DNA of 64,000 bases from the NCBI RefSeq assembly GCF_006716645.1, contig NZ_VFPL01000001.1, positions 2,046,001-2,110,000 on the forward strand. The letters run 5' to 3'. The position numbers and the translations under genes are program-made. The notes beneath the pieces are model-generated. The model saw only the letters and a program-made list of their open reading frames with translations. It made no database searches and was not told the origin of the DNA. Position 1 is the stretch's first letter, and each line of letters begins with the position of its first letter. Shown here piece after piece: positions 1 through 64,000 of the stretch. The DNA comes from Arcticibacter tournemirensis (lineage in GTDB: Bacteria; Bacteroidota; Bacteroidia; Sphingobacteriales; Sphingobacteriaceae).

Positions 1-1028
1 GGAAGCTCGCACACCTCGACGCGAAGTCCGGCAATAGTGAGGATATCTATAGCGCGCAGGTTTGCTTTCCATCCTGCTTCGTCGCCGTCGCACAGGAGGA
101 TTACCGACGAACACAGCCGTTTCAGCTTCTTAGCGTGACTTTCGGTGATCGCGGTACCGCAGGGCGCAACGGTATTCGTCATGCCTGCCTGATGGAGGGT
201 AATAACATCGTAGTAACCTTCGGTAATGATCGCGCAATTCTCTTTCCGGATGCTCTGTTTAGCCTGGTAAAGACCGTACAAAACCTCCTCCTTCCGGTAT
301 ATCATCGACGCTTTGCTGTTGATGTACTTCGGATTCATCTTATTGCCATCTTCCTGCTTCCGGCCTCCGAAACCTACAATCTGCCCGCGCTCGTTATGTA
401 TCGGAAACATGATCCTGTTCACAAACATGTCTGTAACCTGCTCCTCCTTCGTTTTGCACAACCCTAAGTCGTTCGCCATTTGATACAGTCCCGCAGCGAT
501 CATCTTCGAGGAAAGAAAAGACGCATTATCAGGGGCGAAACCCAGCTGAAACTCGACAATAGAATCCTTGCTCAGCATCCGTTTCTCCACCAATTCCTCA
601 ACCGCCCAATGAGAAGAGTCTGGATTATTCAGATGAAAGAGCAGCTGCTTCTGGTAGTGTGCCGCAGCGCCTCGGTTCATGTCGTAAAGACTAAGCTTTT
701 TCTCCTTAATCTCTTTGTCCTCTTCGTTCGCCTGAATCTCTTCCAGCGTCACATTAAACAAGTCGGCCAGCTTCCGTACAGTATCCGGATAGTCAAGATG
801 TTCCTTATCCATCACCAGCTTAATCGCATCCCCGCCAGCACCGCAGCCGAAGCACTTAAATATCTGCTTCACAGGATTTATGTGAAAGCTGGGCGTGTTC
901 TCTTCATGAAAAGGGCAGCAGGCCGTATAACCGGAGCCGCGTTTCTTAAGGTCGATATTAATATGATGAGCGACTTTCACAATGTCGATCACCTCCGAAA
1001 GTTCGTCGATTGATTTTTGAGCGATCAT
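1..1028 (-). CDS. dnaG-like: DnaG-type DNA primase, 3' part cut by window edge
   Basis: The minus-strand frame opens at 1028 and stays open for 342 codons to the left edge, so the C-terminus is missing. Residues 38-62 form a CHC2 zinc finger (C38, H41, C59, C62). An NRIMFPI primase-core motif lies near 204-210, and the TOPRIM signatures are E270 in ITEGYYD and D314/D316 in CDGDEAG. These are the hallmarks of bacterial/phage DnaG, which makes RNA primers for replication. The ATG overlaps the stop of the upstream gene as ATGA, so it is translationally coupled to a train of small phage-like genes. That context makes it an accessory (phage or plasmid) primase rather than the chromosomal housekeeping copy, which is inference. 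A fused helicase domain beyond the edge cannot be excluded. Confidence 0.93.
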   Translation of the reverse strand, partial: MIAQKSIDELSEVIDIVKVAHHINIDLKKRGSGYTACCPFHEENTPSFHINPVKQIFKCFGCGAGGDAIKLVMDKEHLDYPDTVRKLADLFNVTLEEIQANEEDKEIKEKKLSLYDMNRGAAAHYQKQLLFHLNNPDSSHWAVEELVEKRMLSKDSIVEFQLGFAPDNASFLSSKMIAAGLYQMANDLGLCKTKEEQVTDMFVNRIMFPIHNERGQIVGFGGRKQEDGNKMNPKYINSKASMIYRKEEVLYGLYQAKQSIRKENCAIITEGYYDVITLHQAGMTNTVAPCGTAITESHAKKLKRLCSSVILLCDGDEAGWKANLRAIDILTIAGLRVEVCEL

Positions 1029-1405
1029 AGTTCTACCTCCTCACTTTTTCTGTTAGTAGTTTTTTCAGGATACTTCGGATTGTGGATCAACCATATTTGC
1101 CCGTCGTAAATCTGGTAAGTGCATAAACAGTTGACACATTTTACTTTAGTAGATTCCTCCGGTTGCAACATGAATCCAGACAGCTGCCGATATTCTACAG
1201 TACAGTATATAGAAGTCCGAATCTCAGTACCACACTCTGCGCATATAAATTGGCAGTCTATGTTGGCATCGGAGAGGTTTGTCCGCTCGTGCTCAAAATC
1301 GACTAGTCCGTTAATCATCTGCTTTTCGTAAGCACGGTGTTTTTGTAGAAACTTGATTTGTTCATCATTGCCGAATTCAAGTTTTTTACCCTTCACTGTA
1401 TTCAT
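1025..1405 (-). CDS. Hypothetical protein with two CxxC zinc-ribbon-like pairs
   Basis: This 126-residue protein is not assignable to a named family. It has cysteine pairs C55/C58 and C90/C93 (plus C51, C68 and C95), spaced like a zinc ribbon that could bind nucleic acid or a protein partner. The N-terminal 50 residues are charged and probably helical. Its stop overlaps the primase start (ATGA) and its own start overlaps the stop of the next upstream gene by 4 bases. It therefore sits inside one tightly coupled minus-strand operon. Role in primer synthesis or in modifying host functions is unknown. Confidence 0.75.
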   Translation of the reverse strand: MNTVKGKKLEFGNDEQIKFLQKHRAYEKQMINGLVDFEHERTNLSDANIDCQFICAECGTEIRTSIYCTVEYRQLSGFMLQPEESTKVKCVNCLCTYQIYDGQIWLIHNPKYPEKTTNRKSEEVEL

Positions 1406-1770
1406 GCCGCAGCCTCCTCTCTCACTAATTGCATTTTAGCCTCATCGCGTTTCAGCTTTTTAATCAGTCCGGTTACGCGAGACTGATGCTCTGCGCTGAG
1501 CGTGAAGAATTCGTAAACCTGGTCTTTATTATGCTCGATTGCTTCCCTCACGAGTTCCTTTTGTTCAGGAGCCAGTCCAGCGGTTAAGGTGCGGTCGATG
1601 GCATTTCGAAGTTTAACGGCAGCTTTCGTTGCAGCGGAGCAGGCGTTCCGCTCGTAGTTCTTTCCCTGCTCGCCGAATATGGTACCGAGAGCCTCGGCGT
1701 ACTCGGCAAATGTGTCGGCGCTAAATAGTGTGCCGTACATCGTGTTCTTTTCAATTTCGTCTTTAGTCAT
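1402..1770 (-). CDS. Hypothetical helical protein of phage-like operon
   Basis: The product is 122 residues, soluble, Ala/Glu/Lys-rich and predicted mainly alpha-helical from its composition, with no cysteine pairs or membrane segments. I do not recognise the family. It overlaps both neighbours by a few bases (ATGA with the gene downstream at 1405, 8 bases with the gene starting at 1966), which supports it being genuinely translated. It probably belongs to the replication/early module that includes the primase. No enzymatic motif is visible. Confidence 0.7.
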   Translation of the reverse strand: MTKDEIEKNTMYGTLFSADTFAEYAEALGTIFGEQGKNYERNACSAATKAAVKLRNAIDRTLTAGLAPEQKELVREAIEHNKDQVYEFFTLSAEHQSRVTGLIKKLKRDEAKMQLVREEAAA

Positions 1771-1966
1771 GGCGATATGATTGTTCTGTTGTTACCTGCC
1801 CAACCGTTATATCTTCGATTCCTTTGTCCATTATAATATGCTTGCATGAGGATAGGCAGCATTCAACGTAAAGGATTCCGTTAGGGTACTGCTTTAGTAT
1901 TCCGGTTTGTTCGCTTTTGCAAACGGGGCATTTAATGCGGGGGTGAGGTCCGTTAAAGTGTTTCAT
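1763..1966 (-). CDS. Small zinc-ribbon protein
   Basis: The 67-residue protein has a CPVC motif (C13, C16) and a second cluster (C36, C37, C41) about 20 residues later, the typical layout of a small zinc ribbon of the kind found in Lar-like or restriction-alleviation phage proteins. The match to Lar is by cysteine layout and size only. It starts 2 bases after the stop of the gene ending at 1968 and overlaps the next gene by 8 bases, so it is part of the same operon. A DNA- or RNA-binding accessory role is plausible but unproven. Confidence 0.68.
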   Translation of the reverse strand: MKHFNGPHPRIKCPVCKSEQTGILKQYPNGILYVECCLSSCKHIIMDKGIEDITVGQVTTEQSYRHD

Positions 1967-1967
1967 G

Positions 1968-2156
1968 TTAGTTGCAGCAGAAGTAAATTATTGTTAGTAA
2001 GAAGAACATGCCAGTCATCCAGTACGAATGTAGAAGCCATGTTTCACCAGATGTCAAGTCGTCCTCATCTTTTATCAGAGGAGTAGTCGGCCTTTCGAGG
2101 TCCTCGTCTTTTACCGGCGTTCCGTCGTGATTCCAGTCGTTTTCGTTCCAAACCAT
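1968..2156 (-). CDS. Small protein with one C-terminal membrane segment
   Basis: This is a 62-residue protein. The N-terminal 40 residues are strongly acidic and polar (WNENDWNHDGT, KDEDLERP), and the last 18 are hydrophobic and aromatic, ending in CCN, consistent with a tail-anchored membrane helix. No family is recognised. The start codon shares one base with the stop of the DUF4406 gene (TAATG), which argues for translational coupling. Small tail-anchored proteins are common in phage early regions, but no function can be given. Confidence 0.6.
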   Translation of the reverse strand: MVWNENDWNHDGTPVKDEDLERPTTPLIKDEDDLTSGETWLLHSYWMTGMFFLLTIIYFCCN

Positions 2157-2491
2157 TACTTTTCGATTTTAGAGTTAAGTTCATTTATGAAAGCCTCGTA
2201 AAGCACGCAGCGAATTTGCAAAGCGCTTGCGATCGTAAATTCGAGCGTCGCGCCGATGCTGTCTTTGTAGTCGTCGAGCAGAATAACGACATCGCAATCC
2301 ATAAGCACTTTGATGCATTCGCGCATGCAGCCGATCCAGTCGTCCGGCTTCCGCCCGTGGCAGACCTCATGCGGGTTCTTCACGTAAAAGCCACGTGCGC
2401 GAAGCTCCCTGGTCGCCGCCTCAAACTTCGGCTTATTCAGGTCGGGGAGACCTGATACTTTTCCGGCGATGTAAAGAATCGGTTTGTCCAT
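2156..2491 (-). CDS. DUF4406 / nucleoside deoxyribosyltransferase-like protein
   Basis: The 111-residue protein opens with ILYIAGKVSGLPD and continues with DCDVVILLDDYKDSIGATLE and a hydrophobic ASALQIRCVLYE strand. This is the pattern of DUF4406, a Rossmann-like relative of nucleoside 2-deoxyribosyltransferases that is common in phages and mobile elements. The Glu in GATLEFTIA aligns with the position where the enzymatic relatives hold the catalytic glutamate. Its job in phage genomes is not established; nucleotide or ADP-ribose-like metabolism is a guess. It lies within the same minus-strand operon, 11 bases downstream of a small membrane protein gene. Confidence 0.8.
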   Translation of the reverse strand: MDKPILYIAGKVSGLPDLNKPKFEAATRELRARGFYVKNPHEVCHGRKPDDWIGCMRECIKVLMDCDVVILLDDYKDSIGATLEFTIASALQIRCVLYEAFINELNSKIEK

Positions 2492-2502
2492 AGTATTTTT
2501 AA

Positions 2503-2727
2503 TTAGTCGTTGGAGGTCGGTTTTGTGAAGAGACGAATTAACAGTATCATCAGGAGTATCCAGAACATATCCAGGTATTCAAGCTCCGGAAAGTGTAGCT
2601 TAGGGGCTACTTCATTGTAGATGATGTGAATAAAATAACAACCTCCTGATAATGAAATAACTGACAGAGCAAGTCCGCCTACCAGTGTAATTAATAAACC
2701 TATAAATGATGAGTTTTTGATTTTCAT
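2503..2727 (-). CDS. Small membrane protein, two transmembrane segments
   Basis: The 74-residue product has two hydrophobic helices, roughly residues 9-36 (IGLLITLVGGLALSV...) and 51-66 (LDMFWILLMILLIRLF), separated by a short loop containing Pro and acidic residues. No family is recognised. It is positioned between a stem-loop (2742-2759) upstream and the DUF4406 gene 11 bases downstream. A holin-like or superinfection-type role is possible for a two-helix phage protein of this size, but nothing in the sequence decides it. Confidence 0.55.
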   Translation of the reverse strand: MKIKNSSFIGLLITLVGGLALSVISLSGGCYFIHIIYNEVAPKLHFPELEYLDMFWILLMILLIRLFTKPTSND

Positions 2728-2741
2728 TGTTTTAGAATTAA

Positions 2742-2759
2742 GTGCCCCTGACGGGGCAC
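2742..2759. terminator. Perfect 7-bp stem-loop between operon genes
   Basis: GTGCCCC-TGAC-GGGGCAC is a perfect inverted repeat in the short gap between the genes starting at 2727 and ending at 2767. On the minus (transcribed) strand it is not followed by a clear T-run, so it may act as an mRNA-stabilising or partial-termination hairpin rather than a strong intrinsic terminator. Confidence 0.45.
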
Positions 2760-2766
2760 ATGGTTT

Positions 2767-3033
2767 TTACTTTATTTCAGGCCAATCCCAATACCTACCC
2801 AGCGGATTCCCTTCAGTATCCTTAGGCACTTGAGACTTGTGTTGTACCGAAAGGCGAAACACATTAGTACTGTCCGGATTCGCAGGGAAAACGGAAATGT
2901 TTGAAACCAAACCGCCCCAGTTCTGAACAATAATTGCAGGAACGACTGTAGCGTTGTTTGCAGAGCATGTAACATCATTGACGGGAAAGTAATGGACTAT
3001 TCGTCCGACGGAAGGAATCTTTATATCATCCAT
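2767..3033 (-). CDS. Conserved phage-type hypothetical protein
   Basis: From the ATG at 3033 this gives 88 residues beginning MDDIKIPSVGRIVHYFP. The pattern 'IPSVGRIVHY...VPAIIVQNWG...NISVFP...W.WPE' resembles a small family seen repeatedly in phages of many hosts, of unknown function. The frame extends upstream to 3135, but the extra 34 residues lack family character, and the 3033 ATG is preceded by an A-rich leader typical of Bacteroidota, so I prefer the shorter form. It lies at the promoter-distal side of the tRNA-like gene at 3195-3402. Confidence 0.6.
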   Translation of the reverse strand: MDDIKIPSVGRIVHYFPVNDVTCSANNATVVPAIIVQNWGGLVSNISVFPANPDSTNVFRLSVQHKSQVPKDTEGNPLGRYWDWPEIK

Positions 3034-3194
3034 AATTTTAAAGTGTTTTATATCTCGAACTATTTCGATTCGGTAAAAAATGCCCGTACTTTCCGGGCTG
3101 TCACCTTCGGCGCTGGTCACGCGAGTCGTGTACATTCGGCCTCATCTACGTTTCGGCCTTGATCATCATTTGCAATTAGCTCTGCTCGATGTTG

Positions 3195-3402
3195 TGGCAG
3201 GTGCCGGATTCGAACCGGCTCGATGGTCCATCACTGAATGAGTTTATCCTCGGCTTCTGAGGCTCTGGTATCTCTACCAGAAGTTTTGACGGATAACAGG
3301 GCCGCACAGCGATCATACTAACTATATGTACCGTGCCCATCAGCCCCACACTATCCCAATTCAGAATTACTCTGCTGCGTCTACCAATTCCGCCAACCTG
3401 CC
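3195..3402 (-). tRNA. tRNA-Leu-like gene carrying an internal insertion (about 125 nt)
   Basis: Read on the minus strand, the 5' end GGCAGGT (3402-3396) pairs perfectly with ACCTGCC (3202-3196). A Leu/Ser-type D-arm, GCGGAATTGGTAGACGC, follows the TG linker. A canonical T-arm (GCCGG, loop TTCGAAT, CCGGC) precedes the acceptor 3' strand, with discriminator A and no encoded CCA. The whole unit is about 208 nt instead of the roughly 85 expected for a class II tRNA. The excess lies between the D-arm and the T-arm, where no ordinary 5-bp/7-nt anticodon arm can be drawn. CAGAG-TAA-TTCTG gives only a 3-nt loop, while CTGAAT can pair with a distant ATTCAG. The sequence may be a tRNA with an intron, a decayed tRNA or a tRNA-mimic. 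I am confident of the tRNA-like ends but not of function. Confidence 0.55.
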
Positions 3403-3574
3403 ATTTTTAAAAATCAGCCCGCCACGCTCCCTGCGGACTGATTCGAGTAATAAAAAGAACGACGATTAGAGCCCGTCGGCTTGCCCTTAAATTCCCCGGC
3501 ACCGGTACCGGGTTCCCTTTTCCAAACTCCAGCGCTCCCCAGCGCTGCTATGTTAATCTTGCCGGTGAAAGTCT
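3403..3574. other. Non-coding stretch with GC-rich hairpins
   Basis: No convincing gene is seen. It holds CAGCGCT-CCCC-AGCGCTG (3530-3547), a perfect 7-bp stem with a 4-nt loop just downstream of the stop of the next minus-strand gene, and a GC-rich partial dyad around CCCGG...CCGGG (about 3494-3512). Together with the tRNA-like gene these form a structured non-coding island inside an otherwise tightly packed operon. Confidence 0.4.
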
Positions 3575-3808
3575 TTATGTTAGTTGTGGCAGAATGTCGT
3601 CAATGTCGAGCTCATCGTATTCCGCTTCGAGCATTTCGTTAATAGCCTCCTTTTCGAGCTTTAGGTGAAGTACCTTTTTGTTGATCGCGACCATCCAACC
3701 CCAAAAATTGGAATAGCTCTGTTGCATAATAGCCATCAGGCTGATTTCCCTGTCGATCCGCGCTATATCAGCGAGCATTTCGTCTACCACTTCCTCGTTA
3801 ATGTTCAT
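3575..3808 (-). CDS. Hypothetical small acidic helical protein
   Basis: The start is taken at 3808 (MNINEEVVDEML..., 77 residues), because this ATG overlaps the stop of the upstream gene as ATGA; the longer frame to 3853 is just read-through of the overlap. The protein is acidic at both ends, with heptad-like leucine/isoleucine spacing (EKEAINEMLEAEYDELDIDDIL), suggesting a helical dimer. No family is recognised. It is coupled to the 124-residue gene upstream. Confidence 0.6.
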   Translation of the reverse strand: MNINEEVVDEMLADIARIDREISLMAIMQQSYSNFWGWMVAINKKVLHLKLEKEAINEMLEAEYDELDIDDILPQLT

Positions 3809-4179
3809 GACTGAGCCCTCCATCCGATAGCTTCGCGACATGCAGACATACAAGCGTCGATTTTCTGATTAAAGTTGTTGAAGGCCTCCGCTGAAGTGCG
3901 TGGCGCGATGCTTTTAAAGAAGTTCTCGGTTTTGAGACACGTTTTCAGCTTTTCGCGCCAGTTCAGTTCAGCGCATGCGATAGCCAGTTCAGCCCTGATG
4001 ATCTCAATGTGTGTGAGCTTTTCATCAATGTTCTTAGCGTACTCGCGAAAAGATGTGTAACGCTGGTGCCTTTCTTCACAGATAGTGCGAAGCAAAGCCA
4101 CAAATTGCATCGGAGTAATGGTTTTTGACGCAGCCGGTAAAACATTTACCGCATCTGGTCGTTTAGCTTCTTGAATCAT
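3805..4179 (-). CDS. Hypothetical helical protein
   Basis: This 124-residue protein is soluble and predicted mostly helical, with Cys residues scattered (no CxxC). It has phage-operon character, and I do not recognise it. It is the first gene after the stem-loop that follows the LuxR-type regulator and couples by ATGA to the next gene. It could form a complex with that small downstream protein, which is inference from coupling only. Confidence 0.6.
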   Translation of the reverse strand: MIQEAKRPDAVNVLPAASKTITPMQFVALLRTICEERHQRYTSFREYAKNIDEKLTHIEIIRAELAIACAELNWREKLKTCLKTENFFKSIAPRTSAEAFNNFNQKIDACMSACREAIGWRAQS

Positions 4180-4204
4180 TAACTATCAAAATTTATTTTT
4201 GAGG

Positions 4205-4232
4205 GGCCTCTATTTGCCGTAGGGGCCTTTTT
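4205..4232 (+). terminator. Stem-loop with T-run between regulator and downstream genes
   Basis: GGCCTCTA (4205-4212) and TAGGGGCC (4220-4227) can pair with one wobble, and TTTTT follows on the plus strand. The flanking genes run on the minus strand, where the hairpin lacks a T-run, so it may mainly block antisense transcription entering the regulator gene or act as an mRNA hairpin. Confidence 0.4.
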
Positions 4233-4234
4233 AT

Positions 4235-4822
4235 TTATGCGCTTTTTAGGTCAACCATATTCAGTTTATAAGCAAGAATGCCAATAGACGTTTTCCGCTC
4301 AATGCCTGCCTTACGTGAAATTTTATCCTTATGATTCCGCAGGGTTTGTTGGCTTATTGAAAGCTTACTGCATATTTCCTTATCCAGCAATCCGAGGCCT
4401 ATTTCCTTCAAAACCTGCATTTCACGTCGGGTAAGACGTCCGTAAGGCAAACGGATTCGGTCTGACAGGAGTTCCTTTAATGGCGTCAGAAGTTCTTTGC
4501 CTGAAATCACATACTCCGGAGCTTGAATAAATCCATTTTCGTCGATATCTGCGGCGTTATCGAATGCTCCGTAGCGTAGAGCTATATAATAGCGGATTTG
4601 TTCCATTTCGTCAATTATGCCCCATTGAACCAGTGCATTGACAGCGTCCTTATTTCTACGCATGTCTTTTTTAACGATAGACAAGATCCACGATGGAAAC
4701 TCATTAAAACTATAAACCATACCCATGCATAAGCATTTAACCTCTTCGTCGTCAATAAAAAACTCGACGGCTTTCGTTACCAGGGCAGCAGGAATAGAAT
4801 GGTTTATGTGAATGAGCTTCAT
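4235..4822 (-). CDS. LuxR-family (GerE HTH) transcriptional regulator
   Basis: The 195-residue protein has a clear C-terminal LuxR/GerE helix-turn-helix (about residues 130-190) with the signature LTRREMQVLKEIGLGLLDKEI, followed by LSISQQTLRNHKDKISRKAG. The N-terminal 120 residues match no sensor domain I know and carry no REC phosphoacceptor motif. It is the second gene leftward from the divergent switch region and overlaps the stop-start of the 75-residue gene upstream (ATGA). It probably controls the downstream phage/plasmid-like operon. A LuxR regulator in this early position is less usual than a Xre- or cII-type protein. Confidence 0.8.
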   Translation of the reverse strand: MKLIHINHSIPAALVTKAVEFFIDDEEVKCLCMGMVYSFNEFPSWILSIVKKDMRRNKDAVNALVQWGIIDEMEQIRYYIALRYGAFDNAADIDENGFIQAPEYVISGKELLTPLKELLSDRIRLPYGRLTRREMQVLKEIGLGLLDKEICSKLSISQQTLRNHKDKISRKAGIERKTSIGILAYKLNMVDLKSA

Positions 4823-5046
4823 GCCAGAACCTCCTTCGCTTTATTCTTCAGCGCTTCATCGGCTTCCTTTTCTTCCTGTATTATTTCGAGTGCTACAAAG
4901 AAGATATCGCGTTTATAGCGCTTTGGATCGTTAAATGCTTTTTTTACTGATTCTGCTGAAACATTGCCTAATCGCTCTGAAATTTTTTGATAACCGCCTT
5001 CTGGCAGTTGCTTTTTTAGGGCGGTGAGTTCTCTTTTACTTAGCAT
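4819..5046 (-). CDS. Small Cro/Xre-like DNA-binding protein
   Basis: The 75-residue protein reads ELTALKKQLPEGGYQKISERLG, then VSAESVKKAFNDPKRYK and a charged C-terminal helix. This is the layout of the small helix-turn-helix proteins that open leftward operons in Bacteroidota prophages. It is the first gene of the minus-strand operon, directly facing the divergent repressor-like gene at 5219. It likely acts as the Cro-like arm of the switch. The HTH assignment is by pattern, with moderate certainty. Confidence 0.62.
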   Translation of the reverse strand: MLSKRELTALKKQLPEGGYQKISERLGNVSAESVKKAFNDPKRYKRDIFFVALEIIQEEKEADEALKNKAKEVLA

Positions 5047-5218
5047 GACACATTAATGTGATTTGATTAGTCCCGAATTTGTCCTTTTTTTGTCCCGTCG
5101 TTTTCTTAAACAATTATAGATGTTATTATCTATTAATACAAATAAACGACTATGTTTATCTTAATATTCGACGTAATGCTCTCATTATCAATAGAAAAAA
5201 ATTCCGGTTTTTTGTGAA
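5047..5218. promoter_or_regulatory. Divergent control region with operator-like repeats
   Basis: This 172-bp gap separates the leftward operon (start 5046) from the rightward HTH gene (start 5219). It contains a perfect dyad ATAGAT-GTTATT-ATCTAT at 5116-5133, direct copies of TTTGTCC in the run GAATTTGTCCTTTTTTTGTCC, and GTCCCG twice. Both promoters must lie here. The dyad is the best candidate for a repressor operator. Confidence 0.55.
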
Positions 5219-5602
5219 ATGGATTATGTAATTGGGGACGCAATTAGAAGAAAGATTGAAGAAAAGGGGATGACCTTTGTTGCTTTTGCTGATAAGTTCG
5301 GTATTACCGACCGGAATTTGCAGTACTTTTTCAAGCGTAACGACATCTCGCTTCAGCAAATAACACGCGCATCGGAAATACTTGACTACGATTTTGTTAA
5401 GGAATATTTAGCTGCGCTAAAGGAAGACGGAAAAGGCAGGTGGATAGCAGAAGAACCAGCTCCGGAATACGCAAGCAAACAGAAGGGGATCACCACATCA
5501 TTTACCATAGTCGGCAATCAGGATGATTATTACAAAAATTTTCCAGATCTCCTGAGAACTCTCATTTCTGAAGCATCTAAACTAGGATTTTCAATAGCAT
5601 AA
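5219..5602 (+). CDS. HTH repressor-like protein of phage switch
   Basis: The 127-residue protein has residues 1-60 with a helix-turn-helix of Xre/CI type (GDAIRRKIEEKGMTFVAFADKFGI, recognition segment TDRNLQYFFKRNDISLQQITRASE, written here in pieces). The C-terminal half has a different, partly beta-like composition (TTSFTIVGNQDDYYKNFPDLL) and no LexA-type Ser-Lys protease dyad that I can see. It is transcribed divergently from the Cro-like gene, so it is the likely maintenance repressor. The gene at 5605 follows with a 2-base gap and is probably co-expressed. Confidence 0.7.
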   Translation: MDYVIGDAIRRKIEEKGMTFVAFADKFGITDRNLQYFFKRNDISLQQITRASEILDYDFVKEYLAALKEDGKGRWIAEEPAPEYASKQKGITTSFTIVGNQDDYYKNFPDLLRTLISEASKLGFSIA

Positions 5603-5604
5603 GT

Positions 5605-5817
5605 ATGGCAAAGAGAAAAGTAACAGGTTTCGAATCATATTGGCTGGTAGAGTTCATGAAAATGAAAGCAACGGTGGAAGTTATTAAGGAACATCAGGCG
5701 ATAATTTTATCGAGAATAGATGGATCAAGCAAGGAAGCTACTTTAATTGAGATGGACAGAAGAATAACTGAGTTGCTGGATATTGATATAGATTCAGCGC
5801 CAGATGAACTCGACTAA
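5605..5817 (+). CDS. Small hypothetical partner of the repressor
   Basis: The 70-residue protein is charged and helical with a heptad-like C-terminus (ATLIEMDRRITELLDIDID). It begins 2 bases after the repressor-like gene and is followed by a good intrinsic terminator at 5916-5965, so the two form a bicistronic unit. The family is not recognised. A modulator or antirepressor role is conceivable from position only. Confidence 0.55.
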   Translation: MAKRKVTGFESYWLVEFMKMKATVEVIKEHQAIILSRIDGSSKEATLIEMDRRITELLDIDIDSAPDELD

Positions 5818-5915
5818 CACATGAACAAATGTTTAAGCCAGCGTTTCAACATTTTTATATAAAGTATTATAAATCAGATAAATAAAGACTATGGGATACT
5901 CCGGCCCTGGGTACG

Positions 5916-5965
5916 AAAACCGGGAAGATAGTTTAAAAACTTCTTCCCGGTTTTTCTTTTTAAGA
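5916..5965 (+). terminator. Intrinsic terminator of the rightward switch unit
   Basis: AAAACCGGGAAGA (5916-5928) and TCTTCCCGGTTTT (5942-5954) form a 13-bp stem with a 13-nt A/T-rich loop, followed by TCTTTTT. It ends the repressor-like operon and also separates it from the convergent HigBA pair. Confidence 0.85.
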
Positions 5966-6029
5966 CTTTTTGATCTAATCCTGATTAAAGTGGATCAACC
6001 CATTAAAGCTCAAGTCGAGCTTGAGCTGT

Positions 6030-6383
6030 CTAGATCTGCATAAATAACTCTGCCGGTAGATTAAAGTACTCCCGCAGTTTTCTCGCCGTAGTTAAAGTGA
6101 GCTCCCTTCGGCCTGACAGAACGGACGATACATGCCCTTTACTTCCTATGATCGGTTCCAGATCTTTGGCCTTCATACCTCGTTCCTCCATCTTCAGCTT
6201 TATAGCGTCAATAGGATTGATAGTTGGTATGTGTATATGCCGATCTTCATAATCTTTAATCAGAACTAAGAGTAAAGCTAATTCATCAGATTCAGGTGAA
6301 CCTTCTTCAGCATGAAAGATTTCCATTGTCCGTCTAACTGCTATTTGGTATTGTTCTTCTGTATTTAATACTTTCCAGTTCAT
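6030..6383 (-). CDS. higA: HigA-type antitoxin (Xre HTH)
   Basis: This is a 117-residue protein. Residues 55-110 are an Xre helix-turn-helix (LKMEERGMKAKDLEPIIG, then VSSVLSGRRELTLTTARKLREYF and a terminal NLPAELFMQI), and the N-terminal half provides a neutralising/dimerisation region. It lies 4 bases downstream of the toxin gene, the toxin-first order typical of hig loci. The antitoxin binds the toxin and represses the shared promoter, probably at the perfect palindrome at 6730-6746. The pair may stabilise the neighbouring mobile region. Identification as HigA rests on HTH type, size and neighbour. Confidence 0.85.
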   Translation of the reverse strand: MNWKVLNTEEQYQIAVRRTMEIFHAEEGSPESDELALLLVLIKDYEDRHIHIPTINPIDAIKLKMEERGMKAKDLEPIIGSKGHVSSVLSGRRELTLTTARKLREYFNLPAELFMQI

Positions 6384-6387
6384 CTCT

Positions 6388-6720
6388 CTATGCTTTGTAT
6401 GTCAATATTTTCGTATCAAAAGACACAGTTTCTACATTTATTCGATCATATTCCCTGTGCGTACCGAACCAAATCACATAGGCGGCGTGCTGATTGAAAT
6501 TAACCGATACTATTAGCCGATTATCGTTTCCTTTAATATTGAATATAACCCGGTTGCTGCCAACTATACTCGCATTGCCGTACACCGCTTTCAATTCGTT
6601 GAAGCTATCGAAATTCTGCTTCAGGAACTCATTATACCAAACTAATAATGCATTCTTTGCTGATGGATACTTGTCTGCATAATATAATATCGCCCGTCGT
6701 ACGATGATATTCATATACAA
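6388..6720 (-). CDS. higB: HigB-type mRNA-interferase toxin
   Basis: The 110-residue protein has the HigB_toxin layout: an N-terminal helix pair (RAILYYADKYPSAKNALLVWYNEF), a central beta segment with NRVIFNIKGNDNRLIVSVNFN, and a C-terminal AYVIWFGTHREYDRI strand. Conserved basic/aromatic residues (R near 62, H near 93, Y near 97) fit ribosome-dependent mRNA cleavage known for the RelE/HigB superfamily. M3 (6714) is an alternative start. It is the first gene of a two-gene operon with higA, and its start is 10 bases from the palindromic operator. Confidence 0.85.
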   Translation of the reverse strand: MYMNIIVRRAILYYADKYPSAKNALLVWYNEFLKQNFDSFNELKAVYGNASIVGSNRVIFNIKGNDNRLIVSVNFNQHAAYVIWFGTHREYDRINVETVSFDTKILTYKA

Positions 6721-6729
6721 AGATATAGA

Positions 6730-6746
6730 GTTTTCAATTTGAAAAC
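6730..6746. promoter_or_regulatory. Palindromic operator upstream of higBA
   Basis: GTTTTCAA-T-TTGAAAAC is a perfect 8-bp dyad with a single central base, 10 bp upstream of the higB start. Type II antitoxins with an Xre fold autoregulate through such dyads, so this is the expected HigA binding site. The plus strand here also abuts the IS3 left end at 6766. Confidence 0.7.
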
Positions 6747-6805
6747 AATGAATATAATCGAAAGGTGTCCATTCCTAAAAAAGCTATACACCCAACAAGA
6801 AGTGT

Positions 6806-7357
6806 ATGGAAACAAAAAGAGGAGAAAAAAAGTCAACAAGGGAGAATAAGAATGTTCCCTTTACCAAGCGAGAAATTGAGACAATAGTCCAAAAGATCGA
6901 ATCAGGAGTTCCGCGTCGGGAGATACTGCGGGAATATGGGATGCACAAATCAACGTTGACCAATTGGATGAGCCGGTATGGATCAGAGGCGTATCATGCA
7001 GGGCAAAACCGGAGGTATAGTCCCTCGGAGAAACGGTCAGTGCTGCGGGCCGTGGAGTCAGGGATGTCGGTTCGGGAAGCATGTATAGCTTTTGGAATAA
7101 GGAGCAAAACAGTAGTAGCCGGCTGGCTAAGACAACAGAAAGCAGAAAATGCCGAACTTAGGCGTCAAATAGCACCCGTGAAATCAGAAGAGAAGGAACC
7201 AAAAGGAGATTCGTCAGGCCAGGTCAAGAGGTTGGCGGAACAACTGGCAGAGGCACAGTTAAAGATCCGGGCCCTGGAGACGATGATCGATATAGCCGAA
7301 GAACAGCTTAAAATCGATATCCGAAAAAAGTCTGGAGCCAAACAGTCACCAAAATGA
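6806..7357 (+). CDS. IS3-family transposase OrfA (HTH/coiled coil)
   Basis: The 183-residue protein has two helix-turn-helix units, residues about 20-65 (FTKREIETIVQKI, then GVPRREILREYGMHKSTLTNW) and 70-115 (SPSEKRSVLRAVESGMSVREA). A C-terminal coiled coil follows (KRLAEQLAEAQLKIRALETMI). This is the DNA-binding OrfA of IS3-type elements and is longer than the typical 90-110 residues because of the double HTH. It overlaps OrfB by 4 bases (ATGA), so OrfB may be made by translational coupling rather than, or in addition to, the programmed -1 frameshift used by many IS3 members. Confidence 0.88.
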   Translation: METKRGEKKSTRENKNVPFTKREIETIVQKIESGVPRREILREYGMHKSTLTNWMSRYGSEAYHAGQNRRYSPSEKRSVLRAVESGMSVREACIAFGIRSKTVVAGWLRQQKAENAELRRQIAPVKSEEKEPKGDSSGQVKRLAEQLAEAQLKIRALETMIDIAEEQLKIDIRKKSGAKQSPK

Positions 7358-8253
7358 AACAGGAGGAGCCCCGAATGGGAATAAAGACGCTGTGCAGATT
7401 GTTTGGCAAGAGCCGCCATGCCTGGTATGACCACCAGTGGCGCTATGAGGATATTGGATTAAAAGAGGAGATCACCCTTCAGCATGTCCATCAGATCCGT
7501 CAGGGCCTTCCGCGGACAGGTACCCTGAAATTACATTACATGCTCGCTCCCATGCTGGCAGAGCATGGCATCCGGATCGGGCGGGACTATTTATTTGATC
7601 TGATGCGGGAGCACGGACTGGATATCCGTCGCAGAAAGAGGCGGGTAGTGACGACCGATTCGCGCCATTGGATGCATAAATATGCCAATCTGGTGAGAGA
7701 ATTGAGGGTTAACCGTCCCGAGCAGGTATGGGTGAGTGACATTACTTATATCCGCATGAACAGCGGATGGGGTTATCTCAGCCTGGTGACGGATGCTTAC
7801 TCCCGCAAGATCATGGGTTACTGCTTTCATAAAGATCTCAGCGCGGAAGGATGTGTAGAAGCACTGCGAATGGCCCTGGACCAGCGGATCTATCAGGATG
7901 AACTGATCCATCATTCCGACCGGGGATCCCAGTATTGCAGCAAAGAGTATGTAGAGGTTTTACTGGGCAGCAGGATTGCCATCAGTATGACCGAAAATGG
8001 CGATCCCTATGAAAATGCACTGGCTGAACGGGTGAACGGGATTCTCAAAGAAGAATTCAATCTGCATCACTCAGGACTCGGCTTTGAGGACACCAAAACA
8101 AAGATCGCCGAAAGCATCCGGGCATATAATGAGGTAAGACCTCATGCCAGTTGTGATTACCTAACCCCTGAGCAGGCGCATTTACGGGCAGGGGTCTTGA
8201 TGAAACGCTGGAAAAATAAAAAATCAAAAAAGGAGGGACTTGTCCTTGTATAG
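7354..8253 (+). CDS. IS3-family transposase OrfB (DDE integrase core)
   Basis: The 299-residue protein has an HTH_21-like N-terminus and an rve integrase core. The catalytic triad is visible as D in VWVSDITYI, D in HHSDRGSQY and E in ENALAERVNGILKEEF, with the K/R seven residues on that is typical of IS3. The C-terminus, with RPHASCDYLTPEQAH, is the usual ending. The frame is intact, so the element could be active. It catalyses excision as a circle and integration through the terminal repeats at 6766 and 8362. Confidence 0.95.
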   Translation: MKQEEPRMGIKTLCRLFGKSRHAWYDHQWRYEDIGLKEEITLQHVHQIRQGLPRTGTLKLHYMLAPMLAEHGIRIGRDYLFDLMREHGLDIRRRKRRVVTTDSRHWMHKYANLVRELRVNRPEQVWVSDITYIRMNSGWGYLSLVTDAYSRKIMGYCFHKDLSAEGCVEALRMALDQRIYQDELIHHSDRGSQYCSKEYVEVLLGSRIAISMTENGDPYENALAERVNGILKEEFNLHHSGLGFEDTKTKIAESIRAYNEVRPHASCDYLTPEQAHLRAGVLMKRWKNKKSKKEGLVLV

Positions 8254-8256
8254 TTC

Positions 8257-8362
8257 AAACAGGATTAACAAATTGCAGTGTATAATCGAAACAGGAATAA
8301 CAAATCGAAGTGTATAATTAATTCAGGATTTATTCATTAACCTGTATAGCTATTTCAGGACA
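8257..8362. repeat. 32-bp direct repeats inside the IS3 right end
   Basis: The unit AAACAGGATTAACAAATTGC (8257 onward, 31-32 bp, ending AGTGTATAATC) recurs at 8289 with a few changes (CAGGAATAACAAATCGAAGTG). It appears again in degenerate form from about 8321 and as a stub at about 8353, keeping a 32-bp period up to the terminus. These are probably transposase-binding sites. Confidence 0.7.
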
Positions 8363-8404
8363 AGACATTGCTCGTTTCTCCTGCGTTCCTTGCTCGCTTT
8401 TCGT

Positions 8405-8481
8405 TCGTCAGCTGTTCGTCAGCTCCTTGTCGATTGCTCGTCAACTGCTCGTCAGTTCTTCGTCAGCTGTTCGTCAGCGTG
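8405..8481. repeat. 11-bp tandem repeats (TCGTCAGCTGT)
   Basis: Seven units of mostly 11 bp: TCGTCAGCTGT, a 12-bp variant, a 10-bp variant, TCGTCAACTGC, TCGTCAGTTCT, TCGTCAGCTGT and TCGTCAGCGTG. A more degenerate continuation goes back to about 8368. The period is about one helical turn, so the TCGTCA boxes lie on one DNA face. No gene covers it convincingly. Confidence 0.75.
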
Positions 8482-8586
8482 ACGGTAAATCGACGATAAA
8501 GCGAGATCGGGGAGGCGTATATGGAGACAGCCGGGGCCGGTTTAGGCTCTTTTCAGAAACAGGAATGAGATGCCTTGTTTATGGTG

Positions 8587-8626
8587 TGTCAAACAATGTC
8601 AAACTGTGTCAAATAAGGGCAAAAGT
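8587..8626. repeat. 10-bp tandem repeats (TGTCAAAnnn)
   Basis: TGTCAAACAA, TGTCAAACTG and TGTCAAATAA are exact consecutive 10-mers, with a fourth weaker unit GGGCAAAAGT. Like the 11-bp array 100 bp upstream, they are helically phased. They may be protein-binding arms of an attachment site or an iteron-like array. Confidence 0.65.
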
Positions 8627-8826
8627 GTCGGTCCGTTAGCGAATTATAAAAATCCGCTTTATGTTTGTTCGCACAGGCACGACACGTCGTACCAGAGGTT
8701 TTTGGAGTTTAATTTTTAATATTAATTATCAGGGGAACTTCGAGTTGCGGCATTGCATTTCGATCTAAAGTAAATAGGGTACAATTGTTAACGTTTATTA
8801 TGTAACATAAAAAACTATATTGGTGT

Positions 8827-9726
8827 ATGAATGGAACAGAAACGATAGAGGATTTTTATAAGACCAAGCTTAACTGGGTGCCTGATACGCTCCGTAAGGA
8901 AATCGGACATTTTAATGTGTTTAAACTGGATGATTTTGTTGGCTGCCATTCAAAACCAATTCCTTACAGCAGAAAGGATTATTTCAAAATTAGCCTGATT
9001 ATCGGACGGAATATTATCTATTATGCAGACAAGACCATTGAAATTAAGAAGCAGGCTTTATTATTTGCAAATCCTCAGATTCCGTACAGCTGGGAGGAAA
9101 TAGACGACCAGCAAACAGGTTTCTTCTGTGTGTTTACTCCCAGCTTTTTTCATCACTTTGGTAATCTTAGAGAATATGATGTTTTTAAGCCGACTGGTAC
9201 ACCCGTTTTCGAGCTCACAGATGAACAGGCGGAGAAAATAAGAGAGATATATCTGAGAATGTTTGACGAAATCAACTCCGATTATCAGCATAAATATGAC
9301 GCACTGAGAAATTTGGTTTTCGAGATTCTGCATCATACGATGAAGATGCATCCGGCTAAAAAGACTCAAAAGGAACAAATAAACGCTGCACACCGAATAT
9401 CGATTTTATTCTTAGAGTTGTTGGAGCGACAGTTTCCCATTGAAGATACCCGGCAACGTGTCAGTTTTCGCTCGGCATCTGACTTCGCTAATCAGCTTTC
9501 TATCCATGCCAACCACTTGAGTCGTGCCGTAAAAGCCACTACACAAAAAACAACATCCGAAATTATAGCCGAACGCATTTTGCAGGAAGCGAAGGTGCTT
9601 CTGAAGCACACGGAGTGGAATATATCTGAAATAGCTTTCGCCCTGGGGTTTACTGAGGTTACCCATTTTAATAACTTTTTTAAAAAACACCTTGATCTGA
9701 GCCCCACTCAGTTCAGAAGTGCTTGA
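8827..9726 (+). CDS. AraC-family transcriptional regulator
   Basis: The 299-residue protein has a C-terminal AraC double HTH (about residues 220-298): first HTH in SDFANQLSIHANHLSRAVKATT, second in WNISEIAFALGFTEVTHFNNFF followed by KKHLDLSPTQFR (quoted in parts). The N-terminal 200 residues resemble the cupin-like AraC ligand domain of Bacteroidota regulators that sit next to short-chain dehydrogenases. It lies 78 bp upstream of such an SDR gene in the same direction, so it probably activates that gene in response to a small ligand. The ligand is not identifiable. Confidence 0.92.
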   Translation: MNGTETIEDFYKTKLNWVPDTLRKEIGHFNVFKLDDFVGCHSKPIPYSRKDYFKISLIIGRNIIYYADKTIEIKKQALLFANPQIPYSWEEIDDQQTGFFCVFTPSFFHHFGNLREYDVFKPTGTPVFELTDEQAEKIREIYLRMFDEINSDYQHKYDALRNLVFEILHHTMKMHPAKKTQKEQINAAHRISILFLELLERQFPIEDTRQRVSFRSASDFANQLSIHANHLSRAVKATTQKTTSEIIAERILQEAKVLLKHTEWNISEIAFALGFTEVTHFNNFFKKHLDLSPTQFRSA

Positions 9727-9804
9727 ATTTCGTAATGTATTGCAAGCATTTCGCTATCCTATACCCCTAAGTCACAGTAATTTTGTGTATCAAATACAGA
9801 TATT

Positions 9805-10644
9805 ATGAACACAGAAAAAGTTTGGTTAGTAACAGGCGCTTCAAGAGGCTTGGGGCTTGTATTAGTTAAAAAGTTGTTAAAAGAAGGCTATCGGGTGATT
9901 GCTACATCCCGGAATAACGGGTCATTAATCCAGGAGATTGGAGATAGATCAGAGGTATTCCTGCCACTTGAAGTTCAACTTACCGATGATGAAAATGTAA
10001 AGGAAGCAATCGCTAAAAGTGTAGCTCACTTTGAGCAAATCGATGTAGTGGTGAATAATGCCGGTTTCGGACAAATAGGAACATTGGAAGAGCTTACTGA
10101 CGAGGAAGCGAGAAGTAATTTCGAAGTAAACGTTTTTGGCTGCCTGAATGTCATCAGGAACGTGATGCCCCAATTACGGGAACAGGGATCTGGTCATATT
10201 TTCAATATTTCTTCTGTAGGCGGTTTTTTTGCCGGCTTTCCGGGTTGGGGTATTTATTGTGCCACGAAGTTTGCTGTCGCAGGTTTTACGGAAAGCCTGG
10301 CTGAAGAAGTTAAGGAGTTTGGTATAAAAGCAACGGTGGTTTATCCGGGGTACTTCCGCACTGATTTTTTGTCGCAAGGGTCTATTAAAGTAGCCCGGAA
10401 TACAATTGATGCCTACGCTGCAGCGCGACAATCGGAACAGATGCATTTAAACAGCATCAACGGAAATCAGTCTAACGACCCTGAAAAAGCGGCGGAGGTG
10501 TTGATTTCTGTAACTAAAGAGGAGAACCCTCCGGTACATCTGTTCCTGGGAAACGATGCCTATGACATGGTTTATAATAAGATTAACATCATAACAAATG
10601 AAGCGGAACGATGGAAAAGTTACACCTTGTCAACGGCGTTCTAG
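9805..10644 (+). CDS. Short-chain dehydrogenase/reductase
   Basis: The 279-residue classical SDR has a nucleotide-binding motif TGASRGLG at residues 10-17, the NNAG motif (VVNNAGFG), a catalytic Ser in NISSVGG and the YxxxK pair in YCATK. The fold binds NAD(P)H, and the Ser-Tyr-Lys set reduces carbonyls or oxidises alcohols. The substrate is unknown; many close family members are annotated only as oxidoreductases. It follows the AraC gene and ends before a bidirectional terminator at 10682-10716. Confidence 0.93.
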   Translation: MNTEKVWLVTGASRGLGLVLVKKLLKEGYRVIATSRNNGSLIQEIGDRSEVFLPLEVQLTDDENVKEAIAKSVAHFEQIDVVVNNAGFGQIGTLEELTDEEARSNFEVNVFGCLNVIRNVMPQLREQGSGHIFNISSVGGFFAGFPGWGIYCATKFAVAGFTESLAEEVKEFGIKATVVYPGYFRTDFLSQGSIKVARNTIDAYAAARQSEQMHLNSINGNQSNDPEKAAEVLISVTKEENPPVHLFLGNDAYDMVYNKINIITNEAERWKSYTLSTAF

Positions 10645-10681
10645 TCGCCGCTTGCTGCTTGATTCGTATCAAAATTAAGTC

Positions 10682-10716
10682 AGGTTGGGTGGGTTAAAAT
10701 ACCCAACCTACTTTTT
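10682..10716. terminator. Intrinsic terminator shared by convergent genes
   Basis: AGGTTGGGT (10682-10690) pairs with ACCCAACCT (10701-10709) around a 10-nt loop, followed by ACTTTTT on the plus strand. It lies between the SDR (ends 10644) and the convergent flavoprotein gene (stop at 10736). Confidence 0.85.
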
Positions 10717-10735
10717 ACACCTCCAGTTCAAGAGG

Positions 10736-11644
10736 TTAAAATGCTTCTTCACATAGCTCTTTATTGACAGCCGCCCCCGCCAAATTACCCGAGGCCACTG
10801 CATTTGCCACAGAGCGCATAAGCGTTGCACTGTCACCGCATGCAAAAACGCCGCTGACAGTAGTTTGCTGAAAGGCTGTTGTTTTTACGAGGCCCTCTTC
10901 CGTCATTTCACAGCCTAATTGTTCCGGAATGTCCGAATGTTGCACAAAAGGCACGCGTGCATAAAGAGCCTTAACCGGAGCAGTAGTGCCATTTTTAAAA
11001 ACGATCCGTTCAATTTGTCCGTCGCTTTGTTCAAGCCTGTCAACTTCGGCTTCGACGATTGCGATATTATGATCTTCTAACTTCTGTCTTTGATCAGATC
11101 TCAAACTTGATGCTCCATTTGTAAAAACAACCAGGTCTTTTGTAAGATTGCCTACCAGCAGAGCATAATGCATTGCAGCATCACCATCAGCTAATATGCC
11201 TGTTGTCAGACTTTTAATCTCATAGCCATGGCAATAGGGGCAATGTACTACGGATATCCCCCAGCATTCAGAAAAGCCGGTGATCGCTGGCATTATATCT
11301 CTGACGCCTGTTGCAAGAATTATCTTTTTTGCATTAAATTTTTCTCCCGACCGGGTTTCGACTTCGAAGCCGTATTCTGTTTTAGCTCCTTTTACAGCAA
11401 GTCCGTTTTGGAACCTGACGGTATCATATTTCTCAACCTGCTCTCTGGCAAGCTGTGATATCTCTTTTGGCGTTTTGCCATCCTGGGTGATGAAGTTGTG
11501 CGAATGAGGTGTTTGCCTGTTGCAGGGGAGGCCACTGTCTATAATGAGCACTCTTCGTAAAGAGCGGCCTAAAGCCATCGCTGCGGAGAGTCCGGAATAA
11601 CTTCCCCCAATAATTATCACGTCGAAATTGCTGCTGTTTTCCAT
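10736..11644 (-). CDS. Thioredoxin-reductase-like NAD(P)/FAD oxidoreductase
   Basis: The 302-residue pyridine nucleotide-disulfide oxidoreductase has the FAD-binding GGSYSGLSAAMALG near residue 13 and a redox-active CPYCHGYE motif near residue 135. It ends with an FAD-contacting ACGDSATLMRSVANAV segment. The NAD(P) domain lacks an obvious GxGxxA (it reads ADGDAAMHYALLVG), as in several Bacteroidota TrxB homologues that do not reduce classical thioredoxin. It probably transfers electrons from NAD(P)H to an unknown disulfide partner. It is monocistronic and convergent with the SDR. Confidence 0.88.
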   Translation of the reverse strand: MENSSNFDVIIIGGSYSGLSAAMALGRSLRRVLIIDSGLPCNRQTPHSHNFITQDGKTPKEISQLAREQVEKYDTVRFQNGLAVKGAKTEYGFEVETRSGEKFNAKKIILATGVRDIMPAITGFSECWGISVVHCPYCHGYEIKSLTTGILADGDAAMHYALLVGNLTKDLVVFTNGASSLRSDQRQKLEDHNIAIVEAEVDRLEQSDGQIERIVFKNGTTAPVKALYARVPFVQHSDIPEQLGCEMTEEGLVKTTAFQQTTVSGVFACGDSATLMRSVANAVASGNLAGAAVNKELCEEAF

Positions 11645-11795
11645 GCCGTTTTAATAGAAGTATTTGTAAGTTGTTGACCTTTGCTGCACAAACCACACTT
11701 ATCGGTGTTTTTGTTGATTGATGTGATTTATTCAAATATAGTGATATTTTCCATTATTGCAACTATATTGCATTTGGTATAAGGGGTATATTTAC

Positions 11796-11820
11796 TGAAA
11801 AACCCGGACGAAATCCAGGT
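11796..11820 (-). terminator. Probable terminator after the response regulator
   Basis: On the minus strand ACCTGGA-TTTCG-TCCGGGT, a 7-bp stem with one G-T pair, is followed by TTTTC, 27 bases past the stop of the response-regulator gene. Confidence 0.55.
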
Positions 11821-11846
11821 TGCAAATTGGTCGACACTTCTTTCGC

Positions 11847-12620
11847 TTACGTCTCATTTGCTTTTGGAAGGGAGTTCATATAATCTTGCGCAGAGGTTTT
11901 AAAATACTTCTGGAAGTTCCTGCTGAAAACACTTTGCGTGCTATATCCCACCATTTTGGCAATTTCGTATAAAGAAAACTGATTTTCAGCAATCAGGCTG
12001 GCCGCCTTTTTCAACCGCGTTATATCAATTAATTCTTTTGGAGTTAAAGCCGAAAGAGACTTAATCTTCCGATAAAAAGTCGGACGGCTCATATTCATGT
12101 ATTCGGCCAGTGCATCAATGTCTATATTGGGGTCTTTGATGTTTTTACGAATGTAGTCGTCAAGCTTTTTGAGGAAAGCAGCATCGGTTTTTGAGTGTGC
12201 CATCACCCGGACGTCTTCAAACGGCGAACTGGCAAAGTGATCTTTTATCTTCGAACGATTTTGAAGCAGGTTTGCGATTTGAATCTGTAATAACTCTTCC
12301 GAAAATGGTTTGGTGATGTAAGCATCTGCTCCATTTTCTAAACCCTCGATGTGTGATTTTAAGGTGTTTTTTGAAGTAAGCAGAATGATTGGAATATGGC
12401 AATATGCTACATTTGATTTAATTACTTTGCATAGCTCAAAACCGTCGATTCCGGGCATCATCACGTCTGACACGATAAGGTGAATTGTTTCTTTGTTCAG
12501 AATTTCCTGGGCGACTTCTCCGTCCTCTGCCGTGTATACCCTGTAGGTTTCTTCTAAAACGTCTGACAGCAGCTCCAGCATATCCTTATTGTCGTCGATA
12601 ATTAAAATACTCTCGTTCAT
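11847..12620 (-). CDS. Response regulator with AraC-type output domain
   Basis: The 257-residue protein has a REC domain (residues 1-120: acidic pair in LIIDDN, phosphoacceptor Asp in VSDVMMPG, Lys in ITKPF) followed by an AraC double HTH (about 155-250: MSRPTFYRKIKSL, then ISLYEIAKMVGYS-type pattern and SVFSRNFQKYF). Its ATG overlaps the stop of the sensor kinase gene (ATGA), so the two are made together. In most Bacteroidota this REC-AraC module is fused to the sensor as a hybrid (HTCS); here it is a separate polypeptide. It is expected to bind DNA when phosphorylated. Its target could be PUL 1, a few kb away, but that is inference. Confidence 0.93.
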   Translation of the reverse strand: MNESILIIDDNKDMLELLSDVLEETYRVYTAEDGEVAQEILNKETIHLIVSDVMMPGIDGFELCKVIKSNVAYCHIPIILLTSKNTLKSHIEGLENGADAYITKPFSEELLQIQIANLLQNRSKIKDHFASSPFEDVRVMAHSKTDAAFLKKLDDYIRKNIKDPNIDIDALAEYMNMSRPTFYRKIKSLSALTPKELIDITRLKKAASLIAENQFSLYEIAKMVGYSTQSVFSRNFQKYFKTSAQDYMNSLPKANET

Positions 12621-15600
12621 AGTTTTTCAATCTTTTTCCAGCTACTCAAATTAAACTCAATTTTCTGATGTACGGGCAACGTTAATACGAAAGTGATGTT
12701 GTTATGTTCTCCGGAAGTTAATTCTAATGATCCGTTATGTAGCTCTGTCAACGATCTCGCTAGTGGCAAGCCAATACCCGTCCCTGGTTTTTCCTTACTC
12801 CGTAATCGGAAGAATGGCTCGAAAATTTTCTTTCGGAACTCTTCAGAAATACCTTTTCCATCGTTGTTAAAATGGATGGTAAGGTAATCATCATCGACCT
12901 TTAGGGGAGTTAGCGTGACAGTTGCATACGACGCTCCATATTTTATAGCGTTAGAGATGAGATTACTACAGATTTTTATGAAGGCTTCTCTGTCTACAAA
13001 CGCCACAATTTCAGATGCGGGAAGATTCAGGGTAAGCTCTATGTGGTTTTCCTCAGCCAGTTCCCTGAACGATTCAACCTGATCCTTCAGCAACTTGTTT
13101 ATATTTACATTAACAAAGTTTAGTCCGAATTGCTCCATCTCCGTTTGTCTGAAATCCAGCAGCTGGCCGGTAAGATCGATTAAGCGTTTGGTGTATTTTG
13201 CGATCATCAGCAAATTCTTCTTTATGCCAGGATAATCGTCGGCCTTATTTATCACCCGTTCTACGGGAACGCTGATAAGCGTGAGTGGGGTTTGTATTTC
13301 GTGTGCAATATTGGTGAAGAATTCAATCTTAGCCTGATAAATTTCCTTCTCCTTTTCATGTTTAAAAAGCCGCAGCTTATTTGCGCTCTTAGTTTGCTGA
13401 TAGCGGTGATAATAGCGTACAGACAGATATAAAGCAGTAGCAAAAAATAATATATACAGGAAGTACGCGGTATTACTTTTCCAGATTGGAGGGAGTATTT
13501 CGATGTATAGTCGACGTTCCTTACCCTTCCAGTTCCCTATATTACTTTCTGCCTGCACTTCAAATATGTACTTTCCCGGCGACAAGTCCGTGAAATAAGC
13601 CTTCCGGTTACTGTTAAGATAGGTCCAGTCTTTGTCCAGTCCATTCATAAAGTACTTGTACCGGGTTACTTTGGGTGATGAATAATTTAATGCTGCAAAC
13701 TCAATGCTGAAATTGTTTTGATTGTGATACAAGACAATCGTATCGGTGTATAAAATAGATCTCTTGAGTGGACTATTTTTTTCATTTGGTATAACTTCCT
13801 CGTTGTTAATCTGGAAGCCAGTTATATAGGTGGGGGGGCTTGTTTCTTTTTGTCCGAGTTCGGCAGGGTTAAAAGCGATCATGCCCTTCACTGTGCCAAA
13901 GTACATTTTGCCATTAGCGCTCTTGTGTGCCGAATTATAGTTGAACTGATCAGTTATTAAACCGTTCGATCTTGTATAAACACGGCATTTTTCGGTTCGA
14001 AGATCGAAGCAAATAAGACCTTTTGTGGAGCCGATCCAAAGGTTTTTGAAGTTATCCTCTAAAATGCCGAACAATACATTGCTTGGTAAGCCGGTTTCAG
14101 TGTTGAACTTTTTAACCGTTTTTCGGTCGGCGCTGAGTTTGATCAGCCCGCCACCGATTGTAGTGAACCACATGGCATGATTGCTGTCTTCCAGCATATA
14201 ATGTATAGGAAACTCGTTTATGATTTTGTTTCCCACCCTTTCACCAAAGCGGAAATTTCCATGCCGGCCGGTTTTGGGATTATAAAAAAAGGCGCCTCTC
14301 AATTCACTGCCTGTCCAGATATTGCCCTGGTGGTCCTCCACTATGTGAAAAACGGAGGAATTATAGGGGATTTGTTTAATACGGCTAAATGTCTTGCTGC
14401 TAGTATTGAAAGCAAATAAACCTGAGCTGCCATAAGCAGTACCAACGAGCAGAGTACTGTCTTTTGTAAGATAGATGCTGATCACAAAGTCGCTTGCTTT
14501 GTCATTTTCCGGTCCGACAAGCCTGAAACGGTCGGTAATCAGTCCCGTTCGCATGTCCATGATTTCCATGCCATGCAAAAATGGCCCGATAAATAATTTG
14601 TTGCCCACCGCCAGTAGCCCATGAATATTGGGATAGGATACATCCCCTTTCTTATTCGTCGCTCTGAAGTTGGTAAATCTGCCTGTTTTTAAATCAAGTT
14701 TATTAAAACCAGCGTCTTCTGTACCTATCCATAGGTTGCCTTTGTTATCAGAACAGATTTCGCCGACGGCATCACCTGATAAGGAATTAGTGCCAGGTAT
14801 CTGGTAGTATTTTTCAAACCGGGCATTCTGCCGGGAATAATAATTCAGCCCGCCAAAGAAAGTGCCTACCCACATACCTCCGCGATTATCTTTACAAGCG
14901 GTATACACCGCGTTATCGGTTAAGGAATACGGATCACCGGGTTTCTTCCTGATATGAGTGGTTGAATTTTTAGTTAAGTTGTATATATAAATTCCTGATT
15001 CTGTAGATATCCAGTATTGATTGTCGTTCCCAGCGGTAATGTCGCGTACGTATATCACGCTGCTGGTTGAGTTCTGGTCTAATGACAATGTTTTAATGAT
15101 TCCCGTTTTTCGGTTATAATATTTTAAGCCCTGCTTAAAGTAGCCTACCAGTGCCTCATTTGGGTTAATAAGGAATATTTTACTGATGGACCGCAGATTA
15201 GCATGGATCTTCTTATCAATCAGACGAACTTTTGTTAATGCTTTTTTTCGCGGGCTGTAGATACTAATTACGCCATTGTTGTCACCTAACCAAAAATCTC
15301 CATTTGAGTCAAACGTTAAACAGGAGGCTTTAATGTTCAATTGTTTAACTGTCCTTTTTTGTTGATCGTACTTGTGGAGTATGGAATTGGCGAGAAACCA
15401 TAGGTTGTTCTCATTGTCGATGAGCAAACCGTTTATATACGCATGCGAAGAAGACTGGAGCTCATTAAATATTTCCTTTTGAGGATCATAGCTGAAAACA
15501 CCACTACCCGTACCAATCCAGAGCATTCCTTTTTTATCCTCTGCAATAGCTGTGATAGCGTTATTTCCTATGTTACCCAGCTTATTTTTGTTGTCGCCAT

Positions 15601-15811
15601 AAGTTTTAAAAGTATAACCATCGAAGCGGTTTAATCCACCTCGGGTTCCAATCCACATCATACCTCTACTGTCCTGCAAAATTGCAGTCACAGAATTTAA
15701 TACCAGTCCGTCGTCGGTTTGGTAATGCCTGAAATAATATTGAGCGCAGCAGGTTGCATCTGCAAACTGCAGGATCAGACTCACTAAACCTGTATAAAAG
15801 AAAAGGCGCAT
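12617..15811 (-). CDS. HTCS-like periplasmic-sensor histidine kinase, without fused regulator
   Basis: The 1064-residue protein has a signal peptide (about 1-22), then a periplasmic sensor of two seven-bladed propellers built from Reg_prop repeats (recurrent WIGTRGGLNRF, WIGTGSGVF and LWIGTEDAGF units) up to about 690. A Y_Y_Y domain follows (about 690-770), then one transmembrane helix (about 775-795), a HisKA domain with phosphoacceptor His in AHEIQTPL (about 835) and an HATPase with ISNAIKYG and GTGIGLPLA. Unlike canonical HTCS it ends after the ATPase domain, and the REC and AraC parts form the next gene. It should sense an oligosaccharide in the periplasm. The ligand is unknown. Confidence 0.93.
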   Translation of the reverse strand: MRLFFYTGLVSLILQFADATCCAQYYFRHYQTDDGLVLNSVTAILQDSRGMMWIGTRGGLNRFDGYTFKTYGDNKNKLGNIGNNAITAIAEDKKGMLWIGTGSGVFSYDPQKEIFNELQSSSHAYINGLLIDNENNLWFLANSILHKYDQQKRTVKQLNIKASCLTFDSNGDFWLGDNNGVISIYSPRKKALTKVRLIDKKIHANLRSISKIFLINPNEALVGYFKQGLKYYNRKTGIIKTLSLDQNSTSSVIYVRDITAGNDNQYWISTESGIYIYNLTKNSTTHIRKKPGDPYSLTDNAVYTACKDNRGGMWVGTFFGGLNYYSRQNARFEKYYQIPGTNSLSGDAVGEICSDNKGNLWIGTEDAGFNKLDLKTGRFTNFRATNKKGDVSYPNIHGLLAVGNKLFIGPFLHGMEIMDMRTGLITDRFRLVGPENDKASDFVISIYLTKDSTLLVGTAYGSSGLFAFNTSSKTFSRIKQIPYNSSVFHIVEDHQGNIWTGSELRGAFFYNPKTGRHGNFRFGERVGNKIINEFPIHYMLEDSNHAMWFTTIGGGLIKLSADRKTVKKFNTETGLPSNVLFGILEDNFKNLWIGSTKGLICFDLRTEKCRVYTRSNGLITDQFNYNSAHKSANGKMYFGTVKGMIAFNPAELGQKETSPPTYITGFQINNEEVIPNEKNSPLKRSILYTDTIVLYHNQNNFSIEFAALNYSSPKVTRYKYFMNGLDKDWTYLNSNRKAYFTDLSPGKYIFEVQAESNIGNWKGKERRLYIEILPPIWKSNTAYFLYILFFATALYLSVRYYHRYQQTKSANKLRLFKHEKEKEIYQAKIEFFTNIAHEIQTPLTLISVPVERVINKADDYPGIKKNLLMIAKYTKRLIDLTGQLLDFRQTEMEQFGLNFVNVNINKLLKDQVESFRELAEENHIELTLNLPASEIVAFVDREAFIKICSNLISNAIKYGASYATVTLTPLKVDDDYLTIHFNNDGKGISEEFRKKIFEPFFRLRSKEKPGTGIGLPLARSLTELHNGSLELTSGEHNNITFVLTLPVHQKIEFNLSSWKKIEKL

Positions 15812-16075
15812 AATTAGTCAACCCAAATATAGGTAATTAACGTTACTCGTAAATACCGGCCACGTCATGATGCTGGATTTAACCGCTACACGCGTTATTA
15901 GCCTTCAAACTTAAACTTTATATTAAAAACACCAGAGATGACTGAAATAATTTGAGACGATTCGGCAAACAGTTGAACAGCTCGTGTATTGTACAACTTC
16001 TATTTTTATCCCCCAAATTGAGATATACCAAACGCTTTTTAATTAAGGCAGATTAGATGACCAAATACTAAATTA

Positions 16076-16828
16076 ATGAGGAAAACTACATTAGTGTTTT
16101 TAGGACTATTACAGTTAAGTATCGTTGCATTTGTAGCTTCTGCTTTAGCACAACAAGTCAACACCCTTACAAAGAATGAAAAAAAAGAAGGCTTTACCAT
16201 GTTGTGGGACGGTAAGTCGAGTGCAGGCTGGAGAGGGCTTTTCAAAGATAAATTTCCGGAACGTGGCTGGAATATGCAGAACGGTATATTAACCATAGAG
16301 GGTTCAAACGGCAAGGAAGAAGGATTGGGAGGTGACATTGTTACCGTTAAAGAATATTCAGCATTTATTCTCAGGTTTGATTTTAAACTGACGGACGGTG
16401 CTAACAGCGGTATAAAGTATTTTGTAACTGAAAAAGAAAAAACGGAGCTATCGGGCATTGGCCTGGAATACCAAATCCTGGACGATGAGCGACACCCAGA
16501 TGCTAAATTAGGGCGAAACGGCAACCGGAAGCTTGCGTCGCTGTACGACCTGATTCCGTCTAACAAGCCTGCCTCTGTTATAAAACCCATTGGCGAGTGG
16601 AATTCAGGCGAAATAAGAGTATACCCTAACAACCATGTTGAGCACTGGCTTAACGGTGTGAAGGTAGTAGAATATGAGCGTGGATCAAAAGCCTTCAGGG
16701 ATTTGGTAGCGGTTAGTAAGTATAAAAAGTGGAACAATTTCGGCGAGGCGCCTAAAGGCCGTATCCTTCTGCAGGATCATGGTAACACCGTATCATACCG
16801 CAACATTAGAATCAAAGAACTTAAATAA
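16076..16828 (+). CDS. DUF1080 / 3-keto-disaccharide hydrolase-domain protein
   Basis: The 250-residue secreted protein has a signal peptide ending near ASALAQQ (residue 26). It then has a concanavalin-like sandwich with the DUF1080 signatures [36 protein letters not shown] and a terminal [15 protein letters not shown]. Members of PF06439 include 3-keto-glucoside hydrolases and are abundant in glycan-degrading Bacteroidota. Its own promoter should lie in the 264-bp gap after the divergent kinase gene. It is on the same strand as the sigma factor of PUL 1, 132 bp downstream, but is probably a separate unit. Confidence 0.9.
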
Positions 16829-16960
16829 CGCAGCTATGGACACAATTAGACATGCCGGTTTTTCATCTTAGGCATAAGCGGCATTAATAGAAGATGTACG
16901 AATTGAAATTGTAATTCCATAATTACGGTTATAACCTCATAAATATCGCTCATAGTACTC

Positions 16961-17530
16961 ATGATTATGGAAAGCAGAGATATTAAGCGTTTAAGAGAAG
17001 GGGATGAAGCGGCTTTCAGGCTCGTATATGATGAGTTCAGCGAAAGGGTCTATAGGTTAGCCTTTCGGTTTTTGAAAGACGCAGAGCAAAGCGAAGAAAT
17101 TGTTCAGGAAGTATTCCTGAACCTTTGGCTGAGCCGGGAGAAGCTGGATGTAAATGGTAACATGTGGTTGTACCTCTATGTTATCGGGAAGAGACTCTGT
17201 TTAAACGTATTGAGAGAAGTTCATCGATCTGACGATCTGTTTAAAAGATTGTTGGTTAATATCAAAGAGGCGAATAATTCAACAGAGGAAAAGATTATTG
17301 CTGCCGATATTGAACGGCTGGCAGATGAGATTGTCAGCAGATTGCCAAAGCAGCAGCAGCTTATCTTCCGCTTGAGTCGTACCGAGGGATTGTCGCATCA
17401 GCAAATTGCCCAAAAACTGCATATTTCACCAAATACTGTTAAAAATCACATAGTGGAAGCCTTAAAAACACTAAGGGCGCATTTAAAATATTCCGACCTC
17501 ATATATTTCATCATTTTCATTTTTTCTTAA
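16961..17530 (+). CDS. ECF RNA polymerase sigma factor of PUL 1 (FecI-like)
   Basis: The 189-residue protein has sigma region 2 (FRLVYDEFSERVYRLAFRFL, then EIVQEVFLNLW), a linker, and region 4 (LSHQQIAQKLHISPNTVKNH, then EALKTLR). It ends in a hydrophobic tail (YFIIFIFS), as many FecI-like sigmas of Sphingobacteriaceae do. M3 (16967) is an alternative start. The cognate FecR is not adjacent: it appears 18 kb away at 35681, followed by SusC/SusD, because a mobile block starts just after this gene. The sigma factor would direct transcription of the susCD operon once released by FecR. Confidence 0.93.
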   Translation: MIMESRDIKRLREGDEAAFRLVYDEFSERVYRLAFRFLKDAEQSEEIVQEVFLNLWLSREKLDVNGNMWLYLYVIGKRLCLNVLREVHRSDDLFKRLLVNIKEANNSTEEKIIAADIERLADEIVSRLPKQQQLIFRLSRTEGLSHQQIAQKLHISPNTVKNHIVEALKTLRAHLKYSDLIYFIIFIFS

Positions 17531-17566
17531 AAACAGCTTATCGTCAATAAAAGAATTGTTGGTTCG

Positions 17567-17923
17567 TTAGTATTTATAAAATTCGAGGTTGTTGTCAAAG
17601 AACCTTTTAAGTTTTTTCAGCTCATTGTTAAGGTAATTTCTTATAGGTTTTGCCCCGTAAGCCTTTTTCGTTTCAATTTTATATATGGCATTATAATAAA
17701 TCAGTTTTGATACCATTACAGGTTTCTGATACTTGAAAAAACGGATTTCCTCATCTGTATTCTTAAATCCTTTATTCAATACATAGTCTTTTACGTTAGC
17801 CAGGCATTTGATGATAAGCCTGATTACGGTTTCAACCTGTTGTATGGAGCTATCCGCTTCCATTTCCAATTCTTTGATGTCCGTTTCGAGTTTTTCTAAT
17901 GTTTCATTGTAAAATTTTTCCAT
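17567..17923 (-). pseudogene. rteC: Truncated RteC-type regulator
   Basis: The 118 residues match the N-terminal half of RteC (PF09357), the regulator that promotes excision of CTnDOT-type elements: LDTDIKELE-like start, VIRLIIKCLANVKDYV, KYQKPVMVSKLIYYN and ELKKLKRFFDNNLEFYKY. Full-length members are well over 200 residues and continue directly after FDNNLEFY. Here a stop follows at the very boundary with the PUL sigma operon, so the 3' half has been lost. It is oriented toward the sigma gene. It is a good marker of CTnDOT-like ancestry for the block. Confidence 0.8.
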
Positions 17924-17974
17924 TCGGCTTTTGCTAAGTTCTGATTTGGGGAGATTGAAAAGAGTACGAAGGCA

Positions 17975-18391
17975 TTACTTCCAAGCCAATAATATGGTTC
18001 CGATAATGATAAGACTTGCTCCCGCAAATGTTTTTAGCGTAAGCTGTTCGCCTAAAAACAGGACTGCGATGATGATTGTAAGGGCAACACTTAGCTTATC
18101 AACGGCTGCGACCTGCGATACTTTTCCTAATTGCAGGGCTTTGAAATAGAATAGCCACGACAAACCTGTGGCTATTCCTGAAATAATAAGAAAAGTGATA
18201 TTCTGTTTTGACAAAGTGCTAATTCCTTTTGCTTCGCCTCTCGCCATTACGATGCTCCATATCATTATCAATATGACCACCGTACGTATCCCGGTTGCAA
18301 GATTGGAATTGACGTTTGCTACGCCCAGCTTACCGAATATGGCGGTAAGTGCAGCAAACAAAGCGGATAATAAAGCATAAACTAACCACAT
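17975..18391 (-). CDS. Short EamA-family (DMT) membrane protein
   Basis: The 138-residue, very hydrophobic protein has about five transmembrane helices, forming a single EamA unit (start MWLVYALLSALFAALTAIFGKLG; end LGEQLTLKTFAGASLIIIG). Single-unit members of about 140 residues form a known subgroup (COG2510-like) that would have to dimerise to make a transporter of drug/metabolite type. The substrate is unknown. It is the last gene of the minus-strand operon PepSY-TonB-HD-PAP2-EamA, with an 11-base gap after the PAP2 gene. Confidence 0.85.
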   Translation of the reverse strand: MWLVYALLSALFAALTAIFGKLGVANVNSNLATGIRTVVILIMIWSIVMARGEAKGISTLSKQNITFLIISGIATGLSWLFYFKALQLGKVSQVAAVDKLSVALTIIIAVLFLGEQLTLKTFAGASLIIIGTILLAWK

Positions 18392-18402
18392 AATAAACTG
18401 AT

Positions 18403-19194
18403 TTAAAAATTCTGTACTAACCCGATACCGAAACCTTTGTTCTGATAGTAAGGCATAACCAAAGTTGCCTTTTTCTTTTCCTTGCCAGTTAGCAAGCCAT
18501 TGATTTTAGGAAAGAGCCAATAAGCCAGCTCCGTAGAGAGAATGCCAAATCCAGCTCCGGCTACCACATCGCTTACCCAATGTTTATCGTTTACGGTTCT
18601 GTACACTCCGGTAAAAACCGCAAGGGAATAACCCGAAATACTTAACCAAAAATTAGTGTCCTTATATTCCCTGAACATAAATTGAGCAGAAGAAAATGAC
18701 GTGGCGGTATGCCCTGACGGAAAGGAAAGGTTATTGGAGCCGTCCGGTCGTTCTTCTTTTACAATGTGCTTTAACGGCAATACAAATGCGGCGGAAATCA
18801 GTTGCGATGTCGCATAGATAATCGTCCTGTCCCTGAAATTATGCTTGCCTTTTATCCCAACTGCATTCAAACCATATACCATTGCTGCCGGAGCATATTG
18901 GGTGTAGTTATCCAAGGTTATGTGCTTGGGCTGGTGTTCGCCTAATTCATCTCTTGTCGAAAAATTGAGCTGTTTCAACCCGTCACTTTCCAAGCTCACA
19001 ATTCCATAACCGATGAAAATCGTTGGAGCGATAAGGTGCCTGTAATCTAATTTGTATGCTTTGTCATTAGTTTTGCCGATAATGCTATCCTGCAAAGCGA
19101 TATTTGAATTGCGGATAGTATCTTGTGCGGCTACCCGAAAGGTAGTGGCCAGCACAAAGATGAGTACAATGGCGTTTTTATGTATTGAGCGCAT
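18403..19194 (-). CDS. PAP2-family membrane phosphatase
   Basis: The 263-residue protein has an N-terminal signal/anchor and three PAP2 catalytic motifs: K....RP in KHIVKEERPDGSNN, PSGHT in SFPSGHTATSF and H....D in NDKHWVSDVVAGAGFG. Such enzymes remove phosphate from phosphatidate, undecaprenyl diphosphate or lipid A at the membrane. Being next to an LtaS-like transferase and DgkA within the same mobile block, a lipid A or phosphatidate role is attractive but unproven. It starts 1 base from the stop of the HD-hydrolase gene and is clearly co-transcribed. Confidence 0.92.
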   Translation of the reverse strand: MRSIHKNAIVLIFVLATTFRVAAQDTIRNSNIALQDSIIGKTNDKAYKLDYRHLIAPTIFIGYGIVSLESDGLKQLNFSTRDELGEHQPKHITLDNYTQYAPAAMVYGLNAVGIKGKHNFRDRTIIYATSQLISAAFVLPLKHIVKEERPDGSNNLSFPSGHTATSFSSAQFMFREYKDTNFWLSISGYSLAVFTGVYRTVNDKHWVSDVVAGAGFGILSTELAYWLFPKINGLLTGKEKKKATLVMPYYQNKGFGIGLVQNF

Positions 19195-19195
19195 T

Positions 19196-19795
19196 CTATT
19201 TTGTTAGCTTTATTTTTAACATTTCCATATTTACTTCTTTAAATTTTTGAAGCACGGTTTTTCCATACGCTGTATAGTAGCTATGTTGCTTTAGTAGGGC
19301 ATAGTTTGTTTCGTCCCATTCCTCATTCGTATAAGTTTTACCTAAATAGGTTTTAAACTCCATTCTTAACCTACGCTCGTATTTTGAATAGTCGGTCTTT
19401 GTGAAATGGTACAAATCGGCATCTGCCAAAACTTCTTCTTCAGGCGATTTTGGGTTTTGCGGAAACCTTGTTGCTTCAATGCAAGCCAAAACCTGCGCTG
19501 TCTTTTCTTGCGGATAATTGTTCCTGTTCAGGAAATCCGCAGCTATGGTTTTGCTGCTGTCTTCGTGGTTGGTATAAGCAGTTGTATATCCGCAATCGTG
19601 AAACCACGCTGCCAGTGTTACTATCTCTGACTGCGTTGAGGAAAAACAGCTTTCCGTTGCAATTTCAATAGCAGCTTTCACAACATCCTGCGTGTGCATT
19701 ACATTGTGAAAGCGCATACCATTGGGAAGTTTGCTGAGCAGAAGTTGCAGCACATAATCCCTTGCTCTGTCAATAATATTTTCTGTCATTGCCAA
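19196..19795 (-). CDS. HD-domain phosphohydrolase
   Basis: The 199-residue HD-superfamily protein shows H in FHNVMHTQDVV, the HD dyad in AAWFHDCGYT, a further His in YTNHEDSS and a closing Asp in LADADLYHF. This is a metal-dependent phosphohydrolase core of the YpgQ/metal-HD type. Substrates in this group are typically nucleotides; the residues do not tell which. The gene lies between the TonB-receptor and PAP2 genes with gaps of 4 and 1 bases, so it belongs to that operon. Confidence 0.9.
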   Translation of the reverse strand: MAMTENIIDRARDYVLQLLLSKLPNGMRFHNVMHTQDVVKAAIEIATESCFSSTQSEIVTLAAWFHDCGYTTAYTNHEDSSKTIAADFLNRNNYPQEKTAQVLACIEATRFPQNPKSPEEEVLADADLYHFTKTDYSKYERRLRMEFKTYLGKTYTNEEWDETNYALLKQHSYYTAYGKTVLQKFKEVNMEMLKIKLTK

Positions 19796-19799
19796 TGAT

Positions 19800-22211
19800 T
19801 TAAAACTTATAGCTGTACCCTAACCGGATAACCTGTGTTTCGTAGTAATCATCGCTGGTATAACGGAAGCCGGCTCCGTCTATCTTACGTTTGATGACCA
19901 TTGTATTAAGCAAATCGGTAGCGTTGAAAAACAGCTCTCCTTTGCCTTTCTGTACGGATTTTTTAACTCCCGCATCAATCGAAAACCTCGACATTATTTT
20001 ACCCTGCGGGATAATATCGGGTGCTAAATAGACGGCTGTCATTTGCGCATCCCATCCGTCAGCAAAGCGGAACGTATTGTTCAGTTTGAGGTTGCCCGAT
20101 ATGGCTGTTTGCTGCGCTGCCGAAAAAGTATTGGGTTCAGGGTACAGGTTCTGTACCCTGAACGCATCTATCTGGTTGCGGTAAATGTTCCCGTTGATGT
20201 TAAAGGAATAAACATCGGAAACCTTTTGGTTCAAAATAGCTTCCAAACCTGTATTGTAGCTCCTGCCTGCATTTTGGAATATGGCATATATTAAGTTACT
20301 GCCCGGCACGATGCTCGATATTCTTGTAATGGTTCCGTTTGCAAAACGATGATACAATGCGGAATAGAAATAACCATTGTTCCAGGTATTTTTATAACCT
20401 AACTCTAAGGAATTGGTAAATTGCGGACGTAATGCAGGATTACCGACCTTGATGATTTCAGCATCATCATATTTCGGGAAAATACGGATATCCACTTCGT
20501 TCGGTCTGTCCACCCTGCGGTTATAGAATACCGAAAGTTTATTATTATCATTCAGCTTGTAGGCTAACCGCATATTCGGGAAAGGTTGTGTATAGTTATA
20601 GCCATCGCTCTTATAGGTGCTATGGTTAGGATTAACATTGTATTGAATTTTCACGTATTCCATACGCAAGCCCAATTCCGCTTCCCATTTTTCGGTTTCA
20701 AAAACATAGTTACCATAAATGGCTGGTATCAGTTCCTTATAGTCTGCCCAACCTCCGGCATCCATATCCAAAACAGAATTGGCTCCGGGTCTGAAATCCA
20801 TATTGGTTGGGATGCTTCGATTTCTTAATTTGATACCTGTTTCAATACGTCCGTATTTCAACGGTTTGATATAATCTATATTGAAGTCATACACCTGCTC
20901 GTCTGACAATAATTTAAAGGCATCTGTTCCGGTGGATGAGGGCAGATAGTTATCATAGAAATATTGCTCATCTTCCCTGTGGAAAGTGTAGTTGAACCCA
21001 ATATTCAATAAATGCCCTGCTTCCTTAAACTTGTGCTGGTAGGCTGCCGTAGCCATTGCCGTAGTTTTCAGTTCATCTTCCAAAAACTGCCAAAGGCGTA
21101 AACGCTGTGATATATTCCCGTTGAAAAACGGCTGGTCGCCACGGTCAATAATCTTCTCGCTGCCGTACATTCCCGAAACGGTCAGGGTATTCTGCTCGTC
21201 AATGTTCCAATCCACGCCTGCTTTAGTGGTCAGGAAATTGGTGTTCCTGTTCCGTTTTAATTGGGAATTGATAACCGTCCCATCGTCATAGTTTCGGGTA
21301 ACAAACTCATTTTTGTTCAGCGTTTGCGTATATAAATTATCTGCCTGCAAAAAGATGTTTACCTTATCTTTTCTGTAATTCAGCGATACCGATGGGTTGA
21401 GTTTCGGCGTGAAAGTGTATTGCGGTCTGATAGTTGGCAGGTTCTCCTTTCGTACCCAAAGTGAGCCTGTTCCATAAGTAAAACCCACCTTACCGTTAAA
21501 CCCGTCCTGCTTGTTCTTCTTCATTATGATATTGATGATACCTGCATTACCGTTAGCATCATACTTTGAAGAGGGGTTGTTAATAATCTCAATTTTATCA
21601 ATGGCAGTTGCCGGAATGTTGTCAAGCCCTGTTTGGCTGCCGAAACCTGTTAAAGCGGTTTGTTTTCCGTCAATCAAAACCGTAACCTTATCATTGCCCC
21701 GCAACTGAACTTTACCATCCTGTACCGTAACACCGGGGAGGTTTTGCATACTCTGTAAAACCGAGCCACCGCTTTGGCTGATATTATCGGCAACGGAGTA
21801 GGTTTTTTTGTCCAGCTTGTTGTTCACATCACTTGCCTTTGCGGAAATAGTAACACCTTCCAAAACCGTCGATGCTTCTTGCAGTTCAATGACTGGAATA
21901 TCCAAAAACGCTGAAAGGCTGCCGACAAATAAAGGTTGTTCCTTGTTCTCAAACCCCATAAATGAAATCTGTAAACGATAGTTTCCAGGTTTAATATTGG
22001 CAATGGAAAACCTGCCTTCATCATTGGTCACTGTTCCGGCTACAAATACACTGTCCTTTTCGGTTTTTACCACAACATTCACATAAGGAACTGCCGACTT
22101 ATCCGCCTTGTTCTTTACCATACCGGAAATGGTAACGGAGGACACCTGCGCATTGGTTACCGTAGCTGCCAGTATGGAAATGAGTACAAAAAACAACCTT
22201 ATTTTATTCAT
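19800..22211 (-). CDS. TonB-dependent outer-membrane receptor (non-SusC)
   Basis: The 803-residue protein has a signal peptide (to about residue 22), a carboxypeptidase-regulatory-like beta domain (25-110: ISGMVKNKADKSAVPYVNVVVK), a plug (115-230, with SGGSVLQSMQNLPGVTVQDG and VLIDGKQTAL) and a 22-strand barrel ending in an aromatic residue (RLGYSYKF). It lacks the SusC extension and has no adjacent SusD, so it is not a glycan pair; a small hydrophobic or metal-linked ligand is more usual for this group. A PepSY gene precedes it by 4 bases, and a 20-bp operator-like repeat (22686-22705) lies upstream of both. Confidence 0.93.
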   Translation of the reverse strand: MNKIRLFFVLISILAATVTNAQVSSVTISGMVKNKADKSAVPYVNVVVKTEKDSVFVAGTVTNDEGRFSIANIKPGNYRLQISFMGFENKEQPLFVGSLSAFLDIPVIELQEASTVLEGVTISAKASDVNNKLDKKTYSVADNISQSGGSVLQSMQNLPGVTVQDGKVQLRGNDKVTVLIDGKQTALTGFGSQTGLDNIPATAIDKIEIINNPSSKYDANGNAGIINIIMKKNKQDGFNGKVGFTYGTGSLWVRKENLPTIRPQYTFTPKLNPSVSLNYRKDKVNIFLQADNLYTQTLNKNEFVTRNYDDGTVINSQLKRNRNTNFLTTKAGVDWNIDEQNTLTVSGMYGSEKIIDRGDQPFFNGNISQRLRLWQFLEDELKTTAMATAAYQHKFKEAGHLLNIGFNYTFHREDEQYFYDNYLPSSTGTDAFKLLSDEQVYDFNIDYIKPLKYGRIETGIKLRNRSIPTNMDFRPGANSVLDMDAGGWADYKELIPAIYGNYVFETEKWEAELGLRMEYVKIQYNVNPNHSTYKSDGYNYTQPFPNMRLAYKLNDNNKLSVFYNRRVDRPNEVDIRIFPKYDDAEIIKVGNPALRPQFTNSLELGYKNTWNNGYFYSALYHRFANGTITRISSIVPGSNLIYAIFQNAGRSYNTGLEAILNQKVSDVYSFNINGNIYRNQIDAFRVQNLYPEPNTFSAAQQTAISGNLKLNNTFRFADGWDAQMTAVYLAPDIIPQGKIMSRFSIDAGVKKSVQKGKGELFFNATDLLNTMVIKRKIDGAGFRYTSDDYYETQVIRLGYSYKF

Positions 22212-22215
22212 CTTC

Positions 22216-22644
22216 TTAATCTTTAACCTCCTTTAAAAACTTACCTGAATTGTCAAAAATCAGGTCTTTGCCTTTTACCTCTGCTTCGTAAGTAACAACC
22301 CCTTTGCTGTCGGTAATTTTTGCTGCCTCTTTGATTTTTTGCCCTGCATAGTGTTTAGCAACATAGGCTTTGGCATTAGCAGGAAGCTTATTAATTTTGA
22401 TTTCCATTTCGGTTTCAAGTATTTTTCCCGAAGCATCAATCAATACAGAATAATCGGTTTCTCCTACTTCAAAACCAGCCTCGTAGTTGCTTTTTTCCTT
22501 TTCCCATTTCAAATCCTTTGCATTGGAGTGGCTTTTTTGCAAAGCTGATTTTACAACTGCCGGAACCTCTTTTTCAGAAACTTTTTGCGCATTGGCGAAT
22601 GACACACTTGCAACTGCTACCAATAGAAATACTAATTTTTTCAT
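22216..22644 (-). CDS. Secreted PepSY-like protein
   Basis: The start is set at 22644 (MKKLVFLLVAVASVSFANAQ), giving 142 residues with a clear signal peptide; the longer frame to 22671 would start almost inside the operator repeat. The mature part holds two PepSY-like units: VPAVVKSALQKSHSNAKDLKW, then EVGETDYSVLIDASGKILETEME, and the second at LPANAKAYVAKHYAGQKIKEA. Such proteins are common in Bacteroidota next to OmpR-type two-component systems. It is first in the operon leading into the TonB receptor. It probably acts in the periplasm as a folding/inhibitor or sensor protein. Confidence 0.85.
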   Translation of the reverse strand: MKKLVFLLVAVASVSFANAQKVSEKEVPAVVKSALQKSHSNAKDLKWEKEKSNYEAGFEVGETDYSVLIDASGKILETEMEIKINKLPANAKAYVAKHYAGQKIKEAAKITDSKGVVTYEAEVKGKDLIFDNSGKFLKEVKD

Positions 22645-22685
22645 TTTTTTGCTTTTTTGATTGTTGACCACAAAATTCTAATGAG

Positions 22686-22705
22686 ATTTAGAAGAAATTT
22701 AGAAT
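22686..22705. promoter_or_regulatory. Operator-like 20-bp direct repeat, copy 1
   Basis: ATTTAGAAGAAATTTAGAAT contains TTTAGAA twice at an 11-bp spacing, the layout of OmpR/PhoP-type response-regulator boxes. It is 42 bp upstream of the PepSY start and identical to the copy at 23941-23960 upstream of another gene of the block. Confidence 0.75.
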
Positions 22706-22706
22706 G

Positions 22707-23741
22707 TTATAATTCAAACTTTGTCAATTGTTTTTTTTTGTAGCAATAAAATTCATACACGGGTTCTTTTCTGAATTGAAAGACCTTTTCGATGTATATT
22801 GTATCATAGTTTCGTTTCAAGGCAGCGTATTTTTCAGTAAGATGTGGTGGCAGTTCTTGGGAGTGTATGGGTCTTTCTATTTCTAAACCGCCATCTATTG
22901 TATATTCTAACACGAGGTCTGTGTTTCGCCAGCTTACGATGGTTTCATCTTTCCCTTTATGATGAATGGTAGCAAAGGCTATTTTATCCTGTTTTATAAT
23001 TTTATCGGTTGTTCCCGTAAGAAGCGTTATACCAGAAATCACCATTGCTCCATATCCGATTTTTCTGAACAGGTGTTCACTTAGATAAGGTAGGATATAC
23101 TTCACCGTAAAAGAAGAAACAATGGTTGCGGCGGCAATAGCCAAGCCCAGCCATAAAGCCATTTGTGAATACAGACCCAGAGCAATATAAATGACCAGTT
23201 TGATGAAATGCAGAAAAACCTCATTGGCAGCACGTGTCGCTACTATTTGCTCTTTTGTAAGTCCAAATTTTAGGTAAAACCTGTTAAACAAAAGCCCAAT
23301 GGCTCCGGTAATGCCCGACACAAAACCTGCAAGAAAACCGATAATGGCAAGGATATATCTGGGATATGGCTTTTCCAACTGAGCTTCTTCTTTTTTTGAC
23401 TTGAATAGCTGTGGCACATTTCCAATCAGAAACAAGGCAACGATGAGCTGTAAATAATTTGGGTTGATGTATTTTATCAAATAAGCGCCCACCAAAACTG
23501 CCGGAATGGAAAAAGGTACAAACCAGTAAAAAATTTTCCAACTAATGTGTTTCTTAAAGACTGCAATTCTGGACGCAGAACTTGTAAATGTCCCTATGGT
23601 TAAAGAAAATGGCACCATCGAAGTCGGCAAAAGTACATTCAGAATAGGGATAAGGATAAGACTTGCACCGCCGCCGCAAATAGCACTGATCCAAAAGGCA
23701 ACTATTGTCCCAAGGAACAATAAAACAATTTTTACCATCAT
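22707..23741 (-). CDS. TSUP/TauE-SafE-family membrane exporter
   Basis: This is a 344-residue protein. The first 250 residues are eight or so transmembrane helices with the duplicated TSUP signatures (GTIVAFWISAICGGGASLIL and GFLAGFVSGITGAIGLLFNR). The C-terminal 90 residues are soluble and not part of the usual family. TSUP proteins move sulfur or organic anions such as sulfite, taurine derivatives or 2-ketogluconate; the specific anion is unknown. It overlaps or abuts the methyltransferase-like fragment (stop 23749) that carries the upstream operator repeat at 23941-23960, so it is probably controlled from there. Confidence 0.88.
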   Translation of the reverse strand: MMVKIVLLFLGTIVAFWISAICGGGASLILIPILNVLLPTSMVPFSLTIGTFTSSASRIAVFKKHISWKIFYWFVPFSIPAVLVGAYLIKYINPNYLQLIVALFLIGNVPQLFKSKKEEAQLEKPYPRYILAIIGFLAGFVSGITGAIGLLFNRFYLKFGLTKEQIVATRAANEVFLHFIKLVIYIALGLYSQMALWLGLAIAAATIVSSFTVKYILPYLSEHLFRKIGYGAMVISGITLLTGTTDKIIKQDKIAFATIHHKGKDETIVSWRNTDLVLEYTIDGGLEIERPIHSQELPPHLTEKYAALKRNYDTIYIEKVFQFRKEPVYEFYCYKKKQLTKFEL

Positions 23742-23748
23742 CGTTTTT

Positions 23749-23904
23749 TCAACTTTTGAAGTGGGCTTTTCTGCTTTTTACTTCAGGGTATAGTTCTGTT
23801 CTTAAATACAGTATAGTACCAATCAATAAAATAACTAACGGTAAAAAACTTCTATACTTAAAAAGCCAGTTTCCTTGTTTCTCTAATTCTTCCTGTAATG
23901 CCAT
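23749..23904 (-). pseudogene. N-terminal fragment of an isoprenylcysteine-methyltransferase-like membrane protein
   Basis: The 51 residues begin MALQEELEKQGNWLFKYRSF and continue with one hydrophobic helix (LPLVILLIGTILYL), then stop. This opening is typical of membrane methyltransferases of the ICMT/lipid A-phosphate-methyltransferase-like group, which run to about 200 residues or more and carry the SAM site further on. The frame here ends 8 bases before the TSUP start. I take it as a remnant kept because it carries the promoter/leader for the TSUP gene. It could instead be a real small membrane protein. Confidence 0.5.
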
Positions 23905-23940
23905 TGTATATAAATTTTAGTAATACAAAGGACTGGCAGA

Positions 23941-23960
23941 ATTTAGAAGAAATTTAGAAT
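23941..23960. promoter_or_regulatory. Operator-like 20-bp direct repeat, copy 2
   Basis: The repeat is identical over 20 bp to the copy at 22686-22705 and located 37 bp upstream of the start at 23904, nearly the same spacing as the other copy (42 bp) to its gene. Same orientation relative to the genes. Confidence 0.75.
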
Positions 23961-23986
23961 TAACTATTGATGATATAAACGACAAA

Positions 23987-24646
23987 TTATCGGTACAAAT
24001 TTCCAAACCTATCCGTATAAATAAGAACCAACGTGATGGTATCGAAAATGGCGTGTGATAGAATAGGTATCCAAAGATTATTATCAAATTTTTTGTAAAG
24101 GATGCCCCAAAACAAACCTCCTAAAATAGCGGCAATCACTCCGAAAATATCCTGCTGCCAATGATAAAGCCCAAACAAAACGCTGGTTACGATGATGCTC
24201 CAAAGGACAGCAGACCCTTTAAAAAATCTTTTTTCCAATACATTCTGAATGTAACCCCGAAATACTACTTCTTCATAGAACCCACCTACAAGCCACGCAG
24301 CAGTAATAATCATCAATAATTTTGAAATATTGCCTTTGATGAAATCATACTCTGTATAATCAGGCACAACAAATAAGTTCTTTATTACAGGAATATAGAT
24401 GAACTGCATAAAGCCCACCCATAGTAAAGCCGAAACCAATCCTATGAGAACCGCCTTTACACTGAAACCGTTTTTAACCAATCCGATGCTGCGAAATGTT
24501 TTGCCTTCCCTGCGCAATAAAAACCAAATGACAAGAAAGCATACAACAGCATACGAATAAAGCGGTAATGGAACAAAGTGCGAGAATGCGATTAGAAACG
24601 CTATCGCTCCCACATCTTGTACTGTCCGTAGTGCTTTATTTTCCAT
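23987..24646 (-). CDS. CPBP-family intramembrane metalloprotease
   Basis: The 219-residue protein has about six transmembrane helices. The CPBP (Abi/CAAX) motifs are EEVVFRGYIQ near residue 125 (motif 1, catalytic EE and R), FGLYHWQQ near 163 (His) and SHAIFDTI near 199 (His). These enzymes are membrane proteases of the type II CAAX group; in bacteria some confer bacteriocin self-protection or process lipoproteins. No bacteriocin gene is visible nearby. It is preceded by a short gap after the LtaS-like gene on the same strand. Confidence 0.93.
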   Translation of the reverse strand: MENKALRTVQDVGAIAFLIAFSHFVPLPLYSYAVVCFLVIWFLLRREGKTFRSIGLVKNGFSVKAVLIGLVSALLWVGFMQFIYIPVIKNLFVVPDYTEYDFIKGNISKLLMIITAAWLVGGFYEEVVFRGYIQNVLEKRFFKGSAVLWSIIVTSVLFGLYHWQQDIFGVIAAILGGLFWGILYKKFDNNLWIPILSHAIFDTITLVLIYTDRFGNLYR

Positions 24647-24711
24647 TTCCTATTCGTTTTTTTGCAGAGCTATTTTACTTAAAAATTCAGAAATAAGATA
24701 GGCATTTATCT

Positions 24712-26670
24712 TTAATGTGTTGCTTTCATTTTTCCGTTTTTAAACCTTTCGCTGGCAGTTTGGTAATACGAAATGGTTTCAGATACCAATTTCTTGTTTT
24801 GATTTTTTACTTCGGTAAGGAACTGGTCTTTTGATGATACGGTAAATTGTTTCACACGTTTACGGTCATCAATTTGGGTAAACAGCTTGCCCTGCAATAA
24901 GCCTAATGTCCTGTAATTGCCGATAAACGCCCGTTCTTCCCCGGCTTTCATTTGGTTAATGTCCTTGCCATATAACGCAGTATTATAGTTCCAGTTCAGA
25001 TACCCGAACAGAGTGGGCATTACATCTATCTGCGAAGCCAGCCTGTCTATTTTTTGAGGTTCGTGTGGCAGGTTGTAAATGATTGCCGGGATATGATGTT
25101 TGTCGATATTGATTTCCCATTTTCCTGCACTGCTGGCACAATGGTCTGCTACAATCACAAAAACGGTGTTCTTAAACCACGGCTTTTGTTGCGCTTCCAC
25201 AATGAATTTTCCCAACGCATAATCGGTGTATTTTACGGCTGCATTCCTGTCGCCTTGCGGCAGGTCAATCGTACCTTCAGGAAAGGTATAAGGCTTGTGG
25301 TTCGATGTTGTCATTACAAACTGGAAGAATGGCGTATTTGACGCATTGCTCTTGTCTGCATATTTGATTGCCTGCTTATATAAATCTTCATCACAAATTC
25401 CCCAGGCGTTTTCAAAACTTACTTCATTGGTTGGTATGTTGTATCGGTGCGTATCAATCTTGTCGGATAAAGGATTTCCCCTGTCCCTGTCCACAATGTC
25501 AAATCCCTGACCACCGAAAAAGTTGTTCATATTATCGAAATAACCATCGCCACCATAAATAAAATAGGGATGGTAATTCTTTTGCTTTAGTATGGTAGCA
25601 ATCGAAAATATATGGTCGTTATTGGGTCTTCTTACAATACTGTTTCCCGGTGTTGGCGGAACGCAAAGCGTAAGTGCCTCCATTCCTCTTACTGTTCTTG
25701 TTCCGGTTGCATACAGGTTGGTAAAAAAGATACTTTGATTGGCAAGGCTGTCATAGTTAGGCGTAAGGTTGTCTTTATTGCCAAAAGCTTTCAAAAAATC
25801 TCCGCTAAAGCTCTCTATGGCTATCAGTATGATATTAGGACGGCTTTCGTTTTCGCCTTTGGTTATCCTGTTGATATTATCCCATTGTGCGGAAGCATAC
25901 TGCTGATTTTCTTGTAGTAGCGTTTTCTTTAATATGGCATAGGCTTCCTTATCGGAAAGTGTCGGATAGAAGGTTTTATAGTCCAGCTCATTAGAGTGGA
26001 ATGCGGCAAAGAATGAAAACACACCATTTTTACCCAGCTCATTTACTACAAGGTTATTGCTGAAATCCGCCTGCTTGTTTTTCATTACGCCCAAGAGCAA
26101 AAGCCCAAATAATAATACAGGAAAGGCATAAGCTGCCCTGATGCGGATAGGTCGCTTATCTGAAAACGTATTTCTTAAAATGCCTGTCTTATTTAGCAGG
26201 AAAAACGTACCGACAACCAAGCCGATTAAAACGGCAATGATTAAAGGCAAAGGATAAGATTGATTGATATTCGACACCACTTCGTAGGTGTATATCAGGT
26301 AATCCACCGCAATGAAATTGAACCTTACGCCAAATTCGTCCCAAAACGGAAATTCCGCCATCCAGCCAAAAAAGATGATGATTAGGACAAGGGAAAGGTA
26401 GCCATAAGTAAAGACCTTATCTGCCAAAGAGCCAATCCATCTTTTCGGAAACAGCAAAAGGTAAACGGCGTAAAGCAGCAAGAACGAAAGCCCTATGGCG
26501 ATGTCAAAGCCTAAGCCTGTCAGGAACGCCCTTAAAATGTAAATGAAACTGAAATCTATATCACTTGCTGACCAGATGAGCAAGGCAATTCTTGTAATAA
26601 ATGACAGAGCAACATACAATAATCCTACTGAAAACAGCAGGGAAAAACGGCTGTTAAATAACTTTTTCAT
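24712..26670 (-). CDS. LtaS-like membrane sulfatase-fold phosphoglycerol/phosphoethanolamine transferase
   Basis: The 652-residue protein has five transmembrane helices in the first 200 residues, then an extracellular sulfatase/LtaS domain. Visible motifs are NIILIAIESFSGDFL (metal Glu, about residue 280), the catalytic Thr in TGTRTVRGMEAL, a DGYFDNMN segment and DH in VIVADHCASS. Bacteroidota lack lipoteichoic acid, so the family here probably transfers a phospholipid headgroup (phosphoethanolamine or phosphoglycerol) onto envelope glycans or lipid A, producing diacylglycerol. The DgkA gene directly upstream overlaps by 17 bases, matching the need to recycle that diacylglycerol. Confidence 0.9.
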   Translation of the reverse strand: MKKLFNSRFSLLFSVGLLYVALSFITRIALLIWSASDIDFSFIYILRAFLTGLGFDIAIGLSFLLLYAVYLLLFPKRWIGSLADKVFTYGYLSLVLIIIFFGWMAEFPFWDEFGVRFNFIAVDYLIYTYEVVSNINQSYPLPLIIAVLIGLVVGTFFLLNKTGILRNTFSDKRPIRIRAAYAFPVLLFGLLLLGVMKNKQADFSNNLVVNELGKNGVFSFFAAFHSNELDYKTFYPTLSDKEAYAILKKTLLQENQQYASAQWDNINRITKGENESRPNIILIAIESFSGDFLKAFGNKDNLTPNYDSLANQSIFFTNLYATGTRTVRGMEALTLCVPPTPGNSIVRRPNNDHIFSIATILKQKNYHPYFIYGGDGYFDNMNNFFGGQGFDIVDRDRGNPLSDKIDTHRYNIPTNEVSFENAWGICDEDLYKQAIKYADKSNASNTPFFQFVMTTSNHKPYTFPEGTIDLPQGDRNAAVKYTDYALGKFIVEAQQKPWFKNTVFVIVADHCASSAGKWEINIDKHHIPAIIYNLPHEPQKIDRLASQIDVMPTLFGYLNWNYNTALYGKDINQMKAGEERAFIGNYRTLGLLQGKLFTQIDDRKRVKQFTVSSKDQFLTEVKNQNKKLVSETISYYQTASERFKNGKMKATH

Positions 26671-27037
26671 AGATGTAAGGGGAATAAATAATGAGGATAA
26701 CCACCACAGCGGTCAGGGCGGCAAAGGTTACAGCACCCGCAGCGATGTCTTTTATAAAACCGATATGTTTATGATAGTCGGAATGGATGAAATCACAAAG
26801 TTTTTCAACGGCGGTGTTAAGCCCTTCGATGCTTAATACAAGCCCGATGACCAAAACCTGAAATAGCCATTCTGTTTTTGTAATGTGGAACAGGAAGCCG
26901 CTAATAATGAGTATGACGGCTAACAAGGACTGTGTAATGACGGAATGTTCGGTAGTAATGAGAAAAAAAGCTCCTTTAAACGCATACCGGAAGCTTTTTA
27001 CCCTGCCTATTAAAAAACCATCGCTGGATTTTTTCAT
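26654..27037 (-). CDS. dgkA: Diacylglycerol kinase-family protein (DgkA-like)
   Basis: The 127-residue protein has three membrane helices and the DagK_prokar signature: ITTEHSVITQSLLA near residue 30, EGLNTAVEKLCDFI (NTAxE catalytic-site region) near 70 and FIKDIAAGAVTFAAL. It phosphorylates diacylglycerol to phosphatidate at the inner membrane. The C-terminus overlaps the LtaS-like gene start by 17 bases, so the kinase is produced together with the transferase whose by-product it would remove. The upstream side is disrupted by an IS1595 element starting at 27089, which may have removed the native promoter or a regulatory gene. Confidence 0.92.
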   Translation of the reverse strand: MKKSSDGFLIGRVKSFRYAFKGAFFLITTEHSVITQSLLAVILIISGFLFHITKTEWLFQVLVIGLVLSIEGLNTAVEKLCDFIHSDYHKHIGFIKDIAAGAVTFAALTAVVVILIIYSPYIYEKVI

Positions 27038-27088
27038 TAATTGTTCGATTAAAATTAAACAAGCAAAGTTGAAAATGAATTTTTTGAT

Positions 27089-28060
27089 TATCCGTTTTTA
27101 ATCATAATCCTGTAATGTTAGCAATAATAAGCCTTTCAAAGAGTCTATCTCCAAAATATCTTCGATTTAGCTTGTAGATGAATTCGTTGAGATAGAGTTG
27201 AAGATACTTTCTTTTTATTTTGTGGTAATTGCCCAACAAATTTCTTTTGGCGTTGCTAATGGCAATATGAACCCATTTTAAAGTTTCTTCGGTAGTTTCT
27301 TTTGAACTTTTTTCCATAATATGAAGCTCTACAAAATCTGAAATATCCATATAAGAAGTGCTTTTATCTGTAAAAACAATACTCTGATTATCTACAGATT
27401 CTTTAATGGCTTCATTGATTTCTTCTCCACTGTGTCCATCTAAAACCTTCGCTTTAAAGAAGCGAACATGTTTTTCTTTTTTTCCAGTATCAATATCTTC
27501 TAACGGTGTTGATTCTGCTATCATCGCTACATTTTGTTTCCCAACTGAACCTTTTCCACGAATTCCTTTTTTCTGCTCTATTTCGCTAGATTCTACTGTA
27601 AAATAGGCTTCGTCAAATTCTATCATCCCTTCCAAAGTGTATTGTGCATCTCGGTTTCCCATGGCTTTTCTTATCTTATGAACCATCGCCCAAACTGGTT
27701 CATACCTCTTTAATCCCAATTGTTTTTGGATTTCTTTGGCTGAAAATCCTTTCTTGGTAACACTCATCAAAAACATGGTTTTGTACCAAATTAGAAAAGA
27801 CAAATTCGAATTTTCCATGATGGTTCCGCTTTTCAAAGAAGTTCGACTTCTGCATTTTTTGCATTCATAACTTAATCTGCTCTTTATCCAAAAATGTTCT
27901 GTGCTTCCACATTTGCACGTGAGTCCTATTTTATCTCTCTCAGATTTAAAATGATTTATACAATCATCTTCTGTCCCAAAATGTGCTGAAAAACTGAATA
28001 AATTCATATCTAATTGTTTGATTACTACAAATATACAAAAATTATGATAAATTACGGATA
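27089..28060 (-). mobile_element. IS1595-family insertion sequence
   Basis: One transposase gene lies between related ends: TATCCGTTTTTAATCATAAT at 27089 and, on the complement from 28060, TATCCGTAATTTATCATAAT. No 8-bp target duplication is apparent beside these ends (TTTTTGAT versus TTCATATG), suggesting a deletion or rearrangement after insertion. Confidence 0.8.
27102..28007 (-). CDS. IS1595-family (ISXO2-like) DDE transposase
   Basis: This is a 301-residue protein. The N-terminal zinc ribbon is CKCGST (and CKKC, with a further C), the usual IS1595 feature. The ISXO2-like DDE core shows EFDEAYFTVE, IVFTDKSTSYM (Asp) and a later Asn/His/Glu-type position where ISXO2 members have H/N (HIAISNAKRNLLGNYHKI). 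The protein is full length, so it may be functional. It is common in Flavobacteriia/Sphingobacteriia mobile elements. The C-terminus lies only 13 bases from the terminal repeat. Confidence 0.93.
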   Translation of the reverse strand: MNLFSFSAHFGTEDDCINHFKSERDKIGLTCKCGSTEHFWIKSRLSYECKKCRSRTSLKSGTIMENSNLSFLIWYKTMFLMSVTKKGFSAKEIQKQLGLKRYEPVWAMVHKIRKAMGNRDAQYTLEGMIEFDEAYFTVESSEIEQKKGIRGKGSVGKQNVAMIAESTPLEDIDTGKKEKHVRFFKAKVLDGHSGEEINEAIKESVDNQSIVFTDKSTSYMDISDFVELHIMEKSSKETTEETLKWVHIAISNAKRNLLGNYHKIKRKYLQLYLNEFIYKLNRRYFGDRLFERLIIANITGL

Positions 28061-28135
28061 TTCATATGAATTTAGAAGTGTATGTCTTCAAACAAACTCG
28101 GACAAATATCATTAATTTCTTAAGGAGGATTTGGG

Positions 28136-29119
28136 TTATAAACTTAGTAATTTTTGTTGATTAAACAATTGTCTTCTTTTTCTCAGTGAATCGGTTTTGA
28201 TTTGCTGTCTTTTTTTCAGGATCTGCTCGGATCTTCCAAAGTAAACATCAGCCGGGGTAAGGTTGTTTAGCGATTCATGGTAGCGTTTGTTATTGTAGTT
28301 GTTTACGAAGTTTTCCAATGCTGATATCAGTTCTTCCGGGTGGTAAAAATGATTGAGCTTTACAACGTTTTTCATCGTTCTGTGATACCTTTCAATCTTT
28401 CCCTGTGTCTGCGGATGTAAGGGTTTTCCGTGAACCTGTTTCATCTTCAGGTCTTCCTTCAGATAGGTTTTCAGCTCATTGGATACATAGCAGGGGCCAT
28501 TGTCTGAGAGCAGTTTGGGTTTTGTTTTGGTCATCAATTCTGCTTTGTCAATCGCCGTATTAACGGTTCTTTTTACATCTTCAGCCTTCATCGAGTCACA
28601 GAGTTCCCAATGAATGATATAGCGGCTGTAATCGTCCAGAACAGTACTCAGATAGTACCATCCCCAACCGATAATCTTGAAGTAAGTAAAATCGGTTTGC
28701 CACATTTGGTGGACAAACTGGGTTTTGTCCTTAAATTCATTTGCTGCGGAAAGAAGAAAATGATTGGGAGCAGGAATCAGATCTCTTTGCTTAAGGATTC
28801 TGTAAACACTGGACTCCGATATGAAAATACCCTGTTCATCGGTTATTTTATGGGCCAGTTCCCGGGAAGAGAGTTCTGTGTGCTCCAGTGCTATTTCCAC
28901 CACCAGATCTTTCTGCTGTTCAGGAATACTGTTCCATTGCCTGCGGCCGGTTCTCCTGTTGGGTCTTAGCCCGTCGTAACCGTTTTCAAGATAATTCTGA
29001 TACCACCCGTAGAAGGTACTCCGCGGAATTCCGTAGGATTCCAAGGTTCGTTTTACGCCTGTTTCACTTTGGGTAACCTCTAAAATAATCTCGTATTTCT
29101 CGGCTGCTGTTAATCTCAT
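28136..29119 (-). CDS. IS3/IS481-type transposase OrfB (DDE core)
   Basis: The 327-residue protein has an HTH half (about 1-110: LESYGIPRSTFYGWYQNYLE, then VYRILKQRDLI) and an rve core with catalytic D in WQTDFTYFKI, D in LLSDNGPCYVSN and E in GKIERYHRTMKN. The C-terminus, PADVYFGRSEQ, is typical. It is intact and translated separately from OrfA, with 20 bases between them. It provides cutting and joining for the element ends at 28079 and 29570. Confidence 0.93.
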   Translation of the reverse strand: MRLTAAEKYEIILEVTQSETGVKRTLESYGIPRSTFYGWYQNYLENGYDGLRPNRRTGRRQWNSIPEQQKDLVVEIALEHTELSSRELAHKITDEQGIFISESSVYRILKQRDLIPAPNHFLLSAANEFKDKTQFVHQMWQTDFTYFKIIGWGWYYLSTVLDDYSRYIIHWELCDSMKAEDVKRTVNTAIDKAELMTKTKPKLLSDNGPCYVSNELKTYLKEDLKMKQVHGKPLHPQTQGKIERYHRTMKNVVKLNHFYHPEELISALENFVNNYNNKRYHESLNNLTPADVYFGRSEQILKKRQQIKTDSLRKRRQLFNQQKLLSL

Positions 29120-29139
29120 ATATTTTTGGTATTCAGGGA

Positions 29140-29493
29140 TTAATCCAGCATGTCCAAGCTTTTTTTTACGATGTCATAGCGTAAAACCAGGTCCGCAACC
29201 ATTTCCTTTAAGCGGGCGTTTTCCTTTCTCAGTTCGGCCACTTCATCTCTGGTGGCTTCCCTTGTCACATCTCCGTTGAGACGTTTCTTCCCGGCTTCCA
29301 TAAACTCTTTGTTCCAGGAGTAAAACTGAGACTGAGAGATACTGTGTCTTCTGCAAAGCTCTGCCACGGATGTCTCGGCACGGAGGCCTTCCATCACGAT
29401 TAAAATCTTTTGTTCCGCAGTGAAAGTTCTGCGACTGTTTTTACGAATGTCTTTTACAAATTTTTCGATGTTCTTTTTCTTGGGTGTTTCCAT
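29140..29493 (-). CDS. IS3-type transposase OrfA (HTH)
   Basis: The 117-residue protein has an HTH_Tnp_1 domain: FTAEQKILIVMEGLRAETSV, then AELCRRHSISQSQFYSWNKEF. A coiled-coil tail follows (VAELRKENARLKEMVADLVLR). It binds the element ends and partners with OrfB. It is first in the IS operon on the minus strand, its promoter lying between 29494 and the right terminal repeat. Confidence 0.92.
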   Translation of the reverse strand: METPKKKNIEKFVKDIRKNSRRTFTAEQKILIVMEGLRAETSVAELCRRHSISQSQFYSWNKEFMEAGKKRLNGDVTREATRDEVAELRKENARLKEMVADLVLRYDIVKKSLDMLD

Positions 29494-29570
29494 AATTAAA
29501 TCTAATTCTTTTTTGAAAACACTCCTTAAGTTTTTAGTAAATTGTGTCCACTTTTTGCTGACGATTTACA

Positions 29571-29601
29571 GCTTGGCAGTGATAAAAATGCGCTCCCCGT
29601 T
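29571..29601 (-). pseudogene. Second fragment of the interrupted DUF932 gene
   Basis: On the minus strand this short piece encodes NGERIFITAKL, which is the natural continuation of the DUF932 sequence ending at 33112 (ETAGALGNG). It lies outside the RIT element on its left side, and the IS3 end immediately cuts it off. The AACGG at its start (CCGTT, 29597-29601, plus strand) is the duplicated target base set. Confidence 0.8.
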
Positions 29602-29602
29602 A

Positions 29603-29622
29603 TTATGTAAAGCTTTACATAA
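29603..29622. repeat. Perfect 20-bp palindrome at RIT left end
   Basis: TTATGTAAAGCTTTACATAA is its own reverse complement. Its half-site (TTATGTAAAG) recurs inside both RIT terminal repeats, so it looks like two fused recombinase half-sites. It has no counterpart at the right end. Confidence 0.8.
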
Positions 29623-29628
29623 CAAAGG

Positions 29629-29655
29629 TTATGGAAAGTAAAAGATTATGTAAAG
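29629..29655. repeat. RIT terminal inverted repeat, left
   Basis: A 27-bp sequence starting TTATGGAAAGTAAAAGATTA, identical to the complement of 33085-33111. The match extends by GG/CC to 29 bp if the adjoining bases are counted. Confidence 0.88.
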
Positions 29656-29718
29656 TAGAGTGCCTTTTGCCATTTTCAGGTGTTTAATCAGGCTATTCTA
29701 CTTTACATTATTTTAGCC

Positions 29719-30732
29719 TCAAAAGTTCTTTAACCAGTCTAATAGGCTTTCATTGTTCACCCATACAGGGGCTTCTTTTTTAACAACGTTGATGTAGGCG
29801 CTTTCTATTGCTTCCCGTTTTTGTTTGGAATCAACTCTCGCATAGACTTCGGTTGTGATAACCGATTGATGCCCAAGAATATCACGTATATAAACAAGGT
29901 TAACACCAGCTTGTAAAAGGTGCATTGCTTTTGAATGGCGAAGCGAATGGCAACTGATTTTTTCGGGGATTAGCAACTTATCGCTGTTTCGCGCCATTGT
30001 TGCATATTTATGCAGGATATGGGTAACACCCGCCCGTGTCAGTTTTTCCCTTCGGGTATTGTAGAACAATGGGTATGTCCCTGCATGGGCTTCCAATAAT
30101 CGGTTTTTCTCCATGTAGTTCTTTAAGTGAACCACCTCTGCATCCATGAGCGGAACAATACGCGCTTTATTACCTTTTCCTATGAGTTTGATGGTATAAG
30201 GCTTGTTTAACCTGATATTTTCCGGGGTTAGGTCGATGATCTCCTGCACCCGAGCACCCGTATCGTACATCAATGCAAGCAAAGCCAGATCCCGTATTCC
30301 TTGCTTTGTGGTCAGGTCAGGCTGGCTTAGCAAAAGCCGGATGCCATCAACGCTTAGATAATTGATGGTGCCGCGCTGTGCTTTTTTTACTTTTATTGAA
30401 AGCACGCTCCGGCATTCTTCCAATTGCTCCGGCCATTCGTATTGCACAAACTTAAAAAAGGTATGCAATGCCGCCAGCCTAACGTTGCGGGTAGAGATAC
30501 TGCATTTGCGTACCTGCTCCAGGTGGTTAAGGAACTCGACAATACAAGTTTTTGTCAAATCGCCGAACACCAGCTTTTGGGGCTTTATGCCTTTATGTTC
30601 TTCCATAAAAGAGATGAGCAGAATGAATGTCATCCTGTATGATGCTATAGTGTTATTGCTCATTCCCCTTTCTGCAGGAAGATATTTGGTCAGGAAGTCC
30701 GCAAGGCTCTTAGGGAAGTTAACTGTTTTCAT
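29719..30732 (-). CDS. RIT tyrosine recombinase C
   Basis: The start is taken at 30732 (MKTVNFPKSLADFL), giving 337 residues and a 14-base overlap with the preceding recombinase. Upstream in-frame codons to 30936 lie inside the neighbour's coding sequence and lack family character. Tyrosine-recombinase boxes are DTGARVQEIIDL (box I Arg), CHSLRHSKAMHLLQAG (box II His-x-x-Arg) and LGHQSVITTEVYARV (Tyr). Third and distal member of the trio; its C-terminus is 64 bases inside the left inner repeat region. RIT recombinases act together; which one cuts is not known. Confidence 0.92.
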   Translation of the reverse strand: MKTVNFPKSLADFLTKYLPAERGMSNNTIASYRMTFILLISFMEEHKGIKPQKLVFGDLTKTCIVEFLNHLEQVRKCSISTRNVRLAALHTFFKFVQYEWPEQLEECRSVLSIKVKKAQRGTINYLSVDGIRLLLSQPDLTTKQGIRDLALLALMYDTGARVQEIIDLTPENIRLNKPYTIKLIGKGNKARIVPLMDAEVVHLKNYMEKNRLLEAHAGTYPLFYNTRREKLTRAGVTHILHKYATMARNSDKLLIPEKISCHSLRHSKAMHLLQAGVNLVYIRDILGHQSVITTEVYARVDSKQKREAIESAYINVVKKEAPVWVNNESLLDWLKNF

Positions 30733-31714
30733 GGCTTGCTTCATCATGGGTTTCCGGGAATAAGAAAGGACAGACATTATTAACCTTAGTGATAATAGAT
30801 GGGTACATATCGGCGGTGAGCCGTACATACCCGTCCGTACTGGCGATGCATTTATGGCCGAGATAAGTTGAAAGCACCGGCAGTGAATAATACAGGTCAG
30901 TACCGGCTTCCGCCATTTTCGCCAGCGAGTGCACACTAAATGTATGCCTCAAGTCATGCACATGCGGGCCTTGACGCCTGCCCCGATGGGGAATACCCGC
31001 TTTATATAGCACTTTTCGGAACCAGTTATATGTCCGGCTATTGTCGCAACAGTCACCATTGGGCTGTACAAAAAGCAGGTCTGTTTTTCTTACCATAGGA
31101 AAGCGCTCCCTGCAATTCATATATTCCTTGATCACCTGGGTTACGGAATCAGAGATTGGCACCATCCTGTCCGTCCCATTCTTCGTGTCCCGGAGTATGA
31201 TATATTGTTCTTCGAGATAAACATCTTTGCAGGATAAGGATAGTGCTTCGCCTACACGCAGTCCTGTACCATATAATACCCTGAACAATGCAGGAAGCAC
31301 CAAGACCATAGAGTTATAACAAGTACTATAGGCGCTTAACTGGTCGGTCGCCTCAAATATGGCAGCCATTTCCTCTTTAGTGTAGATATAAGGTACATGG
31401 GTTGATTGCTTGATTTTCGGCAGTACAGGTAAGGAAGATGCGTAATTTAGCTTATTCAGATAGGTGCCGAACTGCCGCATGGCCTGAATGCGGTTATACC
31501 ACGTTTTGTCCGATTCATTTGACCGCCTGATGCACCACTCATTACAGAGTTCTTTGCTGATGCCGATAGTGGTTTCTTCCCGGTCATAAGCCAATTGGTC
31601 GAACTGCATAAAAGCATATTCGACGGTCATGTATTTATAACCCAGATGCCTTTTTAACGCAACAAACTCTTCAATAAAGGGCTTGTATATGCTGTAGTAA
31701 TTGATCGTACTCAT
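30719..31714 (-). CDS. RIT tyrosine recombinase B
   Basis: The 331-residue tyrosine recombinase has an N-terminal SAM-like core-binding half, and in the C-terminal half GTGLRVGEALSLSCKDV (box I Arg), HVHDLRHTFSVHSL (box II) and LGHKCIASTDGYVRL (Tyr). It overlaps recombinase A by 4 bases (ATGA) and recombinase C by 14, a coupled arrangement that is characteristic of RIT elements and implies a fixed ratio of the three proteins. All catalytic positions are present. Confidence 0.93.
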   Translation of the reverse strand: MSTINYYSIYKPFIEEFVALKRHLGYKYMTVEYAFMQFDQLAYDREETTIGISKELCNEWCIRRSNESDKTWYNRIQAMRQFGTYLNKLNYASSLPVLPKIKQSTHVPYIYTKEEMAAIFEATDQLSAYSTCYNSMVLVLPALFRVLYGTGLRVGEALSLSCKDVYLEEQYIILRDTKNGTDRMVPISDSVTQVIKEYMNCRERFPMVRKTDLLFVQPNGDCCDNSRTYNWFRKVLYKAGIPHRGRRQGPHVHDLRHTFSVHSLAKMAEAGTDLYYSLPVLSTYLGHKCIASTDGYVRLTADMYPSIITKVNNVCPFLFPETHDEASHENS

Positions 31715-32976
31715 GATACAAACACTCCTTTCTGCTGGTAAAAAGCTGGCGCAACCATTGGTACATCAAGGGCGCACTGTTTAAGTTGCTGTTTATCAAC
31801 ACGCAGGTAAAGCATGGTCGAAGCTGTATGACTATGCCCTAACGCTTCTGATATTACAGGAAGCGGTGTTTTATTTTCAAGCAAATGAGTAGCAAAGCTA
31901 TGCCGTAATGCGTGCGCTCCCTTGTGCCTGTTCTTAAGAATGATGCCTGAACGCCGTATATGTAAAGCTATTCTGTTTGTAACGTCTTCGGGCGTTATTG
32001 ATTTGAATGGATATATATGCTGTAAAAAACAATATGGCGCATTGGAGACGGGACGTGCATATTTTAAGTAATCAACAATGGCATTTCCTATCTCGGGCAG
32101 AAGCGGAAGGGTAATTTCTTTTTTGGTTTTGAACTGCATTATCTCAATGATGCCCTTATCCCAATTAATGTTCTCGAACTTTAACTGTGCTATATCGGAT
32201 ACCCTCAAACCAAGTTTTGCAGCCAGCAATACCAACGCATAATCCCTTTTACCCGATGGGTTGCCCCGGTCGATCTTTTCTATGATGCAGGTAATATCTT
32301 CTGTAGAAAAAAACGAGGGGAGCTTTGGCTGCGATTTGTAATTTGTGCGCTGTATCACATCTGAATAATCTTTATTGAGTATCTTTTCTGTGTACAGATA
32401 GGCAAAAAAGCTTTTGATAACGCCCAATTTAGAATGATTGGTGGGCAGAGTTGCCGGATTAAGGCTTTTCATAAACGATACCAGGTACACCTCATTGATA
32501 TCGGCAACTCTCTTTATTTCTTTACCGCTCAAAAAGGTAAGTAAACCATGCAGCGTGTTCAGGTAGTGGTTTTGGGTTGATTTTGACAGGGTAAAAGTTG
32601 TTGCTTTATAAGTGATAAAGTCTTGCATGGCAACACCTACTTCGCCTGTCAACACCTTCGGCGGATTTCTTCTTAATGGTGCAGTCCCAAAAAAGACTTG
32701 GCCTGTAGACTGAAATACATGCAGTGCATCGACCTTATTAACCAAATGCCGCTGCATCCGGTCAAGCGAGGCATAATCATAGTCGCCCAGCTTTGACTTA
32801 ATGAACTGGTCGCCAACAGATTTATCATAGTTTTCGATCCCTGCCGCAGCCATAAATAGCTTTAAGGGTTTCCAGATCTGCCAATATCCCCGGAGGGTGT
32901 ATCGACCTCGTTGCAGGGTGCGAAGGTGTTTTTCAAACTCATTTACGAGTTCGTCGATGGTTTGATTTTCTTTCAT
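31711..32976 (-). CDS. RIT tyrosine recombinase A
   Basis: The 421-residue protein is the first gene of the trio and the longest. Core-binding part is residues about 110-220, catalytic part 230-410, with AAKLGLRVSDIAQL (box I Arg), GAHALRHSFATHLLENK (box II) and LGHSHTASTMLYLRV (Tyr). The promoter should lie in the 40-130 bp between its start and the inner/outer right-end repeats, so the recombinases may regulate themselves by binding there. All residues needed for catalysis are visible. Confidence 0.93.
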   Translation of the reverse strand: MKENQTIDELVNEFEKHLRTLQRGRYTLRGYWQIWKPLKLFMAAAGIENYDKSVGDQFIKSKLGDYDYASLDRMQRHLVNKVDALHVFQSTGQVFFGTAPLRRNPPKVLTGEVGVAMQDFITYKATTFTLSKSTQNHYLNTLHGLLTFLSGKEIKRVADINEVYLVSFMKSLNPATLPTNHSKLGVIKSFFAYLYTEKILNKDYSDVIQRTNYKSQPKLPSFFSTEDITCIIEKIDRGNPSGKRDYALVLLAAKLGLRVSDIAQLKFENINWDKGIIEIMQFKTKKEITLPLLPEIGNAIVDYLKYARPVSNAPYCFLQHIYPFKSITPEDVTNRIALHIRRSGIILKNRHKGAHALRHSFATHLLENKTPLPVISEALGHSHTASTMLYLRVDKQQLKQCALDVPMVAPAFYQQKGVFVS

Positions 32977-33084
32977 AATTACATTATTTATGGTTAGGGC
33001 ACTATTGCCGCCAACAAAATAATGTAAAGTATAAATGAGGTTAAGCCGCTGAATTTGAGTAATCCAACGGCTTTAAGAGGATAG

Positions 33085-33111
33085 CTTTACATAATCTTTT
33101 ACTTTCCATAA
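33085..33111. repeat. RIT terminal inverted repeat, right
   Basis: A 27-bp exact inverted copy of 29629-29655, abutting the 5' part of the DUF932 gene. The inner 16-bp inverted copy TACTTTACATTATTTT lies at 29699-29714, with its complement at 33016-33031. Confidence 0.88.
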
Positions 33112-33509
33112 CCGTTGCCCAATGCTCCTGCGGTTTCGTACAATATACCATCGCCTCCGCCTACAATAGCATCAAAGAAATTGAACGCCTCACGGTTTTG
33201 TACGATATGGTAGTCTTTGCCTACTACGCCCAACGGTGTATTGGTGTCGGTGCGAAGTGTGGCGAAACTGTTAGGTACTAAGATGTCATTGGCTTCAATC
33301 AGTTCTCCACTGTAGCCTATGCTCATTGTTCTGCCCTGTGTAAACAGTGGGGATTTGATAACCTCGTAATCTAAACCTGCATGTACTATTGCTTCTTTGC
33401 TTGTTGGGTACTGCTCCACGATTTGCCCCAAACCGTGCCACGCTTTTTGTTGAACGCTGAAGAATGAATGACGCCCTGTTTGCTCGTTGAAATTGATGTT
33501 GTGTGCCAT
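33112..33509 (-). pseudogene. DUF932 (phage/plasmid-like) protein, interrupted by RIT
   Basis: The reading frame starts at 33509 and gives DUF932-family sequence (MAHNINFNEQTGRHSFFSV, AWHGLGQIV, VVGKDYHIVQNREAFNFFDAI, ETAGALGNG) for about 133 residues. It then runs into the RIT terminal repeat, where the frame soon stops. The missing next residues (ERIFITAKL) are found on the other side of the element at 29571-29601. DUF932 genes are standard accessory genes of Bacteroidota conjugative elements. The gene is dead in this strain unless the element excises precisely, and the IS3 insertion makes even that insufficient. Confidence 0.88.
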
Positions 33510-34074
33510 AATGCTAAAATTTTGATGTTTGAAAAAATGTTTAAATACTCACTCGCTTTTCTCGTTTCCCGTTGTGGTTTGCTCCGCTTCGCTTCGCATA
33601 ATTTTTTCCAAAAGAAAAACCGGAAAAAAGAAAGCAGATAATCCAAGCGGGCTAAGCGGAAAACCAAAAGGAAACGGAATAAGTCCCGGAAGGTGGCAAG
33701 GCAACACACTGCAATCGGCGAAGCCATCTTTTTGACTTGCCATTATGCCGTAGTCTTTTGGTTGGGCGTGTGGGTGGCTGCCCGCTATAACTTAGCTGCC
33801 TTTTTACCGGTTGATTGTGGAAATATTCTGTTCTAAATTTTATGGCATTAATGACCAGGCTACGATAGCCTGTAGAGATTTGAAAAACGGAATAGCAGGG
33901 AACGTTAGGTAGAGGTTTCGGTTTTCAATTTTCTATTTCGGAAGTAGGTAATAAGCTCTTTTACAGCGTTGGCTTGCGTATAGGAAAGTAAATGTGCTTT
34001 ACCTACACAAAAAGTATAGGCATAAAAAAAGCAGAACCGTTAAGTTCTGCTCATTGAGATTAGATAAAAGCTGA
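33510..34074. other. Non-coding/leader region between DUF932 and integrase
   Basis: No confident gene. Short frames on both strands over 33530-33740 have skewed Arg/Lys/Phe-rich compositions and overlap each other, so I do not accept them. Small hairpins occur (for example GGCTA-CGA-TAGCC, about 33862-33874). The DUF932 promoter and the integrase terminator (34022-34051) lie here. Confidence 0.5.
34022..34051 (-). terminator. Intrinsic terminator of the integrase gene
   Basis: On the minus strand AGCAGAAC-TTAACG-GTTCTGCT is followed by TTTTTT, about 25 bases past the integrase stop: a textbook intrinsic terminator. Confidence 0.88.
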
Positions 34075-35325
34075 TTAGATTGCCATCATAAACGCTTCTT
34101 CCATTGCCTTGAATTTAGGGGTAACTAAATCCATATCCTTACTGATTTTTTGGCTTGTGATTTTAGCGTAAATCTGTGTGGTGGAAATATTTTTATGCCC
34201 CATCATTTTGCTAAGACTTTCAAGCGGTACGCCCTCGGTCAAAAACATTGTTCCGAAAGTATGCCTTGCCGTGTGAAAAGTTACTTTATGCTCCGTAATG
34301 ATTTCTGCCTTTTCAACCAGTTTGCCTATGTGAGTATTGCAGGTTGCATTGGTCGGAACCGGAAAGATAAATTCATTCCTTGTCGTACCCTGATATTTCT
34401 CAATGATACGTTTAGGAATTTCCATTAACCGAACATTTGAAGCAATATCTGATTTCTTTCTCCTACTGATAATCCACTGATGACCGTCAAAGAATGATTG
34501 AATGTTGTTCCTTGTCAGTTTCTTAATATCCGCATAAGCAAGTCCTGTAAAGCAACTGAAAATAAACAGGTCTTTTACAAGTTCATACCGTTGGTGCGAT
34601 GGTACGCACATCATCAGCTTTTCAACATCTTCTTTAAGGATATAGCCCCGGTCGGTTTCTTCCATATTGATTTCGTAATTCTGAAACGGATTATCACGTA
34701 TCAAGCCTTTTTTAATAGCCAGTTCCACCAGACTTAATACAGGCATAGTGTAAACCCAAACCGTATTATGCGAAGATTGTAAGTCGTACCGGAGGTAAAA
34801 ATCAAACTCCCGGATAAAATCGGCAGTCAATTCCCGAAAAGCCATATCATCACGATGATAGCGTTCTTTTATAAACGTGGTAAGATGATTGTAAACCGTG
34901 ATATACTTGTTGTAAGTGCTTTGCGCACGTTCTTCCTTTTCGACCAATTTTTTAAAATCCTCATTTTGGTCGTTGAAGACTTTAAGTATTGCATCATCCA
35001 TTACGCCAACACCCAAAAACGATAGCTTTACTTTTTGGGCGGTCGCAAAGCCCTCGTGCTTCAACATATCTTCATAAATCTTGTCGATACGCCCACGTAT
35101 ATTATCCAGTTTTTTATTGATACTTAATGCCTGCGCACTTTTGCCCTGAACTCTTCCGTGTTTTAAATCCCAATTATTGGGGTCAATTTCTAACTTTGTT
35201 CCGAAAGTTTTAGGGGTTCCGTCAATGGTAATACGTGCCATAATCGGAGCATTACCGTTCTTTTTCAATTCGTTCTTTTTTAGGTAGAAAAGCAGTTTGA
35301 ACGTCGATTTTTTTGTTTGTTCCAT
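34075..35325 (-). CDS. IntDOT-like tyrosine integrase
   Basis: This is a 416-residue Bacteroidota integrase. The N-terminal arm-binding domain (about 1-100, KSTFKLLFYLKKNELKKNG, DGTPKTFGTKLEIDP) is followed by a SAM-like core-binding domain (110-210) and a catalytic domain. Box I reads FTGLAYADIKKL, with Ala where most relatives have Arg; loss of that Arg is known for IntDOT of CTnDOT. Box II is HTARHTFGTMFL and box III is MMGHKNISTTQIYAKI (Tyr). It lies at the right edge of the mobile block, transcribed inward, followed by a terminator. It is the likely enzyme that brought the block in. Confidence 0.93.
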   Translation of the reverse strand: MEQTKKSTFKLLFYLKKNELKKNGNAPIMARITIDGTPKTFGTKLEIDPNNWDLKHGRVQGKSAQALSINKKLDNIRGRIDKIYEDMLKHEGFATAQKVKLSFLGVGVMDDAILKVFNDQNEDFKKLVEKEERAQSTYNKYITVYNHLTTFIKERYHRDDMAFRELTADFIREFDFYLRYDLQSSHNTVWVYTMPVLSLVELAIKKGLIRDNPFQNYEINMEETDRGYILKEDVEKLMMCVPSHQRYELVKDLFIFSCFTGLAYADIKKLTRNNIQSFFDGHQWIISRRKKSDIASNVRLMEIPKRIIEKYQGTTRNEFIFPVPTNATCNTHIGKLVEKAEIITEHKVTFHTARHTFGTMFLTEGVPLESLSKMMGHKNISTTQIYAKITSQKISKDMDLVTPKFKAMEEAFMMAI

Positions 35326-35680
35326 AACTCAAATGTTTAACGTTTAAAATTAAATTACATTGAGTTACAAGGGAATGTAAAAAGAGGTGCAAAAGACTGA
35401 AATATAATCGGTTAAGCTATATAGTCACTTTTATCAATCGGTAACGAATTAGTAACCTAACCTTGTCATTTTAAGCCCAAAACCTATCAGACACCGACTT
35501 CCGAACTAAGACTACTGGTTTTATAAAGCCTTGTATAGCAATGGTTTTAACCGTTTTGCTTATTTTTGCTTTTTACTAATCTTTTTCTTTAAAAAAAATC
35601 CAACATCACTAGTCCCCTCCGGCAAGTTTCGTGTTCTCTTATATGAAAACCAGTTAGAGACTGATTATAAATTGAGAACC
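35326..35680. other. Right junction of the mobile block and FecI-FecR spacer
   Basis: No gene. The first part is the integrase promoter region, and the last 100 bases (TTTTTCTTTAAAAAAAATCC, then CACTAGTCCCCTCCGGC...) look like the FecI-FecR spacer usual in Sphingobacteriaceae, i.e. PUL sequence resuming after the insertion. An open frame from 35531 runs through this spacer, but its residues are spacer-derived. Confidence 0.5.
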
Positions 35681-36862
35681 GTGAATAAAGACAGGCTCCG
35701 GAAATTATTAGAGGGATATTTTAACAATACCATTGACCGCAAGGATTGTGATGAATTGTTAAAGTATATGGACCATTCTGACCCTGAATTATTCTCAGAG
35801 ATAACCGACAGATTGTTGCGTGACAGGAAAGACGGACCTGTGTTTGAGAAGACACAGGCTGATAAAATATATGACCGCATTAAATCTGATCCACGTTTCA
35901 AAGTTCGGCCGGATAAGCGTCATCAGGTGATCCGGCTCCGTATTGCCGCTGTTTTGATTGTTTCCCTGTCGTTTACTTACTATCTCGTTAATACTAAAAA
36001 GGCTGATCTCAGTTTAGCCAGCCATACTGCGGAGATAAAAGCAAAAGACGAGATCGTACCAGGCGACAATAAAGCCATACTCACTCTTTCAAATGGGAAA
36101 AAGATAGTACTCGGTCAGACCGGAGCAGGGCAACTGGCTAAAGAGTCGGGTGTTGAGATAGAAAAGACAAAAAAAGGCGAGATTATTTACCGGGCTACAA
36201 GCAGTGGAATTAGGTCGAATTCGGTAGTTTTCAATAAAATAGAAACACCCAGGGGCGGAGAATATCAGGTGATATTACCTGATGGTACCCGGGTTTGGCT
36301 TAACGCTGCCTCTTCTCTCAGTTATCCAACCGCGTTTAATGGCCGTACCCGGGCTGTCAGCTTAACAGGTGAGGCTTATTTTGAAGTGGCCAAAAATAAG
36401 AATATGCCTTTTCATGTGAATGTAAACGGCGTGACCATACAGGTTTTGGGAACCAGATTTAATATTAATTCGTATTCTGATGAGAGTGATTTGACCACCA
36501 CGCTTCTGGACGGATCTGTGCGGGTTTTTAAGAATGGCCACCAGGCTTTATTACAGCCGGGGCAACAAGCTGTTGTCGGCAGGGCATCAGATCAGATAGC
36601 CATTTCATCCGCTAACATTTCGGAAGTAATGGCCTGGAAAAACGGTTACTTCCTTTTTCGCGATGAGGATATTAAAAGCATAATGAAGAAAATTTCACGC
36701 TGGTATGACATAGAAGTTGAATACCGGGGAGACGTAGAGGATCAGAAGTTCGGAGGTACATTTTACCGATCAAAGAGCTTTAAAGAATTGCTCCATTACC
36801 TGGAGAAACTGGGGCCTTTACATTTTAAAATTGAAGGAAGGAGGGTTATTGTGATGACTTAA
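35681..36862 (+). CDS. FecR-family anti-sigma factor of PUL 1
   Basis: I place the start at the GTG at 35681 (VNKDRLRKLLEGYFNN, 393 residues; TTG at 35672 is an alternative). The upstream in-frame ATG at 35531 lies in the junction/spacer and would add 50 atypical residues. Domains: cytoplasmic sigma-binding part (1-85), one transmembrane helix (RIAAVLIVSLSFTYYLV, about 90-106), then a periplasmic FecR domain (GGEYQVILPDGTRVWLNAAS, GEAYFEV) and a DUF4974 tail (FLFRDEDIKSIMKKISRWY). It relays SusC occupancy to the sigma factor, which is 18 kb upstream at 16961 across the mobile block. Confidence 0.92.
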   Translation: MNKDRLRKLLEGYFNNTIDRKDCDELLKYMDHSDPELFSEITDRLLRDRKDGPVFEKTQADKIYDRIKSDPRFKVRPDKRHQVIRLRIAAVLIVSLSFTYYLVNTKKADLSLASHTAEIKAKDEIVPGDNKAILTLSNGKKIVLGQTGAGQLAKESGVEIEKTKKGEIIYRATSSGIRSNSVVFNKIETPRGGEYQVILPDGTRVWLNAASSLSYPTAFNGRTRAVSLTGEAYFEVAKNKNMPFHVNVNGVTIQVLGTRFNINSYSDESDLTTTLLDGSVRVFKNGHQALLQPGQQAVVGRASDQIAISSANISEVMAWKNGYFLFRDEDIKSIMKKISRWYDIEVEYRGDVEDQKFGGTFYRSKSFKELLHYLEKLGPLHFKIEGRRVIVMT

Positions 36863-36998
36863 TCGCTACCGGTGGCTTAATGAATTATCTTAAAACCGGG
36901 AGCGTTCGCTCCGCCCCCGGATGTCAGCTACAGAAAGCTGGGTCAGATAATTTAATTGAATGGAAATACAACCAATTAACTATTAATCTAACATTCAA
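36863..36998 (+). promoter_or_regulatory. FecR-SusC leader with a GC-rich hairpin
   Basis: Between FecR and SusC. GGAGC-GTTC-GCTCC (about 36899-36912) sits inside a larger CCGGG...CCCGG pairing, and an A/T-rich segment with the start context follows before the susC ATG. It should contain the sigma-dependent susCD promoter; no exact motif is assigned. Confidence 0.5.
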
Positions 36999-39900
36999 AT
37001 GTATAAAATTTTTACAGCAAAGATTTGCAGTAGCCGATCGTATTGTATCAAAAAAATTCTGCTCGTAATGAAACTTACTATTGTTATACTGACAATGGCT
37101 TTATTACACGCCAGCGCGGCCGGTTTGGCGCAAAAAGTTTCTATTAATGTAGAGAATGCCTCTATTATAGCTGTGCTTGAGCAAATTCAATTACAAACAA
37201 GTTATAATTTCCTCTATAACTCTAAGGATCTTAAGAATACAAAGCCGGTGAGTTTATCTGTTAAGAACATGTCATTAACGGAGGCACTCGATAAGTGTTT
37301 TAAAGACCAGCCGGTAAATTATTATATCGAAGATGCAACCGTGCTCATTAAAAGTAAACCGATAATAACTGTTGCAGAACGGGAGCTTAGGAAGGTTATT
37401 AAAGGTAAAATAACCGATGAAAAGGGAGAAGCGCTTCCCGGAGTTAGCGTGAAGATCAAAGGATCTAACATAGGGACGGTTTCTGTTAATGACGGGTCTT
37501 TTACAATATCGGTTGATAATGCCGATGCTATACTGATATTCAGCTTTATCGGTTTTGAACCTCAGGAAAGAAAGGTGGGGAGTGCAGTCAGTATGAGCAT
37601 CGTTCTTAAGCCTGTAACAACAGGCTTATCAGAGGTGATCGTGGTTGGATATGGTTCTCAAAAGAAGGCGGATGTTACAGGTTCAATTGCGTCGGTGAGT
37701 GAAGAAGCCATTAAAAGCGTACCGGCAAGTAACCTGATAAGCGCCCTTCAAAGTCAGGCACCTGGCCTGGATATTCAAAAATCTGGTGGTAAGAGTAATC
37801 CTGGAGCGACACCGTCCATTTCCATTAGGGGTCAGCGATCATTGGGTGCGACCAATGATGTGCTTTATGTGGTAGACGGGATACCATTCAACAGTACCTA
37901 TATTAATGACCTTAATCAGGATGACGTAACATCCGTACAAATATTGAAAGATGCATCTGCAACCGCTATTTACGGTTCCAGAGGAGCAAATGGCGTGATT
38001 CTTATCACCACAAGAAGAGGTAAAAATGGAGCGCCTGTAGTTTCTTATAGTGGTTACGGAGGTGTCTCAACCGCCCTTGGCCATTATGACGTGATGGATA
38101 CAAAAGCATATGAGACGTATAAAAAGTGGGGCAACTATAACGCAAATAACCCCAACACCATTGGCACACCTAATCGTTACAGCGGAATAGATGATCCGAA
38201 GTTCTATACAGACGGTATTACCTTCCTTCCTGCCGAACTGGCCGGCATGGAAAATGGAACAGCAACCGACTGGCAAAAGCTTATCTTCAAAAATGGACTG
38301 AAAACAAATCATCAGCTGAGCGTTTCGGGTGGAACACCCTCTACAAAGTATGCTGTGTCGACTGGTTTTTATGATGAAACTGGTGTGTTTCCTGGTCAAT
38401 CGTTCAAGCGCTACAGTTTCAAGGTAAGCGTAGATCAGGAGCTGGGTAAGTATGTCAAAGTGGGTGGAAGTTCATTAAACACCATTAGCAAGATCAGCGG
38501 AGAAAGTATAAACCCGGTGGTCCAGGCGCTGATCTCCAGCCCGCTTACCGTTCCATACGACGACAAAGGAAATCTTATCCCTTTCCCCGGCGGCGGCTCC
38601 CTGACTTATAATCCTTTGGCTAATCTGGTACCTGGTGCAGTAGTTCAAAAACGCTCCCGGTATAATACCTTTACAACTATATATGCCGAGGCGCAAATTT
38701 TGCCGCACCTGAAATACCGGTTTAACGGAGGCCTGGAGCTTACCCCGGAAACTTATGGCGCATTCTATGGCAGCGCCACTTTTCAAAACCTCAGCGGGCC
38801 CTCTACTGCCAGAAATACCAATTATGACTTTTACGATTACACCCTGGAAAACCTGCTGACGTACGAGAATACCTTTGCAAAAAAGCATCACGTAACTGCC
38901 ACCGGCCTTTTTAGCTATCAGGAAGATTATAAAGCGTCAACAAATTTCTCTTATAACAACATCCTGGCAGATGAGATCCAATATTTCAATCCGGCTTTAG
39001 GATCGAACCTGAAGGGAGATGGTGATTACAATAAGTTTAATATCGTCTCGTTTATGGGACGTATCAACTACGACTTCATGAGCAAGTATTTGCTGACACT
39101 TACCGTGCGGTCTGACGGTTCGTCTACGCTTGCTCCCGGAAACAAATACCATTTATTCCCATCGGCAGCCCTTGGCTGGAATATCGCGCAGGAAGATTTT
39201 ATGAAAAACCTTTCTTTCTTATCAAACCTTAAGCTACGCGCGGGCTACGGTTCGGTAGGAAATGCTGCCGTAAGGCCTTACCAAACACTCGGCGGGCTGG
39301 AGTTGATTAATTACAACTATGGGACGACAAACGTTACGGGCACCTATCCTAATAATGTACCCAATCCTAAGCTAGGCTGGGAATATACGACATCGCTGAA
39401 CCTGGGTCTGGACTTTGGTTTACTAAACGACCGGATTACAGGGTCTGTTGATGCTTACAAGCAGAATACCAGCGATCTCATTCTTCCACAAAACCTACCC
39501 ATTACCACTGGTTATACCAAGCAATTTTTTGCGAATGTTGGTAAAACACAAAATAAAGGATTGGAGGTTTCCATTTCCTCCACCAATATTGTGGCGAGAT
39601 CAAGAAATGATTTTGGCTGGAGCACAAATTTTAATATCACATTTAACCGCAATAAGATCGTTGCGCTGCAAAATGGAGTGACTGAAGATGTAGGTAATAA
39701 CCGCTTTGTCGGACATCCTATTAATTCACTTTATAATTATGTAAGGCTAGGTATCTGGCAAAATACGGCAGCTGATTCGGCCCTGGCGAAGGATCTTAAG
39801 CTTACGATGACCGGAGCAGGCTCTGTTATCGGTACTATAAAGGTGGCCGATCTGAACGGCGACGGTGTGATCAATTCGAACGACCGGACGATTGTGGGTT

Positions 39901-40397
39901 CACGTGACCCGAAGTTCCTGGGTGGTTTTACCAACCGCTTTAGTTATCGCGGTTTTGACCTGAACGTGGTGTCTACTTACAGGGTGGGAGGTACACAGAT
40001 AGCCTACTGGCTTCAGCCCGGCAGTAAAGTAAATGCCTTAAACGGAAAGGAGAATAATTTAGACGTCAATTACTGGACCCCTGATAACCATGAAAATACA
40101 TATCCTAAACCCAATTTTAACGTAGGAAGCCCTGCTTATGGTGATCTTTTGGGTTATTATAATGCGTCGTATTTAAAAATTAAAACCATCAATTTAGGAT
40201 ATTCCTTGCCAACGGCTATGGTAAATAAAATAGGGGTAAAGTCACTTCATGTCTACAGTAGTTTCAATGATGCCATTATCCTGTTTTCGAAATTACATGA
40301 CCGGTTTCCTGGCATAGATCCGGAGTCGGCGGGCACGCTGGGCGTAGATACGCCGCCCACGAAGTCGTTGTTATTTGGTTTAAATGTTACATTTTAA
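36999..40397 (+). CDS. SusC-family TonB-dependent glycan transporter, PUL 1
   Basis: The 1132-residue protein has a long basic N-terminal leader plus signal peptide (typical start MYKIFTAKI in this family; M24 could be a shorter start). Next come a secretin/STN domain (about 50-110, LEQIQLQTSYNFLYNS), a carboxypeptidase-like beta domain (about 133-210, GKITDEKGEALPGVSVKIKG), the TonB-box/SusC signature EVIVVGYGSQKKADVTGS, the plug (SAISQ-like, VVDGIPFN, ILKDASATAIYGSRGANGVI) and the barrel ending LFGLNVTF. The STN domain marks it as sigma/FecR-linked. It imports an oligosaccharide with SusD, whose gene starts 10 bases after its stop. Confidence 0.96.
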   Translation: MYKIFTAKICSSRSYCIKKILLVMKLTIVILTMALLHASAAGLAQKVSINVENASIIAVLEQIQLQTSYNFLYNSKDLKNTKPVSLSVKNMSLTEALDKCFKDQPVNYYIEDATVLIKSKPIITVAERELRKVIKGKITDEKGEALPGVSVKIKGSNIGTVSVNDGSFTISVDNADAILIFSFIGFEPQERKVGSAVSMSIVLKPVTTGLSEVIVVGYGSQKKADVTGSIASVSEEAIKSVPASNLISALQSQAPGLDIQKSGGKSNPGATPSISIRGQRSLGATNDVLYVVDGIPFNSTYINDLNQDDVTSVQILKDASATAIYGSRGANGVILITTRRGKNGAPVVSYSGYGGVSTALGHYDVMDTKAYETYKKWGNYNANNPNTIGTPNRYSGIDDPKFYTDGITFLPAELAGMENGTATDWQKLIFKNGLKTNHQLSVSGGTPSTKYAVSTGFYDETGVFPGQSFKRYSFKVSVDQELGKYVKVGGSSLNTISKISGESINPVVQALISSPLTVPYDDKGNLIPFPGGGSLTYNPLANLVPGAVVQKRSRYNTFTTIYAEAQILPHLKYRFNGGLELTPETYGAFYGSATFQNLSGPSTARNTNYDFYDYTLENLLTYENTFAKKHHVTATGLFSYQEDYKASTNFSYNNILADEIQYFNPALGSNLKGDGDYNKFNIVSFMGRINYDFMSKYLLTLTVRSDGSSTLAPGNKYHLFPSAALGWNIAQEDFMKNLSFLSNLKLRAGYGSVGNAAVRPYQTLGGLELINYNYGTTNVTGTYPNNVPNPKLGWEYTTSLNLGLDFGLLNDRITGSVDAYKQNTSDLILPQNLPITTGYTKQFFANVGKTQNKGLEVSISSTNIVARSRNDFGWSTNFNITFNRNKIVALQNGVTEDVGNNRFVGHPINSLYNYVRLGIWQNTAADSALAKDLKLTMTGAGSVIGTIKVADLNGDGVINSNDRTIVGSRDPKFLGGFTNRFSYRGFDLNVVSTYRVGGTQIAYWLQPGSKVNALNGKENNLDVNYWTPDNHENTYPKPNFNVGSPAYGDLLGYYNASYLKIKTINLGYSLPTAMVNKIGVKSLHVYSSFNDAIILFSKLHDRFPGIDPESAGTLGVDTPPTKSLLFGLNVTF

Positions 40398-40407
40398 TTG
40401 TTCTGAC

Positions 40408-42057
40408 ATGAGATCTATCATATATAAATATATCATACTGGCAGCGATCGTTTTCTCTGGCTTAGGCTGCAAGAAGCAGTTAATAGAACAACCACGTTCG
40501 GGGCTGACCCCCGAGTATTTTCAAACAGCACAGGGTTTTCAATCCGGTCTAGATGCGGCCTATGCCGGCAACCGTGATATATGGGGAAATGAAGGCTTAA
40601 TGACTATGACTGTCCCCGGCACAGATGAGTTCAAATCAGGCGGCGGCGGAAATAGTAATTTTAATATCTATTCCAGCAGCTTCGACGCGAGCAGCACCTG
40701 GGTATCGCGTGTGTGGAATGCTTGTTATACCTATATTAATACCTGTAACGGTGTGATTGACAATGGCGCGGCAGTTACGGGACTTGATGCGGGTACTGTT
40801 AAGCAAAAAATAGCTGAGGCTAAATTCCTGCGGGCAAACTACTATTTCTTACTGGTACGTTTCTGGGGACCTGTGACGCTGAATACTCATTTTATTGCCG
40901 AACCGAGTACAAGCGCCGACAGGGCTCCTATTGCTGATGTTTATAATTTCATTATTCAGGATCTGAAAGATGCTATCGACGCATTGCCGCCAAGTCCGGT
41001 TAAGAATGGTGTATTGCCGGGAAAAGCGACCGCAGCTGCAGCTTCGCACTTGCTCGCAAAGGTTTATCTGACCAGAGCATACACATCAGCCAAACAATCG
41101 GATGATTTCCAGAACGCTTACAATATCGCCAAAGGTCTTATTGATAACAGCGCGAGTCTGGGCATCGGCTTGCTGCCCGATTTTGCATCTGTTTATGCAG
41201 AGGGTAATGAAGGAAGCAAGGAAGTGTTATGGAGTGTACAACATACATCTAACCTCACCTATAACAACAATAGTAACGAGTTGAACTTTTATTACGTGAT
41301 GGGGTATGAGAACTTCCCCGGACTTGTCCGCTCTATGGCTTACGGTCGTCCTTATGCACGTGTTGAATTAACACGTTGGTTGAGCGATACCTGCTTTGCC
41401 GACAAAACAAACGACACCAGGTATTATAAAACGTTCCAGTCTGTATGGTTATCTAACTCTGCCGAGAAGATCCCGAAAGTTAATGGCGTACCCAAATATG
41501 CGCTTGGTGATACGGCAATCTATATGCCCGGTGTGGATGTTAGCGATGCTAAAATAGCTGCTAGCCGTTATTTGCTGGTGCCTCCGCGGAATTATACTTT
41601 GCAGTTATTTCCAACCATGCTGAAGTATCAGGACACAAAAAGAGCAAGCATCAACGATCCATCGGTAAGGCCGGTTATTGTCTATCGTCTGGCAGAAACC
41701 TATCTGTTGGCTGCAGAAGCGGCTGTTAATCTTGGCGACAATATTAACGCTGCCAAATACATCAATGCAGTACGTGAGCGGGCTGCAAACCCAACCGGCA
41801 ACGTGGCTGCGATGACTATTACCTCAGACAAAGTTTCGCTGGATTATGTTTTAGATGAACGGTCGCGCGAGTTAGCAGGTGAACAAACGCGCTGGCTGGA
41901 CCTGGTACGGACCAATAAACTGATTGAGCGCGTCAAGAAGCATAACCCCGATGCAGCAGCTAATATTCAGGAAAAGCACGTTTTGAGGCCGATACCTCAG
42001 GACCAGATAGACAGGGTGATTTCAGGTCCGCAGTATCCGCAGAATACCGGCTATTAG
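40408..42057 (+). CDS. SusD/RagB-family glycan-binding lipoprotein, PUL 1
   Basis: The start is 40408 (MRSIIYKYIILAAIVFSGLGC), giving 549 residues; the ATG at 40384 is inside the susC end. Lipobox LGC places it on the cell surface, and SusD TPR and RagB features follow: AEAKFLRANYYFLLVRFWG, DVYNFIIQDLKDAIDALP, YRLAETYLLAAEAAVNLG, LDERSRELAGEQTRWLDLVR. It forms the lid of SusC and captures the glycan. A strong stem-loop terminator follows at 42100-42163. Confidence 0.96.
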   Translation: MRSIIYKYIILAAIVFSGLGCKKQLIEQPRSGLTPEYFQTAQGFQSGLDAAYAGNRDIWGNEGLMTMTVPGTDEFKSGGGGNSNFNIYSSSFDASSTWVSRVWNACYTYINTCNGVIDNGAAVTGLDAGTVKQKIAEAKFLRANYYFLLVRFWGPVTLNTHFIAEPSTSADRAPIADVYNFIIQDLKDAIDALPPSPVKNGVLPGKATAAAASHLLAKVYLTRAYTSAKQSDDFQNAYNIAKGLIDNSASLGIGLLPDFASVYAEGNEGSKEVLWSVQHTSNLTYNNNSNELNFYYVMGYENFPGLVRSMAYGRPYARVELTRWLSDTCFADKTNDTRYYKTFQSVWLSNSAEKIPKVNGVPKYALGDTAIYMPGVDVSDAKIAASRYLLVPPRNYTLQLFPTMLKYQDTKRASINDPSVRPVIVYRLAETYLLAAEAAVNLGDNINAAKYINAVRERAANPTGNVAAMTITSDKVSLDYVLDERSRELAGEQTRWLDLVRTNKLIERVKKHNPDAAANIQEKHVLRPIPQDQIDRVISGPQYPQNTGY

Positions 42058-42099
42058 CAGTCTGGAAGAAGATAAAAGAAACACTGAATGATTAACCAC

Positions 42100-42163
42100 G
42101 ATCAGGGGCACTGCCAATCAACCCGTTTTGAACGGTAAGTGCCCTCCTGATCATAATTTTAAG
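42100..42163 (+). terminator. Terminator after susD of PUL 1
   Basis: GATCAGGGGCACT and AGTGCCCTCCTGATC (ending 42152) pair over 13 positions with a two-base bulge, followed by an A/T-rich ATAATTTT. It reduces read-through into the GH130 gene. Confidence 0.7.
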
Positions 42164-42231
42164 TTATCTTGAGAAGGCTTTTCCTGACATTTTATTTGTC
42201 TCACAATTATAAAAACAAGTATATACGGAAA

Positions 42232-43368
42232 ATGAAGTATTTAATGAAAGCTTTTTTTATTGTTCTATGTTTCTTCTTTACATCAGTTCAGGGTCAGCAA
42301 AACCATCAAACCAAATTACCTGACTGGACGCTTGGCCCTTTTACAAGGCCTGCCGGCGTCAATCCAATTATTTCGCCTGACAGCACCACTTCGTTTATTT
42401 CTCCCATAGATAACAAGCGGGTGAACTGGGAGGCCAACGATACTTTCAATCCCGGAGCCGTTGTAAAGAATGGCAAGGTGGTAGTGTTATACCGGGCTGA
42501 AGATCGCTTTGGAGAGGGTATAGGCAAGCGAACTTCCCGGATAGGATATGCGGAAAGCTCTGATGGGATTCATTTTACCCGCAGGAAAGCCCCTGTATTA
42601 TACCCGGCAAATGATAGTCAGAAAGATGTAGAGTGGCCGGGAGGTTGTGAAGACCCGAGGGTGGCTGTTACCAGCGACGGAACTTATGTGATTGTATATA
42701 CGCAGTGGAATAGAAAGAATGCGAGACTAGCCGTCGCGACCTCCCGCGATCTGATTAACTGGACGAAACACGGAGCAATCTTTAAAAAAGCGTACGGCGG
42801 GAAATTCTATAATATCTGGTCAAAATCGGCTTCCATCGTCACTAAGATTGAAAAAGGCAAGCAGGTTATCGCCCGCATTAACGGGAAGTACTGGATGTAT
42901 TGGGGAGAATCAAATGTCTATCTCGCCACTTCAACTGATTTGGTAAACTGGGACCCTCTGGTGGATGACAAGGGTGACCTGAAAGTTTTAATTGCTCCCC
43001 GAAAAGGATATTTCGACAGCAGTTTCACCGAATGCGGGCCTCCGGCTATAGTGACGAAGAAAGGTATTCTGCTTATCTATAATGGCAAAAACGCACCAGG
43101 GAGCAAAGGCGATACAACTTTAAGCGCAGGGATTTACTCTGCGGGCCAGTTATTATTTGATATTACGAACCCGGCGAAGGTTCTTGGCCGGTTGGAAAAG
43201 CCCTTTTTTAAGCCTACTGAGGCTTTTGAAAAACGGGGACAATATGCAGCTGGTACCGTGTTTACACAGGGGCTGGTCTGGTTTAAGGAGAAGTGGTATC
43301 TTTATTATGGCTGTGCTGACTCGAGAGTGGCAGTAGCTGTTTTTGATCCACGTAACCCTGGTAATTAA
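42232..43368 (+). CDS. GH130-family beta-mannoside-active enzyme
   Basis: The start is 42232 (MKYLMKAFF..., 378 residues with signal peptide ending near VQGQQ). Five-bladed beta-propeller motifs of GH130 include NRVNWEANDTFNPGAV (with FNPGAV), EGIGKRTSRIGYAESSDGIHF and WPGGCEDPRVA, which carries the catalytic Asp. Family members phosphorolyse or hydrolyse beta-mannosides; secretion argues for a hydrolase of the GH130 subgroup that lacks phosphate-binding residues, but I cannot verify those. It lies after susD, then an IS1182 element separates it from the remaining PUL genes. Confidence 0.87.
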   Translation: MKYLMKAFFIVLCFFFTSVQGQQNHQTKLPDWTLGPFTRPAGVNPIISPDSTTSFISPIDNKRVNWEANDTFNPGAVVKNGKVVVLYRAEDRFGEGIGKRTSRIGYAESSDGIHFTRRKAPVLYPANDSQKDVEWPGGCEDPRVAVTSDGTYVIVYTQWNRKNARLAVATSRDLINWTKHGAIFKKAYGGKFYNIWSKSASIVTKIEKGKQVIARINGKYWMYWGESNVYLATSTDLVNWDPLVDDKGDLKVLIAPRKGYFDSSFTECGPPAIVTKKGILLIYNGKNAPGSKGDTTLSAGIYSAGQLLFDITNPAKVLGRLEKPFFKPTEAFEKRGQYAAGTVFTQGLVWFKEKWYLYYGCADSRVAVAVFDPRNPGN

Positions 43369-43390
43369 AATCGCTTATCCCCAGCATTTA

Positions 43391-45179
43391 TTGAGGCCGT
43401 ATCATAATTCAAATGATGCGGCCTCTGTATTTGTTGCCTATTAAGGTAGTGCAAGATGAATTTGGGCAAGCTGTGGATAATTTGCTTTTCGGGGTCGAAA
43501 ACCAGTCAAAAAGCAGCTTTTCACCCTGCTTTTTTCCTTAAGTTTTGTGCAATTGCAATCAAACCCCATTCGATCTCCACTTTTTCCTTACCCCGAAGCA
43601 TGAACCTTTTGAAACCATGGTTCTGTTTAATGTTTCCGAAAGTTGGTTCCACATCAAAGCATCGTTTCTTTCGCCGCTGTAGGCCTTCTTCACTGTTTAA
43701 CAGTTCATGTGCCTTTTGCTTAAGCCGGTTCAGATTTACATTGACCTCAATGATCCTGTTGGCGCTTGATTTATGACAAGCACCGTTGAGCGGACAGTTA
43801 GCGCAATTGCCCGCCTGGTATCTTTTTACTGTTTGCTCAAAACCGGTGCTTGTTCGTTTTCTACTTGTCCCGATGAAATTCATCTGCCGGCCCATCGGAC
43901 AGATGTAACAATCTTTCTCCTGGTTATAGAAAAGCTTGCTTGCTGCAAAAGGCTGTTTGTTATTGTAGTTTTCATTTTGCTCTTTATCGAACATCCCATA
44001 CTTTACAAAGGCAATGGTTTGCTTTTGTTCCAGCAGCGTGTAGTTTTCTTCAGATCCGTACCCGGCATCCGCGGTGAGCTTTTCAGGTGCTTTGCCAAAG
44101 CTGGCTTCATGCTGCGTTAAATGAGCATTCAGCGTATTGGTGTCTGTTGTATTGGAATGAATGGTATAATTGACAATGAACTGGTTGGAGGTAGATATCT
44201 GAACATTATAGGCGGGTTTTAACTGACCATTTTTCATGTGGTCTTCTTTCATCCGCATGAAAGTAGCATCCGTATCGGTTTTACTAAAGCTGTTCCTTTG
44301 GCCCAGGATCTCTTCCTGATGCTCATATTTTTCTATATTCTGCGGGTAATGTTTAGTAATATACTTCAGTTTAGCCTTCACCTTTTTATCTGCATTATCT
44401 TTTGCGGCCAGCTTTTCGTTAAGCTGATCTACGGCAGCTTTTACTTTTTCGCTGTTAATTTCCGTAAAATCAGGCGGCTCAGGCATCTTGTCTTCTTCCG
44501 AGGCTACCTGTTGTGCATACTGCCATATCTCAGTCAGTTGCTTTTTCATCTTCTCTTTATTGGTCTGAATCGACTTCTTCCAAACGAAGGTGTACTTGTT
44601 GGCATTGGCTTCGATCTTCGTTCCATCCGTATTAATCTCCTCTATGCTCAGCAGCCCTTCTTCCGACAACAGCTTTACCACCTCTTCAAACACACTGCGC
44701 AGGGCATGTTTCAAGCGCACACCCCGGAAACGGTTGATCGTATTATGATCGGGATAGCTCATCGAACTTAACCACATGAAGTAAATACTTTCCTTACAGG
44801 CTGCCGCCAGTTTACGGCTGGAATAAAGGTTGGTAACGTACCCATAAACCACCACTTTAAGCAGCATTTGAGGGTGATAACTTGAACTTCCCCTAATGTG
44901 ATAAGCTTTTAAAAGCGGCTCTATATTGAGCTTGTTAATGACCTCATTTACAACCCGGACCGGATGCCATAAAGGGATCAATTCTTCAAGGGTTGGTGGG
45001 AGTACCAGAATTTGTGCCTGATTATAGGGCTTGAAAACAGGTTGCTTTACCGCCATCTTTTATCTGATTATACACTAAATATATGAAAATCAGATTATTA
45101 AATCAAATAATCAATGGTAAAAATCCTGAAATATTAAAAATAAAAAGAGGCTGCACCATGATTTATGATACAGCCTCAA
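43391..45179 (-). mobile_element. IS1182-family insertion sequence
   Basis: One transposase gene is flanked by inverted ends TTGAGGCCGTATCATAATTC (43391 on) and, on the complement from 45179, TTGAGGCTGTATCATAAATC. Each end is itself a hairpin (GAGGC...GCCTC). No clear target duplication could be fixed. It is inserted between the GH130 and GH115 genes of PUL 1. Confidence 0.85.
43521..45056 (-). CDS. IS1182-family transposase
   Basis: This is a 511-residue protein. The N-terminal DUF772-like part (HPVRVVNEVINKLNIEPLLKAYH, HPQMLLKVVVYGYV, SSRKLAAACKES, YPDHNTINRFR) is followed by a DDE core with INTDGTKIEANANKYTF, LTADAGYGSEEN, a Cys-rich zinc-binding insert (CYICPMGRQ ... CANCPLNGACHK) and a C-terminal EIEWGLIAIAQNLRK. 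It is full length and probably active. It is transcribed opposite to the PUL, so it may reduce read-through from the GH130 gene into downstream PUL genes. Confidence 0.95.
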   Translation of the reverse strand: MAVKQPVFKPYNQAQILVLPPTLEELIPLWHPVRVVNEVINKLNIEPLLKAYHIRGSSSYHPQMLLKVVVYGYVTNLYSSRKLAAACKESIYFMWLSSMSYPDHNTINRFRGVRLKHALRSVFEEVVKLLSEEGLLSIEEINTDGTKIEANANKYTFVWKKSIQTNKEKMKKQLTEIWQYAQQVASEEDKMPEPPDFTEINSEKVKAAVDQLNEKLAAKDNADKKVKAKLKYITKHYPQNIEKYEHQEEILGQRNSFSKTDTDATFMRMKEDHMKNGQLKPAYNVQISTSNQFIVNYTIHSNTTDTNTLNAHLTQHEASFGKAPEKLTADAGYGSEENYTLLEQKQTIAFVKYGMFDKEQNENYNNKQPFAASKLFYNQEKDCYICPMGRQMNFIGTSRKRTSTGFEQTVKRYQAGNCANCPLNGACHKSSANRIIEVNVNLNRLKQKAHELLNSEEGLQRRKKRCFDVEPTFGNIKQNHGFKRFMLRGKEKVEIEWGLIAIAQNLRKKAG

Positions 45180-45325
45180 TATTCCTTATGTAATCTGATA
45201 CAAATCGGCAAACGATTGAACAGGTTTTCTAAATTTCATTAGTTTACTTTGGTTCGTAATAGAAACCAATAATAACAGGTATTGCAAATTCATCCAGGCA
45301 ATACTGTCTTTGTGCAACAACTTTT

Positions 45326-48300
45326 ATGAAATTAGAATTTCTTACTTTATTCACCGAAAGCTTCAGGACTACCTCTTTCACTAAAATCAAAATACTCCAT
45401 CCGTGGGTTGTATGTATTCCTAAAAGAATACTGCCTATAATTATATTAACCAGCTTATTTATGTGTACCGTCAGCGCACAGATCAGTCTTTCTGACGGTA
45501 GTAGGCTCCAAAGTGAGTTTAACCTGAGCGGCCAGCAAAATAAAACGGTTCTTTATTTCGATAATAAGGACCACGAAGTTGTGAAAAGAGCAGGCCGTTT
45601 GTTTGCAGAAGATATACAAAGGGTAACCGGGAAACTTCCGGCCACTGTATCTTCGGAAGCCAGGTTGGCAGAAAACAGCGTCATTATAGGTACCATAGGC
45701 AGCAGCGGGCTGATCGATAAATTGATCCGTGAAGGCAAAATAGAGGTCGGCGGATTAAAGGGTAAATGGGAATCTTACCTCGTTCAACTCGTTGCTAACC
45801 CTGCTCCAGGGGTAAAGAAAGCACTTATTATAGCAGGCAGTGACCGTCGGGGTACCGCCTACGGCGTTTTCTCTCTTTCCGAAGCGATTGGCGTCTCTCC
45901 ATGGTACTGGTGGGCAGATGCACCGGTAGAAAGAAGGTCGCAGCTTAATCTTAAAGTAGAAACGACAGTTTCAAATGAACCTTCAGTAAAGTACCGCGGC
46001 ATTTATGTTAACGACGAAGATTGGGGCTTGCTCCGTTGGGCAAAGCGTACGTTCGATGTAAAGCAGGGCAATATCGGTCCCAAAACATACGCCAAAGTGT
46101 TTGAGCTCCTGCTTCGGCTCAAGGCTAATTACCTGTGCCCGGCCATGCATGAAGCAAGTACAGCATTTAATAAAATACCTGAGAATAAACTCCTGGCTGA
46201 TAGTTTCGCGATTGTAATGGGTTCGGTGCATGCGGAGCCTTTGTTATTTAACAACGCCAGTGAATGGGATAAAAAAACGATGGGCGAGTGGGATTACCTG
46301 ACCAACAAGGAAGGGATCAATAAAGTGCTGAAGGAACGTGTAAAAAGCAATGCTAAGTACGAGAATGTGTATACCCTGGCGCTGCGCGGAATCCACGACA
46401 AGGCCATGTCGGTGAACAGCTCCATAAAAGACCGTGTAAAGGTATTAGGTGATGCATTGCTCGATCAGAGGAGGATCCTGACGGACGTCATTGGAAAGCC
46501 GGCCAATCAGATCCCGCAGGCATTTACGCCTTATAAAGAAGTGCTGGATATCTATTCTAATGGATTGGAACTGCCTGACGATGTAACCATCGTTTGGCCT
46601 GATGATAATTACGGTTACCTTAAGCGCCTGAGTAACGCAGCGGAACGGAAACGTTCCGGACGCTCCGGCGTTTATTATCATGCATCTTATCTCGGCAAGC
46701 CTCATGATTATCTGTGGATAAGTTCTACGCCCCCGGCTTTGATGTATGAAGAATTACGCAAAGCGTATGACACTTCGGCCGACCGTTTATGGCTGCTCAA
46801 CGTGGGCGATATTAAATCCTGCGAATTCCCTTTCTCCCTCTTCATGGATATGGCATATAATATCAATAAATTCGACTATGCTATGATATCCAAATATCAC
46901 GCAGCATGGCTTAGCAATTTATTCGGAAAGCAGCATTACGACCAGCTGCTCGATGTCACTACCTCTTATTATCAGCTGGCCTTTGCGCGGAAACCTGAAG
47001 CTATGGGCTGGGGCTATGAATGGAATACTAATAAGAACGACAGAGAACGGACTACAGATACTGACTTTTCTTTTTCAAATTACAAAGAAGCTGAATCCAG
47101 GCTGAAAGAATATGACCGGATAGGCAATGCTGTAACCAGCTTGATGGGCAAATTGAAAGACAATCAGAAGCCTTCTTTTTACCAGTTACTCTATTACCCG
47201 GTAAAGGGCGCCGAACTGATGAACAAGATGCATCTCACTGCCCAGAAAAATCGCTGGTATGCACGGCAGCAACGTGCGGCTACCAATTTGCTCAAAGATG
47301 AGGTGAAGGTGTATTACGATAGTTTGCAGGTAATAACAAAGGGCTATAACTCTTTGCTGAATGGCAAATGGAATCACATGATGTCGATGGTGCAAGGGGT
47401 TACGGCTTCTTATTTTGAACTGCCGCGACTCGATTCTGTTGTGCTATCTGGCCCAGCCGCGTTGAATGTGCTGGCCGAAGGAGAAGATGTACTGAAAGGG
47501 GTGCGGAGCTTTCATGCCCTTCCTTCTTTCAACACCTATAACAGGCCGTCGTATTATATAGACATCTATAATACCGGCAAAGATCCGTTGAAATGGTCAT
47601 TGAAGCCTTCCGATAGCTGGATTGTTGTTAATACAAAAAGTGGGTCGACCACCACCGAAGAGCGCATATGGGTATCGGTCGACTGGAAAAAAGTTCCGCG
47701 CGGCGAGAAAGTCGCCGGCTCGGTTACAATCACTGCCGGCAATAAAAAAGAAGAGGTTTTGGTGTCGGTCTTCAACCCGGTAGCCCCATCTCTGGCAGAT
47801 GTCAACGGACTGTTTATAGAAGATAACGGGTATATCTCAATTAATGCCACGGGATTTCATAAAAAAGTGGAGAATGAAGATATTAAGATGAGGATTGTCC
47901 CTGGCCTGGGTTATGAAGGGGCATCTGTACAGCTCGGCGATCCGACAGCCCCGTTTCAAAATCCGATGAGCAGCACCGTGCCATCTCTGGAATATAACTT
48001 CTATACCTTTCAGGCAGGTTCGGTAGACGTTTATACCTATGCGCTGCCTACCTTTCCGGTGAGCACAGACAGGGCTCTTGGACATGAAACGTCGGGTGGG
48101 GAAACAAAGTACGGTGTGTGTATTGACGATGGCCCTGTTTCACAGCCTTCTACATCAGCCATGGAATACTCACAGGTATGGTCTGAAAATGTCCTGAGAA
48201 ATAGCGCTGTCAAGAAATCAGTGCTTCACATCAATAGGCCCGGCAAACACACGCTAAAGATCCTCTGCGGAGATCCGGGTGTGGTTATTTCAAAAGTAGT

Positions 48301-48373
48301 GCTGGATTTCGGCGGTATGAAGAGATCCTACCTCGGACCTCCGGCAACAAAAGCGGTGTCTTTGTCTAACTAA
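45326..48373 (+). CDS. GH115 alpha-glucuronidase-family protein
   Basis: The 1015-residue secreted protein has a late signal helix (RILPIIILTSLFMCTVSAQ, about residues 34-52), then an N-terminal domain (RRGTAYGVFSLSEAIGVSPW, WYWWADAPVERR) and a catalytic barrel with YRGIYVNDEDWGLLRWA, NYLCPAMHEA, IVWPDDNYGYLKRLS and YYHASYLGKPHDYLWISST. These are GH115 features, and the C-terminal beta domains agree with the family's usual length of about 950. GH115 enzymes remove 4-O-methyl-glucuronic acid from xylan; some act on other glucuronidated plant glycans. It is the first gene after the IS1182 insertion, so it may now use a new promoter. Confidence 0.92.
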   Translation: MKLEFLTLFTESFRTTSFTKIKILHPWVVCIPKRILPIIILTSLFMCTVSAQISLSDGSRLQSEFNLSGQQNKTVLYFDNKDHEVVKRAGRLFAEDIQRVTGKLPATVSSEARLAENSVIIGTIGSSGLIDKLIREGKIEVGGLKGKWESYLVQLVANPAPGVKKALIIAGSDRRGTAYGVFSLSEAIGVSPWYWWADAPVERRSQLNLKVETTVSNEPSVKYRGIYVNDEDWGLLRWAKRTFDVKQGNIGPKTYAKVFELLLRLKANYLCPAMHEASTAFNKIPENKLLADSFAIVMGSVHAEPLLFNNASEWDKKTMGEWDYLTNKEGINKVLKERVKSNAKYENVYTLALRGIHDKAMSVNSSIKDRVKVLGDALLDQRRILTDVIGKPANQIPQAFTPYKEVLDIYSNGLELPDDVTIVWPDDNYGYLKRLSNAAERKRSGRSGVYYHASYLGKPHDYLWISSTPPALMYEELRKAYDTSADRLWLLNVGDIKSCEFPFSLFMDMAYNINKFDYAMISKYHAAWLSNLFGKQHYDQLLDVTTSYYQLAFARKPEAMGWGYEWNTNKNDRERTTDTDFSFSNYKEAESRLKEYDRIGNAVTSLMGKLKDNQKPSFYQLLYYPVKGAELMNKMHLTAQKNRWYARQQRAATNLLKDEVKVYYDSLQVITKGYNSLLNGKWNHMMSMVQGVTASYFELPRLDSVVLSGPAALNVLAEGEDVLKGVRSFHALPSFNTYNRPSYYIDIYNTGKDPLKWSLKPSDSWIVVNTKSGSTTTEERIWVSVDWKKVPRGEKVAGSVTITAGNKKEEVLVSVFNPVAPSLADVNGLFIEDNGYISINATGFHKKVENEDIKMRIVPGLGYEGASVQLGDPTAPFQNPMSSTVPSLEYNFYTFQAGSVDVYTYALPTFPVSTDRALGHETSGGETKYGVCIDDGPVSQPSTSAMEYSQVWSENVLRNSAVKKSVLHINRPGKHTLKILCGDPGVVISKVVLDFGGMKRSYLGPPATKAVSLSN

Positions 48374-48457
48374 ATATATCCTGATTGGTTTCGCCAACGA
48401 CCATGAACGAAACGGAAACTTATATCATAACACACTTCATAGTTAAAATTTATCATT

Positions 48458-49561
48458 ATGCATAAGAGATTATTTGTATTGCTGCTTCTTTTTCCCTTCC
48501 AGTTCTTATTTGCTCAGAATAATAGTCTGACAGATTTTCCTAAAGGATTTACGCCCCAGGAGGTTGGTAAGCGTTTAGCATATCGGTTTTTAGAGGGGAA
48601 ACATATGCTCCATGCAGGAAAATGGATCAGTTATCCCGAAACATTTAACTGGAACGGCGCTCTTAAGTTTGGAGCGATAACCAAAGACAAAAAACTGATA
48701 ACATCGCTGCAAGATCGCTTCGAACCGTTGTTTACAACAGAAAAAGCACTATTGCCGATTATGAACCATGTTGATTTGAACATGTTTGGAAGCTTGCCTC
48801 TCGAACTCTATCAAGTGACTAAAGAGAAAAGATATCTGGAATTGGGCTTACCTTATGCCGATACCCAATGGATCGTTCCTGAAAATGCGAGCGCACAGCA
48901 AAAATCCTGGGCAGAGAAAGGTTACACCTGGCAAACACGCCTATGGATCGACGATATGTATATGATCACCATAGTACAAACTCAGGCATATAAAGTAACC
49001 AAAGACCGGAAATATATCGACCGGGCTGCGAAAGAAATGGTGATGTACCTTGACGAGCTGCAACGACCGAATGGCCTTTTCTATCATGCTCCTGATGTTC
49101 CGTTTTATTGGGGACGCGGCAATGGATGGATGGCTGCCGGTATGACGGAGCTGCTGCGTAATCTACCTAAAGACAATAAAGATCGTCCGCGTATTATGAA
49201 GGGCTATCTAACGATGATGGAAAGCCTGAAAAAGTATCAGACAGCCGGCGGTATGTGGAACCAGTTAATTGACGAGCCGGAATGCTGGGCAGAAACATCC
49301 GGATCGGCAATGTTTACCTATGCGCTCATAACAGGTGTAAAAAAGGGATGGCTGGATAAAAATGAATATGCGCCGGTTGCCAGGAAAGCATGGATGGCTT
49401 TGATACCCTATATCAATGAGAAAGGTGACGTAACCGAGGTTTGCGTGGGGACTAATAAAAAGAACGACAAACAGTATTACTATGATCGCCCGCGACACAT
49501 AGGCGACTACCACGGACAGGCGCCTTATTTGTGGTGCACTTTTGCTCTTTTGGAGAAGTAA
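48458..49561 (+). CDS. GH105/GH88-type unsaturated uronyl hydrolase
   Basis: The 367-residue secreted protein has a signal peptide ending near FLFAQ (residue 20) and an (alpha/alpha)6 barrel. YteR-like motifs are LWIDDMYMITIVQTQ (Asp165/166, with the acid residue at the position of the catalytic Asp), FYWGRGNGWMAAGM and ECWAETSGSAMFTYAL. The family removes 4,5-unsaturated uronic acid from the end of lyase products, so it normally works downstream of a polysaccharide lyase; none is in this window. It is followed by an intrinsic terminator right before the next gene. Confidence 0.9.
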   Translation: MHKRLFVLLLLFPFQFLFAQNNSLTDFPKGFTPQEVGKRLAYRFLEGKHMLHAGKWISYPETFNWNGALKFGAITKDKKLITSLQDRFEPLFTTEKALLPIMNHVDLNMFGSLPLELYQVTKEKRYLELGLPYADTQWIVPENASAQQKSWAEKGYTWQTRLWIDDMYMITIVQTQAYKVTKDRKYIDRAAKEMVMYLDELQRPNGLFYHAPDVPFYWGRGNGWMAAGMTELLRNLPKDNKDRPRIMKGYLTMMESLKKYQTAGGMWNQLIDEPECWAETSGSAMFTYALITGVKKGWLDKNEYAPVARKAWMALIPYINEKGDVTEVCVGTNKKNDKQYYYDRPRHIGDYHGQAPYLWCTFALLEK

Positions 49562-49649
49562 AGACATGTTAAATAATTGATTGCGGATTTAGAATATCTT
49601 TGCCTGCAGGCCAGGATACCTGATATTAGCAAGGCAAGACAATACTCTG

Positions 49650-49688
49650 CCCCGGATAATTCTTAAATTGTCCGGGGCTTTTATAATT
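49650..49688 (+). terminator. Intrinsic terminator abutting the next start codon
   Basis: GCCCCGGA (49650-49657) and TCCGGGGC (49671-49678) form a perfect 8-bp stem around TAATTCTTAAATTG, followed at once by TTTTATAATT and the ATG at 49689. It could be a terminator for the GH105 unit and, at the same time, an attenuator or ribosome-site-hiding hairpin for the downstream gene. Confidence 0.85.
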
Positions 49689-52442
49689 ATGAAACGAAGA
49701 CACACCGTTCTGCTTTCTGTTTTTTTGGGGATGCAAGTTCTTTATGCACAAGATAAACGCATAAGGAGTATACAATTCAAAGAGCTGGAGAATACTCATG
49801 ATATTAGCACCGGCAAATGGGGGCCGTATTCAAAACAGTATGCCGGTATATCGCATATCCCTGAAGTTAGTACAGGTATTCGGTTCGATTTTTCTGTTGT
49901 GCCGGGGTATTACCGAAACAAAATAGTCGTACCCAATGTGCTTTTTGAATCAGGTTACTTTCCATGGGACTTTTCTTCTGATATGACCGCCTTCACCTAC
50001 CGGTATGAGCTGGAATGGAAAGACAAGACGTATGTTGATGTTCGTTACAAGATACTGGATAGTGCGACGGTATTGGCATCCATGAAATGTGTGAATGCAA
50101 CATCAATGCCCCAGAATATCACTTTAAACCTCATGGCCTGGCAGGCGTATCCTGATATTTTTCCGGCTCAATCATTAAATTATCCTCAGGGTAGTAAGTG
50201 GATAAATGCAGCAGATTACCAATCTGTTGGGTACAAGAAAAAGAGTCCGAAGGACAATCTCGTAACGGACGGCCTGATGAGAGGCGAAATAAGAGATGCT
50301 GCTTATATTGATGGCTCAGCAATCAGGTTAGGTGAATACGCAGGGGATAAGGGGACTTACAAGTTAAATTTTAAGAACCTGGGGGAGAGTGGAAAACTAT
50401 CCCTCGTTTACAGGCTGAGGGAGAATAAAACCTGTGCTCTGACAATCTCCGGGATCGTAAATGAGAGCATCCTTCTGAACGGAACAGGAGCACTGGCAAT
50501 AACAGACCTGAAGGCTGTCTTACCCCGGGATCTAAACGGCAATCTTACAATAGAAGTGACGCTGGGTGCTGCACTTGAGTTGAACGGAATGCTCTTGTCG
50601 GCCGGGAAAAGTGCGGTGAACCTGGTTGATAATAAAAGAGGAGATTATCCGCAGATTATTTCAAATCCCAAAGAAAAGAACGCGATCCTAAAGTATAAGG
50701 ACAATGCGGCTTATTATGGTCTTGCCTGGGACAGCAAGGATTTCACGGTGAGAGAAGTTAGAAATGATGAACTCGACCTGTATTTCCGGAAACTGGTGCA
50801 TAATCATGTTGACAGTATCCTCAATGGAAATAACAAAGGACATTATTTTAACGTGTTTATCAGACCGGTAGAGCTTGCGCCAAACTCTGAACGAACGGTC
50901 TACAGCTTGATTTGTACCGGATCTCTTGATCAGGTAAGAGGGCGGCTGAACCAGTTTAAGTCTATTTTAGCAGAATCGGTTGAAGTTGGTGATCCGATTG
51001 TGACTACAGATGAGCGAAGCCAGGTTCTGCCGGAAGGCAAAAAGTATGAATTCAGCCAGAGGTTGTTGAAATCTACCGTATTATCAAACGTGGTGTATCC
51101 TATTTATACTCAAAGACAGTATATACGGCATTTCACGCCAGGGAAATGGTGGAACAGTCTCTATACATGGGATTCCGGTTTTATTGCCATCGGCTTAAAT
51201 GAGATAAATCCTCAGTTGGCAGCAGACTGTATAAACACGTATACCACTCCTGTAGGAAGTCAGTCAGCGTTCATTCACCATGGTTCACCGGTGCCGGTCC
51301 AGATGTATGCCTTTATGGATCTTTGGAACAAAAGTCAGTCAAAAGATTTGCTGCAATATTTTTATCCACGTTTAAAGCAGTACTATCAATTCCTGGCGGG
51401 CCATTCAGGCAGTTCTTCAACGGCAGTTCTACGTTCAGGTCTTTTGAAAACCTGGGATTATTTTTATAACTCCGGGGGATGGGACGATTACCCTGCGCAG
51501 GTGGGAGTGCACCGGCAGAGAGCAGAGAAATACATAACTCCCGTTATCTCTACCGCGCAATGTATCAGGACGGCGAAAATATTGAGATTAGCGGCGATAG
51601 CATCAGGGAACGAAAATGATGTTGTTACCTATGACAAGGATATAAGGAAATTCAGTAATTCATTGCAACGTTTTTCGTGGAATACGAAAAGCGGTTATTT
51701 CAGCTACGTGCGTCACGATGAAGAGGGGCGTCCTCAAGGCCCCTTTAACTATACCGACGGACAGGATTACAATATGGGTTTGGATGGAGCATATCCTCTT
51801 TTGGCGGGCATTTGTACAGGCGAGCAGGAGGATATTTTAATAGAAAAACTTTTTTCAGAGCGTCATCTGACGACTCCTTCCGGTATTGGTGTAGTCGACC
51901 AGTCTGCGCCATATTATCAATCAGACGGTTATTGGAATGGCTCCGTATGGATGCCGCATCAATGGTTTATGTGGAAAACCATGCTTGACCTGGGCCATCC
52001 GGATCTTGCCTTTAAGATTGCATCTAAGGGTCTGGAAGTGTATGCGAAGGAAACGGATGAGTCGTACTATACCTTTGAACACTTTTTTGCGAAAACAGGA
52101 AGAGGTGCAGGATGGCATCAGTTTTCGGGGCTTTCTACACCTGTTTTGTCATGGTTCTCTGCTTATTATAAACCAGGAACCGTTACAGCCGGTTTCGAAG
52201 TATGGATAGATTCGCAGAAGATGAGCCGGAATAACTCTGCTTATGAGGCTTTTATCGTTTTCGATAAAGCCACCCCGGCGCATAAGCGTTCTGTCGTTGC
52301 TTGTATGGATCCTTCAAAGACTTATAAAGCGACATTTTCAGGAAAATCAGTTGAAATCAAAACCCGTTATCCGGGACTGATAGAAATTATACTTCCTGCG
52401 TCAAATGAAGAAGGGACACTGATGATAGAGCCGGTAACTTAA
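49689..52442 (+). CDS. MGH1/GH63-like (alpha/alpha)6-barrel glycoside hydrolase
   Basis: The ATG at 49689 (MKRRHTVLLSVFLGMQVLYAQ) gives 917 residues with a clear signal peptide; the frame from 49668 would begin inside the terminator stem. The N-terminal 450 residues are beta-rich (DUF-like, with a non-catalytic carbohydrate-binding-type segment around 250-320). The C-terminal 450 form a helical barrel with WWNSLYTWDSGFIAIGLNE, KTWDYFYNSGGWDDYPAQ, DGQDYNMGLDGAYPLLAG and YWNGSVWMPHQWFMWKTM, as in GH63/MGH1-like enzymes. Acidic residues in WDSGF and WDDYP are candidate catalysts. The substrate is undefined; an alpha-glycosidase role is likely. Confidence 0.7.
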   Translation: MKRRHTVLLSVFLGMQVLYAQDKRIRSIQFKELENTHDISTGKWGPYSKQYAGISHIPEVSTGIRFDFSVVPGYYRNKIVVPNVLFESGYFPWDFSSDMTAFTYRYELEWKDKTYVDVRYKILDSATVLASMKCVNATSMPQNITLNLMAWQAYPDIFPAQSLNYPQGSKWINAADYQSVGYKKKSPKDNLVTDGLMRGEIRDAAYIDGSAIRLGEYAGDKGTYKLNFKNLGESGKLSLVYRLRENKTCALTISGIVNESILLNGTGALAITDLKAVLPRDLNGNLTIEVTLGAALELNGMLLSAGKSAVNLVDNKRGDYPQIISNPKEKNAILKYKDNAAYYGLAWDSKDFTVREVRNDELDLYFRKLVHNHVDSILNGNNKGHYFNVFIRPVELAPNSERTVYSLICTGSLDQVRGRLNQFKSILAESVEVGDPIVTTDERSQVLPEGKKYEFSQRLLKSTVLSNVVYPIYTQRQYIRHFTPGKWWNSLYTWDSGFIAIGLNEINPQLAADCINTYTTPVGSQSAFIHHGSPVPVQMYAFMDLWNKSQSKDLLQYFYPRLKQYYQFLAGHSGSSSTAVLRSGLLKTWDYFYNSGGWDDYPAQVGVHRQRAEKYITPVISTAQCIRTAKILRLAAIASGNENDVVTYDKDIRKFSNSLQRFSWNTKSGYFSYVRHDEEGRPQGPFNYTDGQDYNMGLDGAYPLLAGICTGEQEDILIEKLFSERHLTTPSGIGVVDQSAPYYQSDGYWNGSVWMPHQWFMWKTMLDLGHPDLAFKIASKGLEVYAKETDESYYTFEHFFAKTGRGAGWHQFSGLSTPVLSWFSAYYKPGTVTAGFEVWIDSQKMSRNNSAYEAFIVFDKATPAHKRSVVACMDPSKTYKATFSGKSVEIKTRYPGLIEIILPASNEEGTLMIEPVT

Positions 52443-52629
52443 CAACTTTAAGGTTCTGAAATATTGAGACAAATTGATGAAAGAATGAATAAATTTAATT
52501 ACCCTTATTACTTTACTTTGATTTTTATCAGAATGTTTTGATATTAAAGAATAAAACGAAAGACCGTAATTTTCAACGATCAATTATTTTTTCGACATTC
52601 GATAGATAGGTACTGGAACCAGTTGATCT

Positions 52630-53196
52630 ATGTCTCCTCATTTTACAGTAAATATCAATCAGTTTAATACAGGTGATCGAAAGGCATTTGATGGGGTTTA
52701 TCGTTATTACTCCAGGGCTCTGCAACATTTCGCCTTTTCGTACGTGCATGACTGGGGCGTGGCTGAGGAAATTGCCAGCGATAGTATGCTTAAATTGTGG
52801 AGGAATCGGGAACGTATTACCACAGCGCTGCAGATCAAGGCCTTTCTATATATCGCTACGCGTAACGCCTGCATCGACAATATCCGTAGCAGCAGCAAAC
52901 TACCGACAGCTAAACTTTCCGAGGATATAAAAGATCTCTTTAAGGAGGAACCAGAGGTGTACAACCGCATTCTCTATATAGAGTTGCTGCAACAAATCGA
53001 GGACGTCGTGGAGAAACTGCCATCCAGCCAGCAAGCCGTGTTCCGTAAAAGCGTTATTGAAGGCAAAACTACCCATGAAATTGTGAGTGAAACTGGAATG
53101 ACCGAGTCATCTGTCTTCGTCCAGAAGTCAAAGGCACTAACTACTCTAAGACGACTTTTGAAGAACAGTTTTTTATTCCTGTTGTGGGTTTCCTGA
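52630..53196 (+). CDS. ECF sigma factor of PUL 2
   Basis: The 188-residue protein has sigma region 2 (FDGVYRYYSRALQHFAFSYV, DWGVAEEIASDSMLKLWRNR) and region 4 (KTTHEIVSETGMTESSVFVQ, KALTTLRRLL), ending in a hydrophobic tail (FLFLLWVS). It starts an intact sigma-FecR-SusC-SusD cassette, 137 bp before FecR. It should drive susCD transcription when FecR is activated by the transporter. The promoter of the sigma gene itself lies in the 187-bp gap after the hydrolase gene. Confidence 0.93.
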   Translation: MSPHFTVNINQFNTGDRKAFDGVYRYYSRALQHFAFSYVHDWGVAEEIASDSMLKLWRNRERITTALQIKAFLYIATRNACIDNIRSSSKLPTAKLSEDIKDLFKEEPEVYNRILYIELLQQIEDVVEKLPSSQQAVFRKSVIEGKTTHEIVSETGMTESSVFVQKSKALTTLRRLLKNSFLFLLWVS

Positions 53197-53332
53197 CTGT
53201 GGTATCTTCCTGGTATATACCTGCTTGTAGCTAAGTCACTTGCTCAAACTGAAAAAAGATTAAATTTTTGGTAAGGTTAGCACGCTGCGTCCGTATCTAT
53301 GGTGTTTGTTATCCCGATGGGTTAAGGTAAAA

Positions 53333-54547
53333 ATGGAACGGATCAGTCAACTACTATATAAACATCTTGAAGGTACACTCAGTGAAGCTGAGCGTACAGA
53401 ACTAAATGATTGGGCAGCCGCCAATCCTGCTAACAGGAAGCTGCTGGATCGCGTAAATAATAATGAAGTGCTCGAGGCTGATATCGACGACTGGTATGCT
53501 ATACCGAGGCGCACTGTTGCCGACGATCCACGGCTGGATGCGGCTATCCTCCAATACGAAACTGCCAAAAATCAACCACGCGTCCGTCAGCTGGTAAGGC
53601 GTATACTTCCTTATGCAGCAGCAGTATTCGTCATGTTGTTAGCTGGAATGTGGTACGTATCAGAGCAACGACAAACTAGCCGGGAGCATGAAATCGCTGC
53701 AACTGATATCCGTTCCGGCGGGAATAAAGCCACACTCACCCTGTCTGATGGGAGAAAGATTGATTTAAGCAGTGAACAATCAGAAATTATCGTAAAAGAT
53801 GAGAGTGTTACTTACGGTGACGGATCTTCTCTTACCGTGATACCGGATAAGTCCAAAGACCGGTCGGACGTTTCGCTGCTGCAACTCACTACACCGAAAG
53901 GGGGAACATATCAGTTGATATTGCCGGATGGTTCCAGGGTATGGCTCAATACCGGTTCTACAATTAAATATCCCGCCAGGTTTATCAGCACAGAACGAAC
54001 TGTCGAGATTAGCGGAGAAGCTTATTTTGATATAGAGGAAGATAGCAAACGACCATTCAAAGTACTTAGCCCAGGCCAGGAGGTATTGGTGTTAGGCACC
54101 AAATTCAATGTTTCTGCTTATCCCGATGACCCTGATACAAAGACCACCCTTGTAGATGGGAAAGTCCTTTTATCGTTGCCAAAAGGATCAGGAGAAGGTT
54201 TTCCCGCATCGGGTAAGTCAATCTTACTTGCGCCTGGCGAGCAGGCGTCGTTGAGTAAGGGCCACATCACCAAATCAAAAGTGGATGTTTCTCAATTTAC
54301 TGCCTGGAAGGAAGGCTTTTTCTATTTCAACAAGCTACCTGTAACAACAGCCATCACACAATTAGCCAGATGGTACAATCTTGATGTGGTTTATCAGGAA
54401 AAATTACCTGAATCTAATGTATACGCCTATATCGATCGGGATAAACCATTGAGTGCTGTTTTAAAAGCACTCGAATTAAGCCGGTTGAAGTTTAAAATTG
54501 TCCAGCAAGGAGAGCGAAAGCAGTTGATCGTTCTGGGCGAACAATAA
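53333..54547 (+). CDS. FecR-family anti-sigma factor of PUL 2
   Basis: I place the start at 53333 (MERISQLLYKHLEGTLSEAE, 404 residues), since the family starts like this and the nine extra residues from 53306 are atypical. The order is a cytoplasmic domain (1-85), a transmembrane helix (ILPYAAAVFVMLLAGMWYV, about 92-110), a FecR domain (GGTYQLILPDGSRVWLNTGS, GEAYFDIEEDSKRPFKV) and a DUF4974 tail (FYFNKLPVTTAITQLARWYN). It belongs to the sigma gene upstream and to SusC downstream. Confidence 0.93.
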   Translation: MERISQLLYKHLEGTLSEAERTELNDWAAANPANRKLLDRVNNNEVLEADIDDWYAIPRRTVADDPRLDAAILQYETAKNQPRVRQLVRRILPYAAAVFVMLLAGMWYVSEQRQTSREHEIAATDIRSGGNKATLTLSDGRKIDLSSEQSEIIVKDESVTYGDGSSLTVIPDKSKDRSDVSLLQLTTPKGGTYQLILPDGSRVWLNTGSTIKYPARFISTERTVEISGEAYFDIEEDSKRPFKVLSPGQEVLVLGTKFNVSAYPDDPDTKTTLVDGKVLLSLPKGSGEGFPASGKSILLAPGEQASLSKGHITKSKVDVSQFTAWKEGFFYFNKLPVTTAITQLARWYNLDVVYQEKLPESNVYAYIDRDKPLSAVLKALELSRLKFKIVQQGERKQLIVLGEQ

Positions 54548-54733
54548 ACCAATATAAACGCTAAAGAAGGAGGAAAAATGAGATTATAGAAATTACAAAT
54601 CATAGTTTTATCCAGCCAAAAACGGATGATGCTGGAGACATCACCCGTTAATCTTGTCTGGAGTTGACATCCGGCGGGATATTCAATAGCTGTCGGAAAA
54701 CCAATTTTCTAACCATCCAAACATGACAAATAT
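54548..54733 (+). promoter_or_regulatory. FecR-SusC leader of PUL 2 with SD-preceded micro-ORF
   Basis: AAGGAGGAAAAATGAGATTATAG contains, in pieces, a strong AGGAGG ribosome site and a three-codon frame (54578-54589, Met-Arg-Leu-stop), rare in this otherwise SD-poor window. Further on there is pairing potential around GGATGATGCTGG and CATCACCCG. The susC promoter is expected here. Confidence 0.4.
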
Positions 54734-57700
54734 ATGATTTTTACACAACGTGTAACGGGCTATTACTGGTCCTTTAAATCCCGGTTATTACTTATCACAA
54801 AATTAGCGGTTCTCTTAACTATTACCTTTTCCTGGCCGGCGGTAGCTATAAGCAAAGCGCAAACCATTACGTTGAATGTCAGAAACATTACGCTTCGGGA
54901 AGTGTTGCAGGAGATTCAGAAACAACAGGGGTATTCCTTTTTGTTTCGTGGAGATAAAATTGCGGAGACGCGCATTACTGCCAGGTTGAAACAGGTGAAT
55001 TTTGCCGACGCAATGAACACATTACTGGACCAACATGGACTTACGTGGTCATTGAACGACGGTATTATTGCAATTATGAGCAAGCCTTCGAGGCCCGCCC
55101 AGCAAGCTTCATTATTTCAACAACATATTATAACGGGTACTGTGACCGACGCCAAAACAGGTGAGGTGCTCGTTGGCGTCGCCGTAAAGGTTCAAAACAC
55201 ACCTACGGGAACCAGTACGGATGTGAATGGAGCTTTTAAACTGCAGGTATCGCCAAATGCGGTGCTGAATGTGTCGTATATTGGTTACGAATCGCAAACC
55301 ATCACGGTGGGTGACAGAACTACATTCCAGATTAAACTCATCCAAAGCAACAACTCTCTGGAAGAAGTAGTCGTCGTTGGATATGGAACAATGAAAAAGA
55401 AAGATCTTACCGGTTCCATTGTTCAAGTCCGTCCAGACAATATCGCAAACGAAAATCCAAAGACCGTTCAGGACATCCTGCGCGGTACTCCGGGTTTGCA
55501 GGTAGGCTATAGCGCTTCGGCAAAGGGCGGAGGTACAATGCAAATCCGGGGTCAGCGTTCTGTATATACTGAGGGGGGGCATAACGACCCGTTACTCATC
55601 CTCGACGGGATGCAGTTCTACGGCGAGTTATCCGAAATTAATCCCGACGATATCGAGCAGATTGATGTGCTGAAAGATGCTTCAGCAGCTGCCGTTTACG
55701 GCTCGAAGGCAGCCAGCGGGGTAGTGCTCATCACCACCAAAAAGGGGAAACAGGGCAAACCCGTTATCAATATGACTATGAATATCGGCGGCACGGAAGA
55801 AAGTGACTACCGGGAAAGGTTTAGCACTGACGCCTATTTACGACACCGCGAGGACTGGTATACGAAGAACTCCTATGGCGTAAACCCGCAAACAGGCGCT
55901 TATGAGGCTTATCAAACAGGCGTTTTCGCCAGTCAGCCCGGTTATTTTACGCGGCCAGATCAGTTACCGTCAACTATTTCTATTGAGGATTGGCGGGGGT
56001 ATACTACTAATGATGCCGATGAATCTGATTTAAGCATCTGGGCCCAGCGATTAGGTTTTACAGGCAATGCGCTACAGAACTTACTTTCAGGAAAGACCGT
56101 TGACTGGGCAAAACAGACCTATAGAATGGGCCTCAATCAGGACTATAATGCCAGTGTAAGCGGGGCAAGCGACAAAGTAAACTATTACCTGTCTGTGGGC
56201 TATTTAAAGAATCAGGGTGCCCTCATAAGTGATGAATACCAGGCCGTGCGCTCCAATATGAAAGTGGATGCTAAAGTAACCGACTGGTTCGAGCTTGGAG
56301 CCAACGTAAACTTCCAGAACCGGTCGGACGGAGCCATTGACGTTGATTTGGATTACCAGCTTCGCAACAGCCCGTATGCCGACTATGCTGATGAGGCTGG
56401 CAACCCCGTACAGTATCCCTTGAGTTCAGAATACAGTCAGCGGGGCTATAATTATGATTTTCAGAAACAATATCTCGAATTGGAAAAGGGCTATACTGTG
56501 CTGAACACTATTTTTAATGCCAAAGTAAAGCTGCCCTATAATATTAACTATTCGTTCAACGCCTCACCCCGCTATCAATTCTTCTTCGACCGTTATTTTA
56601 TGTCGGCAGATTTGCCTGGCTCCGATCCCGCGTCGCGTGGCGCGAACAGAGAGCAGGCAAAACGTTTCGACTGGTCGTATAACAATACCATCAATTGGGA
56701 TTACACTTTCGGCGGTAAGCATCACCTAAACCTCACGCTTGTGCAGGAAGCCGAGGAACGGCAGTTCTGGAAGGACCGCATAGAAGCCCGCAAAATTTTA
56801 CCATCCGACGCATTGGGATTCCATAACACTAAGAATGCTACCAAGGAAAACAGTACGTTCATGAGTGAAGATACGCACCAGACTGCAGACGCCCTCCTGG
56901 CCCGTTTATTTTATTCCTACGACAACCGGTATATGCTTACCACGTCCATTCGCAGAGACGGGTATTCTGCTTTCGGCACCTCCAACCCGTACGCTACTTT
57001 TCCTTCCGTAGCAGTGGCATGGTCGTTTTCGAACGAAAAGTTCTTCAAATGGAGCAATATCATGAGTACTGGTAAATTGCGTGTATCCTACGGTAAAAAT
57101 GGTAACCGGTCGCTGGCCAACCCGAATCTGGCGCTTTCCAATCTTTATGAAGGGGGAGGGAAAATGCAGGGCTACCTCAACTCTTCCGGAGAGTTGGCCT
57201 TATACCGCTATTTAATGGCCGACAGATTAGCAAACCCTCATCTTCAATGGGAAAAAACGGCGTCATGGAATTTTGGACTTGACTTCGGCTTCCTCAACGA
57301 CCGTATATCAGGTTCCCTGGATTATTATGACATGAGGACTCATGACATGATCATGAACGAGCGCCTGCCCGGTTTCACAGGATTTGATGATATTACCACC
57401 AATTTAGGACGGGTCGACAATAACGGTATTGAACTATCATTAAAAACCCTTAATATCAGAAAGGACAAGTTCCAGTGGTCGACTTCGGTCGGGTTATCAT
57501 ACAATAAGAACACCATAAAGCATCTTTACTACGAGAATGAGGACATTTTAGACGCACAGGGAAATGTAACAGGCAGTAAGGAAATGGACGATGTGAAAAA
57601 CGGTTGGTTTATTGGAAAGTCAATCAACACAATATGGGATTACCGCGTTACCGGGATCTGGCAGGCTAATGAGGTCGAAGAAGCGAAAGAATATGGTCAG

Positions 57701-58303
57701 GTACCCGGCGATCCGAAAGTAGCGAATAACTATACTGCAGACGATGTGGTAAAAGCCGATGGTTCTGTTACCCATGTGTATAACGACAAGGACAAAGAAT
57801 TCCTTGGACAAACTACGCCGCCTTTTCATTGGTCATTACGCAACGAGTTTGTGTTTTGGAAAGATCTCAGCCTTTCGTTCAATATCTACTCTTATATGGG
57901 GCACAAAAGCTTAGCAGGCGCCTACCTTAACAATGACGACGATGGAGGACGTATGACCTACGCTTTACAAAATGTAACTGCAAAAGAATACTGGACTCCC
58001 GATAATCCCACCAACGACTATGGACGCATTGAAGCCAAAGGGCCTACCGGCGCCACTGGAGTGCAAAAATTGTATGACCGTTCATTCATTCGGTTTGATA
58101 ACCTTTCTGTCGGATATACATTGCCCAAAATGTGGACTTCAAAATGGAAATTAGATCGTGTTAAACTTTATGGCACCGTACGGAATGTTGCTGTTTGGAC
58201 AAAAGACTGGGAATACGGCGACCCTGAGACCAACCCGGCCTTTGATCAGGGCGGTGGTCTTGCCACACGTGTTTATACATTGGGATTAAACTTAACTTTT
58301 TAG
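54734..58303 (+). CDS. SusC-family TonB-dependent glycan transporter, PUL 2
   Basis: The 1189-residue SusC-type receptor has an N-terminal leader and signal helix (LAVLLTITFSWPAVAISKAQ), an STN domain (about 45-110, LREVLQEIQKQQGYSFLFRG), a carboxypeptidase-like domain (132-215, GTVTDAKTGEVLVGVAVKVQ), the signature EEVVVVGYGTMKKKDLTGSI, a plug (QVGYSASAKGGGTMQIRG, LILDGMQFYGEL, VLKDASAAAVYGSKAASGVV) and a barrel ending LGLNLTF. It is somewhat longer than PUL 1 SusC. The STN matches the adjacent FecR and sigma pair. SusD follows after 18 bases. Confidence 0.96.
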   Translation: MIFTQRVTGYYWSFKSRLLLITKLAVLLTITFSWPAVAISKAQTITLNVRNITLREVLQEIQKQQGYSFLFRGDKIAETRITARLKQVNFADAMNTLLDQHGLTWSLNDGIIAIMSKPSRPAQQASLFQQHIITGTVTDAKTGEVLVGVAVKVQNTPTGTSTDVNGAFKLQVSPNAVLNVSYIGYESQTITVGDRTTFQIKLIQSNNSLEEVVVVGYGTMKKKDLTGSIVQVRPDNIANENPKTVQDILRGTPGLQVGYSASAKGGGTMQIRGQRSVYTEGGHNDPLLILDGMQFYGELSEINPDDIEQIDVLKDASAAAVYGSKAASGVVLITTKKGKQGKPVINMTMNIGGTEESDYRERFSTDAYLRHREDWYTKNSYGVNPQTGAYEAYQTGVFASQPGYFTRPDQLPSTISIEDWRGYTTNDADESDLSIWAQRLGFTGNALQNLLSGKTVDWAKQTYRMGLNQDYNASVSGASDKVNYYLSVGYLKNQGALISDEYQAVRSNMKVDAKVTDWFELGANVNFQNRSDGAIDVDLDYQLRNSPYADYADEAGNPVQYPLSSEYSQRGYNYDFQKQYLELEKGYTVLNTIFNAKVKLPYNINYSFNASPRYQFFFDRYFMSADLPGSDPASRGANREQAKRFDWSYNNTINWDYTFGGKHHLNLTLVQEAEERQFWKDRIEARKILPSDALGFHNTKNATKENSTFMSEDTHQTADALLARLFYSYDNRYMLTTSIRRDGYSAFGTSNPYATFPSVAVAWSFSNEKFFKWSNIMSTGKLRVSYGKNGNRSLANPNLALSNLYEGGGKMQGYLNSSGELALYRYLMADRLANPHLQWEKTASWNFGLDFGFLNDRISGSLDYYDMRTHDMIMNERLPGFTGFDDITTNLGRVDNNGIELSLKTLNIRKDKFQWSTSVGLSYNKNTIKHLYYENEDILDAQGNVTGSKEMDDVKNGWFIGKSINTIWDYRVTGIWQANEVEEAKEYGQVPGDPKVANNYTADDVVKADGSVTHVYNDKDKEFLGQTTPPFHWSLRNEFVFWKDLSLSFNIYSYMGHKSLAGAYLNNDDDGGRMTYALQNVTAKEYWTPDNPTNDYGRIEAKGPTGATGVQKLYDRSFIRFDNLSVGYTLPKMWTSKWKLDRVKLYGTVRNVAVWTKDWEYGDPETNPAFDQGGGLATRVYTLGLNLTF

Positions 58304-58321
58304 CCTTTAATAGCAACGAAT

Positions 58322-60346
58322 ATGAAAAAGATAACTCAAAAATTGCATCGTATATCTATATGCTTTGCGTTGATTATGGGTAGCACAGTGCTGTTTAACA
58401 GTTGCTCCAAAGATTTCCTGACACCCGACCCGCTTTCGGTATACGAACCTGCAGCTACTTTCACCAACGAAGCCGGTTTGATGTCGGTATTAGCAATAGC
58501 CGATCGTCAGCTCAAACAATATTATGCGACTGACCATAACGAAATGCTGACCTTAGGAACTGAATATATCTTTTCCGACTTAATGGTAGCCAGCGCAACC
58601 GATAAGGGTAGTATGCTTTGTGATGTTGCCAATATGCTCACGCCTACCAGTGATGACGGAACTACTACAAATGATCTGGGCAGAACCAACAGTATCTGGC
58701 ACTTTTGGCAGGAAACTTATAATGGTATTGCAAATGCAAACACGATTCTCAGTTATGTCGATAAAGTGGAGGGACTGGATGAGACCACGCGCAATGCCTA
58801 TAAGGGCAGAGCTTATTTTCATCGCGCCTTCCGCTATATGGCTCTGGTATTTCAGTATGGTGATGTTCCGCTTGTTTCCAAGCTATTGGAAGTGCCTAAA
58901 CAAAACTACCGCAGTACGAAGCGCGACGCTATCCTGCAAATGGTTACCAAAGATATGGAGTTTGCAGTGCAATGGGTGCCCGATCAAAAAAACATGAGCC
59001 TTACAGGCATGGTTAATAAGGGTGCTTGCCGTATGTTGCTTACCAAATGCTATCTTGCTTTAGGTGAATATGCAAAGGCCAAAGAGCAAACCGATATATT
59101 GATTTCTCAATCAGGCTATTCGCTTATGCTCGATAACTTCGGCACATTTAACGACGGTGGCGAACCACAAACATGGAAGATCACCCGCAATGTGATCTGG
59201 GATTTACATCGTGCCGAAAACAAACTTATTGCCGCCAACCACGAGGTTATCATGGGTATACCTAACCGCGGCGCTGAAGCAGAATCGTTCATCAAGATGC
59301 TTACGATGCGTGTTTTGTATCCCTTTGTTTTCGACAGCAGGATCAAGACAACCGACGGGAAACAAGCACTGTTAAATCTCAGACGCAATGATGCTAATTA
59401 CAATGCAAGTTACGACTATATGCGGGCATTCGGGCGCGGCATCGCCACGTTTAGGCCCACTTATTTCAGCACCAATACACTATGGCGTATAAATGGTGTA
59501 ATGGACGCAACCGACTTACGCCATAGCTCGGAGACAGGCAACTGGGTGCGTATGGAAGATTACCGTGTTAATAATAAGGCATCCACACAGTTTGGGAAAC
59601 CGCTCACACTTTTCAATCCGACCAACGGCGCCTTGTTGTGCAGCGACACTATCCGTCGTTGGTTTGATGTGCCTCATTACAAATTCTTCCTTGACGACCC
59701 AGTAAATGAAGCGAACATAAGCGGCTCTGATGGTAACAGGGGCGCAACCAACGGAGGCAATGCCGACTGGTATCTCTACCGTTTGGCTGAGGCCTATCTC
59801 CTCAGGGCGGAAGCTAAGTTTTACATAAATCCAAATGATCCTACCATTAAAGACGACCTCAATGCATTAAGACAAAGGGCAAAATGCACTCAGCTATATC
59901 AAGGTAGTGTTACCATCGGCGACATCATGAACGAACGCGCCCGTGAGTTGTATTGGGAAGAATGGCGCAACGTAGAACTGAAGCGCGTTTCGTTATGCCT
60001 TGCCCGTAGCGGACGGCCCGATGAGTGGGGCAATATGTACACCCTCGAGAACTTCGACAAACAGAGCGGCACTGATGCAGGAGGCGGAAGCTATTGGTAT
60101 CAGCGTATCGTACATTACAGTTTGTATAATAAAGGGCCTATTCAGATTAACGCCACAGGTAACAGCAACCCTAATTATACTATGGACAAAAAGAATATGT
60201 ATTGGCCAATTCCTTATGCTGCAATTACAGCGAACAAGAGAGGACAACTTAGTCAAAATTATGGCTACGATGGTTATAACCCGGCAACTCCAAAATGGGA
60301 TAATTGGGAAGATGCTGTAGCGGACGAGGATAAGACAGGAGACTGA
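58322..60346 (+). CDS. SusD/RagB-family lipoprotein, PUL 2
   Basis: The 674-residue protein has a lipoprotein signal (start MKKITQKLHRIS, lipobox FNSCSK near residue 28). RagB/SusD motifs are YKGRAYFHRAFRYMALVFQY, ILQMVTKDMEFAVQWVP, LYRLAEAYLLRAEAKFYIN, IMNERARELYWEEWRNVELK. It is longer than the typical 500-600 because of insertions in the middle, so the glycan-binding surface may be enlarged. It ends at 60346 with a strong stem-loop after it (60361-60407). Confidence 0.95.
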   Translation: MKKITQKLHRISICFALIMGSTVLFNSCSKDFLTPDPLSVYEPAATFTNEAGLMSVLAIADRQLKQYYATDHNEMLTLGTEYIFSDLMVASATDKGSMLCDVANMLTPTSDDGTTTNDLGRTNSIWHFWQETYNGIANANTILSYVDKVEGLDETTRNAYKGRAYFHRAFRYMALVFQYGDVPLVSKLLEVPKQNYRSTKRDAILQMVTKDMEFAVQWVPDQKNMSLTGMVNKGACRMLLTKCYLALGEYAKAKEQTDILISQSGYSLMLDNFGTFNDGGEPQTWKITRNVIWDLHRAENKLIAANHEVIMGIPNRGAEAESFIKMLTMRVLYPFVFDSRIKTTDGKQALLNLRRNDANYNASYDYMRAFGRGIATFRPTYFSTNTLWRINGVMDATDLRHSSETGNWVRMEDYRVNNKASTQFGKPLTLFNPTNGALLCSDTIRRWFDVPHYKFFLDDPVNEANISGSDGNRGATNGGNADWYLYRLAEAYLLRAEAKFYINPNDPTIKDDLNALRQRAKCTQLYQGSVTIGDIMNERARELYWEEWRNVELKRVSLCLARSGRPDEWGNMYTLENFDKQSGTDAGGGSYWYQRIVHYSLYNKGPIQINATGNSNPNYTMDKKNMYWPIPYAAITANKRGQLSQNYGYDGYNPATPKWDNWEDAVADEDKTGD

Positions 60347-60360
60347 TTTTTATTGTTTTT

Positions 60361-60407
60361 ACCCGTTTCAGGTGATCTGGATTTAAGGATCTGCCTGAAA
60401 CGGGTTT
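60361..60407 (+). terminator. Terminator after susD of PUL 2
   Basis: ACCCGTTTCAGG (60361-60372) pairs perfectly with CCTGAAACGGGT (60394-60405), 12 bp, followed by TTC. The T-run is short, so termination may be partial, allowing graded expression of the GH43 gene. Confidence 0.75.
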
Positions 60408-60557
60408 CGTCAGATTGAGACAAATCGGCAAAAAGATGAGCATATTTCCTAAGCCCCATTCCTTATTTTAGGTTACAATTAACCAATTTGTAAACATCAC
60501 CGCAAATGCTCTTCTCTGGCTAACACCGTGTATTTGCTGTGTACAATAACATTCCTT

Positions 60558-62123
60558 ATGATAAAAAGACCAATAATTAAACTACTCTTCGCTGTTTTAT
60601 TTTTAACTGCTGCTTGTCAGAAAGAAACAATAAAGGAGGGGAACAATTCTGAAAGTGAGAATGCCAAAAAAGGCGGACAAAAGATTAGCGCGGCACCGCC
60701 TGCAGGAACGCTAATAGACGGTGCTATTTATCGCATCAGAGGCATTTCATCTTTACCGGGAGGTCCTGTGGTCGAAGTAACAGGTAACTCAACAGCAGAG
60801 AATTCAGCAATCCAGCAGTGGTCATGGTTTCCCAATAATGGACAGAAATGGAAACTAATAAAAATCGATTCACCCTATTATAAACTGGCAAATATTACAA
60901 GTAGTAAATATTTGAAGTCGCCTTCAGCAACATCGGGAGATATTTTACAACAGGGTACCGACGACGGCACCGACTCTCAGCTCTGGAAGATTACTTATTC
61001 CGGCAGTAATAATTTATACTCTCTCACCAACAAGGCGACTGGTATGAAGATGGTTGTTGATCCGGAAGATAACACACCTGGAAGGAAGATCAGACAAAAA
61101 ACAACAGTTAGCGGAACGCAGGATCTGTTTAATTTTCATAATCTGAATTTCCAAAACCCCCTGATCAATGCAAGCAGGCCGGATCCGTATGTAGCTCAAA
61201 AGGACGGGTACTATTATTTTATGTATACGAGGGGAAGTAGTTTAGGTATCAGAAAAACGACTTCAATGTCGTTGTTGGCAACAGCGCAGGAAGTAGTAGT
61301 TTGGACTCCCCCCGCAGGTACAGATCATTCTTCGAATATTTGGGCGCCTGAATTGCATTTTCTTTCCGGTAAATGGTATCTCTATTTTGCTGCAAATGAC
61401 GGGCAGGGAGATAACCATCGCATGTTTGTATTAGAAAACAGTAATTCAGATCCAACGACCGGAACATGGACTTATAAAGGGAAAATAACTGATTCAAGCG
61501 ATCAGTGGGCTATTGATGGCTCGGTGCTGACTATAGGTTCGTCTATGTATTTTATTTGGTCTGGGTGGGAAAGCGTGGCTTCGAGGTATAAACAATATAT
61601 TTATCTGGCTACTATGTCGAATCCATGGACGATAAACGGTCCCCGGGTGAAAATATCCTCACCCACTAATACATGGGAAAAATACGAACCCAACTCATTG
61701 GGTGCAGGTGTGAACGAAGGCCCGATTATGTTGCAAAAAGACGCAGGAAGTCCTGTATTTATTATATTTTCTGCCAGCCGTTACAGCAGTGATAATTATT
61801 GTCTTGCCCAAATACAATTAAAAGCCGGGGGTAATCCTACAGTCGCCTCTGACTGGATAAATAAAAAGCAGGTGTTTGTGAAAAATGAAACTAATTCTGT
61901 TTATGGGCCCGGACATAATGGTTTTTTCACCAGCAGCTATACTGATCCTAATGCCGTATTACGCACCGAAACATGGTTTGTATATCATGCGCGCAGTGCA
62001 CCAAATAACACTGGTCCAAGAACCCCAAGAATGCAAAAGCTTACCTGGAATGCTGATGGTTCCCCAAATTTTGGTACAGCCACCTCTACTGGTGTTAATA
62101 TTCCGATACCAATAGGTGAATAA
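60558..62123 (+). CDS. GH43-family lipoprotein with ricin-type domain
   Basis: The start is 60558 (MIKRPIIKLLF..., 521 residues) with a lipobox TAAC near residue 20. A ricin-like beta-trefoil (about 55-190, GAIYRIRGISSLPGG, NNGQKWKLIKI, LWKITYSGSNNLYSLTN) is followed by a five-bladed GH43 propeller. Catalytic candidates are base D209 (SRPDPYV), modulator D320 (AIDGSVL) and acid E387 (NEGPIM). Family members include arabinofuranosidases, xylosidases and galactanases; the trefoil suggests binding of galactose- or arabinose-type sugars. It follows PUL 2 susD. Confidence 0.9.
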   Translation: MIKRPIIKLLFAVLFLTAACQKETIKEGNNSESENAKKGGQKISAAPPAGTLIDGAIYRIRGISSLPGGPVVEVTGNSTAENSAIQQWSWFPNNGQKWKLIKIDSPYYKLANITSSKYLKSPSATSGDILQQGTDDGTDSQLWKITYSGSNNLYSLTNKATGMKMVVDPEDNTPGRKIRQKTTVSGTQDLFNFHNLNFQNPLINASRPDPYVAQKDGYYYFMYTRGSSLGIRKTTSMSLLATAQEVVVWTPPAGTDHSSNIWAPELHFLSGKWYLYFAANDGQGDNHRMFVLENSNSDPTTGTWTYKGKITDSSDQWAIDGSVLTIGSSMYFIWSGWESVASRYKQYIYLATMSNPWTINGPRVKISSPTNTWEKYEPNSLGAGVNEGPIMLQKDAGSPVFIIFSASRYSSDNYCLAQIQLKAGGNPTVASDWINKKQVFVKNETNSVYGPGHNGFFTSSYTDPNAVLRTETWFVYHARSAPNNTGPRTPRMQKLTWNADGSPNFGTATSTGVNIPIPIGE

Positions 62124-62132
62124 TACATGATG

Positions 62133-62168
62133 AACAAAAGAACAACCTGAGCAGGTTGTTCTTTTGTT
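62133..62168. terminator. Long perfect bidirectional stem-loop
   Basis: AACAAAAGAACAACCTG-AG-CAGGTTGTTCTTTTGTT is a perfect 17-bp stem with a 2-nt loop, beginning 9 bases after the GH43 stop. The A/T ends would act as a terminator in both directions. Confidence 0.9.
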
Positions 62169-62722
62169 TAACAATCCGGCTTCTGGACAGGCTTAACCCG
62201 CATCTGAGACTATATTTGTTTTGCCCCTCTTCAGCGGCTTTCTAAACTTATCACAAACCAGATAAAATTGAGATAAACACGATACTGGTTTGGTGAACCA
62301 CTCAGCGGAGTTGCCATAAAGGTTTACATTATGCTATATCGTTTTAGTTTTTTAATTTAGCAGCTTACAAGTAATACATTTATAAATAAAGTACAAAAGA
62401 CACAGCCTGACGGATGTAAAATATATCACTTCCGTTAATCATTTCGGGCAAAAGAACTTGGATATTTAGCCTTTCAAAATTGCACAACAAGATAATTATC
62501 AATTGCTTGCATTTTTACGCGTTTGGATTTTTTTGTAGAGCGCGCATCCAGAAGAAACGAAGGTCAGAGATATTCATACCTTTAGCGAAAAGTCAAGGCG
62601 TTCTAGCTTAGTATACATGAAAGGGGTTTATGACAAGCTTAGAAAACTGACCAGGGATTGAGAGGATGTTGATCTTCCATGTAATTCCACCGACGAAGAA
62701 AATAACACACTAAAAACCAGAT
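62169..62722. other. Non-coding region before the GH31 gene
   Basis: No gene is seen in about 550 bases. It should hold the promoter of the GH31 gene (start 62723). A/T-rich tracts occur around 62340-62420 and 62500-62540; I cannot assign a motif. Confidence 0.55.
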
Positions 62723-64000
62723 ATGAATTCTATTTCTTTTCACAAAGCACGTTTGAAAACCGTTCTACTCGGTGCTTTGATCTCTCTCCTCTATCTGCAG
62801 CCGTTACAGGCACAGAACGCTTCCAGCTTACAGGCTGATAAAAAAGCTATAGTAGAAGCAGATAATGCACGTTTTACAGTTCTCACTCCACGACTTATCC
62901 GGATGGAGTGGAATAGCAGCAAGTCTTTTGATGATCATGCATCTTTTGTTGTTGTAAACAGAAAGTTACCTGTACCTGCTTATACATCAAAAAGGGAAAA
63001 CGGGTGGCTCACTATTAAAACCGGCGAGCTGGAAATGAGCTACAAGTTAAATTCCGGATCGTTCAATCAGGAGAACCTGAAAATAAAAATGCTGAAGAGC
63101 GATACAATCAGCTGGTCGCCTGGTAAAAAGCAGAAGTATAACCTGAAAGGTACTTACCGGACGCTGGACAACTATGATGGTGATACTCATCTGCATAATG
63201 GCAAGAAGATCGAACTTGAAGACGGAATCCTTTCGAGGGATGGGTGGTATTTTCTGGATGACTCATCTGACTTACGACTGGATAACAGTGATTGGCCATG
63301 GGTTTATACCAGAGAGAACGCGGGTACAGACTGGTATTTCATGGGGTATGGTTCCGACTACAAATCGGCGCTGTATGATTTCTCGCAGATTTCCGGAAAA
63401 GTGCCTCTGATGCCGCGGTATGCGCTGGGCTACTGGTGGTCGAGATACTGGAGCTATTCAGACAATGAGCTGAGAGAACTTACAGCGAATCTTAAACGCT
63501 TTAATATTCCGGCCGACGTTCTGGTTATTGACATGGACTGGCATAGGCAGGGCTGGACTGGCTGGAGCTGGAACAAAAGCTTATTCCCTGACCCAGCCAA
63601 ATTCTTAAGCTGGACGAACGAGAACCACTTGAAAACTACGTTGAACTTACATCCGGCAGATGGTGTTGCGGGCTACGAAGACGACTATAACCAGTTTGCT
63701 CAAAACATGAAATTTGATACCACCGGAAGAAAGACAATCCCTTTCCTTGCTTCCGATAAGCAGTTTATGTCGAATCTGTTTGATGTAATTCTCAGGCCGA
63801 TCGAACAAAAAGGAATAGATTTCTGGTGGTTAGACTGGCAGCAATGGCCAAATGATAAGAGAATTACTAACCTTAGTAATACATGGTGGTTGAATTATGT
63901 TTTTTATACCAATATGGACCGCAATCGTGAAACCCGCCCAATGTTATACCACAGGTGGGGCGGATTAGGTAATCACCGGTACCAGATAGGATTCTCGGGA
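62723..64000 (+). CDS. GH31-family glycoside hydrolase, 3' part cut by window edge
   Basis: The frame opens at 62723 and runs 426 codons to the right edge. A signal peptide (to about residue 34, PLQAQN) is followed by an N-terminal beta-sandwich of GH31 (FTVLTPRLIRMEWNSS) and the barrel, with LPRYALGYWWSR-like segment (PLMPRYALGYWWSRYWSYSD), VIDMDWHRQGWTGWSW and nucleophile region FWWLDWQQW (Asp371). Family members are alpha-glucosidases, alpha-xylosidases and alpha-galactosidases; the motif order is typical but specificity is open. The C-terminal domains are outside the window. Own transcription unit. Confidence 0.92.
   Translation, partial: MNSISFHKARLKTVLLGALISLLYLQPLQAQNASSLQADKKAIVEADNARFTVLTPRLIRMEWNSSKSFDDHASFVVVNRKLPVPAYTSKRENGWLTIKTGELEMSYKLNSGSFNQENLKIKMLKSDTISWSPGKKQKYNLKGTYRTLDNYDGDTHLHNGKKIELEDGILSRDGWYFLDDSSDLRLDNSDWPWVYTRENAGTDWYFMGYGSDYKSALYDFSQISGKVPLMPRYALGYWWSRYWSYSDNELRELTANLKRFNIPADVLVIDMDWHRQGWTGWSWNKSLFPDPAKFLSWTNENHLKTTLNLHPADGVAGYEDDYNQFAQNMKFDTTGRKTIPFLASDKQFMSNLFDVILRPIEQKGIDFWWLDWQQWPNDKRITNLSNTWWLNYVFYTNMDRNRETRPMLYHRWGGLGNHRYQIGFSG

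Follow-up and report, generated by a model that had tools for sequence, protein, structure and literature searches.

Comparison with other recombinase-in-trio (RIT) elements indicates that the RIT interrupting a DUF932 gene in Arcticibacter tournemirensis is an ordinary member of its class, and that its asymmetric end is the normal attachment architecture of such elements. Insertion probably uses tyrosine-recombinase chemistry, hits a defined position within a conserved gene and passes through a circle whose junction would hold two core sites. The comparison yields a testable model of a double-headed site, in which an extra palindrome at one end may allow an element to insert in either orientation and to carry along six-letter pieces of its earlier targets.

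RIT elements are described, in the available portions of two reports, as overlapping ritA-ritB-ritC genes within about 3.5 kb bounded by terminal inverted repeats (PMC3414803, PMC2864759). In the window, by which we mean the whole 64,000-nucleotide stretch of DNA that was analysed, a complete element of 3,509 bp (~3.5 kb) lies on the minus strand at 29603-33111. Its features and those of its flanks are as follows, with P denoting the palindrome side and T the terminal-repeat side:

28136-29119 and 29140-29493: IS3/IS481-type transposase ORFs, by profile matches
29569-29601, minus strand: C-terminal remnant of the DUF932 gene (..NGERIFITAKL), a 97% match to uninterrupted locus L168
29597-29602, minus strand: P-side outer 6-bp spacer, TAACGG on the minus strand, read from palindrome to flank
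29603-29622, no strand: perfect 20-bp palindrome TTATGTAAAGCTTTACATAA, two P half-sites tail to tail, TTATGTAAAG/CTTTACATAA
29623-29628, minus strand: inner 6-bp spacer of the putative unused core, CCTTTG on the minus strand (CAAAGG in P-to-T orientation)
29629-29655, minus strand: ritC-side terminal inverted repeat, with T half-site TTATGGAAAG, 7 bp, and second half-site TTATGTAAAG
29696-29714, minus strand: ritC-side inner inverted repeat, paired with 33016-33034
about 29719-30744, minus strand: RitC tyrosine recombinase, 341 aa from the ATG at 30744, an earlier start being possible (Phage_integrase 1.6e-31)
30719-31714, minus strand: RitB tyrosine recombinase, 331 aa (Phage_integrase 1.5e-25)
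31711-32976, minus strand: RitA tyrosine recombinase, 421 aa (Phage_integrase 2.5e-31)
33016-33034, minus strand: ritA-side inner inverted repeat, paired with 29696-29714
33085-33111, minus strand: ritA-side terminal inverted repeat, with T half-site at 33102-33111, abutting the target spacer directly, without a palindrome
33112-33117, minus strand: T-side outer 6-bp spacer, CAACGG on the minus strand, as in five of the six nearest uninterrupted DUF932 homologues
33112-33509, minus strand: N-terminal part of the interrupted DUF932 gene (DUF932 1.2e-9; TIGR03299 2.6e-21), with uninterrupted homologues L165-L170 at 93-97%

As originally predicted, three overlapping tyrosine recombinases, adjacent and in the order A-B-C, lie between terminal inverted repeats, and direct reading of the translations located the catalytic R, H-x-x-R, H and Y in RitA, RitB and RitC alike. 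RitC is XerD-like by profile (1.2e-58, under the NCBIfam cut-off). The two 27-bp outer repeats (29629-29655 and 33085-33111) are identical, and a 33-bp alignment of the repeats at 97% extends past these 27 bp into nearly complementary 6-bp spacers. The genome also holds more than one related copy, a sign of mobility: a second RIT, 84% identical, occupies 2775010-2778526 of contig C1, and a third, more distant one lies nearby at 2783209. The second copy interrupts a DUF932 gene at the same codon as the window element, with its palindrome likewise at the ritC end, and a further copy at this codon, in G224, again has a palindrome on one side only and a 6-bp spacer.

The predicted asymmetry of the ends is borne out, the palindrome being confined to the left (ritC) side of the element with none at the ritA side. 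Read along the minus strand between target sides L and R, the architecture is L-CAACGG-TTATGGAAAG ... CTTTCCATAA-CCTTTG-TTATGTAAAG/CTTTACATAA-TAACGG-R. The palindrome halves resemble the terminal half-sites, and the two outer ends, once joined, would form CTTTACATAA-6 bp-TTATGGAAAG, a 10-6-10 core site; the inner motif at the palindrome end is the exact reverse complement of this core with a different spacer (elsewhere, the inner spacer is CAATGG in G224 and TAAGGG, at a contig end, in L012/L024). CCGTT is indeed present at both junctions (29597-29601 and 33112-33116), but its interpretation as a 5-bp target duplication did not hold up. The natural unit is 6 bp, CCGTTA (29597-29602) against CCGTTG (33112-33117), which differ in the last base, and because the outer copies are identical in some RITs and different in others, the apparent duplication is better read as the 6-bp crossover spacer of a tyrosine-recombinase site. 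A duplication left by the staggered cut of a DDE-type enzyme was rejected, as the enzymes are tyrosine recombinases and the outer spacers are unequal here and in many other RITs.

The interrupted DUF932 gene is of plasmid type and reads ..ETAGALGNG/ERIFITAKL.. across both junctions. Comparison with homologue L168 reveals that the window keeps only 29569-29601 of its C-terminal half; an IS3-family element adjoins this remnant and cuts its other side. Twenty-eight of 30 homologous DUF932 loci are uninterrupted at the site and lack the palindrome; one of the remaining two is the locus in the window (L164), and the other (L179, in G104) holds a further RIT insertion. Close uninterrupted homologues display the empty site, and the idea that the palindrome is original DUF932 sequence was discarded, as it is missing from these 28 loci. 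Among the six nearest homologues (93-97%) the spacer at the site is CAACGG in five and TAACGG in L167, so the T-side CAACGG is probably the native target spacer of the window insertion. None of the DUF932 loci retrieved was close enough to the second copy. For L053, which targets PcfK, three of three empty sites match both flanks at 40 of 40 bases; scans for L066, L058, L054 and L056 returned no empty-site matches, and the scan for L080/L081 returned seven sites, all too divergent for a decision.

The wider survey drew on ten RITs of the same family, eight from plasmids or other genomes, multi-copy genomes and viral contigs. Removal of three duplicate contigs from 65 left 62 loci, 49 of which had ends that could be scored by script; the other 13 were dropped because the contig was short, the terminal repeat was weak or absent, or one end was missing. 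In these RITs a palindrome of 19-20 bp lies ~6 bp outside one terminal repeat. Among the 49 scored elements, which include related copies and are not independent, a palindrome with at most one mismatched pair was found at the better end in 35 and at the other end in L027 alone, compared with 6 of 963 control windows; with no mismatch allowed, the figures were 22 of 49, one of 49 and 0 of 963. The control windows (6/963) exclude a chance palindrome. The one-sided palindrome is present in most surveyed RITs of Bacteroidota, Cupriavidus, Agrobacterium, Rhodococcus and viral contigs, with differing sequences, and stands at the ritA end in 23 and at the ritC end in 18 of the 41 elements that have unequal ends and at most two mismatched pairs at the better one. 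That exception, L027, has a palindrome at each end, the two being direct repeats of each other. No palindrome was recognised at the ends of L045 (Sinorhizobium) or L156, which has a broken ritB, and the scripted search found no terminal repeat in L041, L042 or L043. The short contigs L012, L016, L024, L025 and L037 stop at or near the palindrome and cannot reveal a circle. At the level of sequence, the survey establishes the palindrome as a normal part of RIT elements.

The end that bears the palindrome follows the target. Seven target families contain RITs in both orientations, and in all seven the palindrome lies on the same side of the target. Each family was matched through the flank of at least one member, with the remaining members placed by shared motif; the two orientations are set against each other below:

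istB: L034, L149, L150 and L152 against L151 and L194 (L149, L150 and L194 in the same istB sequence)
IS66: L033 against L032
M23 peptidase: L157 against L158
amidoligase: L052 and L061 against L050 and L077
C5 methylase: L080 against L081
phage portal: L063 and L070 against L066, L069, L072 and L073
group II intron RT: L040 and L044 against L078

G692 alone has five istB copies, with the palindrome at the ritA end in L149, L150 and L152 and at the ritC end in L151 and L194. The latter two lie opposite to the former three relative to istB, and the palindrome faces the same istB side throughout. L149/L150 and L194 are separate loci in the same istB sequence, with 1-2 mismatches.

Comparison of spacers points to their exchange. 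L151, L152 and L194 have 0 mismatches across their 3,488-bp bodies, yet L151 carries the P spacer CACAGG and the inner spacer AAAAGG where L152 and L194 have TAAAGG; different spacers on identical bodies argue for capture, not mutation. In G733 two copies with 0 mismatches in 5,995 bp each have, as inner spacer, the palindrome-side spacer of the other copy, an exchange that a common circle would predict and that swapping in place would fit too. We tried 67 elements and tabulated 55, from which removal of duplicates and of L060, L062, L083 and L086 left 46 spacer sets. Across these 46, P and T spacers agree at positions 1-6 in 23, 40, 40, 33, 46 and 45 elements, and T and inner spacers in 26, 36, 35, 28, 42 and 41. 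As the latter agreement is similar, much of the former can be put down to conservation of the target codons, and the added strictness of positions 5 and 6 is only suggestive.

Which slot holds the target's own spacer appears to vary. The window copy and L053 (three of three empty sites) fit a target spacer on the T side, L053 having the native spacer in both its T and inner slots. In L077 both outer spacers are GGTCCA and GGTACA occurs in the inner slot only; its nearest empty sites, with flanks up to 99% identical, carry GGTACA. The nearest empty site to L052 (92.5%) has GGTACA as well, and this element may behave like L077. A fixed rule placing the target spacer always on the T side, drawn from the window copy, L053, G733 and L052, was abandoned, as L077 contradicts it and L052 is uncertain. 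The inner spacer equals the P spacer alone in some elements and the T spacer alone in others, and these mixed matches, together with L077, led us to treat the three 6-bp slots as exchangeable. A strand bias in RIT spacer exchange is a possibility.

The spacer also stands in register with the codons of the target. Of 17 target families whose frame was confirmed, 16 have wobble bases, sense or antisense, at positions 1 and 4, the exception being L028 (DarB-like); a hand calculation that ignores relatedness puts the chance of this, at 1/3 per family, at ~3e-7. In this register positions 5 and 6, beside the terminal half-site, and positions 2 and 3 would occupy the first and second places of a codon. 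The families counted were DUF932, RadC, IstA (rve), IS66, IstB (two sites), RVT_1, C5 methylase (two sites), phage integrase, DUF4314, portal, amidoligase, PcfK, tape measure, M23 and DarB-like, on the basis of a Pfam or PHROG match to one member's flank, with other members assigned by motif and the M23 frame read by hand. L087 was included despite a weak palindrome (3 mismatched pairs), and L060, L062/L064, L083, L085 and L086 were excluded for unreliable ends. Elements with an unconfirmed frame were likewise excluded; the best ORF is in phase for L035, L039, L046 and L047 and out of phase for L027, L031, L074, L082 and L088.

We propose that the intermediate is a circle whose junction would run from the ritC-side repeat through spacer, palindrome and spacer to the ritA-side repeat, and so would comprise two head-to-head 10-6-10 cores with the palindrome common to both. 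Recombination of one core with a target L-spacer-R would place a terminal repeat beside L and the palindrome beside R, and the second core would stay intact inside the palindrome end. Because the junction is nearly symmetric, either orientation would be possible, through the other core or through in-place inversion by the same chemistry, the palindrome remaining on the R side; the orientation symmetry alone fits use of either core and in-place inversion equally. Spacers would be pieces of target genes carried along from insertion to insertion. We infer the circle, the mobility of the element and the roles of RitA, RitB and RitC from sequence comparison.

More tentatively, and with somewhat less than even confidence, we suggest a double-headed attachment site with two interchangeable dif-like cores and a codon-phased crossover. 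Each insertion would spend one core and keep the other with its spacer, a record of earlier targets, and the core so kept would enable the element to sit in either orientation at one site. With the mismatch-tolerant positions 1 and 4 on wobble bases, a single element could track a conserved protein motif from host to host through its synonymous variants, and strand-limited exchange at the terminal-repeat side would account for the strictest homology being found there.

It is rather unlikely that integration uses one core only, with the palindrome fixed beside the target and the two orientations arising afterwards, when the target-terminal-repeat junction recombines with the inner core and the element is inverted. 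Such inversion would yield the same orientation rule, and the spacer swapping in place that it entails predicts a native spacer in the inner slot, where that of L077 probably lies, and is consistent with the native spacer of L053 in both T and inner slots. However, excision and reinsertion at the same site would give an identical spacer pattern, and L149/L150 and L194 occupy separate loci in the same istB sequence, an arrangement allowed by either model. Long near-perfect inverted repeats are typical of regulatory, terminator, resolution and protelomerase-like hairpin sites, and the palindrome might accordingly serve one of these functions, unconnected with crossover; we consider this improbable, as its half-sites match the terminal half-sites, the 6-bp spacing is kept, and its position tracks the orientation of the target, not of the operon. 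Least probable by far is the original prediction that part of the left end of the window copy was duplicated, or that this end went through recombination a second time. In its favour, 26 extra bp are present at one end only and the palindrome halves resemble terminal half-sites; against it, the same layout recurs in the second copy, in G224 and, at either end and with palindromes of other sequence, in most surveyed RITs.

The two-core junction is a concrete substrate for building and testing, and would explain at once the unequal ends, the two orientations and the seeming duplication of the target. Spacers would provide a sequence-only trace of an element's past locations, and codon phasing, if true, would show plainly that a recombinase site can be adapted to the conservation of protein-coding sequence. 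RITs are widespread, and the table in PMC10214605, a source available in part, rates as untested the joint action of their three recombinases, along with their movement, their target specificity and their empty site. Likewise in the portions available, RitA is credited with two core-binding domains and RitC with an extra C-terminal helix (PMC8138268), and the Cupriavidus RIT targets are radC and IS66 tnpA (PMC2864759); both radC and IS66 are also targets in our survey (L029; L032/L033). PMC3414803 mentions a '28-9 bp inverted repeat and overlapping palindromic sequence flanking ritA and ritC'. The one-sided palindrome rule, two-core junction, spacer exchange and codon phase are absent from the available text of PMC3414803 and PMC2864759 on RITs; we regard the novelty of the end architecture as provisional and claim no priority.

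Among known systems, strand-biased circularizing integrative elements (SEs), which carry intA, tfp, intB and srap and have a reported gammaproteobacterial range, place 6 bp from the donor site to one side of a new insertion and 6 bp of attB to the other with fixed polarity, according to the available text of PMC10214605. SEs share with RITs the use of several tyrosine recombinases and, apparently, a 6-bp donor footprint; they differ in having four genes, and the same text describes no two-core palindromic junction for them (PMC10214605). The window element has only the three recombinase genes inside its terminal repeats, not the intA-tfp-intB-srap set. SE polarity is fixed, whereas for RITs L077 speaks against a simple rule: the SE-style division of donor and target 6 bp fits the window copy and L053, but not simply L077. 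Tn554 has three transposition proteins, two recombinases and TnpC, and a 6-bp donor footprint of fixed polarity (PMC10214605, as available). It resembles RITs in the number of transposition proteins and in the 6-bp footprint from the donor site, and differs in that RITs have three recombinases in place of two plus TnpC. Xer/dif core sites consist of two inverted recombinase half-sites around a 6-bp spacer. RITs have this layout and an XerD-like RitC by profile, but in RITs two cores would be fused head to head via the palindrome, with one broken per event. Tn916-type coupling sequences are short donor sequences carried at the junction to the next site, a feature that RIT spacers would share; what sets RIT spacers apart is that they match codon variants within one target gene family.

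Other mobile genes lie near the window's RIT, some of them directly beside what remains of the DUF932 gene that it interrupts:

27102-28007, IS1595-family transposase
28136-29493, IS3/IS481-type transposase ORFs, immediately adjoining the remaining DUF932 piece
34075-35325, further tyrosine recombinase, separate from the RIT trio, carrying an Arm-DNA-bind_5 domain

This domain is typical of integrases from Bacteroidota integrative elements. The remainder of the interrupted DUF932 gene had no match within the 64-kb window. A few kb from its second RIT copy, the window's genome has yet another RIT, distantly related and the third in number (L047, G000:C1:2779000-2789000), whose palindrome is at the ritA end.

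At one RIT, L027 (G234:C28:241000-249000), the palindrome and both of its spacers occur at each end as an exact direct repeat, an arrangement that perhaps originated by insertion at a solo palindrome; ritB of this element contains an in-frame stop. We could recognize no palindrome at the RIT of the Sinorhizobium plasmid psfSMH12b (L045), which is flanked on each side by one of two mutually inverted sequences similar to an IS21-type transposase gene.

In two RITs, the stretch from ritC to the nearby element end contains passenger genes:

L026 (genome G224), about 7182-8965, TetR regulator and epimerase
L157 (genome G733), about 4200-6444, ArsR regulator and MerT/HMA protein

The entire 6.0-kb unit of G733, passengers included, is present twice, with no mismatches between the copies. 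Finally, L040, L044 and L078, which come from Agrobacterium, Rhodococcus and a viral contig, are RITs that all break group II intron reverse transcriptase genes, the insertion point being the QGG/QGS..LSP motif of the reverse transcriptase.
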